Positions 1 to 64,000 of a stretch of 64,000 nucleotides of DNA are shown here, piece after piece (within the stretch, counting starts at the first letter, position 1; each line of letters opens with the position of its first letter). The notes beneath the pieces were generated by a model. It did not search any database. It was not told where the DNA came from and worked only from the letters and a program-made list of their open reading frames with translations. Both the position numbers and the translations under genes were made by a program. Location: assembly GCA_015061605.1 (NCBI GenBank), contig SUWH01000007.1:1-64000 (forward strand), read 5' to 3'. Source of the DNA: Lentisphaerota bacterium (lineage in GTDB: Bacteria > Verrucomicrobiota > Lentisphaeria > Victivallales > Victivallaceae).

Positions 1-463
1 TTCATGCTGTGGTATTTTCCTTTGGGACATGGGAAACACCACAAAAAAAGGTGCATCCCTGATTCATATGCCCCTACATGCCTACCACAGCATCACAGTA
101 AATACAAATGCAGAAATGCACCATGCAAATACGCATGGCACAAAACTTCATTCTCGTTGTGTTCAAGGCTTTTCGATACAAGGTGGTGGTTTGTGAGGAT
201 AGCCTGAAATATTATGCTATATAATTTTAAATCAAAAAATATTTTATCTGTTGTCTTTTCCTTCCAGTTGATTAAACTGCAACGCATCTCAATATAGCAC
301 AACAATAATAATTTTTCAACAAAAATCCTGCCGCAAACTGCCGCTGAAAATAAGATGTCGAGTAAAAAAGCATATTTTTTCAAACTCAACCTTGCTTTAC
401 ACCCATTGATGATGTATTTTATTGGTGTATATATAATATATTGTTTTACCGAAAGGATTTTTT

Positions 464-841
464 ATGTTTGAACTTGATTTCAGCAAGGGTGACGGTCTGA
501 TCCCGGCGATCGCGCAGGATCATCAGACCAATGAAGTGCTGATGCTCGCCTACATTTCAAAGGAATCGTGGGAAGAAACCCTGAAAAGCGGCTATGCCAC
601 CTATTTTTCCCGCAGCAGAAACAAACTCTGGAAAAAGGGGGAAAGCAGCGGCAATCTGCAAAAAGTTCATCAGATTCTGGTCGATTGCGACCGTGATACG
701 GTGATTTTCAAAATCGAACAGATCGGCGGCGCCGCCTGTCACACCGGTCACCGCAGCTGTTTCTACACCGAAACGGACGGAAAGACATCAAAGGAACTTT
801 CGGCTCCGCTCTTTGATCCGGAAAAAGTATATAAAGGATAA
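464..841 (+). CDS. hisI: phosphoribosyl-AMP cyclohydrolase
   Basis: 125 aa ORF with HisI-like motifs ([62 protein letters not shown]). Confidence 0.93.
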
Positions 842-848
842 GATCATC

Positions 849-2924
849 ATGCTCGAAAAACTGCTGAAAAAGAATTTTCCGGAATTGCGGCTCTTCACCG
901 ACCGCCGTTACAGTGAACTTACCAGTTTCGGAGTCGGTTCTGCTCCGGTGCCGCTGCTTGCCGAGCCGGAAACTCCGGGACAACTCTGTGAACTTTTGAA
1001 ATTCCTGCACCGCAAAAATGTTCCGGTATTCATTCTGGGAGCCGGAACCAACGTAGTCGGTTCAGATACTCCGTTTGACGGCGTGGTGATACGTGCCTCC
1101 GGCAGTTACTTCGCCCATATTTCCGTAAATGACAACTGCATCAACTGCGGTGCTTACACCAAACTTCCCATGCTCTGCACCGCCGCGGCAAAGGCCGGAT
1201 TGACCGGTCTCGCTCCATTATCCGGCATTCCCGGTTCAGTCGGCGGCGCGATCCGGATGAATGCCGGAGCTAACGGCGCGGAAATTTCCGACTTTGTAAA
1301 ATCGGTCCGCGGCTTCCGCGCCGACGGCAGTGAATGGCAGGCATACGGCAAGGATATCGAATGGCTCTACCGCGGCAACTCCATTCCCCATGATGTTTTT
1401 ATCACCGACATCATTTTTGAATTGCAGCCCGGCGACCGCGAAACCGAGGAAAAAGCAATTGCCGAAGAACGGGAAAAACGACGCTTGCGTGAACCATCCG
1501 GACACTCCGCCGGATGTGCGTTCCGCAACGTTTCCCCCAATGAACCGGCAGGAAAACTCATCGACCTCTGCGGTCTGCGCGGTTTGCGCATCGGCGATTT
1601 GGAAGTAAGTTCCAAACACGCCAATTATCTGGTCAATACCGGCCGTGCCACGGAAAAAGATTATATCGATATGGTGCGCATCCTCCGCCGGGCAGTAAGC
1701 GAAAAATATGGATTCTACCTCACCAACGAGATCGTTCCGGTGAATCCGGCCACCAACACCGCGATCGAAAATGACACTCCGACTCCGGTCATCAATGTTC
1801 TCTACGGCGGCAACAGCAGTGAACGGGAAATTTCCCTGCAGAGCGGCAGCTGCATTGCAAAATCATTGCGTAATGCCGGATTCAAAGTCAACCTGACCGA
1901 CATCCGCGAATGTGCCGTCACTCAGGAGATGCGCGAGAGCGATGTCGTCTACCCGGTGCTTCACGGCGGATTCGGCGAAGACGGCAGACTTCAGAATGAA
2001 CTGGAAAAAGCCGAACTGCGCTTTGTCGGTTCCGGTTCAGTTGCCAGCGCACTGGTCATGGATAAACTTGCCAGCAAGCGGCTTCTCGATGCCATACAGC
2101 TGCCGACTGCGCCGTGGGCGTCCGTCACCAAAACCAACCGGGACTTCCCCTCCCGTCTGCACTTCCCGGTCATGGTCAAAGCTCCCTGCGAAGGATCTAC
2201 CGTCGGTATCGTAAAAGTCAACTCAATTGAAGAGTGGAACGATGCTCTTGATGAAGTATTCAAATTTGCCGACGAACTGCTGGTCGAAGAATTCATCAGC
2301 GGCGTGGAAATTTCCATACCGATCATCAATGCCACCGTCCTCGATGCCGTTGAGATCGTCTCTCCGGGCGGATTTTACGACTGGGATGCCAAATATGTTT
2401 ACGCCAAAGGGCAGACCGAATATTTCTGTCCGCCAAAAAACCTCACCCCGGAAGTGGTGAAAGTCGCACAGGATTATGCACTCAAATTTTACCATGCCGC
2501 CCGCTGCCGCGACATTCTGCGCGTGGACTTCATCGTGACCGCAGACGGAACACCTTATATGCTTGAGGGGAACAATCTGCCGGGAAATACCGAACACAGT
2601 CTGGTTCCGATGGCGGCGAAACATGCCGGGATCTCGCTTGAAAAAATGACATCCACCATGGTCTACGCCGCGATGAAACGTTCCGGCAAGCCGGAATCCG
2701 GCGGCGGCACCGGAGTGGAAAAATTGTCGTTCAACGCGGCAATGATAATGGCAGCGCGCTGGCTCTTCCGCTTTTCGCTCCTCATGTGTGCTTATTTACT
2801 GCTCAAAGCCGCATTTGCTTCCGGCATTGACAATCCGGTATCATGGCCGCTGCTTACCGGCGGAATTTTTCTGATAATCTGTGAAACTGTCTTTATCTGG
2901 TTCAAATATCTGGAGAAAAAATGA
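849..2924 (+). CDS. fused UDP-N-acetylmuramate dehydrogenase (MurB) / D-alanine-D-alanine ligase (Ddl) with C-terminal membrane segments
   Basis: N-terminal half MurB-like (LGAGTNVVGSD, GLAPLSGIPGSVGGAIRMNAGANG, GHSAGCAFRN); C-terminal half Ddl-like (VLYGGNSSEREISLQSG, VYPVLHGGFGEDGRLQ, VKAPCEGSTVGI, EGNNLPGNTEHSLVPMAA), then two hydrophobic stretches. Start moved to the internal ATG at 849. Confidence 0.9.
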   Translation: MLEKLLKKNFPELRLFTDRRYSELTSFGVGSAPVPLLAEPETPGQLCELLKFLHRKNVPVFILGAGTNVVGSDTPFDGVVIRASGSYFAHISVNDNCINCGAYTKLPMLCTAAAKAGLTGLAPLSGIPGSVGGAIRMNAGANGAEISDFVKSVRGFRADGSEWQAYGKDIEWLYRGNSIPHDVFITDIIFELQPGDRETEEKAIAEEREKRRLREPSGHSAGCAFRNVSPNEPAGKLIDLCGLRGLRIGDLEVSSKHANYLVNTGRATEKDYIDMVRILRRAVSEKYGFYLTNEIVPVNPATNTAIENDTPTPVINVLYGGNSSEREISLQSGSCIAKSLRNAGFKVNLTDIRECAVTQEMRESDVVYPVLHGGFGEDGRLQNELEKAELRFVGSGSVASALVMDKLASKRLLDAIQLPTAPWASVTKTNRDFPSRLHFPVMVKAPCEGSTVGIVKVNSIEEWNDALDEVFKFADELLVEEFISGVEISIPIINATVLDAVEIVSPGGFYDWDAKYVYAKGQTEYFCPPKNLTPEVVKVAQDYALKFYHAARCRDILRVDFIVTADGTPYMLEGNNLPGNTEHSLVPMAAKHAGISLEKMTSTMVYAAMKRSGKPESGGGTGVEKLSFNAAMIMAARWLFRFSLLMCAYLLLKAAFASGIDNPVSWPLLTGGIFLIICETVFIWFKYLEKK

Positions 2925-4048
2925 AAAAATCACTTTTCTGTCTTATCTGCGCTCTCTGTTTCATCACATTTTCCGCCGATGCCGAAGTCGTCGCCACCGG
3001 AGAACCGGCTCCGGAAATACCGGCAAAGGAGTGGCTTGACACCAAAACTCATACCATTGCGGAATTCAAAAACAGGAAAGTCGTTGTACTTTTCATCTGG
3101 GATCTGGACCATAACGGTTTGGCAGCCGTACAGGGAATGAACAAGCTGGCAGAATTGTTCCCGGCAAAAGATGTAGTCTGTCTGGGCATTGCCAATGCTG
3201 CTACACTTGAAACATTGAAATTCCCCGGAGTAAAAAAACTGCCCTTCCCGGTTTGCGCAGACAAAGAGCGTAAAACAGCAAAACTTTATTTGCGTTCCTA
3301 TGACACTCTGCCGCTGGCAGTTGTCATTGACCGTACCGGCAGGGTAAATTGGCGGGGCAGTATCCGGCAGGTGCCGGTGACCGTCAAACGTCTGCTGGCT
3401 GGGAAATTCGATCTTAAAGAGCAGATCCGGGCTGAAAAGTTTTCTTCAGCACTGAAAAAAGCTGTCCGGAGCAGAGATTTTGCGGAAGCCGACCGGCTCA
3501 TCCGTGCCGAATGGGCACGAACACCGAAAAATCTCGATTTGCTTTCCATGCTGCTGGTAGTGAACTTCCGCCATTTGAAAAAAGCAAACGAAGCATTCAA
3601 ATTAATTGAAGAAGCTCATAAAAAAGTTCCGAAACATCCGCGGGTCGCCGAACTGGAACTGCAACTGATAATCAATACCGGACGCGCCGATACTCATCTT
3701 GCAAAATTCTGTAAACAGGCGATCGCCGATCACGGACACGACCCGGTCATAATGAAAAAATTCGCAGCACGGGCATCGGAATTGAAAGCAAAAGAGTTCG
3801 ATATCAATGTCGTTCATGCTTTTATGCAATCGGGATGGCGCAACGGCAAGTTTGCAAAAAAAGCGGACAAGGTTGACTATGCCCTTGACTATGCCAAACT
3901 CCTGCATAATTTCTGCCGTCCGGAACTGGCGTATAAACTTGCTCTCTGGGCAAAGCAGAACAGCGACGATCCGGATAAACAAGGTGTCTCCGGAGCGGTC
4001 GTATACTATCAGAAAATTATTCAGAATTCAAGCAAACTGGCACTTTGA
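2921..4048 (+). CDS. secreted thioredoxin-like (TlpA/AhpC-type) protein with TPR-like C-terminus
   Basis: Signal peptide; GEPAPEIPAKEWLDTKTHTIAEFKNRKVVVLFIWDLD and PLAVVIDRTGRVNWRG resemble the redoxin fold; helical repeat-like C-terminus. Confidence 0.6.
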   Translation: MKKSLFCLICALCFITFSADAEVVATGEPAPEIPAKEWLDTKTHTIAEFKNRKVVVLFIWDLDHNGLAAVQGMNKLAELFPAKDVVCLGIANAATLETLKFPGVKKLPFPVCADKERKTAKLYLRSYDTLPLAVVIDRTGRVNWRGSIRQVPVTVKRLLAGKFDLKEQIRAEKFSSALKKAVRSRDFAEADRLIRAEWARTPKNLDLLSMLLVVNFRHLKKANEAFKLIEEAHKKVPKHPRVAELELQLIINTGRADTHLAKFCKQAIADHGHDPVIMKKFAARASELKAKEFDINVVHAFMQSGWRNGKFAKKADKVDYALDYAKLLHNFCRPELAYKLALWAKQNSDDPDKQGVSGAVVYYQKIIQNSSKLAL

Positions 4049-4052
4049 ACCC

Positions 4053-5279
4053 ATGAAAAAAGCGGTTATCATCGGCGGCGGCGTTTCCGGAACCGCCGCA
4101 GAAAAGTTGTTGCAAAAAGAACAGTGGTCAACCCTTATTGTCAGCGACAATGACTGTAAGGTATTGCCGGAAGCTGATCTTATCATCGCCAGCCCCGGTG
4201 TACCGCCGTTGAGTTCCGGGCTCTACCGGCAAGCCGCCGCGTCGGGGATCGAATTCATCGGAGAGCTGGAACTGGGATACCGTTACTGGAAACGTCCGAT
4301 CCTGGCGATCACCGGAACCAACGGCAAAACCACCACCACTGCGCTGGTCACCCATTTACTGCAAAAGTGCGGCATCCGGGCGGTCAGTGCCGGCAATATC
4401 GGGCGGCCGCTGTGTGAAGTGACTATGGATAAAAATGCGGATGTCGCGGTGGTCGAAGTGAGTAATTTCCAATTGGAACTTGCTCCGGAATTTGCTCCGG
4501 ATTGCGCGTTACTGCTCAATATCCAATCCGACCACATCGACCGTTATGCCGATGGATTTGCCGGATATTGTGCGGTAAAAAAGAAAATTTTCGCTCACGT
4601 CCCGCCGGAAAAATCGGTTTGGGGCTTGAGCTTTGCCGGATACGATCCGCATCGACGGGTAACCGTAAAAGATGAAGAGCTTTTTATCGACGGAAAAAAG
4701 ATCCTCCATCAGAACGAAACCGATTTGCCGGGAGTACCCAATGCCGAAAATCTTGCCGGAGCGGTGGAACTCATTCTGCGTTACGATGAAAATTTGATCT
4801 TCAGCGACATCACCCGCTTTATTGAGGCGATAAAGAGCTTCAAACGCGCACCGCACCGCATCGAAAAAATCGGTTCAGGCAAAGGTTTGACCTTTATCAA
4901 TGACTCCAAAGGCACCAATCCCGCCGCCGTCATCGCCGCGCTGGATGCGATAAACACTCCTGTTGTCATCATGCTCGGCGGCTTGGCAAAGGGAATGGAT
5001 TTCACCGTTTTACGCGATAAAAAAGATAAGATCCGGCACGCTGTATTTTACGGGCAGGACAGAGAGGAAATAAAAGCGGTTCTTGACGGATGCTTCCCCG
5101 GGACCGATACCGGAATGGATTTCGATGCCGCATTCAATGCCGCTGTTGCGGCGGCAGAGAATGGCGACACCGTACTGCTCTCCCCCGGATGTGCCAGTAT
5201 GGACATGTTCAAAAATTACAAGGAACGCGGCGAAAAATTCCGCAAACTGGCGCTGCAATTCATCAACTGCAACGGTTGA
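4053..5279 (+). CDS. murD: UDP-N-acetylmuramoylalanine-D-glutamate ligase
   Basis: ITGTNGKTTTTALVTHLL, NFQLELAPEFAPDCALLLNIQSDHIDRY, INDSKGTNPAAVIAAL, LSPGCASMDMFKNYKERGEKF. Start at ATG 4053, in frame with the longer ORF track entry. Confidence 0.93.
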   Translation: MKKAVIIGGGVSGTAAEKLLQKEQWSTLIVSDNDCKVLPEADLIIASPGVPPLSSGLYRQAAASGIEFIGELELGYRYWKRPILAITGTNGKTTTTALVTHLLQKCGIRAVSAGNIGRPLCEVTMDKNADVAVVEVSNFQLELAPEFAPDCALLLNIQSDHIDRYADGFAGYCAVKKKIFAHVPPEKSVWGLSFAGYDPHRRVTVKDEELFIDGKKILHQNETDLPGVPNAENLAGAVELILRYDENLIFSDITRFIEAIKSFKRAPHRIEKIGSGKGLTFINDSKGTNPAAVIAALDAINTPVVIMLGGLAKGMDFTVLRDKKDKIRHAVFYGQDREEIKAVLDGCFPGTDTGMDFDAAFNAAVAAAENGDTVLLSPGCASMDMFKNYKERGEKFRKLALQFINCNG

Positions 5280-5524
5280 CAAACATTCAGGGAACGATTT
5301 CGATCAAAGCACAGGCGGAATGGGCGACAAAAGAAAATTTGATTTTATTGCCATCGAATTCCACATGCCGCCGATCCCTGCGGCTGGATACAGGAAACTC
5401 CGGTAACTGAAATCACAGTTGCGGCAGTCATTTTCATCCAGCCAGGGCAACGGAAAGATATGGCTGATATCGACCAGACGGCAGCCATCTTTCCTCCCGG
5501 TGAAAAATTTTTCAGTTACGATTG

Positions 5525-7495
5525 TTACTTTTCTGCAAAAATGATTTTTGACGCGGCATCGATCCGCGCCTGCAGCTTGGCAAGTTCCTCTGACGGAACG
5601 ATACCGCAGGCGGCAAAGTCAGCGATCAGGACTTTGGGATCTTCCACCGGTGCAGAAGATTTGGCTGATGATTTGCCGAAGTTACCCATCATCGCCGCTT
5701 CCAGTTCCATGGCAAGAGAAACTACATCATCACCGCTGCTGTCAACTTGAGTACCGGCAAGTTTTTCCAGTTTGGCACAGATAGTTTCACGTTCAGACAA
5801 AGCAGCGGCAGACTGTTTGGCAAGCTTCTCTGCGGCCTTGGCATCACCGCCGACGGCGGCATTGAGCAATGCGGCAAAATTCTGAAGTTTCGGAAATGCG
5901 GCAAAAGTATCCGTTTCCGGAAGCTCGACCGTTTCACCGGCGAGGAATTTGCCGTAAAGAGCAGACAATTCGATGACCGCATCGCCGGAAGCGGCAAGTT
6001 TTTTCTGCCGTTCAGCTTCGCGCACTTTGGCAAGTGATGCTTCAAACTTCTGCCAGACTTTCTGCTCATCGAAACGGGTTTCACGGCAGCTTATATTTCG
6101 CAGTTCTTCTTTGATCTCCCGGGTACGGGACAATGCGCTCTGCGGATCGGCGCAGAGATTTTCCACTTCAGCGATCAACTCTCTGGCGCGGGTCTCTCTG
6201 GCATTGATCTCCTCGCGGCGGCCGGCAAAGAATTTATCCATCGCGGCGTTGAATTCTTTGTAAAGTTCCGATTCCTTACGACCGGCGGAACCGCTGTTGC
6301 GGTACTCTTCGCGCAACTGTTTGGCGCGGCGGACATCGGTCAGATTCTGCGCTTCAGTGATCAACTCTTTTTTGCGGGATATGGCAAGTTTCATCAACCG
6401 GTCGCGCTCATCAAATGCGGCCTTGCGGGCAGTGAAAAACTTATCGGCGGCACTGTGGAAGCGGGCGAACAGCGCACCTTCCTGCGCTCCGGCACGTTCC
6501 AGAGATTTCCACTGCTCCTGAAATGCCTTGAATTTGGCGGCGGTATTGCCCCAGTCGGTGGAATCTGCCAATGCTTCAGCTTCATCGCAGATTTTCTGCT
6601 TTTCAGCGGCGGCGAGTTTCTGCAGCTGCCGTTTATTGGCGAAGTATTCGTCGATCCGGTGCTGAAGTTTGCGGGTCAGTTCAAGATAACGGGGATTGAT
6701 CTCTTCATTTTTTTCTTTTGGAACACTGCCGAGCTGTTTCCATTTTTCCCGCAGTTCATTGAGTTTTTTGGAGATGCCGCCCAGCTCATTTGCCGGGGTT
6801 TCGTTGAGTTTTTCCAACTCATTGCAGATATCGAGTTTGAGGGTGTAGCTCTCCCAGCGCGCAAGATCAAGGGTTTCATAATGCTGGGCGAGCCGGGTGG
6901 CGGCTTTGCGGAAAGCCTCCTGATAGCGGCTCACGGCAGAACGGGGAGCATTTCCGATCGCGGCAAAGGCCTTTTCGATCTCCGGTTTACGATCGTGCAG
7001 AGGGGCAATATCTTCCTGCCCGGTAAGGGCAGTCAACTCATCAGCGAGAGCGATCACCGCTTCGGCGGCGGCACGTTCCGCTTCAGCTTCGACCTGCAAA
7101 CGCTCTTTGACCGGAGCGAGCTGCGCCAGAAGTTCCGGAGAACCATTCAAATCGGTGATACGCTTTTCCAATGCGATGATCTCATTGAGCGTGACCAGTT
7201 CTCCGGCGGCGAGCAATTGCTCTGTCTCGGCGGCAAGTCCGGCACGCTGCTGCTGACGTTCCTCAAAGGCAGCAGCACCTCTTTTTGCCGCTTCCAACGC
7301 TTCGCTGAAACGCTTGTCCAGCACCTCGGAATACTCCTGCGGGATATTTCCTGCATTGGAATAATCAGCACACAGCGCGGCGATGGTCCCGGCATAATCA
7401 CTCACATCAGCGCGGTCAGCCAGCGCGGTCAATTCGGTACAGATTTTTTCTTTAGCGTGCAAAACATTGCGCAATTCTTCACTGATCTCACTCAT
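5525..7495 (-). CDS. DUF349 domain-containing protein
   Basis: 656 aa coiled-coil protein with repeated W.. / FHSAADKFFTARKAAFDERDRL-type DUF349 motifs. Confidence 0.75.
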   Translation of the reverse strand: MSEISEELRNVLHAKEKICTELTALADRADVSDYAGTIAALCADYSNAGNIPQEYSEVLDKRFSEALEAAKRGAAAFEERQQQRAGLAAETEQLLAAGELVTLNEIIALEKRITDLNGSPELLAQLAPVKERLQVEAEAERAAAEAVIALADELTALTGQEDIAPLHDRKPEIEKAFAAIGNAPRSAVSRYQEAFRKAATRLAQHYETLDLARWESYTLKLDICNELEKLNETPANELGGISKKLNELREKWKQLGSVPKEKNEEINPRYLELTRKLQHRIDEYFANKRQLQKLAAAEKQKICDEAEALADSTDWGNTAAKFKAFQEQWKSLERAGAQEGALFARFHSAADKFFTARKAAFDERDRLMKLAISRKKELITEAQNLTDVRRAKQLREEYRNSGSAGRKESELYKEFNAAMDKFFAGRREEINARETRARELIAEVENLCADPQSALSRTREIKEELRNISCRETRFDEQKVWQKFEASLAKVREAERQKKLAASGDAVIELSALYGKFLAGETVELPETDTFAAFPKLQNFAALLNAAVGGDAKAAEKLAKQSAAALSERETICAKLEKLAGTQVDSSGDDVVSLAMELEAAMMGNFGKSSAKSSAPVEDPKVLIADFAACGIVPSEELAKLQARIDAASKIIFAEK

Positions 7496-7675
7496 AAAAT
7501 CACCTTTTTAACAAATACTTTATTTGAACAAAAATATTAACATCAATCTACTATACCTCTGCAATGTCAAAAAATCAAACGCTTTACCGCATTCTCCGCT
7601 TGATTTTTTCATCAAACAGGCTATATTTAGTCTGATTGTGACAATAAACCCAAAAATATTATGGAGAAAGTTATC

Positions 7676-9553
7676 ATGGCAGAGACCAGAGAATTCAAAA
7701 CCGAAGTTCAGCAGCTGCTGCAGCTGATGATCCATTCACTTTATTCCAACCGCGACATCTTTTTGCGCGAACTGGTGGCAAACGCCGCCGACGCCATCGA
7801 CAAAGCGCGATTTGAAAGCCTCACCGACACAACACTTGCCCGTGACTGGCAGATCCGCTTGAATATCGATAAAGAAGCGAAAACTCTGACCATCACCGAC
7901 AACGGTATCGGTATGACTTCTGATGAAGTTGCCGCCAATATCGGAACCATCGCCAAAAGCGGAACCAAAGAATTCATCAAGGCTCTGGCAGAAAAAGGCG
8001 AAACGGCAGACATGCCGGAGCTGATCGGTCAATTCGGGGTCGGATTTTATTCCGCATTCATGGTTGCTTCCAAAGTCGAACTCAACACGAAAAAAAGCGG
8101 CTCCGATGCACCGGCGGTCTGCTGGCGCAGTACCGGTGAGGGCAGCTATGAACTGGACTGCTCCGACCGCACCGAACCGGGTACGGAAATCAAACTTTTC
8201 CTCAAAGATGATGCGGAAATCTATCTGGAAGAGTGGAAAATCTCTGAAATCGTCCGCAAATATTCCGACTTCATCGCCTACCCGGTGGTCCTGCCGTCCA
8301 AAAAGGTCAATGAAGACAAAACCGAAACCGTAGAAGACCGCGTTCTCAATTCACAGAAAGCGATCTGGCTGCGCAAGCCCTCGGAGATAACCGATGATGA
8401 GTACAAGAGTTTTTACTCTCATTTATCCAACTACGGCGGGACCGAATATCTCAAAGCCATCCACATGGCGGCGGAAGGCGCAAGCGAATTCAAAGCATTG
8501 CTCTTTCTGCCCAAGCAGGCCCCTTTCAATCTGCTGATGCCCGATATTCAGAAAAAAGGTCTTCAGCTCTACATCAAACGGATGTTCATCACCGATGAAT
8601 GTAAAGAACTGCTCCCGGACTATCTGCGTTTTGCCTGCGGTGTGGTCGATTCAAGCGATCTGCCGCTGAATGTTTCCCGTGAGATCCTGCAGCAGAACCC
8701 GCTGCTGGACAAGATCCGTACCGCAGTTACTTCAAAGCTCATCTCCGAAATGAAAAAACTGCTCGAAAACAGCCGCGAGGATTATGAGAAATTCTTTACC
8801 GAATTCGGCAAAATTCTTAAAGAAGGTCTTCACACCGACCGCATCAACTGCGAAAAGATCAAAGATATCGTCCTCTATGAGTCGATGAATACCCCCGCCG
8901 GTAAATTCATCACCCTCAAAGAGTATGTTGAAGCGATGCCGGAAAGCCAGAAAGATATCTACTTTATCACCGGTGACAAACGTTCAGCCGTCGCCTCTTC
9001 CCCTGCTCTGGAATACTATCGCAGTAAAGGTTATGATGTCCTCTTTATGACCGACCCCATTGACGAATGGGTGATGCAGACAATGTTCCAGTACCTCCAA
9101 AAGAGCTTCAAGCCGGTGACCAAAGGCGACTTTGAAGACAAGGAATCAGAAGATAAAGTAAAAGCCGCCGGAGAAAAATACAGCAAACTGGTCGATTTCC
9201 TGAAAACCACTCTGGAAGATAAAGTCAGTGTCGTCCGTTTCAGCGGCCGCCTGACCGAAAGCCCCTGCTGTCTGATCGTCGACGGCAGTGCATTGCCGCC
9301 CCACATGGAACGGCTCTTTAAAGCGATGCATCAGGAAGTCCCGGTGAGCAAGCGCATTTTTGAACTCAATTGCGACCACCCGCTGATCGATGCATTCAAC
9401 ACAAAACTCGAAAACGGTGAAAATCCGGAGACGCTGAAAAAATTTGCTAATACCCTGTACAATCAGGCATTGCTTCTGGAAGGCAGTCCGCTGGACAATC
9501 CGGTAGAGTTTGCTTCAACCATCACCGAATTGCTTTCCAATGCGCTGAAGTAA
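7676..9553 (+). CDS. htpG: molecular chaperone HtpG (Hsp90)
   Basis: ETREFKTEVQQLLQLMIHSLYSNRDIFLRELVANAADAIDK, GQFGVGFYSAFMVA, KRMFITDECKELLPDYLRFACGVVDSSDLPLNVSREILQQ. Confidence 0.97.
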   Translation: MAETREFKTEVQQLLQLMIHSLYSNRDIFLRELVANAADAIDKARFESLTDTTLARDWQIRLNIDKEAKTLTITDNGIGMTSDEVAANIGTIAKSGTKEFIKALAEKGETADMPELIGQFGVGFYSAFMVASKVELNTKKSGSDAPAVCWRSTGEGSYELDCSDRTEPGTEIKLFLKDDAEIYLEEWKISEIVRKYSDFIAYPVVLPSKKVNEDKTETVEDRVLNSQKAIWLRKPSEITDDEYKSFYSHLSNYGGTEYLKAIHMAAEGASEFKALLFLPKQAPFNLLMPDIQKKGLQLYIKRMFITDECKELLPDYLRFACGVVDSSDLPLNVSREILQQNPLLDKIRTAVTSKLISEMKKLLENSREDYEKFFTEFGKILKEGLHTDRINCEKIKDIVLYESMNTPAGKFITLKEYVEAMPESQKDIYFITGDKRSAVASSPALEYYRSKGYDVLFMTDPIDEWVMQTMFQYLQKSFKPVTKGDFEDKESEDKVKAAGEKYSKLVDFLKTTLEDKVSVVRFSGRLTESPCCLIVDGSALPPHMERLFKAMHQEVPVSKRIFELNCDHPLIDAFNTKLENGENPETLKKFANTLYNQALLLEGSPLDNPVEFASTITELLSNALK

Positions 9554-9591
9554 CTGCAATACGCAACGTAAATCAACGTTGACTTCAGAAA

Positions 9592-9640
9592 ACAAAAAAC
9601 CCCGCACGACTTGCGCTGTGCGGGGTTTGATTTTTTGTCA
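9592..9640. terminator. rho-independent, likely bidirectional terminator between convergent genes
   Basis: aaaaaaCCCCGCACgacttgcgctGTGCGGGGtttgattttttg hairpin with A/T tracts on both sides. Confidence 0.85.
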
Positions 9641-9650
9641 ATTTGATCTA

Positions 9651-10397
9651 TCAATCAAAATTGTGTTTGGTGTAGTTGCTGCCGTCGATAAGTTCATAAC
9701 GAACATCAAAGCTCTTGAGCAGATCATCTTCGTCAGCTTTGATTTCGTAATCAGCTTTGCTCTTGTAACCGATCATACCGGCGACTTTACCGCTCTTGAA
9801 AAGATTTTTGAGCGCCTTGCCGGAAATATTGCCCTGGCTGAGCAGGAAAACGACCGGAGCATTTTTATCTCTCAACAAACGTTCACCCTTTTCGGGCAGA
9901 CCGATATCAGTAACGATGACCTGGGCATCCTTGTTCTTATCAAGCAATGCGGTAAATTCCTTGACTGTGATGACATCTTCGATGGCATCAGCATTTTCAT
10001 CATAGTTGGCAGGAAGCGGGATGCTGTCGATCACGACATCGCCGGAGCCGTAAGCTGCCTTGAAGGCTTCGACCTGTTTCTCCACCTGTGCCTTGTGAAC
10101 TTCCTCTTTATCCCAGCCGGGATTGGCAACAAACAAAACTTTGGCTCCGGGCTTCACCGCGTTAAGACATTTACCGGCACGGGCACTGCGGGAATAAAGG
10201 AAAAGCTGCTCATTTTCAATTTCACTCTGAACATTACCGCCCATCTGATCATAAAGAGCCATGCCAAGACCGCTGAACATAACCAATGCAAAAATAACTG
10301 CAACCGACTGCATCGCCGGATTGACCCGCTGTTTTTTGGCACAAACGATCAAACCGACCAAACCGAACACCATTACTGCAATACCAACGTAATACAA
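9651..10397 (-). CDS. uncharacterized membrane-anchored protein
   Basis: Two N-terminal hydrophobic segments, then a soluble alpha/beta domain (VKPGAKVLFVANPGWDKEE, AQVIVTDIGLPEKGE). No family recognised. Confidence 0.6.
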   Translation of the reverse strand: MYYVGIAVMVFGLVGLIVCAKKQRVNPAMQSVAVIFALVMFSGLGMALYDQMGGNVQSEIENEQLFLYSRSARAGKCLNAVKPGAKVLFVANPGWDKEEVHKAQVEKQVEAFKAAYGSGDVVIDSIPLPANYDENADAIEDVITVKEFTALLDKNKDAQVIVTDIGLPEKGERLLRDKNAPVVFLLSQGNISGKALKNLFKSGKVAGMIGYKSKADYEIKADEDDLLKSFDVRYELIDGSNYTKHNFD

Positions 10398-10517
10398 AAT
10401 ATACCTCCCTCACTTGATAAGTTACTTTTTGTACGTTGCTTCCACAATTGACATTGTGAAAATTTACTGAACAGCCATATTATAATGCACAAATATGCAA
10501 ATGTCAAACCAAATACA

Positions 10518-10574
10518 AAAAAAAATCAAAAAAAATCAGGGAGTCTGCAAATTTTCGCTCACAAACTCCCTGAC
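10518..10574 (-). terminator. terminator downstream of the alcohol dehydrogenase gene
   Basis: Inverted repeat TCAGGGAGT (10536-10544) / ACTCCCTGA (10565-10573), with T-rich tracts following on the minus strand. Confidence 0.7.
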
Positions 10575-10587
10575 TTGTCAAACAATA

Positions 10588-11841
10588 TTACTTGAAGTAT
10601 TCAAGCAAAGCCTGTTCAGCTTCGGTACTCCAGAGCATATTGCTCTTTTCGACGATCTTCGCCAATTTGGCGAAAAGCGGATCGCTCTTGCCGAGTTCGG
10701 CAAAATCAGCGATCGCGGTCAACGGCATATTGATACCGGTGTAGATCAGCTTTTTGCCGCCCTTGATATTGGGCAGATTGAGCGTGGTCGGGATAACCGC
10801 ATCGATACCGCCGACATGGGTGACCATACCGGCAGGATTGATCTTGCCCGCCGCCATCAGTTCGAGGGCTTCGCGCATATCATCGGTGTTGCCGCCGGAG
10901 GTACCGACGATGTGAGTCGAAGCATAGTGGACGTTGTAGAAGTTGAATTCCGCGCGGAACTGGGGATCCAGGGGACCTGCGAAGAAGTTCAAACATCCGT
11001 CACGACCGAGAATACGGTCGCCCTGTTCCACCACCGGACGCACCGGGGCAAAGCACATCACATCATCATAACCGGTGTTGCCGGAGAGAGCCATGAGTTT
11101 TTCCACAGCATCCGGGCATCCGGTATTGAGGTAAACCAGTTCAACACCGTTGGCTTTGGCATCTTTCACAGTGTAGAGAGTCGCGGCGCGGCTCAAACGG
11201 GCATCATCAATATCGGTGACAACCAGCAGAGAGGGACGGCGCGGACCGTGGATGGCGTAATCGACAGCACCCAGTCCCATGGGCCCGACACCGGCGAGGA
11301 TAGCCATTTTACCGCCTTCGACGATACCCATTTTGTGTTCATAGCAGCCGTTGGTGGTGTGATACTGGGCATGGAAAGCGCCGATCACACAGGAAACGGG
11401 TTCGGCAAGTGAACCGTGGAAGAATGCTTCTCCTTTGTAGGCGAGCAAGCTGCCGGTTTCCATGACTTCGGAAGGAATGACGATGTAGGTTGCATCTCCG
11501 CCGATGTACTTGTAGGAATATCCGGGAGCCGCCAGCGAACCTTTGTAGTTGATCGCCGGCTGAATGGCAAAGCGGTCGCCCGCTTTGAACTCATTCTGCC
11601 ACTTGGCACCGACTTCGACGATTTCGCCGCAGAACTCATGTCCGACGATGATGGGGTTATCCGCAACATCGTTGGGGACGCGCTTGTGGGCTGCGCCCTG
11701 CTCTGCCGCTTTAAAAGTGGACATACAGATGCTGTCACTGACAATGCGGGCGAGGATCTCGTTTTCGGTGATCTCCGGCAGATCGAAAGTTTCGAGCCGG
11801 AGATCTTCTTTGCCGTAAAGTCTTACTGCAGTAGTTTTCAT
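10588..11841 (-). CDS. zinc-dependent medium-chain alcohol/polyol dehydrogenase (L-sorbose-1-phosphate reductase-like)
   Basis: VGHEFCGEIVEVGAKW, GDRFAIQP, LAEPVSCVIGAF, ILAGVGPMGLGAVDYAI; MDR-superfamily layout. Confidence 0.8.
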   Translation of the reverse strand: MKTTAVRLYGKEDLRLETFDLPEITENEILARIVSDSICMSTFKAAEQGAAHKRVPNDVADNPIIVGHEFCGEIVEVGAKWQNEFKAGDRFAIQPAINYKGSLAAPGYSYKYIGGDATYIVIPSEVMETGSLLAYKGEAFFHGSLAEPVSCVIGAFHAQYHTTNGCYEHKMGIVEGGKMAILAGVGPMGLGAVDYAIHGPRRPSLLVVTDIDDARLSRAATLYTVKDAKANGVELVYLNTGCPDAVEKLMALSGNTGYDDVMCFAPVRPVVEQGDRILGRDGCLNFFAGPLDPQFRAEFNFYNVHYASTHIVGTSGGNTDDMREALELMAAGKINPAGMVTHVGGIDAVIPTTLNLPNIKGGKKLIYTGINMPLTAIADFAELGKSDPLFAKLAKIVEKSNMLWSTEAEQALLEYFK

Positions 11842-11845
11842 TGAG

Positions 11846-14317
11846 TTAGATTCCCAATTTGGCGCGGCGGATTTTTTCGACGCGGGTGAAGTTCATCTCG
11901 GAGGTGTAGCCCGGAAGCGGCAGAACCGCTTCGTTGACAGCATCGAGGATCCAGGAGGCCTGCGGATAGTAGAACTGTTCGAGTTCCGGGCAGGGGGAGA
12001 TGCTGTTCGGGGCACCGACGACGACCGGAGGCGCATCCAGATAGTCGAACGCCAGACGGGTGACATTGGCAGCGACGTCATTGAGGAAGCTGCCGCGTTC
12101 GCAGGCGTCGGAAATCAGGATCAGACGGCCGGTCTTTTTGACCGATTCGATAAGCTTGTCGTAGTTGAAAGGAACCAGACTGCGGGCATCGATGATTTCG
12201 GCTTCGACACCATACTTTTCGCTCATTTCTTTGGCGGCTTTCATCGCCGGATACAAGGTGGCACCGATGGAAAGGATGGTGAGATCGGAACCGGCACGTT
12301 TGACATCGGGTTCGCCGATGGGGATCTCATAGTATTCAGTCGGGACGCCGCCTTCGTGGAACTGTTCGCTGGTGTCGTACAGTTTCTGGCTTTCAAAGAA
12401 GATGACCGGGTCGGTACCGCTCAACGCGGCATTCATCAAACCTTTGGCATCGTACGGAGTGGCGGGGAAGCAGACCTTCAAGCCGGGGATGTGGGCGCAC
12501 AAGCTGGTCCAGTCCTGAGCGTGCTGGGCACCGTATTTTGCACCGACGGAAACGCGGAGGACGACCGGCATTTTGAGCACGCCGGCGGACATCGCCTGCC
12601 ATTTGGCGAGCTGGTTGAACACTTCGTCACCGGCGCAGCCGAGGAAGTCGCAGTACATCAGTTCCGGAATGGCACGGCCGCCGCAGAGAGCGTAACCGCA
12701 AGCCGCCGCAACGATGGCGCTTTCGGAAATCGGAGCGTTGAAGAAGCGGTGGTAGGGGATAGCTTCGGTCAAACCGCGGTAGACACCGTAGGCACCGCCC
12801 CAGTCACGGTTGTCTTCACCGAAAGCGATCAAAGTCGGGTCGGTGTAGAACTTGTTGATGATCGCTTCAAAGAGCGCGTCGCGCATATTGTAGGCGACCA
12901 GCTTGGAAACTTCCTTACCGTTTTCATCAAAACCGAAACGTTTTTTGGTCATGATCTTTTTGAGGTTGGAGTTTTCTTCCAGCGGCATGGTGACATCGGG
13001 TTTGCGGTCATCGAACTTTTCGACGTGTTCGTTGGACAGCATATATTTGCGCATGGCATCGGGTTCGCGGGCGGGGTCGATGCGCGGAGATATCTGCTCG
13101 TCGATCGCCAGTTTCATGATGCGGGTGATGCGTTCCTTGATGTCGGCGTTGAATTCATCGAACGCAGCATCTTTTTCGATCTTGCCCTTGACCAGTTTGG
13201 CGCGGAAGGCGGCGATGGAATCCTGTTCTCTCCAGGCTTCGATCTCTTCCTGGGTACGGTAGCTGCTGCTGTCGGTGGCACTGTGACCGACGTAGCGGTA
13301 GGTGACAGTTTCGAGGAAGACCGGGCCCTGATTGTTGAGCAGGATCTCGCGTTTGCGTTTGAACGCATCGATGACAGCAAGCGGATCGTAACCGTCGATA
13401 CGTTCAGCGTGGAGAGCATCCGGACGGACACCGGAACCGATACGGGCGGCGATGTCGTAGGCCATGGTTTCGCCGCGGGTCTGACCGCCCATGCCGTAAC
13501 CGTTGTTGATGCAGTGGAAGAGAACCGGCAGACCGCCCTGGAACTCTTTGTCCCAGAGTTTGAAGTACTGGTCCATACTGGCGAAGTTCAACGCTTCCCA
13601 AACCGGGCCGCGCGCCATGGCACCGTCACCGCAGTTGCAGACGACCATACCGGGTTTGCGGTTGACCTTTTTGTAGAGGGCGGCACCGGCAGAGATACCG
13701 GCAGAACCGCCGACAATGGCGTTGTTGGGATAGATACCGAAGGGCAGGAAGAAGACGTGCATGGAGTTACCCAGACCGCGGGTGAAACCGTTGGCACGGC
13801 CGAAGAGTTCCGCCATGAAGCCGTAGAGCAGATAGTCCAGAGCGAGGTCGCGGACATTGCCGGATTTGTTGTATTTTTCAACGACACGGAGCAGATCGCC
13901 GCCGAAGAAGGTTTCCATGATCTCCATGAGTTCTTTTTCGGGGAGGTTGCGGATAGCGTTGAAACCTTTGGCAAGCACTTCACCGTGGCTGCGGTGGGAA
14001 CCGAAGATCATATCGTCTTTGGTGAGGTTGTAAGCCATACCGACCGCCTGGGCTTCTTCACCGGTGTAGAGGTGAGCCGGACCGGTGTAGAGGTAGTCGA
14101 TGCCGTTGTAGTGCTTCTGGGTACGGACCTGGAAGAGCATGGTTTCAAATTCGCGGATGAACTGCATATCTTTGTAGATACCCAGGAAATCTTCTTTGCT
14201 GTAAAGTTTCTTTTCTTCCGCGAAAGATTTTTTGTACTGGTTGAGCGGAATGGTTCCCAATTCAACTGAACCGGGTTTACGGATTTCCGCCGGGTCGATA
14301 AATTGACATTTCGGCAT
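11846..14317 (-). CDS. fused E1 alpha/beta thiamine-diphosphate 2-oxoacid dehydrogenase
   Basis: E1 alpha motifs (YTGPAHLYTGEEAQAVGMAYNL, GDGAMARGPVWEALNFA, YRYVGHSATDSSSYRT) followed in one ORF by E1 beta motifs (ALFEAIINKFYTDPTLIAFGEDNRDWGGAYGVYRGL, APISESAIVAAACGYALCGG, DARSLVPFNYDKLIESVKKTGRLILISDA). Confidence 0.9.
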   Translation of the reverse strand: MPKCQFIDPAEIRKPGSVELGTIPLNQYKKSFAEEKKLYSKEDFLGIYKDMQFIREFETMLFQVRTQKHYNGIDYLYTGPAHLYTGEEAQAVGMAYNLTKDDMIFGSHRSHGEVLAKGFNAIRNLPEKELMEIMETFFGGDLLRVVEKYNKSGNVRDLALDYLLYGFMAELFGRANGFTRGLGNSMHVFFLPFGIYPNNAIVGGSAGISAGAALYKKVNRKPGMVVCNCGDGAMARGPVWEALNFASMDQYFKLWDKEFQGGLPVLFHCINNGYGMGGQTRGETMAYDIAARIGSGVRPDALHAERIDGYDPLAVIDAFKRKREILLNNQGPVFLETVTYRYVGHSATDSSSYRTQEEIEAWREQDSIAAFRAKLVKGKIEKDAAFDEFNADIKERITRIMKLAIDEQISPRIDPAREPDAMRKYMLSNEHVEKFDDRKPDVTMPLEENSNLKKIMTKKRFGFDENGKEVSKLVAYNMRDALFEAIINKFYTDPTLIAFGEDNRDWGGAYGVYRGLTEAIPYHRFFNAPISESAIVAAACGYALCGGRAIPELMYCDFLGCAGDEVFNQLAKWQAMSAGVLKMPVVLRVSVGAKYGAQHAQDWTSLCAHIPGLKVCFPATPYDAKGLMNAALSGTDPVIFFESQKLYDTSEQFHEGGVPTEYYEIPIGEPDVKRAGSDLTILSIGATLYPAMKAAKEMSEKYGVEAEIIDARSLVPFNYDKLIESVKKTGRLILISDACERGSFLNDVAANVTRLAFDYLDAPPVVVGAPNSISPCPELEQFYYPQASWILDAVNEAVLPLPGYTSEMNFTRVEKIRRAKLGI

Positions 14318-14350
14318 TTTTCTTTTCCTTTATATTATTGTTAGGTTGAA

Positions 14351-15721
14351 TTACTTTACTTGTTCAAGGATGGCATCGCGGAAGACTTCACCGACGGTCG
14401 GGTGCGGGAAGACCACTTTGGCGATTTCAGCGCAGGTGAGTTTGCGGGTGATCGCCATAGCCAGACCGAAGATCATTTCACTGCCGGGGTTGCCGATGAT
14501 TCCGGCACCGATAACGATGTCGTCAGCATCGAGGATGAGTTTGACGAAACCGTTGCCGCCTTCGTTTTCGGCGATGTAGCGGCCGCTGAACATCAACGGC
14601 ATCTTGACCACGCGGAACTTCAAGCCCTTCTGGGCGGCAGTTTCTTCAGTTTCACCGACGCTGGAGATTTCCGGGTTGGTGTAGATGACAGCGGGGATGG
14701 CGCTGTAATCCATGCGGTCATTTTCACCGGCGATAACGTTGACGGCGACTTCGCCTTCGCGGTAAGCAGTGTGGGCGAGCATGGATTTGCCGTTGGCATC
14801 ACCGATGGCATAAACATCGGAAACGTTGGTTTTCATCTGTTCGTCAGTCTGGACGGCACCGCGTTCCATATAGAGGCCGATGTTTTCATAGCCCATGTTG
14901 GCGGTGTTGGCGCGGCGGCCGATGGCGACGAGGATCTTGTCAGCGGCGATGGTGGATTTGCCGTCGGCATTTTCGATTTCCAGAGAAGCACCTTTGACGG
15001 CGACAGCTTTGGTTTTGAGCATGAATTTCACACCGCGTTTTTCATAGATGCCGCGGAGCATTTCGGACATTTCCTTGTCGGTGGGGCCGCCGATGCGATC
15101 CATCATTTCGACCACGATGACTTCGGTACCGATGCTGTTGAAGTAGGAAGCCATTTCCAGACCGATGACACCGCCGCCGAGAACGATCAGCTTTTTGGGA
15201 GCTTCGGTCAGAGCGAGGATCTCACGGTTGGTGAGAGCGTCGCCGGAAGCGACCGCTTCTTTCAAACCGGGGATCGGCGGAACAGCCGCAACTGAACCGG
15301 AAGCGATGATAAGTTTTTTACCGACATATTTTTCGCCGTTGGCTTCGACAGTGATACCGTTGGCATCCTTGCCGACGACGGTAGCCTGCGCCTTGACGAC
15401 GTTGACTTTGGCACTCTTCATCTGCATACCGACACCGGAAACCAGCATTTTCACCACTTTGTCCTTGCGGGCGACCACTTTGGCGTGGTCGATCTTCGCA
15501 CCGGTGGTGGTGACACCGTAGTGGTCACCGCCGCCATTGGCGTAATCGAAGATCTTGGCGGAATAGAGCAGAGTTTTGGTCGGTACGCAGCCTTCATTGA
15601 GGCAGACACCGCCCAGTGAGCGTCCTTCAAAAAGACAGACGCTCATACCTTTGTGACCGGCGCGTTCAGCGGCGCGGTAACCGCCGGGGCCGCCGCCGAT
15701 GACGAGAACATCATAAATCAT
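14351..15721 (-). CDS. lpdA: dihydrolipoyl dehydrogenase (E3)
   Basis: VIGGGPGGYRAAERAG, GGVCLNEGCVPTKTLLYSAK, VLGGGVIGLEMASYF, AIGDANGKSMLAHTAYREGEVA, VVFPHPTVGEV. Confidence 0.95.
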   Translation of the reverse strand: MIYDVLVIGGGPGGYRAAERAGHKGMSVCLFEGRSLGGVCLNEGCVPTKTLLYSAKIFDYANGGGDHYGVTTTGAKIDHAKVVARKDKVVKMLVSGVGMQMKSAKVNVVKAQATVVGKDANGITVEANGEKYVGKKLIIASGSVAAVPPIPGLKEAVASGDALTNREILALTEAPKKLIVLGGGVIGLEMASYFNSIGTEVIVVEMMDRIGGPTDKEMSEMLRGIYEKRGVKFMLKTKAVAVKGASLEIENADGKSTIAADKILVAIGRRANTANMGYENIGLYMERGAVQTDEQMKTNVSDVYAIGDANGKSMLAHTAYREGEVAVNVIAGENDRMDYSAIPAVIYTNPEISSVGETEETAAQKGLKFRVVKMPLMFSGRYIAENEGGNGFVKLILDADDIVIGAGIIGNPGSEMIFGLAMAITRKLTCAEIAKVVFPHPTVGEVFRDAILEQVK

Positions 15722-15739
15722 AATCGTAATCTCCTGAAA

Positions 15740-17362
15740 TTACATTGCAAGGATCAAATTGAATTTTTCCAGCTTGTCCGCAACCGCCTTGAGGAACTTG
15801 GCGGCGGGGGCACCGTCAACCACGCGGTGGTCGAAGGTCAGAGAAAGTCCCATCGCCTGATAGTATTCGATGGAACCGTCGGCTTTCTGACGGGGACGCA
15901 AAGTGGTTCCGCAGACGCCGAGAATGGCGGTCTGGGGCGGGTTGATGATCGGCGTGAAGCTTTCGATACCGAGGTTGCCGAGGTTGGTGACGGTGAAGCT
16001 GCCGCCCTGCATCTTGTCTCCGCCGAGACTTCCGTCTTTAGCGGCGGCGGCGTAGGCCTTGACCGTTTCGGAAATAGCTTTAACGGAAAGGGTGTCGGCA
16101 TCGCGGATCACCGGAACGACCAGACCGCGCGGAGTGTCGATGGCGACACCGAGCTGGGCATGGGTGAAGCGGCGCATGGTATCGCCGATGAAGTTGGCGT
16201 TGATATCGGGGAATTCAACCAGAGTTTTGGCGACGGCGAAAAGGACGAGGTCGTTGATGGTGACTTTGTCCAGACCGAGATCTTCGGCACCTTTCATCTG
16301 CTTGCGCATGGCAAGGATGGCGGTGGCATCGAAGGTGCGGTTCAAGGTAAGCTGTGCCATATCGGAGAGAGACTTATGCATATTGTCGGCGATGACTTTA
16401 CGCATACGGGTGATCTTTTCTTCGGTGTAAGCTGCCGGAGCGGCGGCGGGAGCAGCGGGAGCGGCTTTGACTTCAGCAGCGGGAGCGGCGGCAACGGCGG
16501 CGACCGGGGCGGCGGCAACAGCACCGGTGGCTTTCAAAGTCTTGACATCGCGTTCAATGATGCGGTTTTCCGGACCGGTGGGAATGGCTTTGGAAATATC
16601 CAGACCGAGTTCAGCAGCCAATTTTTTAGCGCGGGGTGAAGCGAGAACTTCAGCACCGGAAACTGCCGGAGCGGCAGCGGCAACTGCGGCGACCGGGACG
16701 GCAGCAGCAACAGGAGCTTCAGCAGCCGGAGCAGCAGCGGCAGGGGCGGCACCGGGGACGGTAAAGATGGCACCGGGCTTACCGATGACGGCTACCGGAG
16801 CACCGACAGCGACCTCTTCGCCGGGGGCGACGAGGATCTTCAAAATAGTGCCTTCGTACTTGGAAAGCTCTTCAAAGCTGGATTTACCGGTTTCAAGTGA
16901 GAAGATCGGCTGTTCCATTTTAACCGCATCACCTTCTTTGACCAGCCAGGCGGAAAGCAGTGCGCTCTCTTCGGAGACACCCATCTGCGGCATCAGAATG
17001 AAGTTGACATCTTTATTGTCGCAAGCAGCGGCAGCCGGAGCAGCGGCAACGGGAGCTTCAGCGGCGGCAGGGGCAGCAGCCGGAGCTTCGGCGGTGGCGG
17101 CACCGGGAACATCAAATTTTTCACCGGCTTCACCGATAACGGCGACCGGGGCACCGACGGCGACTTCGTTACCGGCTTCAACGAGTATCTTCAGCACGGT
17201 ACCGGAGTACTTGGAAAGTTCCTGGAAGCTGGATTTACCGGTTTCCAGATCGAACAGCGGTTGTTCCTCTTTGATCACATCGCCTTCTTTGACCAGCCAG
17301 TTGGCAAGAAGTGCGCTCTCTTCGGAGACGCCCATCTGGGGCATCAGAATGAAGTTTGCCAT
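15740..17362 (-). CDS. dihydrolipoamide acyltransferase (E2) with two lipoyl domains
   Basis: Two lipoyl domains, each with an ETGKSSFxELSKY motif; Ala/Pro-rich linkers; peripheral-subunit-binding domain (ASPRAKKLAAELGLDISKAIPTGPENRIIERDV); catalytic LTFDHRVVDGAPAAKFL. Confidence 0.95.
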   Translation of the reverse strand: MANFILMPQMGVSEESALLANWLVKEGDVIKEEQPLFDLETGKSSFQELSKYSGTVLKILVEAGNEVAVGAPVAVIGEAGEKFDVPGAATAEAPAAAPAAAEAPVAAAPAAAACDNKDVNFILMPQMGVSEESALLSAWLVKEGDAVKMEQPIFSLETGKSSFEELSKYEGTILKILVAPGEEVAVGAPVAVIGKPGAIFTVPGAAPAAAAPAAEAPVAAAVPVAAVAAAAPAVSGAEVLASPRAKKLAAELGLDISKAIPTGPENRIIERDVKTLKATGAVAAAPVAAVAAAPAAEVKAAPAAPAAAPAAYTEEKITRMRKVIADNMHKSLSDMAQLTLNRTFDATAILAMRKQMKGAEDLGLDKVTINDLVLFAVAKTLVEFPDINANFIGDTMRRFTHAQLGVAIDTPRGLVVPVIRDADTLSVKAISETVKAYAAAAKDGSLGGDKMQGGSFTVTNLGNLGIESFTPIINPPQTAILGVCGTTLRPRQKADGSIEYYQAMGLSLTFDHRVVDGAPAAKFLKAVADKLEKFNLILAM

Positions 17363-17406
17363 TTTTTTACTCCTTAAGTTTAAAGATTTATGAAAAAATT
17401 TTCTGT

Positions 17407-18165
17407 TTATAATACCAATGCTATACGCTGTTCCAGTTCAGCGGATATTTCCGGTTCCAGTTTGCCGTCAGTGACCAATACATTGACATCCTCCGGCATC
17501 GCAAAAGTAAAGGGAAGCAAACCGCAGGATTTGGAACTGTCCAGCATCATCACCACCTTTTTTGCCCGCTTGATGACCGCCCGTTTGAAAATTGCTCCGG
17601 TCTGTGTGCCGACGGTAAAACCGTATTTCGGATCATACGCCGAAGCGGTCATAAAGGCGGTTTCGATATTGAGTTTTTCCAACTGCACCGGAACTTCCGG
17701 ATCGGAAACGGCGATCTCTTTGCGCGAAAGCGTGCCGCCGAGCATAAAGACCGACGGTTTCTCTTTGCGCATGATGATGTCAAGTGCAATATTGGGAGCG
17801 GAAGTTATCACCACCAGATTGCAATCCGGAACTTCCCGGGCAAATGCCATGGCAGTCGTGCCGCAGTCGATATAGATACCTTTACCGGGTTCGACCAGAG
17901 CAGCGGCTTTAGCGGCGATGGTCTGTTTTTCCTCATGGTTGCGCTGTTCGCGCTCGCTGTAAATATCTTCGAGCATACCGTAACGGTAGGGTATCCGGCG
18001 GGCTCCGCCGCGGGTGAGGATGATGAATCCGGCTTTTTCAAGGAAAGCAAGATCGCGGCGCAAAGTCATTTCAGACCAGCCGCTGAAGTTTTCAGCAAGC
18101 TCGCTGATAGAGACCTCTCCGTGCGCTTCAATAAATTTGCGGATCGCTTCGCGTCTTTCTGTCAT
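17407..18165 (-). CDS. DeoR/GlpR-family transcriptional regulator
   Basis: N-terminal HTH (VSISELAENFSGWSEMTLRRDLAFLEKAGFIILTRGGARR) and sugar-sensing domain (IYIDCGTTAMAFAREVPDCNLVVITSAPNIALDI). Confidence 0.9.
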   Translation of the reverse strand: MTERREAIRKFIEAHGEVSISELAENFSGWSEMTLRRDLAFLEKAGFIILTRGGARRIPYRYGMLEDIYSEREQRNHEEKQTIAAKAAALVEPGKGIYIDCGTTAMAFAREVPDCNLVVITSAPNIALDIIMRKEKPSVFMLGGTLSRKEIAVSDPEVPVQLEKLNIETAFMTASAYDPKYGFTVGTQTGAIFKRAVIKRAKKVVMMLDSSKSCGLLPFTFAMPEDVNVLVTDGKLEPEISAELEQRIALVL

Positions 18166-18270
18166 AACGAAAAATGCTTCCCTTTATACATTATAGAAAT
18201 GTGTTCCATATAATATAGAACAGGGGAAGCAATTTTTCAAACGCTTTTGTGATTTTTTTTCAAAAAAGTG

Positions 18271-19611
18271 TTAATTTGCAACACCGGACTTTTTCGCCGA
18301 CTCTCCGGCTTCCATCGAACCGGGGAACTGCCGTTTGATCACCGGGAAGATAACGCAGATCAGCGGAATGACCAGGAAGAACAGAATACCTCCGCCGTAG
18401 AACACCTTATTCGCACCGAAGTGATAGTAGATGATACCGCTGGTGAGCGATCCGAGCATCGTACCAAGCATACGGCAGGTCATGGCAAAACCGAAAACAC
18501 CGCCGCGCCGTTCCGGAGGAGTGATACGCGCCAAAAGCCGCTGCAGTACCGGTTCGATACCGCCGCCGGCGACGAATGCCAGAAAACGGGAGATCAGCAG
18601 CAGCCACACTCCGGGAATCACCACACCGAAAACCGTCAGATCACGGCAGGCGCCCTGCGCCAGCGTCAACGCGGCGGTAAGCGCAAGCAGCGGAATAAGC
18701 AATTGCATCGGACGGCATTTATCCGCCATTTTTCCAAGAGTGAACCCGGCGATGATACCGCCGATGGCGGCGGCGGCACTGATATACGCCGTCCAGCTCA
18801 ATTTAAATTCGACCATGGACTCGATCTTGAGCGGCAGATATTCGGTTTCCATATTTTTCCCCATGGCGGCAAGCATGATGAACATCAGGATGTAGACAGT
18901 GGAAATGGTATATCCGGTAAAGTTCCAGCGGCTCTTGTTTTTCAATTTTTCCGGATCGATCTTCTGCCGGACAAAGTTTTCTTTGACAAACAGATTGATG
19001 ACACCGCTGATGACGTAGGTCACACCCAGCGAAACAAATGCCACCTGATAGCCGAATTTTTCAACCACCAGAGAACCGACGATCAAGCCTGCCATCTGCC
19101 CCGACCAGACCGCCGTACTGAATACACCGAGAGCAAAGCCCTGGTGTTCATCCGGAGTGGTCGAAACGATCAATGCCTGCGCCGCATTTCCCGAACCGGA
19201 GAAAAGTGACGCCATGATGCGGGTCACAAGAAGCACACCGAAAGGCGTTGCCACCGCACCGATGCCGACCAATCCCAAAGCTTTATTGATGTAAAGGCTT
19301 ATCGGAATACAAAATCCCATCAGAGGAAAAATGAATGCGTTGGCAAAATAGGCGCGAAGCAGCATCAGTTTTCTGCCGAAACGGTCCGCAACCAGTCCCC
19401 ACACCGGCGAAATTATCGCCAGACACAAGGTCGAACAGATGTGGAAACTTGCCAGAGCTTTGGCGAGTTCCTCCTGACTGCTCAACCCCAATACATCCTT
19501 TATGTAGTAAGGAATGAACGGGATCGCCGCTGAATAACCCACAAAACCGAGCAGCTGCCCGATCCACAGTAAAATAAGGTTGCGTCTCCACGGAATTGCA
19601 TTGCTGCTCAT
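18271..19611 (-). CDS. MFS transporter
   Basis: About 12 TM segments; PVWGLVADRFGRKLMLLRAYFANAFIFPLMG MFS motif. ATG 19611 preferred, with a GGGGG SD; the longer ORF overlaps the upstream gene. Confidence 0.85.
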   Translation of the reverse strand: MSSNAIPWRRNLILLWIGQLLGFVGYSAAIPFIPYYIKDVLGLSSQEELAKALASFHICSTLCLAIISPVWGLVADRFGRKLMLLRAYFANAFIFPLMGFCIPISLYINKALGLVGIGAVATPFGVLLVTRIMASLFSGSGNAAQALIVSTTPDEHQGFALGVFSTAVWSGQMAGLIVGSLVVEKFGYQVAFVSLGVTYVISGVINLFVKENFVRQKIDPEKLKNKSRWNFTGYTISTVYILMFIMLAAMGKNMETEYLPLKIESMVEFKLSWTAYISAAAAIGGIIAGFTLGKMADKCRPMQLLIPLLALTAALTLAQGACRDLTVFGVVIPGVWLLLISRFLAFVAGGGIEPVLQRLLARITPPERRGGVFGFAMTCRMLGTMLGSLTSGIIYYHFGANKVFYGGGILFFLVIPLICVIFPVIKRQFPGSMEAGESAKKSGVAN

Positions 19612-19627
19612 AACTGCCCCCACTCTG

Positions 19628-20584
19628 TCAACATTTTTCATCGTCAGCCGACAAACCCATTTTTCCGGCAAGCGATGAATCAACGATAGATTGCACAAAA
19701 TAGTAAACCAGTGCCGGCACCAATGCCGCACCGGTGGTTGCCCCGATAATGGTCAGAATGGTTATCGTTATGGTGATGGTTTTGGAAACCCCGGTAAAGA
19801 GCAGAGCTTTGCGTTCCGCCTTTCCGATCTTCAACGCCGCTGAACCGAACCACACCACCAGCAGCAGCGCGATATGCAGCACCAACGCTCCGGCACCTTC
19901 CTGAAGCAGCGAAGACCACGGATGCTGTTTGAAGTGTTCGCAGGAGGCGGAAAAAAATCCCCAGACCAACAGGATAACTGCGGTCGAAGAAAGATAGGTG
20001 AAAAATGGCGGCAATTTGCGCTTTGCCAGTTTCCCTGCTCCGAAGCCGATCATGGACGGGATCAGCACCAGTGCCACCAACTGAATGAACATCTTTACCG
20101 GGTTGGTGTCGATATTTCCGTCCGAAGATATGCAGAATGCCAGCATCAGCGGGATCGTCACCACGCTCATCAGATTATAACCGACGGTCATCAGGATCGA
20201 CAACAGGGCGTTGCCGTTGGCGGTTTCAGTAAGCACGATCCCGCTGGAAAGCGTCGGAGGCATCGCCGCCGCCACAATAAGTCCGGTCGCCGGAAGTGCC
20301 GCCAGACGGAAAACCTTTGCCACGCCGACTCCCATCAACGGACTGATGATCAGAGCCATTACCGCTCCGCCGAGAAAAAGCATCAGAAATTTGCGGTCAA
20401 AACGGGTGGAACCCACATCCACGTTCCAGCCGCAGACCAGGAAGGTGATAACAATCATCAGATTGTTGGCGGTAAGATATTCACCGCAACGCAACGCTTT
20501 GAAAGCGATCCCCGGTTCGGGCCAGACAAACGACACCGCAATGGAAACAGCAATTCCTATCGGCAAAAAAAGTTTTCGGAACAT
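19628..20584 (-). CDS. bile acid:sodium symporter-like (SBF-like) transporter
   Basis: Polytopic protein with AAAMPPTLSSGIVLTETANGNALLSILMTVGYNLMSVVTIPLML, resembling the YfeH/SBF-like family. Confidence 0.75.
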   Translation of the reverse strand: MFRKLFLPIGIAVSIAVSFVWPEPGIAFKALRCGEYLTANNLMIVITFLVCGWNVDVGSTRFDRKFLMLFLGGAVMALIISPLMGVGVAKVFRLAALPATGLIVAAAMPPTLSSGIVLTETANGNALLSILMTVGYNLMSVVTIPLMLAFCISSDGNIDTNPVKMFIQLVALVLIPSMIGFGAGKLAKRKLPPFFTYLSSTAVILLVWGFFSASCEHFKQHPWSSLLQEGAGALVLHIALLLVVWFGSAALKIGKAERKALLFTGVSKTITITITILTIIGATTGAALVPALVYYFVQSIVDSSLAGKMGLSADDEKC

Positions 20585-20719
20585 AGTAAAAATATTCTCC
20601 CAGCAGAATTATTTTGCATATCCACATAATATACTTCTGAAATCCCTTTTTGTCAATGGCATTTGCAAAAGCGCCCCGCGAAGATTATATTATCTTTCCG
20701 TTATATGGAAGGCAGAATA

Positions 20720-21388
20720 ATGAAAAATAAAATTCCGGAAATAAAATTGAACTGCCCGGGCGATATTGAAAGTGTCGTCCGGCAGGCGCTATTTCTGCTC
20801 GCCAAAGGAGAAAGCAGTCACGATCTCGACCACACCTTGCGGGTACTGCACAACGCGGAAACACTGCTTGATGCTCACCCGGAAGCCGATGCGGATGTCG
20901 TCCGTTTAAGCGCTCTGCTCCACGATATCGCCCGCCCGGAAGAGGATGCTGATTGCGGCAAGTGCTGTCACGCTGAATTGAGTGCCGTCTACGCTGAAAC
21001 CATCCTCCGCGATGCCGGTGTTCCGGAAAATATCACGCTTCAAACGGTCAATGCGGTCAGACGCCACCGTTTCCGTCGCGGCGAAGCTCCGGACACTCCG
21101 GAAGCAAAAATACTTTACGATGCCGATAAACTTGATTCGCTTGGCGCAGTAGGTCTGGGCAGAGCATTTCTCTTTGCCGGACACTGCAACGCCAGATTGC
21201 ACAATACGGTAAGTGAAGCCTTGGCGGCGCCCCCTTACTCCAGAGAGGACACAGCCTACCGGGAATATCTGGTCAAACTCCGCTTTGTTCCGGAAAAGAT
21301 GTTCACAGTTGAAGGCAAAAGAATCGCAGTTGAAAGACTGCAATTCATGAAAGAATTTTTCCTGGAACTGGACGCGGAGACAAATTGA
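20720..21388 (+). CDS. HD-domain phosphohydrolase
   Basis: HDLDHTLRVLHNAETL, LSALLHDIAR, ILYDADKLDSLGAVGLGRAFLFAG. Confidence 0.85.
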   Translation: MKNKIPEIKLNCPGDIESVVRQALFLLAKGESSHDLDHTLRVLHNAETLLDAHPEADADVVRLSALLHDIARPEEDADCGKCCHAELSAVYAETILRDAGVPENITLQTVNAVRRHRFRRGEAPDTPEAKILYDADKLDSLGAVGLGRAFLFAGHCNARLHNTVSEALAAPPYSREDTAYREYLVKLRFVPEKMFTVEGKRIAVERLQFMKEFFLELDAETN

Positions 21389-21408
21389 GTGTTATTGTCC
21401 CTTTTTTT

Positions 21409-22260
21409 GGCGGCAAACGTGCCGCTGCGAGGTGTCGCGCCGCTCCGTTGGTCGTGCTTGATCGATTTTTTATAAATACAAACTTGGTCGCTCCTCCATA
21501 TGGGATCCGACAAGGAGGGCGCAAGCCCGACGAAGAGCCGGAGCAAAAATAATATAATCATCACTACCATACTCAAGGCATGAGTAAGGCGGATGCCGAC
21601 GGAATGCCGCAGAGCGAGGCCTCCGGAAAATCGACTTTACCGCCGAGGGCAAAGCCCGACGAGCGCGAGCATCGCAGACCGCAGGGCGAGAAGCGCAGGG
21701 CAACCGCGGCAAACGTGCCGCCTCGAGATGTCGCGCACTCCCGTTGGTCGTGCTTGATCGGATTTGGTACAAGTCGGGATTCGACGGCGGCGCACCGCGC
21801 CGACGAGCGCGAGCATCGCAGACCGCAGGGCGAGAAGCGCAGGGCAACCGCGGCAAACGTGCCGCTGCGAGGTGTCGCGCACTCCCGTTGGTCGTGCTTG
21901 ATCGGATTTTGTACAAATCGGGATTCGACGGCGGCGCACCGCGCCGACGAGCCGGAGCAAAAATAATATAATCATCACTACCATACTCAAGGCATGAGTA
22001 AGGCGGATGCCGACGGAATGCCGCAGAACGAGGCCTCCGGAAAATCGACTTTACCGCCGAGGGCAAAGCCCGAGCGGCGAGGCGGCTCTCCCGCCGCCGC
22101 AGGGAGATTTTTTGGGCGGCAAACGTGCCGCTCCGAAGTATCGCGCCGCTCCGATGTCGCGGCTTGATCGGATTTGGTACAAATCGGGATTCGACGGCGG
22201 CGCACCGCGCCGACGAGCGCGAGCATCGCAGACCGCAGGGCGAGAAGCGCAGGGCAACCC
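21409..22260. repeat. mosaic block of three reshuffled GC-rich repeat modules
   Basis: Module A (ggcaaacgtgccgc...gtgcttgatcggattt) about 21409, 21707, 21850, 22115; module B (gagcgcgagcatcgcagaccgcagggcgagaagcgcagggcaacc) at 21661, 21805 and about 22213; module C (gccggagcaaaaataatataatcatcactaccatactcaaggcatgagtaaggcgg...) at 21537 and 21951. Confidence 0.9.
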
Positions 22261-22272
22261 GCAGTTAAGTGA

Positions 22273-22376
22273 GCAATCCCATTTTTTGCGGATGCAAAAA
22301 ATACCAAAGCAAAAAGAAAAAGCAACAACAGGCAAATTTATTTGCCAAGCTGTTGCTTGCTTTTTGCGGGGATTGC
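22273..22376. repeat. nested inverted-repeat / multibranched structured element
   Basis: Outer GCAATCCC(22273)/GGGATTGC(22369); hairpin ATTTTTTGC-ggat-GCAAAAAAT (22281-22302); hairpin GCAAAAAG(22309)/CTTTTTGC(22360) with inner AGCAACA/TGTTGCT and GGCAAAT/ATTTGCC. Confidence 0.75.
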
Positions 22377-22406
22377 GTAACGATTCTTGGAAAAAAGGCA
22401 AAAAAA

Positions 22407-22482
22407 TGGCATCTCCAATGGGATTCGAACCCATGTTGCCGGGATGAGAACCCGGTGTCCTAGGCCTCTAGACGATGGAGAC
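22407..22482 (-). tRNA. tRNA-Glu (anticodon CTC), CCA encoded
   Basis: Minus strand GTCTCCATCGTCTAGAGGCCTAGGACACCGGGTTCTCATCCCGGCAACATGGGTTCGAATCCCATTGGAGATGCCA; full cloverleaf, anticodon loop TTCTCAT. Confidence 0.96.
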
Positions 22483-22576
22483 ACGCTACGTGATAAAATA
22501 TACTGCCGCAGTTGGTATTTGTCAAGCGGTTATAAAAAAACTTGTATGGAATATTTTGTAATTTATCATATTTTTC

Positions 22577-22605
22577 TTGCAATTTGCTTCAAAATATGAT
22601 ATAGT
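22577..22605 (+). promoter_or_regulatory. sigma70-like promoter of the DMT transporter gene
   Basis: TTGCAA - 17 bp - TATAGT. Confidence 0.6.
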
Positions 22606-22629
22606 ATACAAAATTTACGGGGTATACTT

Positions 22630-23514
22630 ATGAAAAAATCAAACATCATTGCAACTGCATCACTTTTCCTTACAGCGGCGATTTGGGGGTTGTCCTATTC
22701 TGCCGCAGCCGAAGCGATGGAAACGATGCAGCCGTTATTTTTCGTCTTTCTGCGTTATCTGCTCGGAACCGCAATGCTTCTGCCGGCATTTCTGCCATCC
22801 AGACCGCGTCCGGACAAGTCATTGTTCATTGGAGGTTTTCTCTGCGGACTCTGCCTGGCAGGCGGCGAAATCTTACAGCAATTCGGTCTGCTCTACACTT
22901 CAGCCGGGAAAGCCGGTTTTCTTACCGCTCTCTATGTAATAATGATTCCGGTGATCGGTGTTTTCGTAAACAAAAAATCAAACTGGAAAATTTGGTGTGC
23001 TTCGGTGCTTTCTGTTATCGGCGCATATTTGCTCTGCTCGGACGGCACGCTGGGAACTATCGGCAACTTCGGAGATTTGCTGATGATCATCTGCGCGCTG
23101 TTTTTTGCCTTTCAATTTATTGCGATCGCTGAATTTGCTCCGCAAGCCGATGCGCTGCAGCTGTCAGCGGTGCAGTTTTTTACCGTTGCAATCATTTCCG
23201 GTATTGCGACACTTATCGCCGGTGAAAACTGTACCTTTTCCGGTATCGCGGCTACGATAAAGCCACTGCTTTTCTGCGGTATCATTGCGATCGGATTTGC
23301 CTGTACGGTTCAAGTTGCGGCACAGAAATATGTGCATCCGGCGACCTGTTCAATTATTTTGAGTACAGCATCGGTTTTTGCGGTCTTCTGGGGCTGGCTT
23401 ACGCTGAACGAGAAATATTCTGTTGCCAACCTGATCGGTTGTGCAATCATCTTTTCTGCAGTTCTGTTGGTACAGCTTCCCTCAAAGAACAGTTCTCAAA
23501 ACGGAAACAACTGA
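22630..23514 (+). CDS. EamA/DMT-superfamily transporter
   Basis: About 10 TM segments, two EamA-like halves (AAIWGLSYSAAAEAM, LYVIMIPVIGVFVNKKS, VFAVFWGWLTLNEKYS). Confidence 0.88.
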   Translation: MKKSNIIATASLFLTAAIWGLSYSAAAEAMETMQPLFFVFLRYLLGTAMLLPAFLPSRPRPDKSLFIGGFLCGLCLAGGEILQQFGLLYTSAGKAGFLTALYVIMIPVIGVFVNKKSNWKIWCASVLSVIGAYLLCSDGTLGTIGNFGDLLMIICALFFAFQFIAIAEFAPQADALQLSAVQFFTVAIISGIATLIAGENCTFSGIAATIKPLLFCGIIAIGFACTVQVAAQKYVHPATCSIILSTASVFAVFWGWLTLNEKYSVANLIGCAIIFSAVLLVQLPSKNSSQNGNN

Positions 23515-23552
23515 CCGCATAGCGGATTTACCGTATACGGTCAGTGTTGATT

Positions 23553-24383
23553 TCATAATTCATTCAAAGTGATTTCAGCGCAGTAATCTTGTTCCGGCGG
23601 GTACATCTGGAACAGTGTTTCAGTCAGTTGAACGTTTTCAGAAAGCGCACCGTAAACAAACGCTTTCGCAGAAATCAGCACATCCTGCCACGATTTTCCC
23701 AGAGCAAAATTTGCCGCCATCGCCGCACTCAAAGTGCAACCGGTGCCGTGGGCGGTATTGCCGGAAATCTTTGCCAATGGAGAACTCAATGCAAAAAGTT
23801 TTCCCTGATAACAAACGATGTCCGTCACCTGATCAGAAACGGCGGCATGACCGCTTTTAAGCAGGATATTACAGTTGAATTGCTTATAAAGCTGCAATGC
23901 CGCATTTGCAAGATCATCCGGAGTATCGAGCTTTCTCTGACAGATGAGTTCAGCTTCCGGGATATTGGGGGTGATCCAGGATGCAAGCGGAAAAATTTTT
24001 TCTTTCATTGCCGAAACCGCCGATGCCTCCAGCAGTCTGGTTCCGGAAGTTGAAACCATCACCGGATCGACCACCAGTTCAAGAGCATATTTCCTGACAA
24101 CATCTGCCACACACTCAATTATCTCTTTATTGGCAAGCATTCCGGTTTTCGCCCAGCGTACCGGCAGAAGGTCGAGAACAGTTTCGATCTGACATCTGAC
24201 CGCATCAGGCGGCAGGGTATCGATCCGCCGTACTTCGTCCGGGTTCTGGGAAGTTACAGCGGTGATCGCCGAACAGCCGTAGACTTTGAATGCATTAAAC
24301 GTGCGTAAATCGGTCTGGATACCGGCACCGCCGCCGGAATCGCTTCCGGCGATTGTCAATACTGCGGGCAATTGCTTACACAT
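23553..24383 (-). CDS. thiD: bifunctional hydroxymethylpyrimidine kinase / phosphomethylpyrimidine kinase
   Basis: LTIAGSDSGGGAGIQTDLRTFNAFKVYGCSAITAVTSQN, DPVMVSTSGTRLL, GTGCTLSAAMAANFALG. Confidence 0.95.
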   Translation of the reverse strand: MCKQLPAVLTIAGSDSGGGAGIQTDLRTFNAFKVYGCSAITAVTSQNPDEVRRIDTLPPDAVRCQIETVLDLLPVRWAKTGMLANKEIIECVADVVRKYALELVVDPVMVSTSGTRLLEASAVSAMKEKIFPLASWITPNIPEAELICQRKLDTPDDLANAALQLYKQFNCNILLKSGHAAVSDQVTDIVCYQGKLFALSSPLAKISGNTAHGTGCTLSAAMAANFALGKSWQDVLISAKAFVYGALSENVQLTETLFQMYPPEQDYCAEITLNEL

Positions 24384-25035
24384 TTTTGGAAACTTTCATC
24401 AGTTGCCGCAGTTGTCTTACTTTGGCTTCGACATCGGCGGCTTGAGTGATTTCAGTCACCATGGCAATATGTTTGAACCCTTTGGAGGTCAAAAGTTCCA
24501 AATGGTGCTCCTTGATACCGCCCATAACGGAGAAGTGGCAGGTGACTCTTTTGGCAAGCTCTTCGATCGTTTCCAATCCGAGCGCACCGCAGGCGACACT
24601 TTTGGTGCGGGTCGGAAACATGGGACCGATATTCAAATAAGAACATCCGTCAGCAAGGGCTTTGTCTATTTCTTCAGCATTGTGAGTGGATACGCCGAAA
24701 AACATTTCCGGAGCCAGCTTCTTTGCTTCAGGCAGCGGAAAATCATCCTGCCCTAGATGAACTCCGTCCGCATGGGCAGCCATTGCGATATCCAGCCGGT
24801 CATCGACCAGTAAAAGCATCTGATAACGGTCAGTTATCTCTTTGCATTTTTTCACCAGTTCAAACATGGCGCAGTCGGAGAGATTTTTCTCTCTGATCTG
24901 CACCAGTTTTGCGCCTCCGGCGGCGATGCCGGAGACGATTTCGCAAACGCTTCTGCCGTTGCAGAATTCCGAGCTTACCACCGGGTAGAGGTCGGAATTT
25001 TGGAATATTGAAATGCGTTCACTCAATGTACGCAT
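24376..25035 (-). CDS. thiE: thiamine phosphate synthase
   Basis: IAAGGAKLVQIREKNLS, LLVDDRLDIAMAAHADGVHLGQDDFP, YLNIGPMFPTRTK. Confidence 0.95.
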   Translation of the reverse strand: MRTLSERISIFQNSDLYPVVSSEFCNGRSVCEIVSGIAAGGAKLVQIREKNLSDCAMFELVKKCKEITDRYQMLLLVDDRLDIAMAAHADGVHLGQDDFPLPEAKKLAPEMFFGVSTHNAEEIDKALADGCSYLNIGPMFPTRTKSVACGALGLETIEELAKRVTCHFSVMGGIKEHHLELLTSKGFKHIAMVTEITQAADVEAKVRQLRQLMKVSKNV

Positions 25036-25037
25036 TT

Positions 25038-25817
25038 TCAGCGGCCTTTTTCAATGATGAGTTTGGCAACTTTCCGTCCGGACATCAACATACCGCCGAA
25101 GATCGGTCCCATCCGGTAGCCGCCCATGACATTGTTGGCGCTCATGCCGCAAGCGTACAAGCCGGGGAAGTAGCAGCGGGTATTCTCAACGGTGGAGGCT
25201 TCGCCGTTTTCCACCCACATCGGTTTTTCGCCGATGATGTCTCCGGTGGGGGTGTCGAGCTGGATTTTTGCCTTTTTCACGGCAAGATTCAATATTTCGC
25301 TGGGATGTCCGGTGCCGTCAATGACATTGTCGGCGATGACAGTCAGAGGATCGACATGCAGACCAAGGCGTTCGACACAGGTCCAGTTGATGACGAGTCC
25401 GTTGACCTTGCCGTTTTTGAAAACGAGGTCTTCGACGCTGACGGAGTTGAAAATTTTCGCACCGGCTTTCAAAGCGCCGAAAATAAGTCCGCTTGCCATT
25501 TCCACCGAATCAAGGGTGTGGTAACCGGGAGCGTTTTCCAATTGCTTGTGGGTGATGTTGAAGTCATCAAGAATATTGAGTGCTTCATCCTGTACCACAA
25601 CTTCGTTGAAAAGCATTCCGCCGCCCCAGGTGCCGCCGCCGGGAGCAAGTTTGCGTTCAAAGATGGCGACTTTGACTCCGGCTGCCGCCAGATCGCGGGC
25701 GGCGACAAGGGCTGACGGGCCTCCGCCGACGATGGCGACGTCGAGTTTCAAGCCGTCAATGAGCTTTTCGCTGAATTTGCTGATGATCGCTGAAGAGATG
25801 ATGTTTTCCGCGGACAT
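25038..25817 (-). CDS. Thi4-family thiazole synthase (His-type, probably sulfide-dependent)
   Basis: [54 protein letters not shown]-like [37 protein letters not shown] at the position of the yeast THI4 CCMDP motif. Confidence 0.9.
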
Positions 25818-25921
25818 ACCGGAAATCCTTTCCGGAGCATATTACTGCTCCCGTTATGGGTATGCCGGTGCGGAACGCACACAACAATAAAAGGTGTAAC
25901 AAAAATATTTTTCATTTCTTT

Positions 25922-26003
25922 ATTTCCTACGCCGGCATTACCCGTTTCAGGTTCAAAGGGTTTGATCTCAGCCGTTGTCACCGCGACAACAGCACCCCGT
26001 TGT
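25922..26003 (-). ncRNA. TPP riboswitch (THI element)
   Basis: Minus strand AACAACGGGGTGCTGTTGTCGCGGTGACAACGGCTGAGATCAAACCCTTTGAACCTGAAACGGGTAATGCCGGCGTAGGAAAT; canonical THI-box elements, upstream of thi4-thiE-thiD. Confidence 0.96.
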
Positions 26004-26118
26004 TACAATATGCATAATATAGTGTATCTCAGGCAGAAAGTCAAGTCCGCTTCTGCCGGTATGTACAGGTAAAATTTAAATTTTTTTCACAGTTGTCTCA
26101 TAAAAAACAACGGACGGC

Positions 26119-26253
26119 GGCGCATTGTGCGCAATCTCTTGGCAAATTTTCGGACTCCGGTTCCCGGCTTCGTTGCACTGCGCCGTAGCAAACGGTTGCG
26201 CAAAGTTCACCTTGTCCCGACGGAGCCTCGTGCGGAGACGGATGCATCCACCG
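26119..26253. repeat. dispersed intergenic repeat, copy 1
   Basis: GGCGCATTGTGCGCAATCTCTTGGCAAATTTTCGGACTC matches 49205-49243 with one mismatch; both copies end with TGCATCCACCG. Confidence 0.8.
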
Positions 26254-26525
26254 TCAGGAAACAGGCTGTTTCGAGCGCAACTGTTTCAGACAGGAAAATC
26301 TGACAAAATTACTTTTTCAAAAATCAATTTTCTCCCGCTCAAATATGGGGGGGAATAGCTGTTTTTTGAAGAATTATGGGATATCTGTGAATAAAATCAT
26401 AAATATTTGTTAATGTCCAGAATTTTAAAGCATACATTTGGTAATGTAAAAATCATTGCTTGAAATTCAGAAACGGCATTGACCCGTTTCTGAGTTTTTT
26501 ATACCTGTTTTTATATCATACCGTG

Positions 26526-26572
26526 ATAAAAAAATCCCGCCGCCGGGAAAAATTTTTCACCGGCGACGGGAT
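26526..26572 (-). terminator. terminator downstream of the MarR gene
   Basis: Minus strand ATCCCGTCGCCGGtgaaaaatttttcCCGGCGGCGGGATTTTTTT. Confidence 0.85.
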
Positions 26573-26587
26573 CGGAAGGGGGCAAAA

Positions 26588-27100
26588 TCAGAATTCCTCT
26601 TCTTCACCTCTGGCATCGAGGACGCGGCAGACCAGGCGGCTGGCGGCTTCGAGCATGATCAATTCTTCAGCACTGCAATCGGCGAAATACTGAAAAATAT
26701 AGCGGTTCAAACGATCCTCAATACGATTGGTGATCTGTTCAGCACGCGGAGTAAAACTGATCAGGATGTTACGGCGGTCGTTTTCGTCCTCATGACGGAC
26801 GAGCGCGCCGTTTTTAACCATCTTATCAACGAAAATGGATGCACCGGCAGAGGTCATACCGGTGACTTGCATGATTTTTGCCAGATTGCACGGCAGAGAG
26901 TGCCGCACCATCATCAAGTGGAGAAACTGCTGACGGGGGATCAATTTGGCGTAGTGCTGCCAATCGTTTTCGATGAACCGTTTGCGCTTGATCTCCAGCA
27001 TCCGGCACATTTTTTTGAAAACTTCGACGCGGTCGAGCAGGTGCTCCGGCTTACCGCTCAGAGGCACCTGTTCAACAGTTTTTGACACACGTTTTTTCAT
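26588..27100 (-). CDS. MarR-family transcriptional regulator
   Basis: LAKIMQVTGMTSAGASIFVDKMVKNGALVRHEDENDRRNILISFTPRAEQI wHTH signature. Confidence 0.88.
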   Translation of the reverse strand: MKKRVSKTVEQVPLSGKPEHLLDRVEVFKKMCRMLEIKRKRFIENDWQHYAKLIPRQQFLHLMMVRHSLPCNLAKIMQVTGMTSAGASIFVDKMVKNGALVRHEDENDRRNILISFTPRAEQITNRIEDRLNRYIFQYFADCSAEELIMLEAASRLVCRVLDARGEEEEF

Positions 27101-27106
27101 CAGTGA

Positions 27107-29389
27107 TCACTTGATGGTTTTGTATTCATCATTGATCTTTTCACCGACATCATTGAGCCGTTTGTTGCGTTCGGGAAGATCAGAATCCAGACCGTACTGA
27201 CCGAAGAACATATTGCCGACGCGGCTGTTCATGCCCTTGTTGACGCCTTTGACGATCTTGCCGAGGTTTTCGCGGATCTCGGCACCGGCGAAGCTGTCGG
27301 GATTGACATATTCGACTTTGGCGAGAACGACCAGCTGGGACTGTTTGATGGATTCGGATTCGGTGGAGAAGATGCGTCCGATGACCGGGAGATCCTTGAA
27401 GAAGGGCAGACCGGTGTTGGAACGGACGGATTCAGATTTACGGACACCGCCGAGGACGAATTCATGACCGCTGTAAGGCAGCTGAACCGTGGTGGCGATT
27501 TCAGACTTGCTGCGGCGGGCGGAACCGTCGGAGTTCCAGCCGAGAAGTGAGTTGCCGTTCATTTCAAACTTCATGGTGGCAGCTTTACCGGTGATGACCG
27601 GAGAGACCTTCAAGTTGAACTGGAAGCCGTTGGCGACCATCGGGTACTGCAGCCAGCCGTGAATGATACCGGGGGCGGCATCGACATAGCCGTAATCTTC
27701 ACGATAATAGTTGCCGCTGTAACGGTTGCCGGCGGCATCAACATAACCGGTGAGATACTTGGTCAGCGGACTGGTGGTGGTATTGGCAAGAATAGCGGCC
27801 TGTTCGGGCTCGAGCGACTTCATGGAGTAGTTCTTGGCCTGTTCACCAAGTGCAGTCGCTTCAGCGACATAACCATCAGATTCCGCTTTCAGAGCCCGCG
27901 CCTGTTGCGCATAAGCAGCGTAAGAGGCAGCATCGCCCTGGGCATAAGCGGCCTGAGCTTTGGCCATTGCGGCAGCGGCGGCAGTACCGGCAGAAAGAGC
28001 AGCGGCTTTCTTTTCCTCGATCTGGGCGAGCAGATTGCTGACCGGAACGCCATTGGCAGCGACCGGCAGACCGGCGGCAAGCAGAGTCTGGTAGTTCTTT
28101 TTGGCGATGGCATCGTAGTAGGTGGCGGTACCGACCTGGGTTCCCATCACACGCATGGTGTAACCGGCCTTGGCGAGGTAGCTGTCGACACCGGCATCAG
28201 CGAGGGATTCGTTGAGCTTGCTGAGCGGAACGATCTTACTGGTGGATTCACGGAGAATGGTATCCGGGTTGATGTCGAGGAAGGCATATTCTCCGGTACC
28301 TTCGGCGATAGTTTTGGCTCCGGCAGTGTAGTAGGTGCGATCGTAGAAGAAGCCGCTGGCAACCTGAATGGCAGAGCTCTGACGGTTCTGAACCGTGATT
28401 TCACCCTGCGCGAGGCACTTGGCTTTGCCGATGCTGGTCATGAAGTCCAGATAACGGGTGTTCCATTTGGGGTTGAAGTTCCAATAGGAGGTACGGCTGG
28501 AGCCGCTGTCTTCGATCGCGCTGGAGAAGAAAGTTCCCCAGTTGCGGCGGTTGACCATACCGGCGGAGAAGAGGTCAACACCTTCGTTGTTCTTCCAGGA
28601 CTGGAAGTCGACACCGATACGGTCATCGTTTTCAGCGAAGATTTCGAGAACGCGGTAGGTGACTTTGAATTCAGGGATGGGGCGGTCATACTGTTTGAGC
28701 ATGGCGCGCATATCAGCCCAGTTCCATTTGGAAGCCTTGATCACCAGAGCGTTGAGTTCAGCATCAACGGTGATGGTTCCGGGAGCAACTTCAAACTGCG
28801 GATCAAGCGCGGAAGAACCGACATTCAGCAGCATATCACGCAGATTGGCGGCACGGCTGATCCGGGGGAAGTAGATGTAGGCATCAGCGTTGGGCAGATA
28901 GTTCAAGCCGGGACGGTCCAGAGAAGCAACGATGCCGTCGATACCTTTGCCGTCTTCAGAATCGGCAAAACGGTATGCTTCAGCGGAAACCAGCACCACA
29001 CCGGTACCGTCGCTGAATTTTACTGCAGTGACCTGCGCCGGACTGGAGTTTATGCTCTTGGCACCGACTGCAGCTTCGAGATAGCTGCGGACAGCATAGG
29101 GATCGGCATTTTTGAGGCTGTAGGGTTTGGTGATGACCATGGGATCGGTGTTGTCGCGGATGACATTGACGACCTTGGTGGCATCGGAAACATTGATCTT
29201 GAGTTCGGCCTGAACGCTGCTGGGGGCATAGCCGCCGGTGGCACTGTGGCTGTTGGATTTGACACCGCCGGGAATGGCCTGCGGGGTTACGACGACCTGT
29301 CCGGCGCGAAGTTCAGCAGCATTGCCGCCGCAGATGAACGGAACGATGATACTGCCGGCGAGCAAAAGGGAAAAATTCATTTTATTCAT
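27107..29389 (-). CDS. secretin-like (type II/III secretion GspD-type) protein
   Basis: Signal peptide; secretin C-terminal motif VQLPYSGHEFVLGGVRKSESVRSNTGLPFFKDLPVIGRIFSTE; N-terminal N-domain-like repeats; Ala-rich coiled-coil insertion. Confidence 0.75.
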   Translation of the reverse strand: MNKMNFSLLLAGSIIVPFICGGNAAELRAGQVVVTPQAIPGGVKSNSHSATGGYAPSSVQAELKINVSDATKVVNVIRDNTDPMVITKPYSLKNADPYAVRSYLEAAVGAKSINSSPAQVTAVKFSDGTGVVLVSAEAYRFADSEDGKGIDGIVASLDRPGLNYLPNADAYIYFPRISRAANLRDMLLNVGSSALDPQFEVAPGTITVDAELNALVIKASKWNWADMRAMLKQYDRPIPEFKVTYRVLEIFAENDDRIGVDFQSWKNNEGVDLFSAGMVNRRNWGTFFSSAIEDSGSSRTSYWNFNPKWNTRYLDFMTSIGKAKCLAQGEITVQNRQSSAIQVASGFFYDRTYYTAGAKTIAEGTGEYAFLDINPDTILRESTSKIVPLSKLNESLADAGVDSYLAKAGYTMRVMGTQVGTATYYDAIAKKNYQTLLAAGLPVAANGVPVSNLLAQIEEKKAAALSAGTAAAAAMAKAQAAYAQGDAASYAAYAQQARALKAESDGYVAEATALGEQAKNYSMKSLEPEQAAILANTTTSPLTKYLTGYVDAAGNRYSGNYYREDYGYVDAAPGIIHGWLQYPMVANGFQFNLKVSPVITGKAATMKFEMNGNSLLGWNSDGSARRSKSEIATTVQLPYSGHEFVLGGVRKSESVRSNTGLPFFKDLPVIGRIFSTESESIKQSQLVVLAKVEYVNPDSFAGAEIRENLGKIVKGVNKGMNSRVGNMFFGQYGLDSDLPERNKRLNDVGEKINDEYKTIK

Positions 29390-29411
29390 TGTAGTATACC
29401 TTTTCCGTCAA

Positions 29412-30932
29412 TTACTTGGCACTTTTGGTGGAGTTATCCTTTTCCGCCTTTTCGACGCGGAACGGATTTTCGATACGGCGGTCGACACCGGCAACGGCAC
29501 TGTCGGCGTTGAAAGCTTCTTTATCAGAAGTAATATCGACCATGGCGGCTTCAGCAGAAACAACGATATAGGTGCGTTCCTTGATATTGGTGGTGGTGCT
29601 GAAGAGATATTTCAGAACCGGAATACGGCACAGAATGGGCAGACCGATGGTCTGTTCGACATCGTTTTCTTTTTCGTAGACAGCGAGGATCTTTTCCTTG
29701 CCGAATGCGAGGGTGGTGGAACCGGAGAAGAGGGCGGAATTGCTCAATTCAGAACCGGTGTTGCCGCGTTCAACAACACTCTTGAAATAGAGGGAGTAGT
29801 CAAAAATAACGCCGCCGTCTTTCACTTTGCCGGCAGTATTTTCCAGACAGACAAAGGGGTTGAGGATCTGCAGTTCGAGCTGCGGGGGATCGGTGTGGAC
29901 AACACCGTCGGCATCTTCGTAGGTGCTCTTACCGATGTAGGTACGGCCGAGGACGTTTTTACCGATGGTCTGGTATTCCGGAGTCATGGAAGTACGGTAG
30001 ATAAAGGGAGCGGTGGTCGGGTTGGCAATCTGAACGCCGCGGAGACGGGCAAAATCAGCTTTGCTGCCGACGGGGGTATTGACCATCATCAAGCTGCTGG
30101 TGGCGGCAACGTTGGCGTTGCCTTCCTGCTGCAGACAGCGGATGAAGCTCATATCGAACTGGGGTGCAGTAAAGAATCCGCCGAGGCCCCAGGAATTGGA
30201 AAGGACGTAGGGGACATTTTCAAGCAGTTCGTTTACAACGAGTTCACCGGCATTGTAACCGACATTGAAAAGGTTGACGCCGGGACCGTTTTTCCAGGCG
30301 AGGTAGTCAAAACCCCAGTCCTTGAGGTCGCTGTCGCGGACTTCATAGTAGTTGACACGGACGCGCACCTGCGGGAGCGGACGGTCGAGTTTTTCCAGGT
30401 AGCTCAAAGTACGCTTGGCGGCGGCATCCTGATCTCTCCAGTAGATGGTGTTGGTTTCTTTGTTGATGAAAAGTTCACCGGCATTGGAGCTGATGGTGGA
30501 GTTGATCACATTGGCAAGATCAGATGCAGCACGATATTTGGGAGAATAAGCGATGCGGGTCAAGCCGGTACCGCTGATAGTGGAACCGTCTTTGCTCTTT
30601 TTGGCGACCTTGCGGTCAAGGGTGGCAACGATTTTGTCCACATAGGGGATGAATTCCCGGCCGGTGGAGACCAGAATGGCCTGCTTGCTGCTCTTGGAAG
30701 AGCTGACGTTGCGGATAGTGGAGTTGCGGTCATAACGCAAAACTGCCGAAGTGATAAAGGGAGCGATATCCTCTGCACTGGCATTTTTGAGTTCATAGAC
30801 CTTGCTGGCGAAGCGCGTCTGCGCATCATCCATACGCAAACGGATGGTACGGCTGTCGCCGTTGTCCGCTGCCCAGACGGTACAGCAGCCGAGCATAAGG
30901 AGCAAAGCTGCTTTGAATTTGGTTTTCACCAT
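29412..30932 (-). CDS. secretin-like protein, tandem paralogue
   Basis: Signal peptide; LKNASAEDIAPFITSAVLRYDRNSTIR, YEVRDSDLKDWGFDYLAWKNGPGVNLF (parallels VLEIFAENDDRIGVDFQSWKNNEGVDLF of its neighbour); GLPILCRIPVLKYLFSTTTN. Confidence 0.7.
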   Translation of the reverse strand: MVKTKFKAALLLMLGCCTVWAADNGDSRTIRLRMDDAQTRFASKVYELKNASAEDIAPFITSAVLRYDRNSTIRNVSSSKSSKQAILVSTGREFIPYVDKIVATLDRKVAKKSKDGSTISGTGLTRIAYSPKYRAASDLANVINSTISSNAGELFINKETNTIYWRDQDAAAKRTLSYLEKLDRPLPQVRVRVNYYEVRDSDLKDWGFDYLAWKNGPGVNLFNVGYNAGELVVNELLENVPYVLSNSWGLGGFFTAPQFDMSFIRCLQQEGNANVAATSSLMMVNTPVGSKADFARLRGVQIANPTTAPFIYRTSMTPEYQTIGKNVLGRTYIGKSTYEDADGVVHTDPPQLELQILNPFVCLENTAGKVKDGGVIFDYSLYFKSVVERGNTGSELSNSALFSGSTTLAFGKEKILAVYEKENDVEQTIGLPILCRIPVLKYLFSTTTNIKERTYIVVSAEAAMVDITSDKEAFNADSAVAGVDRRIENPFRVEKAEKDNSTKSAK

Positions 30933-31013
30933 TTCTTCTTCCTTTCTTTTTTTGTTTAAATGTAAGAAGATAATTTTTGTTTTTTACTTTATATTCAAAT
31001 TATATATGAAAGA

Positions 31014-31466
31014 TCACTGGAAATTGAATCCGGTGATGACTGCCTCGTCTTTATTGAACATACCGGTAACGACCTTGAAAATAACTTCACTGGTATACTC
31101 TTTGGTGCGGTTGACATTCCACCGTTTGAAACGGACTTTCCAGATCTGCGGGTGAAGCGCCGCCAGTTCCAGAGTGGTGAGATAACGGTATTCGACAGGT
31201 TCACCGACACTCTCGACAAGTGATTTGCGGGTCTTTTCAAAATTTTCAACGGTGAATTTAGCTCTGGTTTCCTCCGGCAGCAGAGAGACAAAGGTCTTGC
31301 CGTCATTGGTAACGAATGCCCGGACCAGCTTGCGTGCCAGTTCAAACTCCTGCGGTGCAACGTTTATTTTATCTTTTTCCGGCGCATATTCTTTCACGAT
31401 AACGCAACCGGTGCAGAAAAACGATACTGCAATTCCGCAAAACAGTGCAAAAAGTGTTTTTTTCAT
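31014..31466 (-). CDS. small lipoprotein of unknown function
   Basis: MKKTLFALFCGIAVSFFCTGC lipobox; start placed at the internal ATG 31466. Confidence 0.65.
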   Translation of the reverse strand: MKKTLFALFCGIAVSFFCTGCVIVKEYAPEKDKINVAPQEFELARKLVRAFVTNDGKTFVSLLPEETRAKFTVENFEKTRKSLVESVGEPVEYRYLTTLELAALHPQIWKVRFKRWNVNRTKEYTSEVIFKVVTGMFNKDEAVITGFNFQ

Positions 31467-31614
31467 TCCACGACTCCCCTTTTGATAAAAGTATTTTTCA
31501 ACAATAATATCTTTCAGTGTTAGACATTTCACATAAAATAGCACTCATTTCAAAATTTTTCAAGCAAACTGCAATAAAAAAACCATAATTTTTACTGTTT
31601 GCGACAAAAACGGG

Positions 31615-31643
31615 TTGCTTTTTTACATTTATCTGATTATAAT
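31615..31643 (+). promoter_or_regulatory. promoter of pseudopilin gene 1
   Basis: TTGCTT - 17 bp - TATAAT, preceded by gacaaaaacggg. Confidence 0.65.
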
Positions 31644-31690
31644 ATAGTAGAGCAAAAATCATCTGCACAATAAATAAACGGGGTAAACTT

Positions 31691-32437
31691 ATGAAAAGCG
31701 TAAAAAAACAATCTTTCCGGCAGTTCAGCTATATGGCTGAAGATAGTGATATATCACCTGCCTTCCGGCAGGTGAAGCTGCGCAGCTTCACGCTGATCGA
31801 ACTCCTGGTCGTTATCGCGATCATCGCCATTCTTGCAGCGATACTGCTCCCGGCATTGCAAAGTGCCCGAGCCCGCGGCAAACAGAGCATGTGTGCCAAC
31901 AATTTGAAAAATATCGGACTTGGATTTAATACTTACGCAGATGATAACGGTGACTGGTATCCGCACAACAACTCCGGAACAAATGCTTTCTTTGCTAATG
32001 CCGGTATCCGTAAATACTTTGAAACTTCTGCAAAACCCAATGTCGAATCAAACCTTTCCGGTGTTTTCTACTGTCCGGACGGCAGCATCAAAGGTTTGGG
32101 GAACATTGAACGCAAGTATTTATATTTCAGTTACGGATGCAATGTCATCATGGCTAAAGCAACATACAAAAGTTTCAATTCTTACCGCATGGAAAAACGC
32201 GGCGCAATCAAAAGCGCATCGGAACGTATGCTGCTCTGTGAGATCGGCGGAGACAAAACGAATCCAGCCAGATCAGGATATGCTGTAATATTCGATCGTA
32301 CCTATATGGCATTCCGTCATCACAAGACAATGGGAATAGTCTTTGCTGATGGTCATGTCGATTTCAGACAGAAAGGCATCGTTCCTACAAGAACAGCTGC
32401 TTCTGACTTGAATTACTTCTGGCAGAACTCTTACTGA
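31691..32437 (+). CDS. pseudopilin-like protein with prepilin N-terminal cleavage/methylation domain
   Basis: [34 protein letters not shown]-terminal FADGHVDF motif; leader continuous from ATG 31691. Confidence 0.88.
31747..31789. repeat. palindromic leader element, single copy of a 34-bp-type unit
   Basis: TGATATATCA (31747-31756), TCACCTGCC-ttcc-GGCAGGTGA (31754-31775), GAAGCTGCGCAGCTTC (31774-31789). Confidence 0.9.
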
Positions 32438-32477
32438 AATTTTAAAACATAAAACAATAAATAAAAGGAAAAACAAA

Positions 32478-33035
32478 ATGAAAAAATCCATCATCGCAAT
32501 CGCCGTCCTGACCGCCATAATTTCACTCAACGCAGGAGAACTGATAAAACCTGTTTCCTATCAGGTGTTCCCGGGCAACTGGTACAAAGCTTTGCTCAAC
32601 GATAAAAATCTGGGCAAAGGTATCGACCCCGACCTCGACCGCACTGCCAATAAGCGCAAAGGTATGCTCACTGACGGTAAAATTTTCCAGCGCGCCGCCT
32701 GTTACAACTACCATGGCACCGTTGAAGCTCAACGCTTCATCACCGTTGTAGTCGATCTTGGCAAAGAGTATGCCGTGGATAAAGTCGCCATCAGCGCGGT
32801 GGAAAATAACAGCGGATACAAACCCGGCAAGTACACAGTCGAAATCAGCAGTGACAATATGGTATTCAAACCATTTGCCGAGGGAGACAAGTGGGAAAAA
32901 GGCGCAACGGACAAACATTACACCCGCGTCGCCGAAGTGACTGCCAATCCTGAAAAATGCCGCTACGTCCGGGTCAAAGTCTGGGCAAAAGCCGCCTGGC
33001 TCAACCTGAGTGAGATCGGAGTTTACGGAAAATGA
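32478..33035 (+). CDS. secreted discoidin / F5/8 type C-like domain protein
   Basis: Signal peptide; AQRFITVVVDLGKEYAVDKVAISAVENNSGYKPGKYTVEISSDNMVFKPFAEG and CRYVRVKVWAKAAWLNLSEIGVYG. Confidence 0.75.
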   Translation: MKKSIIAIAVLTAIISLNAGELIKPVSYQVFPGNWYKALLNDKNLGKGIDPDLDRTANKRKGMLTDGKIFQRAACYNYHGTVEAQRFITVVVDLGKEYAVDKVAISAVENNSGYKPGKYTVEISSDNMVFKPFAEGDKWEKGATDKHYTRVAEVTANPEKCRYVRVKVWAKAAWLNLSEIGVYGK

Positions 33036-35056
33036 AAAAAATCCTGTTTCTCATCATTTCAGCATCTGCCATAGTTTTGGCAGGTGCAGATTTTTCTTTG
33101 TCCAATAATAAGTCCGGCAAATTCAAATTTGATGCGCCATCAGGGAAAAATGCGGTGCTGTTTTTCCGCGCCCGGATCAAACTTCCCGCCCCGTATGAAG
33201 CCTGGGGTGCCAACGTGCTGCAGGTGAAACTTAACGGCAAAGCCCTGACCTCTCCGATCAATAAAGATAAAAATCTCGTTGACTCCGAAGTGCGTCCGCA
33301 AATCTCCTATCCGGTCTGTGCCAATGGCAAACTGTTTGTCAAGGCGGATTCAGACTGGGAGGTTTTCAATGCTCCGAACGGCGAAATATATCGCAATACC
33401 TGGCTGCTCAATCAGGCTAACAAAACTGAATTATCCAATGTCTTTTACAGTTTTGCCTTTAAACTGGATAAGTTGAAAAAAACCGGCAACACCATTGATT
33501 TCAAGGTTATTCTGCCCAAAGAACTTGCAAGATACAAAGTTGAGATATCCGATGTTCAAATTCGCGGGTTCAATGAACAAATCACCTTTGCCCGCAGCTT
33601 TATGCAGGCGGTTTACCCGTGGAGCTTTCCGGCACTCAAAGAGCTGGATATCCCCGAAGTTGTCATGGCAAAAAATGAACACGGTTTCGCCACATTCAGC
33701 ATCTACTGCTTTGCACCGCAGAAATTCAAAGTTCCTTCCGGAGTTCAGTGCTACCGTCTGGATAACTCAAATATCCCGGCAAAGCTGAAAGAAGCGGAAA
33801 CACGCCACATCCCCAATATCGGCAAACCCTATGTCCCGGAACTTCTCACTCCGCTGCTTTCCGGAAGCGAAGTTGAACTTCCCGCCGGAACGACCACCTT
33901 TGCCGTACGGTTCAAAAGTGCTGAAACAGGGAAACACTCCATCGCCGGTCAGCCGTTCAAATTCAATGTCATGGATATCACGCTGCCGGAAGCAACTGAA
34001 CTTCCGGTGCAGAATACCATGTACATTATGGCAGGCGGCACCGATACCCAGAATATCCACCCCGAATTCAGAGAATACGGCATCAGCACCATGCTGACCT
34101 CCCCCTGGGCTGCCCCCATCCCGCTCAAGATCGTCGATGACAAACTGGTGGCGGATTTCCGTAAATTTGATGCCCGTCTCAAAATGTTTCATGGATATGA
34201 CATGAATAAAAAGGTGCTGTTTTTCGGCACATCTGAACCGATTTTCCGCAATATCACCAAATTGACCGGACAGGAGGAGGAGGGCAAGGAGTTCCAGCGC
34301 CGTTTCAAAGAGTTTATCGAACTCTTTTTCAACCATGCCGATGAACTTGGCATCACCGTCCACCTTTCGCTCTATGACGAAGCGAACTTCCAGAAAAAGG
34401 TGTGGGGACGAACCAAACTGCTGACTTCTATCGCCGTGACCGTACCGAATTCACGGATGTGGTCTACCGTCACCGAGCTCTCTTCCGCCGCTCATTACTT
34501 TGAAACCCTCGGCTACCGCAAAAACAGAGATGTCTGTATAACTCATCCGTTTCAGGTCTATGATAAAGCTGACAATGACATTATCAAAGGTGTACTCTGC
34601 CCGGATAAAAAGATCTCTGAACTGCGCAACCGCTTCTTCGGGGAATACGAAGGCATCACCTCCTACCCCGCCACCAACAACCGCTACGCCTACGGTGTCC
34701 GTTCTGCGCTGGGCAACATCAAATACATGATGGGATTTGCCTTCTGGTGGGGCAATATGCGCAAACCCAATATCACTCCGACCAAGCGTTATTATGTCAG
34801 CTATCCCTTCCGTGAGGCAAAGACCGGTGTCCGCTACTCCAGCGTCGGCTGGGAAGCTATCCGTACCGGCATCGACGATATCCGGTACATCACCATGGCA
34901 CGTGAACTGTTGAGCAAAAAAGCCGGAAAAGTTTCCGCTGAAAAGCAAATCAGAACCATTCTTGGTACTCCGCGTTACAGTGCTGCTCCATTGTCACCGG
35001 AATATCTGGATAATGTCCGCAAAGCAATCACCAAAATCATTCTGGAGAACAAATGA
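33032..35056 (+). CDS. secreted glycoside hydrolase-like protein (DUF4091/GH123-like)
   Basis: Signal peptide; TIM-barrel-type region (HLSLYDEANF, MMGFAFWWGNMRKPNITPTKRYYVSYPFREAKTGVRYSSVGWEAIRTGIDDIRYITMARELL). Confidence 0.6.
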   Translation: MKKILFLIISASAIVLAGADFSLSNNKSGKFKFDAPSGKNAVLFFRARIKLPAPYEAWGANVLQVKLNGKALTSPINKDKNLVDSEVRPQISYPVCANGKLFVKADSDWEVFNAPNGEIYRNTWLLNQANKTELSNVFYSFAFKLDKLKKTGNTIDFKVILPKELARYKVEISDVQIRGFNEQITFARSFMQAVYPWSFPALKELDIPEVVMAKNEHGFATFSIYCFAPQKFKVPSGVQCYRLDNSNIPAKLKEAETRHIPNIGKPYVPELLTPLLSGSEVELPAGTTTFAVRFKSAETGKHSIAGQPFKFNVMDITLPEATELPVQNTMYIMAGGTDTQNIHPEFREYGISTMLTSPWAAPIPLKIVDDKLVADFRKFDARLKMFHGYDMNKKVLFFGTSEPIFRNITKLTGQEEEGKEFQRRFKEFIELFFNHADELGITVHLSLYDEANFQKKVWGRTKLLTSIAVTVPNSRMWSTVTELSSAAHYFETLGYRKNRDVCITHPFQVYDKADNDIIKGVLCPDKKISELRNRFFGEYEGITSYPATNNRYAYGVRSALGNIKYMMGFAFWWGNMRKPNITPTKRYYVSYPFREAKTGVRYSSVGWEAIRTGIDDIRYITMARELLSKKAGKVSAEKQIRTILGTPRYSAAPLSPEYLDNVRKAITKIILENK

Positions 35057-37737
35057 TGAAAAATATTATTCTCTGCTGTGCAGCATTGATGTCACTTTGT
35101 TCAACTGCCGCAGTAACGCTCCAACAGAAAAAATGTCCCGGCAACGGCAACACTCTGCTGGAAATAAAAAATCCACTGCTGTCCGTAACAATTGAACCGG
35201 CATACGGTGGACGTATCCGCAGTTTCATCCCTGCGGCAACCAACCACGAAGAGGTATATCTGAGTACCGACCTGAAAGGCGGATTCTGCGAACAGCTGAT
35301 CACCGGCAGCCGCTACAACCGGGAACTGGGAACCGCTGCCAATCAGTACAAAATCGTTAAAAATACTCCGCAGGAAGTCATTGTACAGTGTTCTTATACC
35401 ATCACTGCAGGTGACTTAAAAGGCATGGTGTTCCGGAGAACCTATTCGGTCAGAGACGCAGTCGCCGCGCTTGGTGTTGAATGGACGATAACCAATAAAT
35501 CCGGCAAAACCCAGGGGCTTTCCCCGTGGATGCGCAACATAACCACCGGATACGACCAGAAGAATATCACCGCCGGGAAAGCTCCGTTGGACAGTGATTC
35601 TTCGATCATGCTCAAGTGCGGAGCATTCCGCAAAACGGCTTCCGGGGCTGACACCTTCCTTGAACCGGCGCGCAACTGGTTCTCCAGAGTACCGAAAGCT
35701 CCGGCAAAAGATAAAAAAACAGTCAACTTCATCTTTGACTACAATGAAGTGTTCCAGTTTTACACCGTACATTTCAAACATTTGCACACGATGGAACTGC
35801 TTTTCCGCTACGTTGAATTGGCTCCGGAAAAATCATGGAGCGGCAAATTTATGGTCGTTTCAGGAGGAACCCTTGCCGATGTGCGTTTCGCCAGTACCAA
35901 TGCCGCCGCCGATCTGGTGCGTAAAGACGGCAAACTTGAACTTTCCATCACCTCCCCGCGCAATATCAAAGATGCCGAACTTCGCCTGCTCGATGGCAAA
36001 GGAACTTTGATCGGCAAACAGAATATTTCCATTACTGCATTGGAAACAAGCTGTTTGAAATTCAACGATGTCCCCGGAGATATCTTTGAGCTTCAGCTCA
36101 TCAAAGATGGCAAAGATCTGATGCTCGACAAGAATTATCTGCCGAAAAATGTGAAAATGACCACTTCACTCACCGGTTTGCACGCCAAACGCCGCCCGGA
36201 AAAGTTCGATGCGGTACTCGAACCGTGGAAAAAAGATGTTCCGGACTTTGAACCGCCCAAACCCCGCAAAATTGCCGGAATTTCCGTCCCCGCCGCAAAA
36301 GGACTGCAAGTCTGGGGCACAGACAGTCTCGAACGCGTTATGGAAGCGGACACCCCCGCCAACGCTCCGGTATCCGGTGCAGTTTACAACCTTGCCGCCG
36401 CTAAAGCTGAAAGAGAATATTTCCAGCTTGCCGTGCGCAACACCACCCAAAAAGAGTTGAAAGACTTTTCGCTTGAACTCGCCTGTCCCGCCATCAAGGA
36501 TCTGGATTTGCAGTGGAACATCCTCGGCTACATCACCACCACCCGTCCCTCATTCGGGCAGAAAGTGATCGGCAACTGGCCGGAAGTTCTGGATCTTGAC
36601 CGCAGTTTTGCCGTCAAACCGGGACAGACCCGTGCGGTATGGATCTCACTGAAAGTCCCCCGCGATACCGCCGCCGGAACTTATGTTATTTCAGTTAAAT
36701 TGAAACGTGCCGGAAAAATCGTCGCAATGCTTCCGGTCAAACTCCGGGTCTTTGATTTTGAACTGCCCAAAGTTCCTAATTTGCGCACCGATGCCGGAAG
36801 ATTTTTCGGTGATTATCACAAAATGGCGCAGCGTTACGGTTTCAAAGGTACCAGAACTGAACTTCTGGACAAACTCAATACCGCCATCCTCGAACACCGG
36901 ATGTCTCCGCGCGGTCTGGTAGCGTCACGCAATAATCTTAAAGCATACGAAGCCGACTTGATCCGTCATATCAAAGCCGGAGCCAATGTTTTTGCTTTCC
37001 CCGGTACACGCAACAGCTCTTTAAAAGTGCGCCAGGCATTGGAAAAGATCCATGAAAAACACGGTGTCACGCATTTGAGCTATGTTTACGCCTTTGATGA
37101 AATCCACTCTGAACAGATCCCGGAAGTCAACCAATGGTGCGCCAACTGGCGCAAAAATCATAAGATCCCCATTCTGGTGGTCTACTACGGCGGCCCGGTC
37201 GAACCGCTTTACGGCTCTATCGACATCTGGAGCCGCGCGCACAATCCGGAAGATAAAAAACTTATCGCCGACCGTAAGGGCAAAGATCAATTCTGGCACA
37301 CCAACAGCTCCCTTTACACCATGGAAAAACCGTGGGTCTGGGGACGCGCCGATCTCTGGAAAGCCTATTCTGCCGGAATGAACGGTCTGCTGTTGTGGAG
37401 TGTTGCCTCGTGGACCAACAGCCCCTACATCCAGACCTTCAGAAGCGGATGCAATATCCATGGAGTATTCTTCTTCCCTGCGCCCGAAGGTGTCCGTCCC
37501 GGGGCGAGATGGAAGGTGCTTTCTGATGCGGTGGATGACTTCGATTATCTCTGCATCCTCCGCAGTGAAATGGAAAAAGCCCGCGCCGCCGGAATTGCTC
37601 CCGAACTGGTCGCCGCCGCAGAAAAATTGTTCAAAGATGAATTTTTCCGCAGCAATGACCTCACCGGATCAATGCTGCTCAAACGGCGCAATGATGCCGG
37701 AGTTCTGATCGAAAAATTCCGGAACATATCCAGGTAA
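35053..37737 (+). CDS. large secreted glycoside hydrolase-like protein (DUF4091-type C-terminus)
   Basis: Signal peptide; galactose-mutarotase-like N-terminal half; C-terminal YVYAFDEIHSEQIPEVNQWC, GMNGLLLWSVASWTNSPY, WKVLSDAVDDFDYLCILRSEME. Confidence 0.6.
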   Translation: MMKNIILCCAALMSLCSTAAVTLQQKKCPGNGNTLLEIKNPLLSVTIEPAYGGRIRSFIPAATNHEEVYLSTDLKGGFCEQLITGSRYNRELGTAANQYKIVKNTPQEVIVQCSYTITAGDLKGMVFRRTYSVRDAVAALGVEWTITNKSGKTQGLSPWMRNITTGYDQKNITAGKAPLDSDSSIMLKCGAFRKTASGADTFLEPARNWFSRVPKAPAKDKKTVNFIFDYNEVFQFYTVHFKHLHTMELLFRYVELAPEKSWSGKFMVVSGGTLADVRFASTNAAADLVRKDGKLELSITSPRNIKDAELRLLDGKGTLIGKQNISITALETSCLKFNDVPGDIFELQLIKDGKDLMLDKNYLPKNVKMTTSLTGLHAKRRPEKFDAVLEPWKKDVPDFEPPKPRKIAGISVPAAKGLQVWGTDSLERVMEADTPANAPVSGAVYNLAAAKAEREYFQLAVRNTTQKELKDFSLELACPAIKDLDLQWNILGYITTTRPSFGQKVIGNWPEVLDLDRSFAVKPGQTRAVWISLKVPRDTAAGTYVISVKLKRAGKIVAMLPVKLRVFDFELPKVPNLRTDAGRFFGDYHKMAQRYGFKGTRTELLDKLNTAILEHRMSPRGLVASRNNLKAYEADLIRHIKAGANVFAFPGTRNSSLKVRQALEKIHEKHGVTHLSYVYAFDEIHSEQIPEVNQWCANWRKNHKIPILVVYYGGPVEPLYGSIDIWSRAHNPEDKKLIADRKGKDQFWHTNSSLYTMEKPWVWGRADLWKAYSAGMNGLLLWSVASWTNSPYIQTFRSGCNIHGVFFFPAPEGVRPGARWKVLSDAVDDFDYLCILRSEMEKARAAGIAPELVAAAEKLFKDEFFRSNDLTGSMLLKRRNDAGVLIEKFRNISR

Positions 37738-38154
37738 TCAACTCAAAGCGGGGCTGTTGCAAAACCATCGTTTTGGAAAGATACTGCGAGTGAATCCGAT
37801 GTAATCGGCTGAACGCAGGCGCTGTAATCAAAGGAAAATTCCAAAAACCTTGCGCGCGAGTGGGAGGCGGAAAAAGGGGGAAAGCCGGAACGGCTGTCCC
37901 CCTCCGGCTGGCAAGTGCCGCGCACGATGGAAACTTGGCATACCAAATCGCGTACTCCAACCGTTTTGCATACCAAACCGCACATTACCATGCCGGCAGT
38001 AGTGCATTCCTCATAGAAATTTATTGAGGAGATTGGAGATAATCGTTGAAAAAGTGTGTCTGAAACGTAAGAAGGGGATATTGCTTTTGAAACAGCATCA
38101 TCTTTTTTGATAAAGTCACTTGAAAAAGTTGAAAACCGGGTGTATATTTATAAA

Positions 38155-38183
38155 TTGACAACGATTATTTTATTTGTTATAAA
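38155..38183 (+). promoter_or_regulatory. promoter of rpmE
   Basis: TTGACA - 17 bp - TATAAA. Confidence 0.65.
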
Positions 38184-38203
38184 AATTTGTAAGGAGCTTA
38201 AAC

Positions 38204-38407
38204 ATGAAAAAGGATATCCATCCCGCTTACGGTGATGCCATCGTTTCCTGCGCCTGCGGCGAAGTCTGGCACATCAAATCCACCCGTCCGGAGTACAAAG
38301 TCGGTATCTGCGCCAAGTGCCACCCCTTCTTCACCGGCAAACAGAAATTTGTTGACACCGCCGGTCGTATCGACAAATTCAACCGCCGCTACAAAAAAGC
38401 TCAGTAA
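38204..38407 (+). CDS. rpmE: 50S ribosomal protein L31
   Basis: [63 protein letters not shown]. Confidence 0.97.
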
Positions 38408-38419
38408 GCTGTTGAACTT

Positions 38420-38449
38420 AAAGCCTTGCCTCAAAACGGCAAGGCTTTT
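38420..38449 (+). terminator. terminator/attenuator after rpmE
   Basis: AAAGCCTTGCC-tcaaaac-GGCAAGGCTTTT hairpin with short T tract. Confidence 0.75.
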
Positions 38450-38470
38450 CTGTATCATAACTATTCATCC

Positions 38471-39556
38471 ATGACCCCGGCTGACATCGAAAACCACATT
38501 GAAAAACTCAAAATCCGCGCCAAAGAGTTGGAAACTGCTCTTTCGGCACCGGATGTTTATTCCGATTTGACCAATTTCAAGCGGATGAGTCAGGAGTTGA
38601 GCAAACTCGATTCGCTTTTCAATAATTTTGAACAGTGGACCAACGCCATTCAAAGCATGGCAGCCGATCAGGAGCTGTTGACCACCGAGTCCGATCCGGA
38701 AATGCGGGAACTGCTGGAAACCGAGATTGCCGATTTTTCTGCTTCATGTGCCGAACTGGAAAAACAGATCCAGCTGGCGCTGCTGCCGCCCGACCCCAAT
38801 GATGCCAAAAATATCATCGTCGGAATAAAACCGGCGGCAGGCGGCGATGAAGCGGCACTTTTTGCCGGAGACCTTTTCCGCGCCTATTTGCACTTCGCCG
38901 AAAAACAAGGGTGGAAAGTTGAGATCCTTGATGAAAGCCCCACCGATCTGGGAGGGATAAAGGATGTATCGTTTTCGCTCTCCGGCAATGAAGTTTTCAG
39001 CCGGATGAAGTATGAATCCGGAGTGCACCGTGTCCAACGCGTTCCGGCAACTGAAGCCGCCGGACGCATCCACACTTCGACCATCACCGTGGCGGTCATG
39101 CCGGAAGCCGAAGAGGTCGAACTCAATATCAAACCTGAAGAGCTGCGCTTTGATGTGTTCCGTTCCAGTGGTCCGGGCGGTCAATGCGTGAACACCACCG
39201 ATTCAGCGGTGCGGGTAACTCATATTCCCAGTGGACTTTCAGTAGCCAGTCAGCAGGAAAAATCCCAGCATCGCAATAAAGAGATCGCCCTGCGCATCCT
39301 CTATGCCCGTCTGCTCGAACTCAAGCAGACTGAAGAAGCACAAAAACAGGCGGCAAGCAAACGTTCCCAAGTCGGAACCGGCGACCGCAGTGAGCGTATC
39401 CGCACCTACAATTATCCGCAAAACCGGGTGACCGATCACCGCTACAATGTTTCCACCTTTGATCTGCCCAAAGTGATGGAAGGCGACCTCGGTCTGATCA
39501 TCGAACCGATAATCCAGATCAACTGTGAACGCCAGTTGGAAGAACTCCGCGGCTGA
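38471..39556 (+). CDS. prfA: peptide chain release factor 1
   Basis: GGDEAALFAGDLFRAYLHFAEKQGWK, FRSSGPGGQCVNTTDSAVRVTHIPSGL (GGQ), SERIRTYNYPQNRVTDHR. Confidence 0.95.
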   Translation: MTPADIENHIEKLKIRAKELETALSAPDVYSDLTNFKRMSQELSKLDSLFNNFEQWTNAIQSMAADQELLTTESDPEMRELLETEIADFSASCAELEKQIQLALLPPDPNDAKNIIVGIKPAAGGDEAALFAGDLFRAYLHFAEKQGWKVEILDESPTDLGGIKDVSFSLSGNEVFSRMKYESGVHRVQRVPATEAAGRIHTSTITVAVMPEAEEVELNIKPEELRFDVFRSSGPGGQCVNTTDSAVRVTHIPSGLSVASQQEKSQHRNKEIALRILYARLLELKQTEEAQKQAASKRSQVGTGDRSERIRTYNYPQNRVTDHRYNVSTFDLPKVMEGDLGLIIEPIIQINCERQLEELRG

Positions 39557-39570
39557 ATTACGGCATAAAA

Positions 39571-39598
39571 AAACCGGGCATAAAACCCGGTTTTTTAT
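39571..39598 (+). terminator. terminator after prfA
   Basis: AAACCGGGcataaaaCCCGGTTTTTTA. Confidence 0.85.
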
Positions 39599-39635
39599 TG
39601 CGCTCCGGAGCGTGCCGGAGAACAATGAGGACTTA

Positions 39636-42125
39636 TTATTCCAGAGCAAATACCAGATCACCGAAACCATCGGCGGAGTGGACTTTGCCGCCGCCCCAGG
39701 AAAAATGTTTGCTATGTTCTGTTGAAGTACGTTTAGTCCGGCTGCGGACGATAAGTGCACTCATACGGTTGTTCTGTTCCAGAACGAAACCGACCGTCTT
39801 AAAGGGGATGATCGCCACAGAACGCCATTCACCGTCCTTGAATTGAGTTTTGACATCCCAATCGCCATTCCATTTGCCATCGGTACAGAAAGCATCATAA
39901 CGGCTGGAAGTGCTGTTGGCAAAGGTATTGTACACCAGATGATAGTAACCGCCGGCGCGCCGACCGAGGAAAAGTTCCATGTGGTCGCCGCTGGGCCATT
40001 TATTCATCGGGATACCGGGTTTGGCGGTGGTGATACCGTCAAGGAATTTGCACTGAACGGCGATGTAGAGATTTTTGCCGTTGTGCATAAGTTTGACCGT
40101 AGTGGCTTCAGGAGCATCGGTCTGCTTGCCCATAGACTTGAATGCGGGCATGGTCGCGGCTTTCTTCCACAAACCGGAGTCGAAATCAAATCCCGGAAAT
40201 TCCCGGACATCGACTTTGGGAACATTCTGTTCCGGAACAGCGGCAGCGGCGGCACGTTCCAACCAGCTTTCAAAAGTCTTTGACAGCATGGCAAGCTGGC
40301 GGCAGACGACCGGATTTTTGACCAGTTTTTCCGCTTCTGCCAGCGCGGTGCGGCAGGGTTCGGTCAATTTTTTACTGATGACATAGCGACCCATTGAACG
40401 GCGGTAATCATCGTTGAAGGCACTGGCGGTAGAGTCATTGAGCCAGCTGTCGCGCAGCAGCTTGTAGAATTTCTGCACCGCCGGGGCAGCTTCACGGTAG
40501 ACGCGTTTGATATATTCGTTGCGGAGTTGGTCAGGATCCTGACCGGGATCCCAGAAAAGCTGGGTGATCGTCCAGAATTCAGGAGCCGTGATGGAGAAAA
40601 ATTCCGTTTCAGGGAGCGGATGTTTTTTCCGCATTCCCGGACGGTCGCCCCAGCTGTGCTCTGAAGTCACCTCTTTGATGCCGAGTTTGGAAATAAAACG
40701 CAAATCCTGCACGATGATATTCGCCTGCGCACGCGGGAATCCGGCACCGGAAAAATAATATTCGCGCCACATCACCGAGGGACTCATCGCGGCATATTTG
40801 GTGGTGCGGTTCAGCCATTTGACATTGCTGGGGCCGTGGAGAGTTTCCTTGTCGTTGCGGACATAGGGACAGAAGCTGATGCGGATATTGTGAGCGATGG
40901 GAATTTCCGGCGGAATGGCGGTAAAAAAGTAGCCGAAACATTTGATACGCATTCCCGGACGGGCTTTTTCCACAGCGGCGGCAACTTTATTGAGGAAAAG
41001 GAAAAACTGGGTGGATTTGAATGCTTCATGCGCCCTGTCCAGAACTTTTCCGTCAGCAAGTTTGATCGGCGCCATGCAGAGTTTGCATTCGCAGAAACTC
41101 TGGGTATCGTCGATCATGATGTTGATGCAGTTGTAGAAATCCGGCAGATTTTTGACGATTTTAAGGGTATTGGCGATAAAGGCTTCGTGCATTTTTTCAT
41201 TGGCATAGCAGAGCTGGACTCGGCCGGTGGTAACGCGCTTGCCTTCGATCTCCATGTAGTATTCCGGATTGCTCTTGGCAAAAACCGCCTTGGGCAGCCA
41301 GAGACGGCTCATGTTGTGGCCGCCGCCGTATTCGACAAACATACCGCTGTCAGCGTAACGGTCGCGGATAGCGGGTTCATCGGCACCGGGAAGATAATTG
41401 ATGCCGTTGCGGACACAATAGTTGAAAAATTCTTCACTGTACTGGGCAATTCTGGCATTGGCAAGCCAGGCACGCAGACGGAACACCGGATTATCAACAT
41501 AATCTGTAACAGTAAAACTCAAATTGGGATCAAAGGTGAAGTTCGCCAGTTCCTTGTGGGGACGCACCCAGATAAAGTCGGTGTGTTTCAGGATGAAACG
41601 GTGAACACCGTTAAGCACGCCGCGCGGAGTTTTGCCGACGATGTACAGCTTGCCGTTCCGGACGAAAGCGGCGTAACCATCATATTTGATACGTTTGACC
41701 AGTTTGAGTGCCGAACTTTTGGGAGTCAGGACCGCTTTGACCGGAGTGGAATCGACCGTGCCCAGCACGATCGCCGGCGAATTGCTGTACACAACATTGT
41801 TGACTGAAACCGATGCACCGCTCATCAGCCGGAAGTAATTCTTCAATTCCCGGGCAGCGTGGTGAATAACCCGTGAATCACGATCATCAATGACGATGTA
41901 TCTTACAGCTTCCTGATTTTTTGCCACCTGGATACGTTTTACATTTTTGGCACCTTCAGCCTTTGCAGCTTTTTTAACTTTTTTAGCTTTGGGAGCAGCT
42001 TTGACCTTTTTGACCTCTTGAGGTGCAGCGGCCTTGCGCTGGTTTTGGTCTGCTGTCCGGCACGCCGTCATAATGATAGCGGCAACAGCCAGTACAGCGA
42101 TGATAAAAATACGTTTCATTTTCAT
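39636..42125 (-). CDS. lipoprotein, DUF4838 family with C-terminal carbohydrate-binding (CBM9-like) domain
   Basis: Lipobox IIMTAC; Lys/Ala-rich linker; YIVIDDRDSRVIHHAARELKNYFRLMSGASV, GVLNGVHRFILKHTDFIWVRP; C-terminal GDHMELFLGRRAGGYYHLVYNTFANSTSSRYDA. Confidence 0.75.
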   Translation of the reverse strand: MKMKRIFIIAVLAVAAIIMTACRTADQNQRKAAAPQEVKKVKAAPKAKKVKKAAKAEGAKNVKRIQVAKNQEAVRYIVIDDRDSRVIHHAARELKNYFRLMSGASVSVNNVVYSNSPAIVLGTVDSTPVKAVLTPKSSALKLVKRIKYDGYAAFVRNGKLYIVGKTPRGVLNGVHRFILKHTDFIWVRPHKELANFTFDPNLSFTVTDYVDNPVFRLRAWLANARIAQYSEEFFNYCVRNGINYLPGADEPAIRDRYADSGMFVEYGGGHNMSRLWLPKAVFAKSNPEYYMEIEGKRVTTGRVQLCYANEKMHEAFIANTLKIVKNLPDFYNCINIMIDDTQSFCECKLCMAPIKLADGKVLDRAHEAFKSTQFFLFLNKVAAAVEKARPGMRIKCFGYFFTAIPPEIPIAHNIRISFCPYVRNDKETLHGPSNVKWLNRTTKYAAMSPSVMWREYYFSGAGFPRAQANIIVQDLRFISKLGIKEVTSEHSWGDRPGMRKKHPLPETEFFSITAPEFWTITQLFWDPGQDPDQLRNEYIKRVYREAAPAVQKFYKLLRDSWLNDSTASAFNDDYRRSMGRYVISKKLTEPCRTALAEAEKLVKNPVVCRQLAMLSKTFESWLERAAAAAVPEQNVPKVDVREFPGFDFDSGLWKKAATMPAFKSMGKQTDAPEATTVKLMHNGKNLYIAVQCKFLDGITTAKPGIPMNKWPSGDHMELFLGRRAGGYYHLVYNTFANSTSSRYDAFCTDGKWNGDWDVKTQFKDGEWRSVAIIPFKTVGFVLEQNNRMSALIVRSRTKRTSTEHSKHFSWGGGKVHSADGFGDLVFALE

Positions 42126-42134
42126 CTCCTTTGG

Positions 42135-43277
42135 TTAATGAATTATTTTACGGATAAATTTTTCCAAATTATCAAAAAACTTCATCAAAACTGTCTTGCG
42201 GGAAGTTATCGCCCCTTTCGGGCAATGCTCCTGACAGCAGAAACAGCGGATACATTCATTGAGCTTGAATACCGGTCTGCCGTTGACCAGTTTCAACGAT
42301 TCCGGCGGACACATTTTAACACAAATACCGCAACCGATACAGAGATTGGCATCCAATTCCGGTTTGGCGACCATTTTTTGCCGCAGAAATTCCCGGAGTT
42401 TAGGAGGAAAATATACGCCCCACTCCAATCCCATTTGCGGCGGATCGGGCAACTTTACAGCACGCTTTTCCGGAATATCACCGCAGTCAGTAAAAGCTGT
42501 ATCAAGCGCGCGTTTCTGCGCCTGTTTCACAATGAGCAGATCGTCCACCCCCATTTTTTCTGCAACCGAAGCATCCAGAGCAAGAGCATCGGTGGAACAG
42601 GCAATAAAATTCAAATTTACCGGAGTACCGCTTCCCGGGCCGTTGCCCTCCATCGCGACGACCGCATCAATTATTGAAATCTGCGGCTTTACAATGGAAT
42701 AAATATCCAGCAGCATATCGGCGAAGCGTTCATAATCGCGCCCGACTGCCAGATGCCAGCCCAGACGTTCACTGCCGCGAACCAGACCGAAAAGATTTTT
42801 TACCGCTAACGTCAAGGTCATCATCGCGTGGGTCTTGGCTTTGGCAAAGTCGATCACCAAATCAAAATTTCTGAACTCCTGTGCCAGTTCCAGCTGGTGA
42901 AATGCGGAACTTTCCGCCATGGAACAAAGCTGATAGTCGGCACAGTTTGCAACAGTCACACCAAGTTCGGCAAGCTCCTTTGTTATCCCCATATTTTCCA
43001 CGATGACCGGAGCGGACTTCACAGCGGGATTTTCAATCACAGCGATCTGCTGCGCGCCGAGAGATTTGAGCAGACGGCACAGAGAAAGCAGCAGTTCCGG
43101 AGCGACACAGACTGGTTTGTCATGTCCTTTCCATTCCAGAAAATTGGGCTTGATCATCACCCGTTTACCATTCACACCGCCTATGCTCTCCACACAGGGT
43201 AAAAAAACAGACAACAAGGCATCATCCAACACCTTGCTGTCATAATTTTTTGCGTATGCGTAGTAAACGTCGTGCAT
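42135..43277 (-). CDS. DUF362 domain protein with 2x[4Fe-4S] ferredoxin domain
   Basis: VMIKPNFLEWKGHDKPVCVAPELL, DFAKAKTHAMMTLTLAVKNLFGLV; CIGCGICVKMCPPESLKLV and CIRCFCCQEHCPKGAI. Confidence 0.88.
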   Translation of the reverse strand: MHDVYYAYAKNYDSKVLDDALLSVFLPCVESIGGVNGKRVMIKPNFLEWKGHDKPVCVAPELLLSLCRLLKSLGAQQIAVIENPAVKSAPVIVENMGITKELAELGVTVANCADYQLCSMAESSAFHQLELAQEFRNFDLVIDFAKAKTHAMMTLTLAVKNLFGLVRGSERLGWHLAVGRDYERFADMLLDIYSIVKPQISIIDAVVAMEGNGPGSGTPVNLNFIACSTDALALDASVAEKMGVDDLLIVKQAQKRALDTAFTDCGDIPEKRAVKLPDPPQMGLEWGVYFPPKLREFLRQKMVAKPELDANLCIGCGICVKMCPPESLKLVNGRPVFKLNECIRCFCCQEHCPKGAITSRKTVLMKFFDNLEKFIRKIIH

Positions 43278-43289
43278 AAAAGCAACCGT

Positions 43290-43607
43290 TTAAAACGAGG
43301 GGATATCGATGCCCAGACCGCCGCCGATCGCCCGCATCTTTTCCTGCATGGTGGAACGGGCGGAAGCCAGTGCGCTGTTGAGCGCATTTTGCAGTTCCTG
43401 CGCCAGGAAAGCGGTATCAGCTTGCAGCTCCGGAGCAATAACGATGTTCCGTACGGTAAGATCGCCTCCGACGGTGACCGTAACGCCGCCGTTGGCGGCA
43501 GTCGCGGAAAATTCCATCTTCGGCAATTCTTCTTTCAGTTCCTGCGCAGCAGCCTGAAGCTCTTTGGCATGGGACATAAGTTTAAGAACGTCACCGAAAC
43601 CGGCCAT
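43290..43607 (-). CDS. YbaB/EbfC family nucleoid-associated protein
   Basis: MAGFGDVLKLMSHAKELQAAAQELKEELPKMEFSATAANGGVTVTVGGDLTVRNIVI. Confidence 0.85.
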   Translation of the reverse strand: MAGFGDVLKLMSHAKELQAAAQELKEELPKMEFSATAANGGVTVTVGGDLTVRNIVIAPELQADTAFLAQELQNALNSALASARSTMQEKMRAIGGGLGIDIPSF

Positions 43608-43608
43608 T

Positions 43609-46113
43609 TTATCTGGCTCCTTTTTTAGCTCTCAAATTCTCAAGGAAGTTGACCAGCGGTCCGGCAAGACAGACCGAGCTGAATGTACCCATAATGACAC
43701 CGAGCATCATCACCATGGTAAATTCCTGCAAGTCCGGGCCACCGGCGATCCACAGGATGAAGACCACGAAAAAGGTGGTCAGAGTAGTGATAAGCGTACG
43801 GCTCAAGGTCTGATTGACCGACAGATTGACATTATCGGCAAAATTGTTGAACTTCTCCAACTTATTGTTTTCACGGACACGGTCAAAGATAACCACAGTA
43901 TCGTTGATTGAGTAACCGATAACGGTCAAAAATGCCGCAACGGTGGTAAGACTTACCGTCTTACCGGAAACCAGATAGATCGCCAGCACCACCAGTACGT
44001 CATGGAGCAGACAGAGGACACTCGCCAGCGCATAGGTGAATTCGTAACGCAGCACGATGTAGGCACCGATACCGATCAACGCCAGAATAATAGCGATCAT
44101 AGCCGCCTTGGTGAACTCCTTACCGACCAGACCGTCCAAATGCTGGGCGTGAGCGGAAGCAGGATTGATGCCGCATTCGGGAAATTTCTCCGCCAGAAGT
44201 TTACCGACCGTCTGCTGAACGGTTTCATTGCTGTCGCCGTGGAGCATAACTTCGAGTTTTTCGCGGTCAGCATCATCCGAGGAGGTGACGTTGGACTTGT
44301 AGGTGACAGACGGTTCTTTGAAACCGGCTTCTTTCAGTACCTTCGCCATGGCGGAAGTATTGCCTTTTTTGGCGTAATTATAGGTGATGGAAGTACCTCC
44401 GGTAAAGTCGATACCCAGCACACCCTTGCCGCGGATACCGAGCATGATGATGCAGAGCAAAATCAGTGAACCGGAAATGGCAAAAGTATATTTGCTGATC
44501 TTGATAAAGTTGATATTGGTCTTTTTCACCAACTGCATCATTTTCATCGATTCAAAATCTTTGACCCGGAAGAAGTAATCGTAGATCAGACGAGTGACGA
44601 AAAGCGCGGTGAACAAACTGCTCAAAATACCGATCGCCAGAGTGATGGCAAAACCTTTGATGGCACCGGTACCGACATACATCAGAATGAATGCGGTAAT
44701 AAGCGTGGTGATATTGGCATCAAGCACCGAACTCAACGCGCGGTCATAACCGGCATCGACAGCGGCACGCGCCTTTTTACCCAGCAGCAGTTCTTCGCGG
44801 ATACGTTCAAAGACCAGCACGTTGGCGTCGACTGCCATACCGATGGTCAAAACGATACCGGCGATACCCGGCAGAGTGAGCGTGCAGTCAAACGCCGCCA
44901 TAGCTCCGAGGATGAGCAGCATATTCAAACCGAGGGCGAAAACGGCGAGCAGACCGCTCAAGCGGTAATAGATGACCATGAAAACCGCGACCACGATCAG
45001 TGAAACCACACCTACCCAGACACCGTTTTTCACACTGGCGAGCCCCAGTTTCGGGTCGGTATCAAAGACGGCACCGACCTTGATGGCGAAGGGGAAGTTG
45101 CCCGCCTGAAGCGCATTGGCGATGGTCTGGGCTTCTTCATCGGTGAAACTGCCGGAAATGGAGGCGCTGCCTCCGGCAATAGCTTCGCGGATACTGGGAG
45201 CGCAGTAAAGTTTGCCGTCAAGGACGATCGCCAGCTGGCGGCCGACATTGTTTTCGGTAACGCGTTTGAAGTCTTCAGCGCCCTGGGTGTTGAAAGTAAG
45301 GGAAATGGTGCGCTGTCCCATCTGGTCGCGCATGGCGCGCGCTTTGTCGATATTTTTTCCGTCCATTTCGGGACGCACCGCGACGAGGAAACTGCGAACC
45401 AGCGGCTTGCCGTTTTCGATTTCGGTGTATTCCATAAATTCAGTACCGGGAGGGACGGAATTGGGATCGGCCTTGTAGCGGGCAAGCTCTTCGGCAGAAG
45501 CGTTTTCGACCAGACGGAAGTGGAGTTTGGCACTCATCTGGATCATATCGCGCAGTTTAGCTTTTTCGTCGTTGGTGACGATGGGGGCGCGCAGAACGAT
45601 GTGTTTTTCGCCGGAGGGGGCGAGTTCAGCTTCAAAAATTTTCAGCTGTTCCAGACGTTTGCGGAGCTGCTCGATAGCGACATCACGATAGTGTTTAAAG
45701 TCGTTTTCGATCTCCTCTTTTTTGTCTTCATCGGGGAGCAGTTCCAGATAGAATTCCACACCGCCGTTGAGGTCCAGTCCCAGACGGATGGAACTGGAGG
45801 CCTTTTTGCGGATCAAGCTCATGGCGTCGCGGTTGTTTTCCAGACCTTCGCCTTTGAGCATGGGAGCGAGGTTGACACCTTTTTCATCGGCGGCGGCAAG
45901 CAGAGCCTGGGATTCAAAGATGTCACGATCCTTCGCCTGACGGGCGCGGGCATCGGAGATCAGTTCGGCGGCGACTTTATCATTTTTATCTTTGAGCAGA
46001 TCAGTAAAAGTCGCGTAGAAATCCTTGGGAGCCAGCGGATACATCGCCGCACCGAAGATCACCATGGTGATGATCGCCAGCAATGTACGCAGGAATATGG
46101 GTTTTTTATTCAT
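43609..46113 (-). CDS. secDF: fused protein translocase subunit SecDF
   Basis: SecD ([65 protein letters not shown]) followed by SecF ([40 protein letters not shown]-like). Confidence 0.95.
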   Translation of the reverse strand: [834 protein letters not shown]

Positions 46114-46115
46114 GA

Positions 46116-46592
46116 TTACTTGTTTTCTCCGGATTTTTTATCTTCGGTCTCTTCTTCGACCGGGGTCACACCGTTTTTGACGACGAGGACGCGGACATTT
46201 TCAGCAATTTCGACGAGGAACTCTTTTTCGCGGACTTCAACGACCTTGCCCAGCACGCCGCTGTTGAGCATGACGCGGGTACCTTTGACGGTGCGGTCGA
46301 GAGCTTCCTGACGCTTCTGCTGCTGTTTTTTGTTGCCGCGGAAGATAAAGAAGTAGAAAGCGACGATGATGAGGATGATCGGCAGGAAATCCATCAGACC
46401 GCCGGCTTTTTTCTGCTGGGCTTTGGCTCCGCTGTTTTCAGCGGCGGGAGCAGCTTTGGTGACTGCAGAACCCGGCAGGGTCTGACCGGCGGCGGGAGCG
46501 TTGGAGATCGCCGGAGCTTTGGCTTCGGGAGCTGCGTAAAGGAAAGTTCCGCAAGCGATAACAGCTGCGGCGAGCAAACTTTTGATCTTCAT
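46116..46592 (-). CDS. yajC: preprotein translocase subunit YajC
   Basis: LPIILIIVAFYFFIFRGNKKQQQKRQEALDRTVKGTRVMLNSGVLGKVVEVREKEFLVEIAENVRVLVVKNGV. Confidence 0.92.
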   Translation of the reverse strand: MKIKSLLAAAVIACGTFLYAAPEAKAPAISNAPAAGQTLPGSAVTKAAPAAENSGAKAQQKKAGGLMDFLPIILIIVAFYFFIFRGNKKQQQKRQEALDRTVKGTRVMLNSGVLGKVVEVREKEFLVEIAENVRVLVVKNGVTPVEEETEDKKSGENK

Positions 46593-46629
46593 GATTTCGA
46601 TTCCTTAAGTAAGTTAAAGTTTTCCAAAA

Positions 46630-48153
46630 TTATTTGGCAGGCACGCCGAGGAGGGTGAGGTGCTTGTCAAAGTGTTTTTCCAGAGCGGCTTCGTATTCCG
46701 CTTCAAACTTGTGCATCGCCTTGAAGAAACGTTCACGCAGTTCACCGCAGAGGATCGGACCGTAGGTGATGTGCAGGAGCTGACGGGCTTCGGGCATATC
46801 CATCAAAGCGGGCAGTTCGGCATCGCTCAAAGTATCGACAGCCGGGATCTTGTTGATGTCGGCGGTGATGTGATAAAGTTTGAGCATATCGTTGAAGTTG
46901 GCAAGGGCGCACTTGTGCATATCGCGGTAGAGCGCGGCATCATTTTCAGCGATGACGGTGACGGCGACCAGCCAGCTGGTACCGGCAGTTTTGAGGTGGA
47001 GGTAGTGGCGGGTCTCACGTCCGACGGTGGGATAGACGGCGAATTTGTCGCTGCCGCTGTGGACGGAAACTTTGTAGTTGCCGTAGTTCTGGGCGATAAG
47101 GGCGTGGACTTTGAACTGACGGTCAAATTCAGCCAGATCACCGATGTAGTCGATAGCTTTCTGGAATTCTCCGATGAAGCGGGGAGCGAGCGAACTGAAT
47201 TCGACCTTGCGGAAGCGCAGTTCGCGGACGATGAAAAGGTGGTGGCTGGGCAGCGTGGGGCTGGTGGTTTCGTCGATGGAGATCTCCAGATCGAATTCAT
47301 CACCGCGGGCGGCTTTGAGGTGTTCATAGACCTTGTGAGCGAAATCGAGCGCGGCGGTGTACATCACGGCACAGCGTTTGGCAGTAAGTTCATCGATATC
47401 GACGGCGACTTCACCGAGGACGAACTTTTTACCGGCGTAATCATCCATGATGCGTTTCCGGAAGTCGGCGGGAAATTCAGCGAAAGCGGCTTCGATGGCG
47501 GCTTTGTCCCAATCTCCGGCAGCGGCATTCATCACCTCGGAGAGGTCGAGGGTGATCATAGCCATACCGGCGGCGAGAGCCACGTCGATATCCGGAATGG
47601 TTTTGAGGTGGTCGCCGTCCGCGCCGTAACCATCGCGGTAGTCAGCGGCATAGACCATGAAACAGGCATCATCGACCACCTGACGGAAGGTACGTTTGGT
47701 CATGGTAAGTTCGCGCATGGACTGCTGGGCGAGAACCGGATAAGCCTGAACTTTACGGGCAGCTTTGATATGTCCGAAGCTGGCGAGACCGAGACGGTCG
47801 CCGCAGCCGATGGTGGTACGTTCATTGCGCAGACTGCGGGGGGCGCACCAGGGGAAGTGTTTACGCAAAGCGGCGGCATTTTCAGCGGTGAGATCGCCTT
47901 TGAGAGCGACACCGCCGTCGGCGAGCTGAATGGTTTCTCCTTCAAAACCGCAGGGCATATCTTTGCCGCAATCGGCAACAACGATGATGAAGCGTTTTTC
48001 TTCATCGCGCGCCATCATAACAACAGCATTGCCCAGTTTGTGAACGGAATCAGCATAAACAGAGATACCGTTGTCAGATTTGATCATTGCCGCCTTGATC
48101 GCGGCTTCATCCTTGTTGAGCAGAGCCAACACGCTTTCAGCTATTTTTTTCAT
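46630..48153 (-). CDS. tagaturonate epimerase-like (UxaE family) protein
   Basis: 507 aa; CGDRLGLASFGHIKA, LEISIDETTSPTLPSHHLFIVRELRFRKVEFSSLAPRF, YKVSVHSGSDKFAVYPTVGRET recalls the UxaE family. Confidence 0.65.
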   Translation of the reverse strand: MKKIAESVLALLNKDEAAIKAAMIKSDNGISVYADSVHKLGNAVVMMARDEEKRFIIVVADCGKDMPCGFEGETIQLADGGVALKGDLTAENAAALRKHFPWCAPRSLRNERTTIGCGDRLGLASFGHIKAARKVQAYPVLAQQSMRELTMTKRTFRQVVDDACFMVYAADYRDGYGADGDHLKTIPDIDVALAAGMAMITLDLSEVMNAAAGDWDKAAIEAAFAEFPADFRKRIMDDYAGKKFVLGEVAVDIDELTAKRCAVMYTAALDFAHKVYEHLKAARGDEFDLEISIDETTSPTLPSHHLFIVRELRFRKVEFSSLAPRFIGEFQKAIDYIGDLAEFDRQFKVHALIAQNYGNYKVSVHSGSDKFAVYPTVGRETRHYLHLKTAGTSWLVAVTVIAENDAALYRDMHKCALANFNDMLKLYHITADINKIPAVDTLSDAELPALMDMPEARQLLHITYGPILCGELRERFFKAMHKFEAEYEAALEKHFDKHLTLLGVPAK

Positions 48154-48292
48154 AATGTCAGACTTTCCTTTCTAAAAAATTCAAAGACATCACAATCACA
48201 CAATACAATTTTAATAATATAGTGCCGCAACAGCGCAAATGCAAGCTGAAAAGAAATTTTTCACTTTTTTTTCATTTTTGGCAAAAAAACAC

Positions 48293-48321
48293 TTGCTTTT
48301 GAACTGCATCGTGATTATACT
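48293..48321 (+). promoter_or_regulatory. promoter of pseudopilin gene 2
   Basis: TTGCTT - 17 bp - TATACT, preceded by caaaaaaacac. Confidence 0.65.
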
Positions 48322-48370
48322 GTGTCTGTGCATCTCTTGATATCAACTGAAACAATATTGAGGTATTTTC

Positions 48371-48436
48371 ATGACTTGTAAAGATTTTTATTCTGTCCAT
48401 GATCATGGACAGAAGCTGTACAGCTTCTGTCCATGA
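48371..48436 (+). other. SD-preceded short reading frame (probable native pilin leader, currently out of frame)
   Basis: GAGGT (48360-48364) 6-7 nt before ATG 48371; reads [21 protein letters not shown] and stops at TGA 48434. Deleting one 34-bp unit would read [27 protein letters not shown]. Confidence 0.75.
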
Positions 48437-48458
48437 TCATGGACAGAAGCTGTACAGC
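48391..48458. repeat. two perfect tandem 34-bp palindromic units in a pseudopilin leader
   Basis: (ttctgtccatgatcatggacagaagctgtacagc)x2; palindromes TTCTGTCCATGATCATGGACAGAA (24 bp) and GAAGCTGTACAGCTTC (16 bp). Confidence 0.97.
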
Positions 48459-49163
48459 TTCACGCTGATCGAATTGCTCGTTGTTATCGCCATCATCGCC
48501 ATTCTGGCAGCAATCCTGCTCCCGGCATTGCAGAGCGCCAGAGAGCGGGGAAAAACCACCCAGTGCCTGAATAATTTGCGCCAGCTCGGACACGTAATGC
48601 ATAATTATGCTGAAGCCAACGACGGCTGGGCAACTGACGACACCTGTGGAGAAACCAGCGCCTCAAACTATTACTATTCAAAAACCTCCAAAAAAGCCAA
48701 AGGCCGACTGGGCGATTACATCAAATCCCCGAAGATTGCCGACTCTCTTCCCGCCATCGCGGTCTGCCCGCAAGGCGGACGCGACTGGGAGAAACCGGCA
48801 GGATTCCCCACGGTCAAAACCGGCAGCAATCCGAACTTCAGCTATGGTGCAAATTACTACATAACCAAAGTTGCTCTGAGTTACCGGCAGAAATATTCCA
48901 CAGTGCGTCTCGGCAGCAAAGTCTTTGTTTTCACTGATATCGGCGAAAAACATCCGACCTTTTCCAAAGAGGCAAAAATGATTGGTGCCATGGAAGTCGC
49001 CGGATTTTACCGTTTCAGTTTCCGGCATCCCAAGTACAAATTTTCCAACACGGTGTTTGTTGACGGCCACGCGGAGGGAATCCACTTTGCTTATACATGG
49101 AGCGGAGCCGAGGGGTGGAGCAAAGCCAGTGACACCAGAAATTTGTTCCGGGATAACTATTGA
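48399..49163 (+). CDS. pseudopilin-like protein with prepilin N-terminal domain; start uncertain
   Basis: [70 protein letters not shown] 48399 lies inside the first repeat unit and lacks an SD. Confidence 0.85.
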
Positions 49164-49204
49164 TGGGTGTTGTCTCATTTTTTGTAAAAAATATAACCTG
49201 CGGT

Positions 49205-49323
49205 GGCGCATTGTGCGCAATCTCTTGGCAAATCTTCGGACTCATCTTCAGTCGAGGACGCAAGTCCACTCCTTCAGATTCGCCTTGATTTGCCGTCGAC
49301 CTTGCATCACACTGCATCCACCG
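49205..49323. repeat. dispersed intergenic repeat, copy 2
   Basis: GGCGCATTGTGCGCAATCTCTTGGCAAATCTTCGGACTC, 38/39 identical to 26119-26157; ends TGCATCCACCG. Confidence 0.8.
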
Positions 49324-49347
49324 ACTGCAATCAAACCGTTTTATTAT

Positions 49348-49376
49348 TTGACAAATCATCCCTTCTGTGGTATACT
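49348..49376 (+). promoter_or_regulatory. promoter of the DUF4091-like gene at 49446
   Basis: TTGACA - 17 bp - TATACT. Confidence 0.7.
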
Positions 49377-49445
49377 TTTATACAGCAACAGTGGATATTG
49401 CAAGTTATAACATAAATGTTTCACAAAATTCTGGACATTATCTAT

Positions 49446-51878
49446 ATGATGAAAAAAAATTTTTTATTTTGTCTGTTGTTGACGGCACTGCTGGCAAATG
49501 CCGGAAAAATCGTTATGGTCGATAATTTCGATCTGCCGGATATGCGGGTATGGAACTTCAAGGCTCCGTCAACCGCTGCCAGCTGGTCAAAAGAGATGGA
49601 GATAACCAAACCTGCCGGAAGATTGTTTGTCCGCTTTTTCCAAAAAGATTCTCTTAAAAAGATTGAGTTCAGCACCCCGGGAAGCAGTAAACCGCTTTGG
49701 ACCGCAAAGAAATTTGACCGGTCAACCGCAATAAAAAGCACTCCGGCAGGTCAATATGTTTTCCGTTTCTCCGGCGAAGGCAATTCCGGCTGCCGGGTGG
49801 AGATTTCCGCGCGCAGCCAGTATGGAAGAATGATCGACTGGAACTGTTCCAACGCCCGCATAACTCCGCGCGCTCAAGGCGCATTGCTTCAAGCCAACGG
49901 TAAAAATGCTTCATTTTACGGCAGATGTTTTCAGCTGGCAAAGAACCGGCTCTATACCCTCGCGCTGGAAGCGGAATCTCTGGAACCGCAAACCGTTTCT
50001 CTGGTCGTATCCAAACACAAAGTTGCCCGCCGGGTCGTACCATTCCCGATGGAAGCCGGAAAAAACATGACGCTCAGTGCCAAATTTCAGCTTCCGGCGG
50101 ATAACGGCAATATCTCCATACTTTTCAGCAAAGATCTGCTGGTCAAAAAGTTGACCATCACCGACGAGGGCGATGCTCCGGAAATCCAAACGGCAGTAAA
50201 AGCTGCTGCTTCAAACAAAAAAAGAGGCGGCAAAAAAGCTGCGCCAAAGGTCGCCAATGACGGCAGATTCCTCGAACAGCGCAACGAAGAAAAAGAGCCC
50301 GCCAATCCGATGCTGAAACTTCCGGTATTCTACCGTCGCGCACCGCGTCTGGTCTACCCGGACAGCATCCCGCAGGAGTATGAAATTTGCAGCGGACTCA
50401 ACTGTTTCGGCACCCCGGGCAGTTATGTTTTGATCTATGCGGCACTCCACAATCCGGGAACCGACCGCGAAGTCGGCATCTGTTCCGTTTCGGATCTGCT
50501 CTCTGCAAAGGGAAAAATTGCCGCCGGACAATGGGAGATATCTGAAATCGGTTTTTCCAACTACCCCAGAGGGAAACTTTCCAGCCAGATCATCCCGGAA
50601 CTGATTCTCAATCAATCCGGCAAAGCTCTGAAAGCAAACGGGAACCGCATGTACCGCTTTTTCCTCAAACTCCCCGCCGGAACCGCCCCCGGCAGATATC
50701 GCGGCTCCGTAAATCTCACCTGCGGCGAAACCGCGCTTGCCCTCCCGCTGGAAGTAAGCGTGCTGCCCTTTGAACTTATGGAACCGGCAAATGATGAATT
50801 TTTATGGTCTGTTTACAGCCGCATCCAGGGCAGACCGCAGCGCTTCTATTCCGGGGCCTTGCGCGACCGCTATTTTCAGGATATGCGCGAGGCGGGGATC
50901 AACGGTCTGCATTACAGCATGGGCAACAGTGAAGCGGCAGTCAAGCGGCTTCAGGAGATCCGCAAAAAACATGGCTTTACCGCGCCGCCGGTGCTGTATG
51001 GCATCCGTCCCCATCAGGCCGCGCTGAAAAATCTCGGGCTGCCCGTTACCGAAAAACGGTGGTTCGACAACGCCGCCGTCCGCAAAGAGTATGTCCGGCT
51101 GTTGAAAATTTTTGACGGCTGGATGAAGAAACATGGCGGCGAAAACTGGAATGATTATTACGTCTCCTGTGTCGATGAACCTTTCCTCGGCCAAATGGAG
51201 CGTGCCGCATGGGAAAACAAACTCGCCAGAGAAGCCGGATTGAAAACCACCGGCACCATCTACCAGCCCCGGTTCGTCCGGACACTTGCTCCCGATCTGG
51301 ATATGTCGATAAATATGTTCATCAACCGCGACCCGGAAATCTTGCAGCAGTTGAAAGATATTCAAAAAGAGTTCCCGAAACTGCATTACTGGTATCTCGG
51401 TGCCGGAGCCTACGATAATCAGGAAGGCGGTCTGATGCCCAACCGGCTCATGGCAGGCTTCGGCAGTTTCCGTTCCGGAGTCAAAGGGCACATCTCCTTT
51501 ACGTATCAGAATATAGATCCACACCATGAACCATTCCGCAGTCCGCTGCTCCGGGGATACGGCATGACCTTCCCCCATCCGGAACCGACGCCGGAGAAGG
51601 TGACGATCTTCACGTTGGAATTCGACGGCTTGCGCGAAGGTATCACCGACTACAAATATCTTTACACCTTGCAGAAATTGATTGTGCAAAAAGCCGGAAC
51701 CGATGCGGCAAAACGCGGTCAGGCGGTTTTGGATCATATTCTGAAAAGCACCACGTGGCACGATAAGATGACCCACGCTCAAGGCATCACCGCCAAACGG
51801 GATATGACCAATGACAATATGGATAAACTCCGTGCCCTTGCCGCCAACGCCATAACGGAACTCATTCTGGAGAAATAA
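49446..51878 (+). CDS. secreted glycoside hydrolase-like protein (DUF4091-type)
   Basis: Signal peptide MMKKNFLFCLLLTALLANAG; GMTFPHPEPTPEKVTIFTLEFDGLREGITDYKYLYTLQKLI; YYVSCVDEPFLGQMERAAW. ATG 49416 is an alternative start. Confidence 0.65.
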   Translation: MMKKNFLFCLLLTALLANAGKIVMVDNFDLPDMRVWNFKAPSTAASWSKEMEITKPAGRLFVRFFQKDSLKKIEFSTPGSSKPLWTAKKFDRSTAIKSTPAGQYVFRFSGEGNSGCRVEISARSQYGRMIDWNCSNARITPRAQGALLQANGKNASFYGRCFQLAKNRLYTLALEAESLEPQTVSLVVSKHKVARRVVPFPMEAGKNMTLSAKFQLPADNGNISILFSKDLLVKKLTITDEGDAPEIQTAVKAAASNKKRGGKKAAPKVANDGRFLEQRNEEKEPANPMLKLPVFYRRAPRLVYPDSIPQEYEICSGLNCFGTPGSYVLIYAALHNPGTDREVGICSVSDLLSAKGKIAAGQWEISEIGFSNYPRGKLSSQIIPELILNQSGKALKANGNRMYRFFLKLPAGTAPGRYRGSVNLTCGETALALPLEVSVLPFELMEPANDEFLWSVYSRIQGRPQRFYSGALRDRYFQDMREAGINGLHYSMGNSEAAVKRLQEIRKKHGFTAPPVLYGIRPHQAALKNLGLPVTEKRWFDNAAVRKEYVRLLKIFDGWMKKHGGENWNDYYVSCVDEPFLGQMERAAWENKLAREAGLKTTGTIYQPRFVRTLAPDLDMSINMFINRDPEILQQLKDIQKEFPKLHYWYLGAGAYDNQEGGLMPNRLMAGFGSFRSGVKGHISFTYQNIDPHHEPFRSPLLRGYGMTFPHPEPTPEKVTIFTLEFDGLREGITDYKYLYTLQKLIVQKAGTDAAKRGQAVLDHILKSTTWHDKMTHAQGITAKRDMTNDNMDKLRALAANAITELILEK

Positions 51879-51881
51879 GCG

Positions 51882-53120
51882 ATGAAAAATTTACTTTTAT
51901 TCCTTGCCGCGATTCTTCTTTCCGCCGGTAACGCGGCGGCATACGAACTTGTAAAGGTTGCCGGAGCGCTGAAAATCGACGGCATTGCCGAAACGGCGTG
52001 GCAGCAGGCCAAGCCGATAAAACTTTTCAAGTGGCGCGACAGCAAACTCCCCGTCTTTATGCCCTCAACAGTAAAATTTCTCTATGATGACACCAATTTG
52101 TACTGCCTGGCGGAATTTCAGGAGGTGAACCTCAATGAAGCATTGATGCAGTCAACGAAATATCCGCACCGGGATGCGCCGGTCTATTCCAATGACTGCT
52201 GCGAACTCTTTATCGACCCGTTCCGGGATGGTAAACGGGTGTTTCATCTGGTCGTGGATATCCACGGCGGGGTGGCGGATTATCTGTGCGGCGACACCGT
52301 AAGGTTCCGCAATGAATTGAGCTGGAACGGCTACTGGAGAAGTGCCGTCCACATCTCAAGTGAACAGTGGAATGTCGAATATGCCATCCCCTGGAACACC
52401 ATCGGAGTCAAGCCGGGCAAAGCACGGCAGCTCGGCGTAAATCTTTCGCGTTCCCGCCGCTGCAATCCGACCGAACGTACGGTGATCGTGGATAAACTGG
52501 CTCTGCGCAGCACTCCGGATTATATTCAAATGAAAGCCGATATCGCTCCGCTTCCCGTGACCGGTTCCATCGAATACGGCGCCTTCTTCTCCGGCAGCAA
52601 CAGCTTCAGCGTCATCTTGCAAAATGCCGCCAAACACACTCAAAATGGTATACTGTTGATCAGCGGCACTTACAGTGACGGAAAGACGGCGTTCACAATG
52701 GAACTGCCGGTTTCCGCAGCGCCGCGCCAAAAGCTGACGATCCCGGTCAAAGTCAACGTTCCGGCTCCGGGAAATGTCAATATTTCAGCTGATTTACAGC
52801 TTGATAAAGCGAAAATTTTTATCGGCAGTACCAATGTCAAAATCCAGCCGCCATTCGATATCAATGACCCGCATCCGATGGTCTTTCAAGGTGAAAAATG
52901 GGGCATTTATCTGCGGATATTCACTGCCGGAGCAAGAGATTTTTCTGTAAAAATAAAGCAAAATGGCAAAGTTGCCGCCCGGGCAGAATATCCGGCGCTC
53001 CAAGGCAGAAACTTTGTCACTCTGCCCACCGGAAGCCTTCTGCCGGGAGAGTATGATTTGAGTGTTATTTCCGGCAAGGATACGGTAACTGTACCGCTGC
53101 AGATCATTGCCAGACCATAA
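51882..53120 (+). CDS. secreted carbohydrate-binding protein (CBM9/DOMON-like)
   Basis: Signal peptide; LKIDGIAETAWQQAKPIKLFKW, VKFLYDDTNLYCLAEFQE, SNDCCELFIDPFRDGKRVFHLVVDIHGGVADY, WNVEYAIPWNTIGVKPGKARQLGVNLSRSR. Confidence 0.75.
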   Translation: MKNLLLFLAAILLSAGNAAAYELVKVAGALKIDGIAETAWQQAKPIKLFKWRDSKLPVFMPSTVKFLYDDTNLYCLAEFQEVNLNEALMQSTKYPHRDAPVYSNDCCELFIDPFRDGKRVFHLVVDIHGGVADYLCGDTVRFRNELSWNGYWRSAVHISSEQWNVEYAIPWNTIGVKPGKARQLGVNLSRSRRCNPTERTVIVDKLALRSTPDYIQMKADIAPLPVTGSIEYGAFFSGSNSFSVILQNAAKHTQNGILLISGTYSDGKTAFTMELPVSAAPRQKLTIPVKVNVPAPGNVNISADLQLDKAKIFIGSTNVKIQPPFDINDPHPMVFQGEKWGIYLRIFTAGARDFSVKIKQNGKVAARAEYPALQGRNFVTLPTGSLLPGEYDLSVISGKDTVTVPLQIIARP

Positions 53121-53146
53121 ATTTTTGATTTTTTTTGCAAAAACAG

Positions 53147-53175
53147 TTGTTTTTTTACTATGTTATGGTTATAAT
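53147..53175 (+). promoter_or_regulatory. promoter of pseudopilin gene 3
   Basis: TTGTTT - 17 bp - TATAAT, preceded by gcaaaaacag. Confidence 0.65.
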
Positions 53176-53218
53176 ATATCCTGTGTCAATTTAAGAAATT
53201 TTCATATGGAGGTATTTT

Positions 53219-53461
53219 ATGACTCATAAAGATGCTTTTTCTGTCCATGGGCATGGACAGAAGCTGTACAGCTTCTGTCCATGGGCATGGACAGAAGCTG
53301 TACAGCTTCACGCTGATCGAATTGCTCGTTGTTATCGCCATCATCGCCATTCTGGCGGCGGTACTGCTCCCGGCGCTGCAACAGGCGCGCGCCCGCGGAC
53401 AGGGGACCCAATGCCTCAACAACATCAAGCAGCTTGGATTTGCAGTGAATCAGTACGCTGA
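53219..53461 (+). other. SD-preceded reading frame (probable native pilin leader, currently out of frame)
   Basis: GGAGG (53208-53212) 6 nt before ATG 53219; reads [38 protein letters not shown]... Deleting one 34-bp unit would read [25 protein letters not shown]. Confidence 0.75.
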
Positions 53462-54026
53462 CGAAAACGACGGTCACGGTCCCTGTCCTAAAATGGATGC
53501 GACCTATCACTACATCTGGAGCAGTAATGGAGGAAAAGGTACCGTAGGAAAATATCTCTCGAACATAAAAGATCATTGCGTTCCGGCAGCATATTGTCCG
53601 CGCGGCGGCAGAACAGCTGATGGCACAATACAATCATACTTCTGGCAGACAACCAGTTATGCAGTGAATGCTTTTCTGGGCGTTCATCCGTCTTTGGGGA
53701 AAGCTTTCATGCAGAAATACAGCACCGTCCGTTTCGCTTCCAAAGTCATGTCGGTCGGAGAAATCGGTCCGATCAATAAGGTTGGTCCATTCACCCATCC
53801 GGCCTTGTCACCGACCAGTACCAACCTCACAACCAATAACCTTGCCTATTTCACCCACCTTTCATTCCGTCACCCTGCCAAACGCGGTGCGAGCATAGCT
53901 TTTATCGACGGACACTCCGAACACGTTTCACCTTATGACCATACGGCTGGTGCAGACGGTTATTCCGGCGTCCGGGATAAAAAATTTCTCTTCCGCGATA
54001 ACTACGCGCAGACCGGACATCTCTGA
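53232..54026 (+). CDS. pseudopilin-like protein with prepilin N-terminal domain; start uncertain
   Basis: [79 protein letters not shown] 53232 lies about 19 nt past the SD, beyond normal spacing. Confidence 0.85.
53239..53306. repeat. two perfect tandem 34-bp palindromic units in a pseudopilin leader
   Basis: (ttctgtccatgggcatggacagaagctgtacagc)x2; arms TTCTGTCCATG-gg-CATGGACAGAA and palindrome GAAGCTGTACAGCTTC. Confidence 0.97.
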
Positions 54027-54059
54027 TGATCACACCATTACAATATAAGGAACAATAAA

Positions 54060-54833
54060 ATGAAAAAATTTATCGCCCTGCTGTTTGCAGCACTTTTCGT
54101 CTCCGTCCTCGGCGCGGCAGAAAACAAAATCTACTTTGACAACTTTGAGTATCCGCTCACCCGTACCCACTGGCTGAAAATTGATCCGCACACCGAAGCA
54201 TGGACACAGGAATGGCAAGTTCCCGCCTCCGGAGTCCGTTGGAGATTACGTTTCAACGGCGACAGAAGCGCATTCAAAACCTTGTCCGTGGTAAACTCTC
54301 AAGGCAAACAGATTTTCCTCGATGAAGCATGCAAAAAGGCAACCTGGATCAATTTTACCGGCAATGACACCTATACCATCAAAGCAGCGGGGAATCCGCA
54401 CACCAAAGTCTCCTATCTGGTTCTCGACACCTATGCACTCGAAGATAAAACCCAGCCCGGATGGCGTTCGACCTACATGCCCTCATGGCGTTTCCTCCGC
54501 GTCAAGCACGAAGCTGCCAAAGACGGCGGTACAACTCTGACCCCCAACGGGGTAGCGCCGTCGATCTACACGCTGTTGAGCGGACTTACAAAAAAATACC
54601 GCGCTGAATTCACCGTGATCAGCCCGGTCGCCCAGAAGGTCAAAGTCGATGCCGCATGGCAGCGTAAAACCGGCAAAGGCCGTGACCGGGTCAATCAGGT
54701 CGTGGAAGTTGAGCCGAATAAGCCATCAACCGTTTCTGTTGAATTTACTCCGACTGCCACCCCGGTCGCAGTAACATTGCTCATCGAAAAGGAATTGACG
54801 GTAAAGAACTTCAATCTGTTTGAGGTCAAATAA
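54060..54833 (+). CDS. secreted beta-sandwich-like protein of unknown function
   Basis: Signal peptide; KIYFDNFEYPLTRTHW... resembles the N-terminal region of the 49446 protein by eye. Confidence 0.6.
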   Translation: MKKFIALLFAALFVSVLGAAENKIYFDNFEYPLTRTHWLKIDPHTEAWTQEWQVPASGVRWRLRFNGDRSAFKTLSVVNSQGKQIFLDEACKKATWINFTGNDTYTIKAAGNPHTKVSYLVLDTYALEDKTQPGWRSTYMPSWRFLRVKHEAAKDGGTTLTPNGVAPSIYTLLSGLTKKYRAEFTVISPVAQKVKVDAAWQRKTGKGRDRVNQVVEVEPNKPSTVSVEFTPTATPVAVTLLIEKELTVKNFNLFEVK

Positions 54834-57179
54834 ATGAAAAAATTTATGACAATCCTGCTTGCTTCAAGCGGGATTTTTCTGTTTGGGGCGGAACTGAGTT
54901 CCGGCAAGCTGCACGTCGAACTGCGGAAAAACGCCACTGCCCCGCAGAAAATTTCATATAACGGCATGGAGCTTATCCAAAACTTTTTTTACTCATGGTA
55001 CGCCAGAGGATACTGGTACAGCGACCGCAGTGGAGTAAGCAATTCATTTGACCGTTCCGGAACCGGAAATATCAAAGTTGAAGAACTTTCCGGTGACACC
55101 TTGAAAATCAACTATGATTGCACCGACTTCAATGTTGCTGCCTCCTATGAACTGCTCAAAGCTCCCGACGCGGTAAAGGTCGAATTTTACCTTACCGCGC
55201 GCAATGACATCTATCTCGGCGGCATCGATCCGCCGGGCGGATGCAGTCTGCCCCTGATAAGAAAAAATAAGGCATTGACCCACTTTTATGAAGTAGCATC
55301 TGATCTGTCGGTCAAACTCAAAAGCAAAGGTGATTACCCCGAACGCCTTGCCGGAGTTGTCCGGAACAACTGCATCGGCGGCTATACCGATGCCAAGGGA
55401 GAAAAAGGCTTTTTCATTTTGCTCGATCGCCGCTTTTACGGCAGACAGCAGGATACTCCGGTCATCACCGGAGGCGGATTGTGCTTTTCCAAAGATGTCT
55501 GTAAGCTCATCCGCAAGGGTGAAGTCATCAAAGGACAATTCTACATCGTCCCCTTTGACGGTAATGCTGAAAAAACAGCCAGAACCGCCGTTGAAAAATT
55601 TTGCGATCAATCCCCGGTCAAGCGCTGGGATTTTTACGCTCCCTACCGCAAGCTCCGGGGAAAAACTGCTTCAAGTTTCGTGACCGTTGCCGACAATGAA
55701 TTTTTCACCGCCGCCGCCGGGAGCACCGGGCATGTCCTGCCGGAAACGCCGCTGCCCAAAATCACTGCTCCGTCAATAAAAGTTTCCGGAGCAAAAAATC
55801 AGCACATCTTTTCACAGATCGTATTGAATGCCAAACAGGATTTGAAAGATTTGAAGTTCACATTAAAGTTCCCGGAGTTCAAAGATTGCCGGATCGAAAA
55901 AATCACCCCGGTTCCCAGCGATTATCCGGCAACCGCATTTGCTGTCGCCGGAGATTTCCCCGATATTCTGCAAAAAGCTGACACCCCGGAATTGAAAAAA
56001 TCTTCCGGCAATGTGCCCTATTTGCTGACGGTTTATATTCCGGAAAATGCCCAAGCCGGTCCCCACACGGGAAAGGTGAAAATATTTTCCGGTGAAAAAT
56101 CCATTGCTGAACTGAACGTGGAAATGGAAGTTTTTGATTTTGCCCTGCCGAAAATGAGCAGCTTCCGTTCCGCATTTCTGGCATGGACCTCCGCCGCATA
56201 CCGCAAAAATTTCCGGGCAAAAGATTATATGCTCGACCAGCGCAAACTGCGGATAACCACCCCGGTCGAAATCTACACCCCATGTGATAAACAGGGAAAT
56301 CTGAACAGTCCGGATGGTTTCAAAAGAGCGGTCAAAAACGCTCTGGATGCCGGAGATACCTGCTTCCGTTTGTCCAGCGTTTACATGTGGCGTTCCATGC
56401 CGTACAAAGACAAAACCGGCAAAGAGGCGGAACTTTACATCAAAACTTTCACCCGGCAGGTCTACGCCATCATGAAAGAACTCAATGCGGTAAAATATGC
56501 GTGGTTCCTGATGGCAGATGAGACTCACCGGCCGGAGATGAACAAAATGCATGCCCAGTGGTGCAAATGGGTCAGAGAAGTCGCCCCCGATCTGCCCATA
56601 TTCTCCACCCAGAACCATCCGGAATACTCCATTGCCGATCAGGCGGACATCCTCTGCGGCCCCTTGAGTTCGGTCAATGTCCTGCGCCAAAAATACGGCG
56701 ATAAAAAGGAGTATTGGGTCTATGAAAACGGCTATCCCTTCAGCCTCGGACAGAGTGAGATCGTCACCCGTTCCATGCCGCTGCGGAGCATGAAACACGG
56801 CATAAAAGGCTATCATCAGTGGAGCTCCTGCCACTGGCCCGCCGAAAAAGATGGTAAATTCCGCCCGGGATATTTTCACGGAACCGCATCGCTCTACTAC
56901 CCGCCGGAATTCGGATACCGCAAAAATCAGCCGGTACGTTCCATGCGGCTGATCAACTGCGCCCAGGGCATCATCGACCACGATCATATCGCCATACTTG
57001 AAAAACTGATCGCCGAAAATCCCACCCTCCAGGAAGCGCAGGATGCGGCAAAATATCTGAAGCGGGAGTTGGACCGGCTGGTTCCGGATGTGTATACTTT
57101 CAACAGTTCAAGTGCCGATTTTGACGTGTTCAGACTTGAAATCGCTCACTGGATCGTCAAAATATCAAAAAAATTGTAA
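54834..57179 (+). CDS. secreted glycoside hydrolase-like protein (DUF4091-type)
   Basis: Signal peptide; YAWFLMADETHRPEMNKMHAQWCKWVREVAPDLPIFSTQNHPEY; GIKGYHQWSSCHWPAEKDGKFRPGYFHGTASLYYPPEFG. Confidence 0.62.
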   Translation: MKKFMTILLASSGIFLFGAELSSGKLHVELRKNATAPQKISYNGMELIQNFFYSWYARGYWYSDRSGVSNSFDRSGTGNIKVEELSGDTLKINYDCTDFNVAASYELLKAPDAVKVEFYLTARNDIYLGGIDPPGGCSLPLIRKNKALTHFYEVASDLSVKLKSKGDYPERLAGVVRNNCIGGYTDAKGEKGFFILLDRRFYGRQQDTPVITGGGLCFSKDVCKLIRKGEVIKGQFYIVPFDGNAEKTARTAVEKFCDQSPVKRWDFYAPYRKLRGKTASSFVTVADNEFFTAAAGSTGHVLPETPLPKITAPSIKVSGAKNQHIFSQIVLNAKQDLKDLKFTLKFPEFKDCRIEKITPVPSDYPATAFAVAGDFPDILQKADTPELKKSSGNVPYLLTVYIPENAQAGPHTGKVKIFSGEKSIAELNVEMEVFDFALPKMSSFRSAFLAWTSAAYRKNFRAKDYMLDQRKLRITTPVEIYTPCDKQGNLNSPDGFKRAVKNALDAGDTCFRLSSVYMWRSMPYKDKTGKEAELYIKTFTRQVYAIMKELNAVKYAWFLMADETHRPEMNKMHAQWCKWVREVAPDLPIFSTQNHPEYSIADQADILCGPLSSVNVLRQKYGDKKEYWVYENGYPFSLGQSEIVTRSMPLRSMKHGIKGYHQWSSCHWPAEKDGKFRPGYFHGTASLYYPPEFGYRKNQPVRSMRLINCAQGIIDHDHIAILEKLIAENPTLQEAQDAAKYLKRELDRLVPDVYTFNSSSADFDVFRLEIAHWIVKISKKL

Positions 57180-57197
57180 AAAAAAGCGGAAAAACGC

Positions 57198-57225
57198 TTG
57201 AATGTCAAATTTTCCGGTGTATACT
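57198..57225 (+). promoter_or_regulatory. promoter upstream of lptB
   Basis: TTGAAT - 16 bp - TATACT. Confidence 0.5.
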
Positions 57226-57291
57226 AATAGCAGAAAGCAGGGAATGCTTCACTGCAATACACTGAATTTTTGAGAAAGATTTTTTGGAATA

Positions 57292-58035
57292 ATGAGCGAA
57301 TCCGACAACGACAATCTGCTCGTAAGTGCCGAGCATCTGGTAAAAACCTATCACGGACGCACCGTCGTCAACGATGTTTCAGTCTGCATCCGCCCCGGCG
57401 AAGTGGTCGGTCTTCTCGGTCCCAACGGCGCGGGAAAGACCACCAGTTTCTACATGATCATGGGGCTGGTTCGTCCCGACAGCGGTAAAATCACTTTCCG
57501 CGGCGTCGATATAACTAAAATGCCGATGTACAAACGTGCCAGAATGGGCATGGGCTATCTGGCACAGGAACCGTCGATTTTCCGCAAACTCACGGTGGAA
57601 GAAAACATTATGGCGATCCTGGAAACTCTCGCCATCTCCGGCAAAGAGCGCAAAGCCCGCCTCGATGCGCTGCTTGAAGAACTCGAACTCACCCGTCTGC
57701 GCAAACAGAAAGCAATGACCCTCTCCGGCGGTGAACGCCGCCGTCTGGAAATAACCCGCGCCCTGGTGACCAACCCCGCCTTTATCATGCTCGATGAACC
57801 TTTTGCCGGTGTCGACCCGCTGGCAGTTCACGATGTCCAGCAGATAATCCTCAAACTCAAAGAACGCAATATGGGCGTACTTATCACCGACCACAGTGTC
57901 CGCGACACACTGAAGATCGTCGACCGCGCCTATATCATGTGCATGGGCAAAACATTATTGGAAGGACCCAGCGAATTTCTGGTCAATGATCCGCAGGCAA
58001 AGGAGATCTACCTCGGACCGGAATTCACGATGTGA
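57292..58035 (+). CDS. lptB: LPS export ABC transporter ATP-binding protein
   Basis: LLGPNGAGKTTSFYMIMGLVRPDSGKI, MGYLAQEPSIFRKLTVEENIMAILE, LSGGERRRLEITRALVTNPAFIMLDEPFAGVDPLAVHDVQ. Confidence 0.95.
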   Translation: MSESDNDNLLVSAEHLVKTYHGRTVVNDVSVCIRPGEVVGLLGPNGAGKTTSFYMIMGLVRPDSGKITFRGVDITKMPMYKRARMGMGYLAQEPSIFRKLTVEENIMAILETLAISGKERKARLDALLEELELTRLRKQKAMTLSGGERRRLEITRALVTNPAFIMLDEPFAGVDPLAVHDVQQIILKLKERNMGVLITDHSVRDTLKIVDRAYIMCMGKTLLEGPSEFLVNDPQAKEIYLGPEFTM

Positions 58036-58066
58036 AAATGTTGATTATTTTTTGAAGGAAAGTTTT

Positions 58067-58777
58067 ATGAAAAAATCAATTGTTATTCCGGGTATTTCAC
58101 TGCTGACCATCGCCTTGCAAGCTGCGAATATTTTTATGGCAGGTGATTCCACTTGTGCAAACTATCCGGCAAACAGAGCACCGCTGACCGGTTGGGGACA
58201 GGTGCTCCAGCAGTTCTGCAAGGAAGAGTGCAAAGTTTACAACTTCGCCAAGCCCGGAGCCAGCAGCCGCAGTTTCATCGAAAAAAAACTGTGGGACAAG
58301 CTTATTGCAAAAGTGCAAAAAGGTGACTTCGTCATTGTTCAGTTCGGTCACAACGACAGCAAAAAAAATAATGACCGCTTCGCCGCTCCCGGGGCCGCCT
58401 ACGATGCCAATTTGAAAAAATTCATCGCCGATGTCCGCGCCAAAGGTGCGTATCCGATCATCGCCACCAGCATTGCGCGTGCCAATTTCAAAAAAGGCAA
58501 AATCGCCCCCGGAAACCTCAACGCTTACCGCGCGGCCTGTTTCAATGTCGGCAAGGCGGAAAATGTTCCGGTAGTCGATCTTCTTGTCGAAACCGGCAAT
58601 CTCTTCAACAAACTCGGTCCGGAAGCAACTTACAAGCTGTTCATGTGCTCCTCCGGCATCGAAAAAAAGAAAAATGACCGTACCCATGTCAACAAAGCCG
58701 GAGCAGAAGCCATTGCAAAACTTTTCGTCGACAACGCGAAGAAACAGAATCTGCCCGTAGCGGAGTGCTTTAAGTAA
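58067..58777 (+). CDS. secreted SGNH/GDSL esterase (rhamnogalacturonan acetylesterase-like)
   Basis: IFMAGDSTCANYPANRAPLTGWGQVLQQF, NFAKPGASSRSFIEKKLWDKL, DFVIVQFGHNDSKKNNDRFAAPGAAYDANLKKFI, DRTHVNKAGAEAIAKLFVDNAK. Confidence 0.9.
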   Translation: MKKSIVIPGISLLTIALQAANIFMAGDSTCANYPANRAPLTGWGQVLQQFCKEECKVYNFAKPGASSRSFIEKKLWDKLIAKVQKGDFVIVQFGHNDSKKNNDRFAAPGAAYDANLKKFIADVRAKGAYPIIATSIARANFKKGKIAPGNLNAYRAACFNVGKAENVPVVDLLVETGNLFNKLGPEATYKLFMCSSGIEKKKNDRTHVNKAGAEAIAKLFVDNAKKQNLPVAECFK

Positions 58778-58844
58778 AGTCATGATTTTCAAATACGGGA
58801 TCGGGAATGGTTCCCGGTTTCCCGAAGTCACAGGAGGTGCTTAT

Positions 58845-59180
58845 ATGCTCATCAATGTCATCGGTCGTCAACTCGAAATCACCCCGGCAATCAAGACTTA
58901 TACTGAAAACCGGCTTCAGGCTTTTGAAGCGATTTCCGCGCTTAAAATATCCGGCATAACTGCCACATTGGAATACAGCAAAGGTCATTTCCGGGTCGGA
59001 CTGGTACTGAATTGCAAACTGCACACTTTGACCAGCAATACCGAAGATTTCGATCTCTACCGCGCCTTTGATGCCGCTGCTGACAAACTGGAATCCCAGT
59101 GCATCGCGCTCAAGGAAAAAATCCACGAACACCGCGCTGAATCCATCAGTCAGGTCGACATCCAGCAAGCCGGAGCGTAA
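58845..59180 (+). CDS. hpf: ribosome hibernation-promoting factor
   Basis: MLINVIGRQLEITPAIKTYTENRLQAFEAI...DLYRAFDAAADKLESQCIALKEKIHEHR; AGGAGG SD upstream of ATG 58845. Confidence 0.85.
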   Translation: MLINVIGRQLEITPAIKTYTENRLQAFEAISALKISGITATLEYSKGHFRVGLVLNCKLHTLTSNTEDFDLYRAFDAAADKLESQCIALKEKIHEHRAESISQVDIQQAGA

Positions 59181-59214
59181 TCAAATTATTAACAATCAAA
59201 TAAAAATTGTACGG

Positions 59215-59242
59215 CAGTCCGGAACTTTCGGGTTCCGGACTG
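59215..59242 (+). terminator. hairpin downstream of hpf
   Basis: CAGTCCGGAAC-tttcg-GGTTCCGGACTG, weak T tract. Confidence 0.55.
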
Positions 59243-59265
59243 TTTCAATATGAAAGAAGAAAACA

Positions 59266-59556
59266 ATGGTAATCGCAGTTTCGACCTCGCTTTCTGAGAA
59301 CGTGGAGAAATTCATCTACTGCAAAGTGGAGAAAAATATCATCCGCGAACAGGAGAGTGCTTTCACTCCACCCGGCGGCAAAGCAGCATTGATCAGGCAG
59401 TTCATCGGTCTGGAAATCGACCTGCTCATCGCCGGAAAAATTCCGGAAGAACTGGAAGCCGACCTCCGCGAAGCCGGAATTGCCGTTATCAGCAACATCA
59501 ACGGTGCCCCCGAACAGATTTTAAAGCAATATCTCGACGGTACACTGGATTTTTGA
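59266..59556 (+). CDS. NifX/NifB-type (dinitrogenase iron-molybdenum cofactor) binding domain protein
   Basis: MVIAVSTSLSENVEKFIYCKVEKN...LLIAGKIPEELEADLREAGIAVISNINGAPEQILKQYLDGTL. Confidence 0.75.
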   Translation: MVIAVSTSLSENVEKFIYCKVEKNIIREQESAFTPPGGKAALIRQFIGLEIDLLIAGKIPEELEADLREAGIAVISNINGAPEQILKQYLDGTLDF

Positions 59557-59569
59557 ACAGGATTTTTTT

Positions 59570-59980
59570 ATGGATTGCGAAAAACTGCGGGATTTTCTCA
59601 ACAACAACGATCTCTTCTGCCGTTACTGCGGTATAAAAATCACCCATATCGCTCCGGGCGAAGCTGAAGCGGAACTGCAAATAACCCCCGATATGATGAA
59701 CAGCCGCAATGTTGTTCAGGGAGGAGCCATCATGACCCTTGCCGATTTTGCCTTTGCCGGAGCCTCCAATGCGATGGGACACACGACCGTTTCCACCGGA
59801 TTGAATATCAATTTTCTCCGTCCGGGTTCAGGGAAAAAACTCATTGCCAAAGCGAAAAAGATCCATCACGGCAGATCGACATGTTTGTATCAGGTGGATG
59901 TATTCAACGAAGAAAACAAACTTGTCGCGGCGGTAACGGTTTCCGGCTTTACTGTCGACGACAAACCGGTTGCCGGATAA
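59570..59980 (+). CDS. PaaI-type hotdog thioesterase
   Basis: MMNSRNVVQGGAIMTLADFAFAGASNAMGHTTVSTGLNINFLRPG. Confidence 0.88.
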   Translation: MDCEKLRDFLNNNDLFCRYCGIKITHIAPGEAEAELQITPDMMNSRNVVQGGAIMTLADFAFAGASNAMGHTTVSTGLNINFLRPGSGKKLIAKAKKIHHGRSTCLYQVDVFNEENKLVAAVTVSGFTVDDKPVAG

Positions 59981-59981
59981 G

Positions 59982-62150
59982 ATGAAAACCACGAACCGCA
60001 CCTACATCATCCGGGGGATGCGCTGTGCCGGATGTTCAAAAAATCTGGAAAGAGCAGTTTCCCGCCTGTCCGGAGCGGAAAATGTTTCGGTAAATTACGC
60101 CACCGGAACCTTGTCGCTCACTTTCGATTTGTCACAGCTCGATGAAGAAACGATTTTTGCCACGGTAAAAAAGATGGGCTTTACTGCCGAATATCCTCCA
60201 AAGGACCCGGCTGAAGAAGAAAGAAAAGAGGCACTGCGGTTCAAGAAACAACTGCGTGATCTGGTTATCAGTATCGTATTCACCATTTTGCTGACCATTG
60301 CGGCTTTTTCAAATTTGGTTTCAAACATTCAGCTTTCCGGAGTTGTCCAGTTGACACTGCTGTTTCCGGTTTTATATGCGGGACGGAAAATTTTCATTGC
60401 CGGAATACCGGCACTTTTGAAACTCCGTCCGGATATGGATTCGCTGATCGCCTGCGGAGCGGGAACGGGAGCAGTTTATTCGCTTTATCTTCTGATTTCC
60501 GGCACAGCATCCTGCCATTACCACTTTGATTCAGCGGCAATGATATTGACTTTGGTCATGCTGGGCAGAACGTTGGAACACCGCGCGAGAAACAGAGTTT
60601 CCAGTTCCATGCGGGAACTGCTCAAACTTGCCCCGGAATATGCAACCGTCATAACCAACAAAACGGAAGAAAAAGTCCCGGTACATTCACTTCAAATCAA
60701 CGCTCTCATCCGCATCCGTCCCGGAGAAAAAGTTCCCGCCGATGCCATTGTTACAAGTGGAAATTCTTACGTCAATGAGGCGATGTTGAGCGGCGAAGAA
60801 CTTCCCGTTTCCAAAGTTCCCGGCAGCCGCATTTACGGCGGCACGGTCAATGTGGACGGCGTACTGGAAGCAAAAATCACGGCACTTGGAGAAAACAGCG
60901 AACTCGGACAGATAATAAAACTGGTCTCCGATGCCCAGAACACCCGCCCGCCGATTGCAAAACTTGCCGACAAAGTGGCGGGAGTATTCACCTGGATAAT
61001 TTTCTCTTTGTCACTTCTCACGCTTGTTTTGTGGTTGATTTCAGGAGCCGGTTTTGCAACTGCGTTCAACTATGCGCTGTCCGTACTGGTCGCCGCCTGC
61101 CCCTGCGCGCTTGGTCTTGCGACTCCCATCGCGCTGATTGCCGGTATCGGGCGCGGCGCCACGCTCGGAATCCTGATCAAAAACGGTACCGCACTGGAAA
61201 ATTGTGCAAAAGCCGGAACAGTGATTTTTGATAAGACCGGTACTCTCACCTCCGGCAAACCGGAGATAAAAAAGGTACTCGTTTATCCTGAATGCGGCAT
61301 TACAGAAAAAGAACTTCTTAAAATTGCCGCCGCCGCAGAGAAAAACTCCACCCATCCGCTCGCCGCCGCATTGAATACGATCGATACAGATGTCGCCGTC
61401 ACGGATTTTGTAAATCACAGCGGACTTGGAATAAGCTGTAAATCAAACGGTAATGATTGGCTTTTCGGAAATGAGGCGTTGATGAAAAAATCCGGAATAA
61501 ATTGCAATGTTCCGGCAGAATTTTCCGGCTTGACGCTGATTTTCTGCGCCAGGGACAAACAACTCTCCGGCATCATCGGTGCCGGAGACACCCTGCGTAT
61601 TGAAGCGGCAAAAGTTATTTCCGGCTTGAAAAAAACCGGACTCCGCTCCATCATGCTCACCGGAGACAATCCCGCTTCGGCACAGCGTTGTGCATCAGAT
61701 TGCAATATCACGGAATTTTATGCCGGACTCACTCCGGAAAATAAGAGTACAAAAATAAAAGAGCTTTCAACGACCTCCCGTACTCCCGTGATCATGGTCG
61801 GCGACGGTATCAATGATGCCCCGGCACTGGCAAGCGCCGATGTCGGCATCGCCATCGGTGCCGGAACGGCGGCGGCTATGGAAAGTGCCGGTATCATCCT
61901 GAAAAAAAGTGATCTGCACGGAGTATGTGATGTCATAAAATTGAGCCGGGCGGTTTTACGTGTCATCAAGCAGAATCTCTTCTGGGCATTTTTCTATAAT
62001 TTCGGAGTTCTGCCCTTTGCCGCCGGGCTCGGCACTTTGTGGGGAGGCTTTTCTCTCAATCCCGCCATCTGTGCCGCGACCATGGCGGCAAGTTCGCTTA
62101 CGGTGGTTTTGAATGCGCTGCGTTTACTCAAATTCAAGGTGGACAAATGA
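59982..62150 (+). CDS. heavy-metal (copper-type) translocating P-type ATPase
   Basis: HMA domain GMRCAGCSKNLERAV; VAACPCALGLATPIALIAGIGRGA; VIFDKTGTLTSGKP; MVGDGINDAPALASADVGIAIGAGTAAAMESAGIIL. Confidence 0.94.
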   Translation: MKTTNRTYIIRGMRCAGCSKNLERAVSRLSGAENVSVNYATGTLSLTFDLSQLDEETIFATVKKMGFTAEYPPKDPAEEERKEALRFKKQLRDLVISIVFTILLTIAAFSNLVSNIQLSGVVQLTLLFPVLYAGRKIFIAGIPALLKLRPDMDSLIACGAGTGAVYSLYLLISGTASCHYHFDSAAMILTLVMLGRTLEHRARNRVSSSMRELLKLAPEYATVITNKTEEKVPVHSLQINALIRIRPGEKVPADAIVTSGNSYVNEAMLSGEELPVSKVPGSRIYGGTVNVDGVLEAKITALGENSELGQIIKLVSDAQNTRPPIAKLADKVAGVFTWIIFSLSLLTLVLWLISGAGFATAFNYALSVLVAACPCALGLATPIALIAGIGRGATLGILIKNGTALENCAKAGTVIFDKTGTLTSGKPEIKKVLVYPECGITEKELLKIAAAAEKNSTHPLAAALNTIDTDVAVTDFVNHSGLGISCKSNGNDWLFGNEALMKKSGINCNVPAEFSGLTLIFCARDKQLSGIIGAGDTLRIEAAKVISGLKKTGLRSIMLTGDNPASAQRCASDCNITEFYAGLTPENKSTKIKELSTTSRTPVIMVGDGINDAPALASADVGIAIGAGTAAAMESAGIILKKSDLHGVCDVIKLSRAVLRVIKQNLFWAFFYNFGVLPFAAGLGTLWGGFSLNPAICAATMAASSLTVVLNALRLLKFKVDK

Positions 62151-63316
62151 GTGATTTCCCGCAAAACAGTCTCTTTTATTCTGCCTTGCGCCGCTTCTGG
62201 AGTTCTCCTGCGGCAAAGCTCGGTACGATCGGAATAACAGTGCTGTTGTTTCCGGCACTTTTTGCTCCGCTGCTGATAAATCAGCGGCCGCTGCTGATGA
62301 TTAAAGACGGAACTGTATCGTTCCCGTTTCTCCGTTACATTTTTGCTCCGGAAAGCCCGGAAGTGCTGGTGGAACAATTCTTTAACTTCAGCGCAATATA
62401 TCTGATCATTTACCTGATGTTTTTCCTGATAAAATTCCGCAAACTGCGGAAAATATTACAAATAGCAGCATTTATACTGTTGTTGCTTCCATTCATTTTC
62501 ACTGAACCGAAAATGGAACGCATAAACTACCGGCAAATGGCGGCAAATGGCGAAATAAAAGCGCTGTTTGCCCCCATCCCCTACGGCCCGTTTGAAATCA
62601 GTGCCGCCCCCTTTGAAGCACCGTCAGAAGAACATATTTTCGGTTGCGACGACATCGGGCGCGATGTAGCGGCAAGACTGATCTGCGGAGCCAGGGTCTC
62701 GCTTGCCGTCGGAGTTTTCGCCACCTTGTGTGCGCTTTCACTCGGCACGGCGGCGGGATTGATGACGGGATATTTCCGGGGGAAATTTGACCTCTTCATG
62801 ATGCGGCTGGTGGAAATATTGATGTGTTTTCCCACCTTTTTGTTACTGCTGATATTGATGTCGATGTTGAGTGATCATCACTTCACCCAGTCGATACCGC
62901 TGTTGATCGGTGTGATCGGTATCACCGGCTGGATAGGTCCGGCGCTGCTGGTGCGCGGCGAAGTGCTTAAACAAAGTGCCTTGCCCTACATCCAAAGTTG
63001 TGTGGTAACTGGTCTTCCGGTGCGCAAAATTCTTTTCCGCCATCTGCTGCCCAACATCCTGCCGCCGGTGCTTATCAGTTTTACTTTCGGCGTTGCCGGA
63101 GCGATACTTTCAGAAAGCGGTTTGAGCTTTCTCGGATTCGGCGTCCAGATGCCGACCGCCAGCTGGGGAAATTTACTGCGGCAGGCATTTGACAATCCGC
63201 TTGACCACTGGCATTTGACCGTATTTCCCGGGGCGGCACTGTTTGTGGCAGTGATGTCATTCAACTTTACCGGAGAAGGGTTGCGCCGCGCACTCGCCCC
63301 GGAAAAAGCAGAGTAA
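62147..63316 (+). CDS. ABC transporter permease (peptide/OppC-DppC-like)
   Basis: FGCDDIGRDVAARLICGARVSLAVGVFATLCALSLGTAAGLMTGYFRGKFD; EVLKQSALPYIQSCVVTGLPVRKILFRHLLPNILPPVLI; LSFLGFGVQMPTASWGNLL. ATGA overlap with the ATPase stop. Confidence 0.9.
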   Translation: MSDFPQNSLFYSALRRFWSSPAAKLGTIGITVLLFPALFAPLLINQRPLLMIKDGTVSFPFLRYIFAPESPEVLVEQFFNFSAIYLIIYLMFFLIKFRKLRKILQIAAFILLLLPFIFTEPKMERINYRQMAANGEIKALFAPIPYGPFEISAAPFEAPSEEHIFGCDDIGRDVAARLICGARVSLAVGVFATLCALSLGTAAGLMTGYFRGKFDLFMMRLVEILMCFPTFLLLLILMSMLSDHHFTQSIPLLIGVIGITGWIGPALLVRGEVLKQSALPYIQSCVVTGLPVRKILFRHLLPNILPPVLISFTFGVAGAILSESGLSFLGFGVQMPTASWGNLLRQAFDNPLDHWHLTVFPGAALFVAVMSFNFTGEGLRRALAPEKAE

Positions 63317-63321
63317 CAGTT

Positions 63322-64000
63322 ATGAAAAATCAGAAAAAATATCTTGAATTATTGAATACCGCCGCCGCAGGCAAAGTCAAGCTCAATGTCCGGCAGATCG
63401 AGGCATTGCTCTCTCCGCCGGATGAAAAGTGCGAACAGAAACTCTTTGAAGCGGCACTTGAATTGAAGCGGGAACTTTTCGGCAATCTGGTCAATTTACG
63501 CGGATTGATCGAATTTTCCAACATCTGCAAATGTGATTGCCTTTACTGCGGCATCCGCAAGAGCAACCGCAAAGTCACCCGCTACACCATGAGCGAAACT
63601 GAAATACTCCACAGCGCGGAACTTGCTTCGCAGTTCGGCTACGGCGCAGTCGTTTTGCAAAGCGGTGAACGCGATGATGTACAATTCACCGGTCAAGTCA
63701 CTGCGTTGATTAAAAAAATCAACGCAGTGCCGAATCCGCCTGCCATAACGCTTTCCTGCGGTGAGCAGAGTTTAAAAACTTACCGCCGATGGGTGAAAGC
63801 GGGAGCAAAACGCTATTTACTGCGTATAGAAAGTTCCACTCCGGAACTTTTCAATGCCATCCATCCGGAATTCACCACCCTTGCCAAACGCAAAGCCGCA
63901 TTGCGCCGCATCCGCCGCGCCGGATTTCAGACCGGTACCGGGGTGATGATCGGCCTGCCGGGACAGACATTGAAACATCTGGCACGCGATATAAAATTTT
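63322..64000 (+). CDS. hydE: [FeFe]-hydrogenase maturase HydE-like radical SAM protein (truncated by window end)
   Basis: Translation from ATG 63322: ...NLVNLRGLIEFSNICKCDCLYCGIRKSNRKVTRYTMSETEILHSAELASQFGYGAVVLQSGE; CxxxCxxC; no stop before 64000. Confidence 0.82.
   Translation, partial: MKNQKKYLELLNTAAAGKVKLNVRQIEALLSPPDEKCEQKLFEAALELKRELFGNLVNLRGLIEFSNICKCDCLYCGIRKSNRKVTRYTMSETEILHSAELASQFGYGAVVLQSGERDDVQFTGQVTALIKKINAVPNPPAITLSCGEQSLKTYRRWVKAGAKRYLLRIESSTPELFNAIHPEFTTLAKRKAALRRIRRAGFQTGTGVMIGLPGQTLKHLARDIKF

Follow-up and report, generated by a model that had tools for sequence, protein, structure and literature searches.

A scrambled repeat block beside a Lentisphaeria tRNA-Glu gene is a decayed member of a class of tRNA-tail units widespread in its lineage

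The closest described counterparts of the repeats reported here are the 178-bp repeats of the Escherichia coli tyrT/tyrV loci (RtT RNA, RF00391; rttR, tpr). Like the Lentisphaeria units, RtT repeats lie in tandem directly 3' of a tRNA gene and each close with an exact copy of the tRNA 3' end, and a T-arm copy, AAGGTTCGA, is split from AATCCTTCC by a hairpin-rich insert. When the tRNA-Tyr gene tyrT was read as a control, exact tail copies (19/19 nt) were found at +159, +337 and +515, each preceded by the T-arm copy and its insert in the layout AAGGTTCGA-(hairpins)-AATCCTTCCCCCACCACCA. The RtT repeats of E. coli MG1655 (1287066-1287328) also hold, upstream of their T-arm copy, the sequence GGAAGGAT; this is the tRNA-Tyr T-stem ATCCTTCC in reverse complement, and it resembles an arm of the trailer element E4, described below, in some Lentisphaeria units.

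Short palindromic repeats provide a second point of comparison. Rickettsia palindromic elements are small palindromic repeats in which one repeat may be nested in another, as is the case here; to our knowledge, tRNA tail copies are not a feature of these elements. REP/BIME elements comprise the GTAG and CGTC super-families, and the CGTC REPs, among which RPE-4 and RPE-6 have been placed, lack a dedicated transposase (PMC3733652).

The window analysed here is a stretch of 64,000 nucleotides from a Lentisphaeria metagenome-assembled genome (MAG) of 2.56 Mb in 52 contigs. This genome (G000) is 88.7% complete, and the exact array length and the absence of particular enzymes are therefore provisional. 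A first-pass annotation had described a block at 21409-22260 built from three modules, A, B and C, in the order A-C-B-A-B-A-C-A-B. The block is real and this order on the plus strand is correct, with A corresponding to element E1, B to E3 and C to E2 (Table 1). The repeat system extends beyond the block: it starts at the tRNA gene and includes the 147-nt stretch 22260-22406. The periods that had been noted were also recovered: a 144-nt repeat (D1) occurs at 21656 and 21800 with 97% identity, with TRF reporting a period of 144 over 21656-21959, and a 132-nt repeat (D3, 98%) occurs at 21528 and 21942, 414 bp apart. Two further repeats correspond to the A module (D2, 68 nt, four copies) and the B module (D4, 50 nt, three identical copies). 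The perfect hairpin GCGGCAAACGTGCCGC (16 nt) has four exact copies, at 21410, 21706, 21850 and 22116, against a chance expectation of 0.12 even when up to two mismatches are allowed. The first-pass interpretation was supported in part, but it overlooked both the nature of module B, a tRNA T-arm copy in split form, and the presence of this unit behind many other tRNA genes.

The tRNA-Glu(CTC) gene is on the minus strand, which places the block downstream of the tRNA 3' end. The neighbouring HD-domain gene was considered as a syntenic anchor and rejected: tRNA-Glu adjoins the HD gene in none of 29 relatives, and the anchor of the array is therefore the tRNA. Elsewhere in the window there are two 34-bp tandem repeats with palindromic units (TTCTGTCCATG..CATGGACAGAAGCTGTACAGC), at 48391-48461 and 53239-53309, which lie approximately 4.8 kb apart and differ in a few central bases.

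Table 1. Features of the repeat array and its tRNA anchor, in window coordinates.
Feature	Position	Strand	Basis
E1 (module A) copy 1, three hairpins	21410..21465	+	repeat family and pattern matches
Half E3 (GGATCCGACAAGGAGGGC..), interrupted by E2	21502..21543	-	sequence
E2 (module C) copy 1, truncated	21544..21655	.	D3, 98% to copy 2; relatives
144-bp tandem duplication of E3-E1	21656..21943	+	D1 97%, TRF
E3 copy 3, fused to truncated E2 at shared hairpin GA-GGGCAAAGCCC-GA	21656..21705	-	D4, 100% over 50 nt; junction read
E1 copy 2	21706..21761	+	repeat family and pattern matches
E3 copy 2, complete T-arm copy	21777..21849	-	pattern match
E1 copy 3	21850..21905	+	repeat family and pattern matches
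Half E3 (GGATTCGAC..GAGCCGGAGC), interrupted by E2	21921..21958	-	sequence; junction as in relative G050 (locus L022)
E2 copy 2, nearly complete	21959..22113	.	D3; at most 93% to relatives' copies; alignment of ends
E1 copy 4	22116..22171	+	repeat family and pattern matches
E3 (module B) copy nearest tRNA, T-arm copy GGTTGCC-(hairpins)-GTCGAATCC, then decayed tail GATTTGTACCAAATC	22187..22259	-	pattern match; tail comparison
E4 tRNA trailer: outer stem GTGAGCAATCCC/GGGATTGCG around a long hairpin with T-runs on both strands (putative bidirectional terminator) and a second hairpin	22260..22406	-	DNA fold; 24 units
tRNA-Glu (anticodon CTC), array anchor, 3' end towards block	22407..22482	-	ARAGORN and Rfam tRNA
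Sigma-70-like promoter (predicted) of tRNA gene, TTGACA-17-TATATT	22497..22525	-	consensus scan, 11/12

Read on the tRNA strand, E3 is a copy of a tRNA T-arm with the general form GGTT-(two hairpins)-GTCGANTCC; in the window it reproduces the tRNA-Glu T-arm GGTTCGAATCC, opened in the T-loop. The insert follows T55 in the Lentisphaeria units, whereas in E. coli it lies between A58 and A59. A search for this split T-arm, a feature shared with RtT, returned 168 matches in 78 genomes of the family compared with 4 for a reversed-pattern control, the clear cases falling in two genera (g1 and g13). A looser pattern applied across the class recovered mostly genuine tRNA genes starting GGTTG, and did not contribute to any count outside the family.

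Behind other tRNA genes of this genome, E3 continues directly into the acceptor strand and CCA of the tRNA concerned. Such own tails are exact for Thr(CGT), His, Arg(CCG), Asp, Glu(TTC; three units), Cys and Leu(TAA), while Ser(TGA), with four mismatches, and Tyr, which is partial, have inexact ones. When 20-nt tails were sought within 700 nt downstream of each tRNA gene, allowing up to four mismatches, 9 of the 37 testable genes were followed by their own tail, compared with 7/1438 when foreign tails were used and no case with the reverse complement. One of the nine cases is an adjacent second tRNA-Asn gene, leaving eight true copies. Direct repeats ending in the tRNA's own 3' end, as in RtT, are thus found at 8-9 of 37 tRNA genes and in most of 24 units collected from 17 genomes, and are decayed in the window block. 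In these 24 units the T-arm copy starts 114-154 nt past the true CCA, and the 22-nt tail copy is exact in 13 and has at most one mismatch in 18. In the window, the acceptor copy after E3 is replaced by GATTTGTACCAAATC, with 10 mismatches in 22 positions, and the array is therefore a degenerate member of the class, the T-arm copy, E4 and the other loci being what links it to the tail units. In the literature searched, coverage of which was incomplete, we found no description of such tRNA-tail units in Lentisphaeria.

The tails follow species-specific changes in their tRNAs. For Thr(CGT), GATTCCGATAATTGG, GATTCCGATCATTGG and GAATCCGGTCATTGG are each present in both the gene and the tail of one genome. 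The unit at this gene is orthologous in two genera; its stems are kept and its sequences differ, with the tails matching the tRNA of each species. An alignment of six Thr sequences gave weak covariation (double changes in 5 of 50 pairs, RNAalifold covariation term +2.53). Gene conversion between the direct repeats would be the most likely means of keeping a tail in step with its tRNA. Tandem units at a single locus are nearly identical, with periods of approximately 171-220 bp at several loci (for example G034:C8, G036:C35 and G031:C51), and the number of units behind tRNA-Gln(CTG) varies, from four in G031 to one in G054 and none in G000. Identity between units together with varying number fits unequal recombination, or slippage, plus homogenisation. 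The earlier proposal of recent amplification or concerted evolution is supported, near-identical tandem units being present both here and in relatives that differ in copy number. At four loci (L084, L087, L069 and L092), a MITE-like repeat with ends resembling GGTTCATCGACGGTTTGTGACA / TGTCACAAACCGTCGATGAACC was observed downstream of tRNA genes.

Copies that span the T-loop to the CCA resemble the attR copies left by phages or islands that use the tRNA T-loop and 3' end as an attachment site, and direct repeats flank approximately 200 bp, as would fit units that are scars of such integrative elements. Against this, one and the same internal unit accompanies the own tails of at least 10 different tRNA species, orthologues of the Thr unit occur in two genera, and the T-arm copy is always hairpin-split. 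Just three tyrosine recombinases were found in the genome, none of them within approximately 5 kb of a unit. An origin of the tails as attR remnants is accordingly very unlikely.

Comparison with RtT itself shows the same plan on a different scale, since the E. coli repeats occupy one tRNA locus and the Lentisphaeria units are found at many tRNA species. At gathering and permissive thresholds Rfam recognised only the tRNA and a TPP riboswitch, and the RF00391 model matched neither the window at its gathering score nor the block in a permissive search to E = 5, while matching the E. coli control three times. The units can therefore not be filed in the RtT family by its model, and by analogy of layout we would file them as an expanded, larger-scale variant of RtT-like repeats. 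The TPP riboswitch (25907-26009, minus strand) is an ordinary one upstream of thi genes.

Between the tRNA and the T-arm copy lies the trailer element E4, a three-stem palindrome with the same architecture in 24 units from the 17 genomes. In the window, E4 folds as DNA far better than shuffled sequences (z = -4.65), and the E3 there folds no better than its shuffles (z about 0). From its sequence, the long hairpin with flanking T-runs resembles a bidirectional terminator, and E4 would most likely end transcription of the tRNA and block convergent transcription. The outer stem matched the reverse complement of the tRNA T-stem in 9/24 comparisons with the unit's own tRNA and in 42/472 with foreign tRNAs, a difference that is confounded by relatedness; a match of outer stem to T-stem is suggestive on these figures.

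We examined whether these structures are better read as DNA or as RNA. Wobble pairs account for 2.2% (sense) and 2.7% (antisense) of pairs in E4 helices, compared with 9.5% for the tRNAs that this genome encodes, and strand-specific wobble extensions of E4 numbered 12 and 21 against 1013 shared Watson-Crick pairs. This rarity suggests that the structures act as DNA palindromes, in the form of a cruciform or single-strand hairpin, rather than as RNA, although young, homogenised repeats could also have a low wobble content. Compensatory changes are present, as in the third E1 hairpin (three pairs, 7 both-side cells compared with 0/500 shuffles), but wobble is low on both strands rather than RNA-typical on one. 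Of 88 E3 sequences, 76 fold better on the strand antisense to the tRNA; the hairpins on that strand contain GA/GA internal loops (52/88 in the first hairpin, and 54 in the second compared with 6 in shuffles) and are mostly closed by GNA or GNNA loops. We read these hairpin features as reflecting selection on, or generation of, DNA hairpins.

The antisense bias of E3 could also be taken as a sign that the units encode structured non-coding RNAs, either an extended 3' trailer on the tRNA precursor or an RNA that is antisense to the tRNA 3' end, pairs with it and terminates at E4. The tail copies would then be exact antisense, and annotation treats the E. coli counterpart as an RNA (RtT/RttR). 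However, the wobble content of only 2-3% on either strand is far from that of the tRNAs, the putative E4 terminator precedes E3 on the tRNA strand, the tandem arrays have no obvious per-unit promoter on the other strand, and Rfam gave no above-chance match to the block. The first-pass suggestion that the block might be an RNA is thus not favoured by the wobble counts, and we regard an RNA role as unlikely.

Modules A and C are dispersed repeats. A whole-genome search with the block gave 45 partial matches on many contigs, and the modules are therefore not private to it. E1 is approximately 56 bp long with three hairpins and is scattered through the genome, singly or in tandem. The named records with a match to the exact E1 pattern were Lentisphaerae/Lentisphaeria MAGs, and the pattern was absent from the viral contigs searched. 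One locus (L012, G000:C17:17884-18424) is a head-to-tail array of approximately nine E1 copies with a 56-bp period and unrelated sequence on either side. Further intergenic palindromes (CCGCCGTCAGGCGG, CCTGTCGTGCCGGAGGCGCGACAAAAGG and GTTGCTTCGCAAC, at L008, L010 and L011) form an extra repeat layer around E1. E2, of approximately 150 bp, is confined to the block in the window genome and recurs in relatives as many near-identical, species-specific copies. In the window, E2 copy 1 is joined to E3 at the hairpin common to both, and the junction of E2 within E3 is identical behind the tRNA-Glu(CTC) of the relative G050; the insertion is therefore most simply older than the split between the two species.

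Like REP/BIME elements, E1 and E2 are palindromic, multi-copy and often clustered, and being short and dispersed they could be taken for ordinary repeats of this type, mobilised by a RAYT transposase and near tRNA genes by chance. They are larger than REPs, with three or more hairpins each, and where a REP has GTAG or CGTC beside a single imperfect hairpin of 20-40 bp, E1 spans approximately 56 bp with three hairpins and E2 approximately 150 bp; inspection by eye revealed no conserved unpaired tag at the ends of either. No Y1_Tnp/RAYT gene was found in this 88.7% complete genome. Such genes occur in 29 of the 78 family genomes with no relation to unit number, do not track the E1/E2 repeats, and are missing from the unit-rich carriers G033, G034, G035 and G039. 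Moreover, the units carry tRNA-specific tails, so their clustering at tRNA genes is not due to chance. RAYT-mobilised repeats that came to lie there fortuitously are thus highly improbable. The earlier proposal of a non-autonomous element array is supported for E1 and E2 in so far as they are dispersed with near-identical, species-specific copies; no mobiliser was found to go with them, the presence of Y1_Tnp/RAYT not following that of the repeats, and neither a RAYT nor an integrase explains the units.

Taken together, the window array is a decayed, repeat-invaded member of a class of tRNA-tail units found widely in this lineage of gut bacteria. On balance it is probable that the block represents the 3' flanking region of tRNA-Glu(CUC) in which a tail unit of RtT-like layout, acting as DNA, was entered by E1 and E2 and then duplicated as a composite. 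As at many tRNA genes of the lineage, the tail unit consists of the E4 palindrome, with its putative bidirectional terminator, followed by the hairpin-split E3, intact units ending in the exact acceptor strand and CCA of their own tRNA. The hairpin repeats E1 and E2 are found within E3 copies or between them, where they may have arrived as mobile elements. Recombination or slippage between direct repeats and shared hairpins would then have duplicated the composite, giving rise to the 144-bp and 414-bp periods.

A broader and rather unlikely proposal is that a DNA-level system keeps a hairpin-split, non-functional second tRNA 3' end downstream of many tRNA genes, either as a decoy for integrases that target T-loops or as a template for repair where integrating elements have damaged a tRNA 3' end, with E. 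coli tyrT as a small example. The tyrT repeats have been known from one locus; the recurrence of their layout behind many different tRNA genes of a distant phylum, with tails that match each tRNA, makes this a class open to study, in which roles of the units as DNA hairpin, terminator, decoy or repair template become directly testable. For annotators, apparent scrambled junk beside Lentisphaeria tRNA genes resolves into ordered units.
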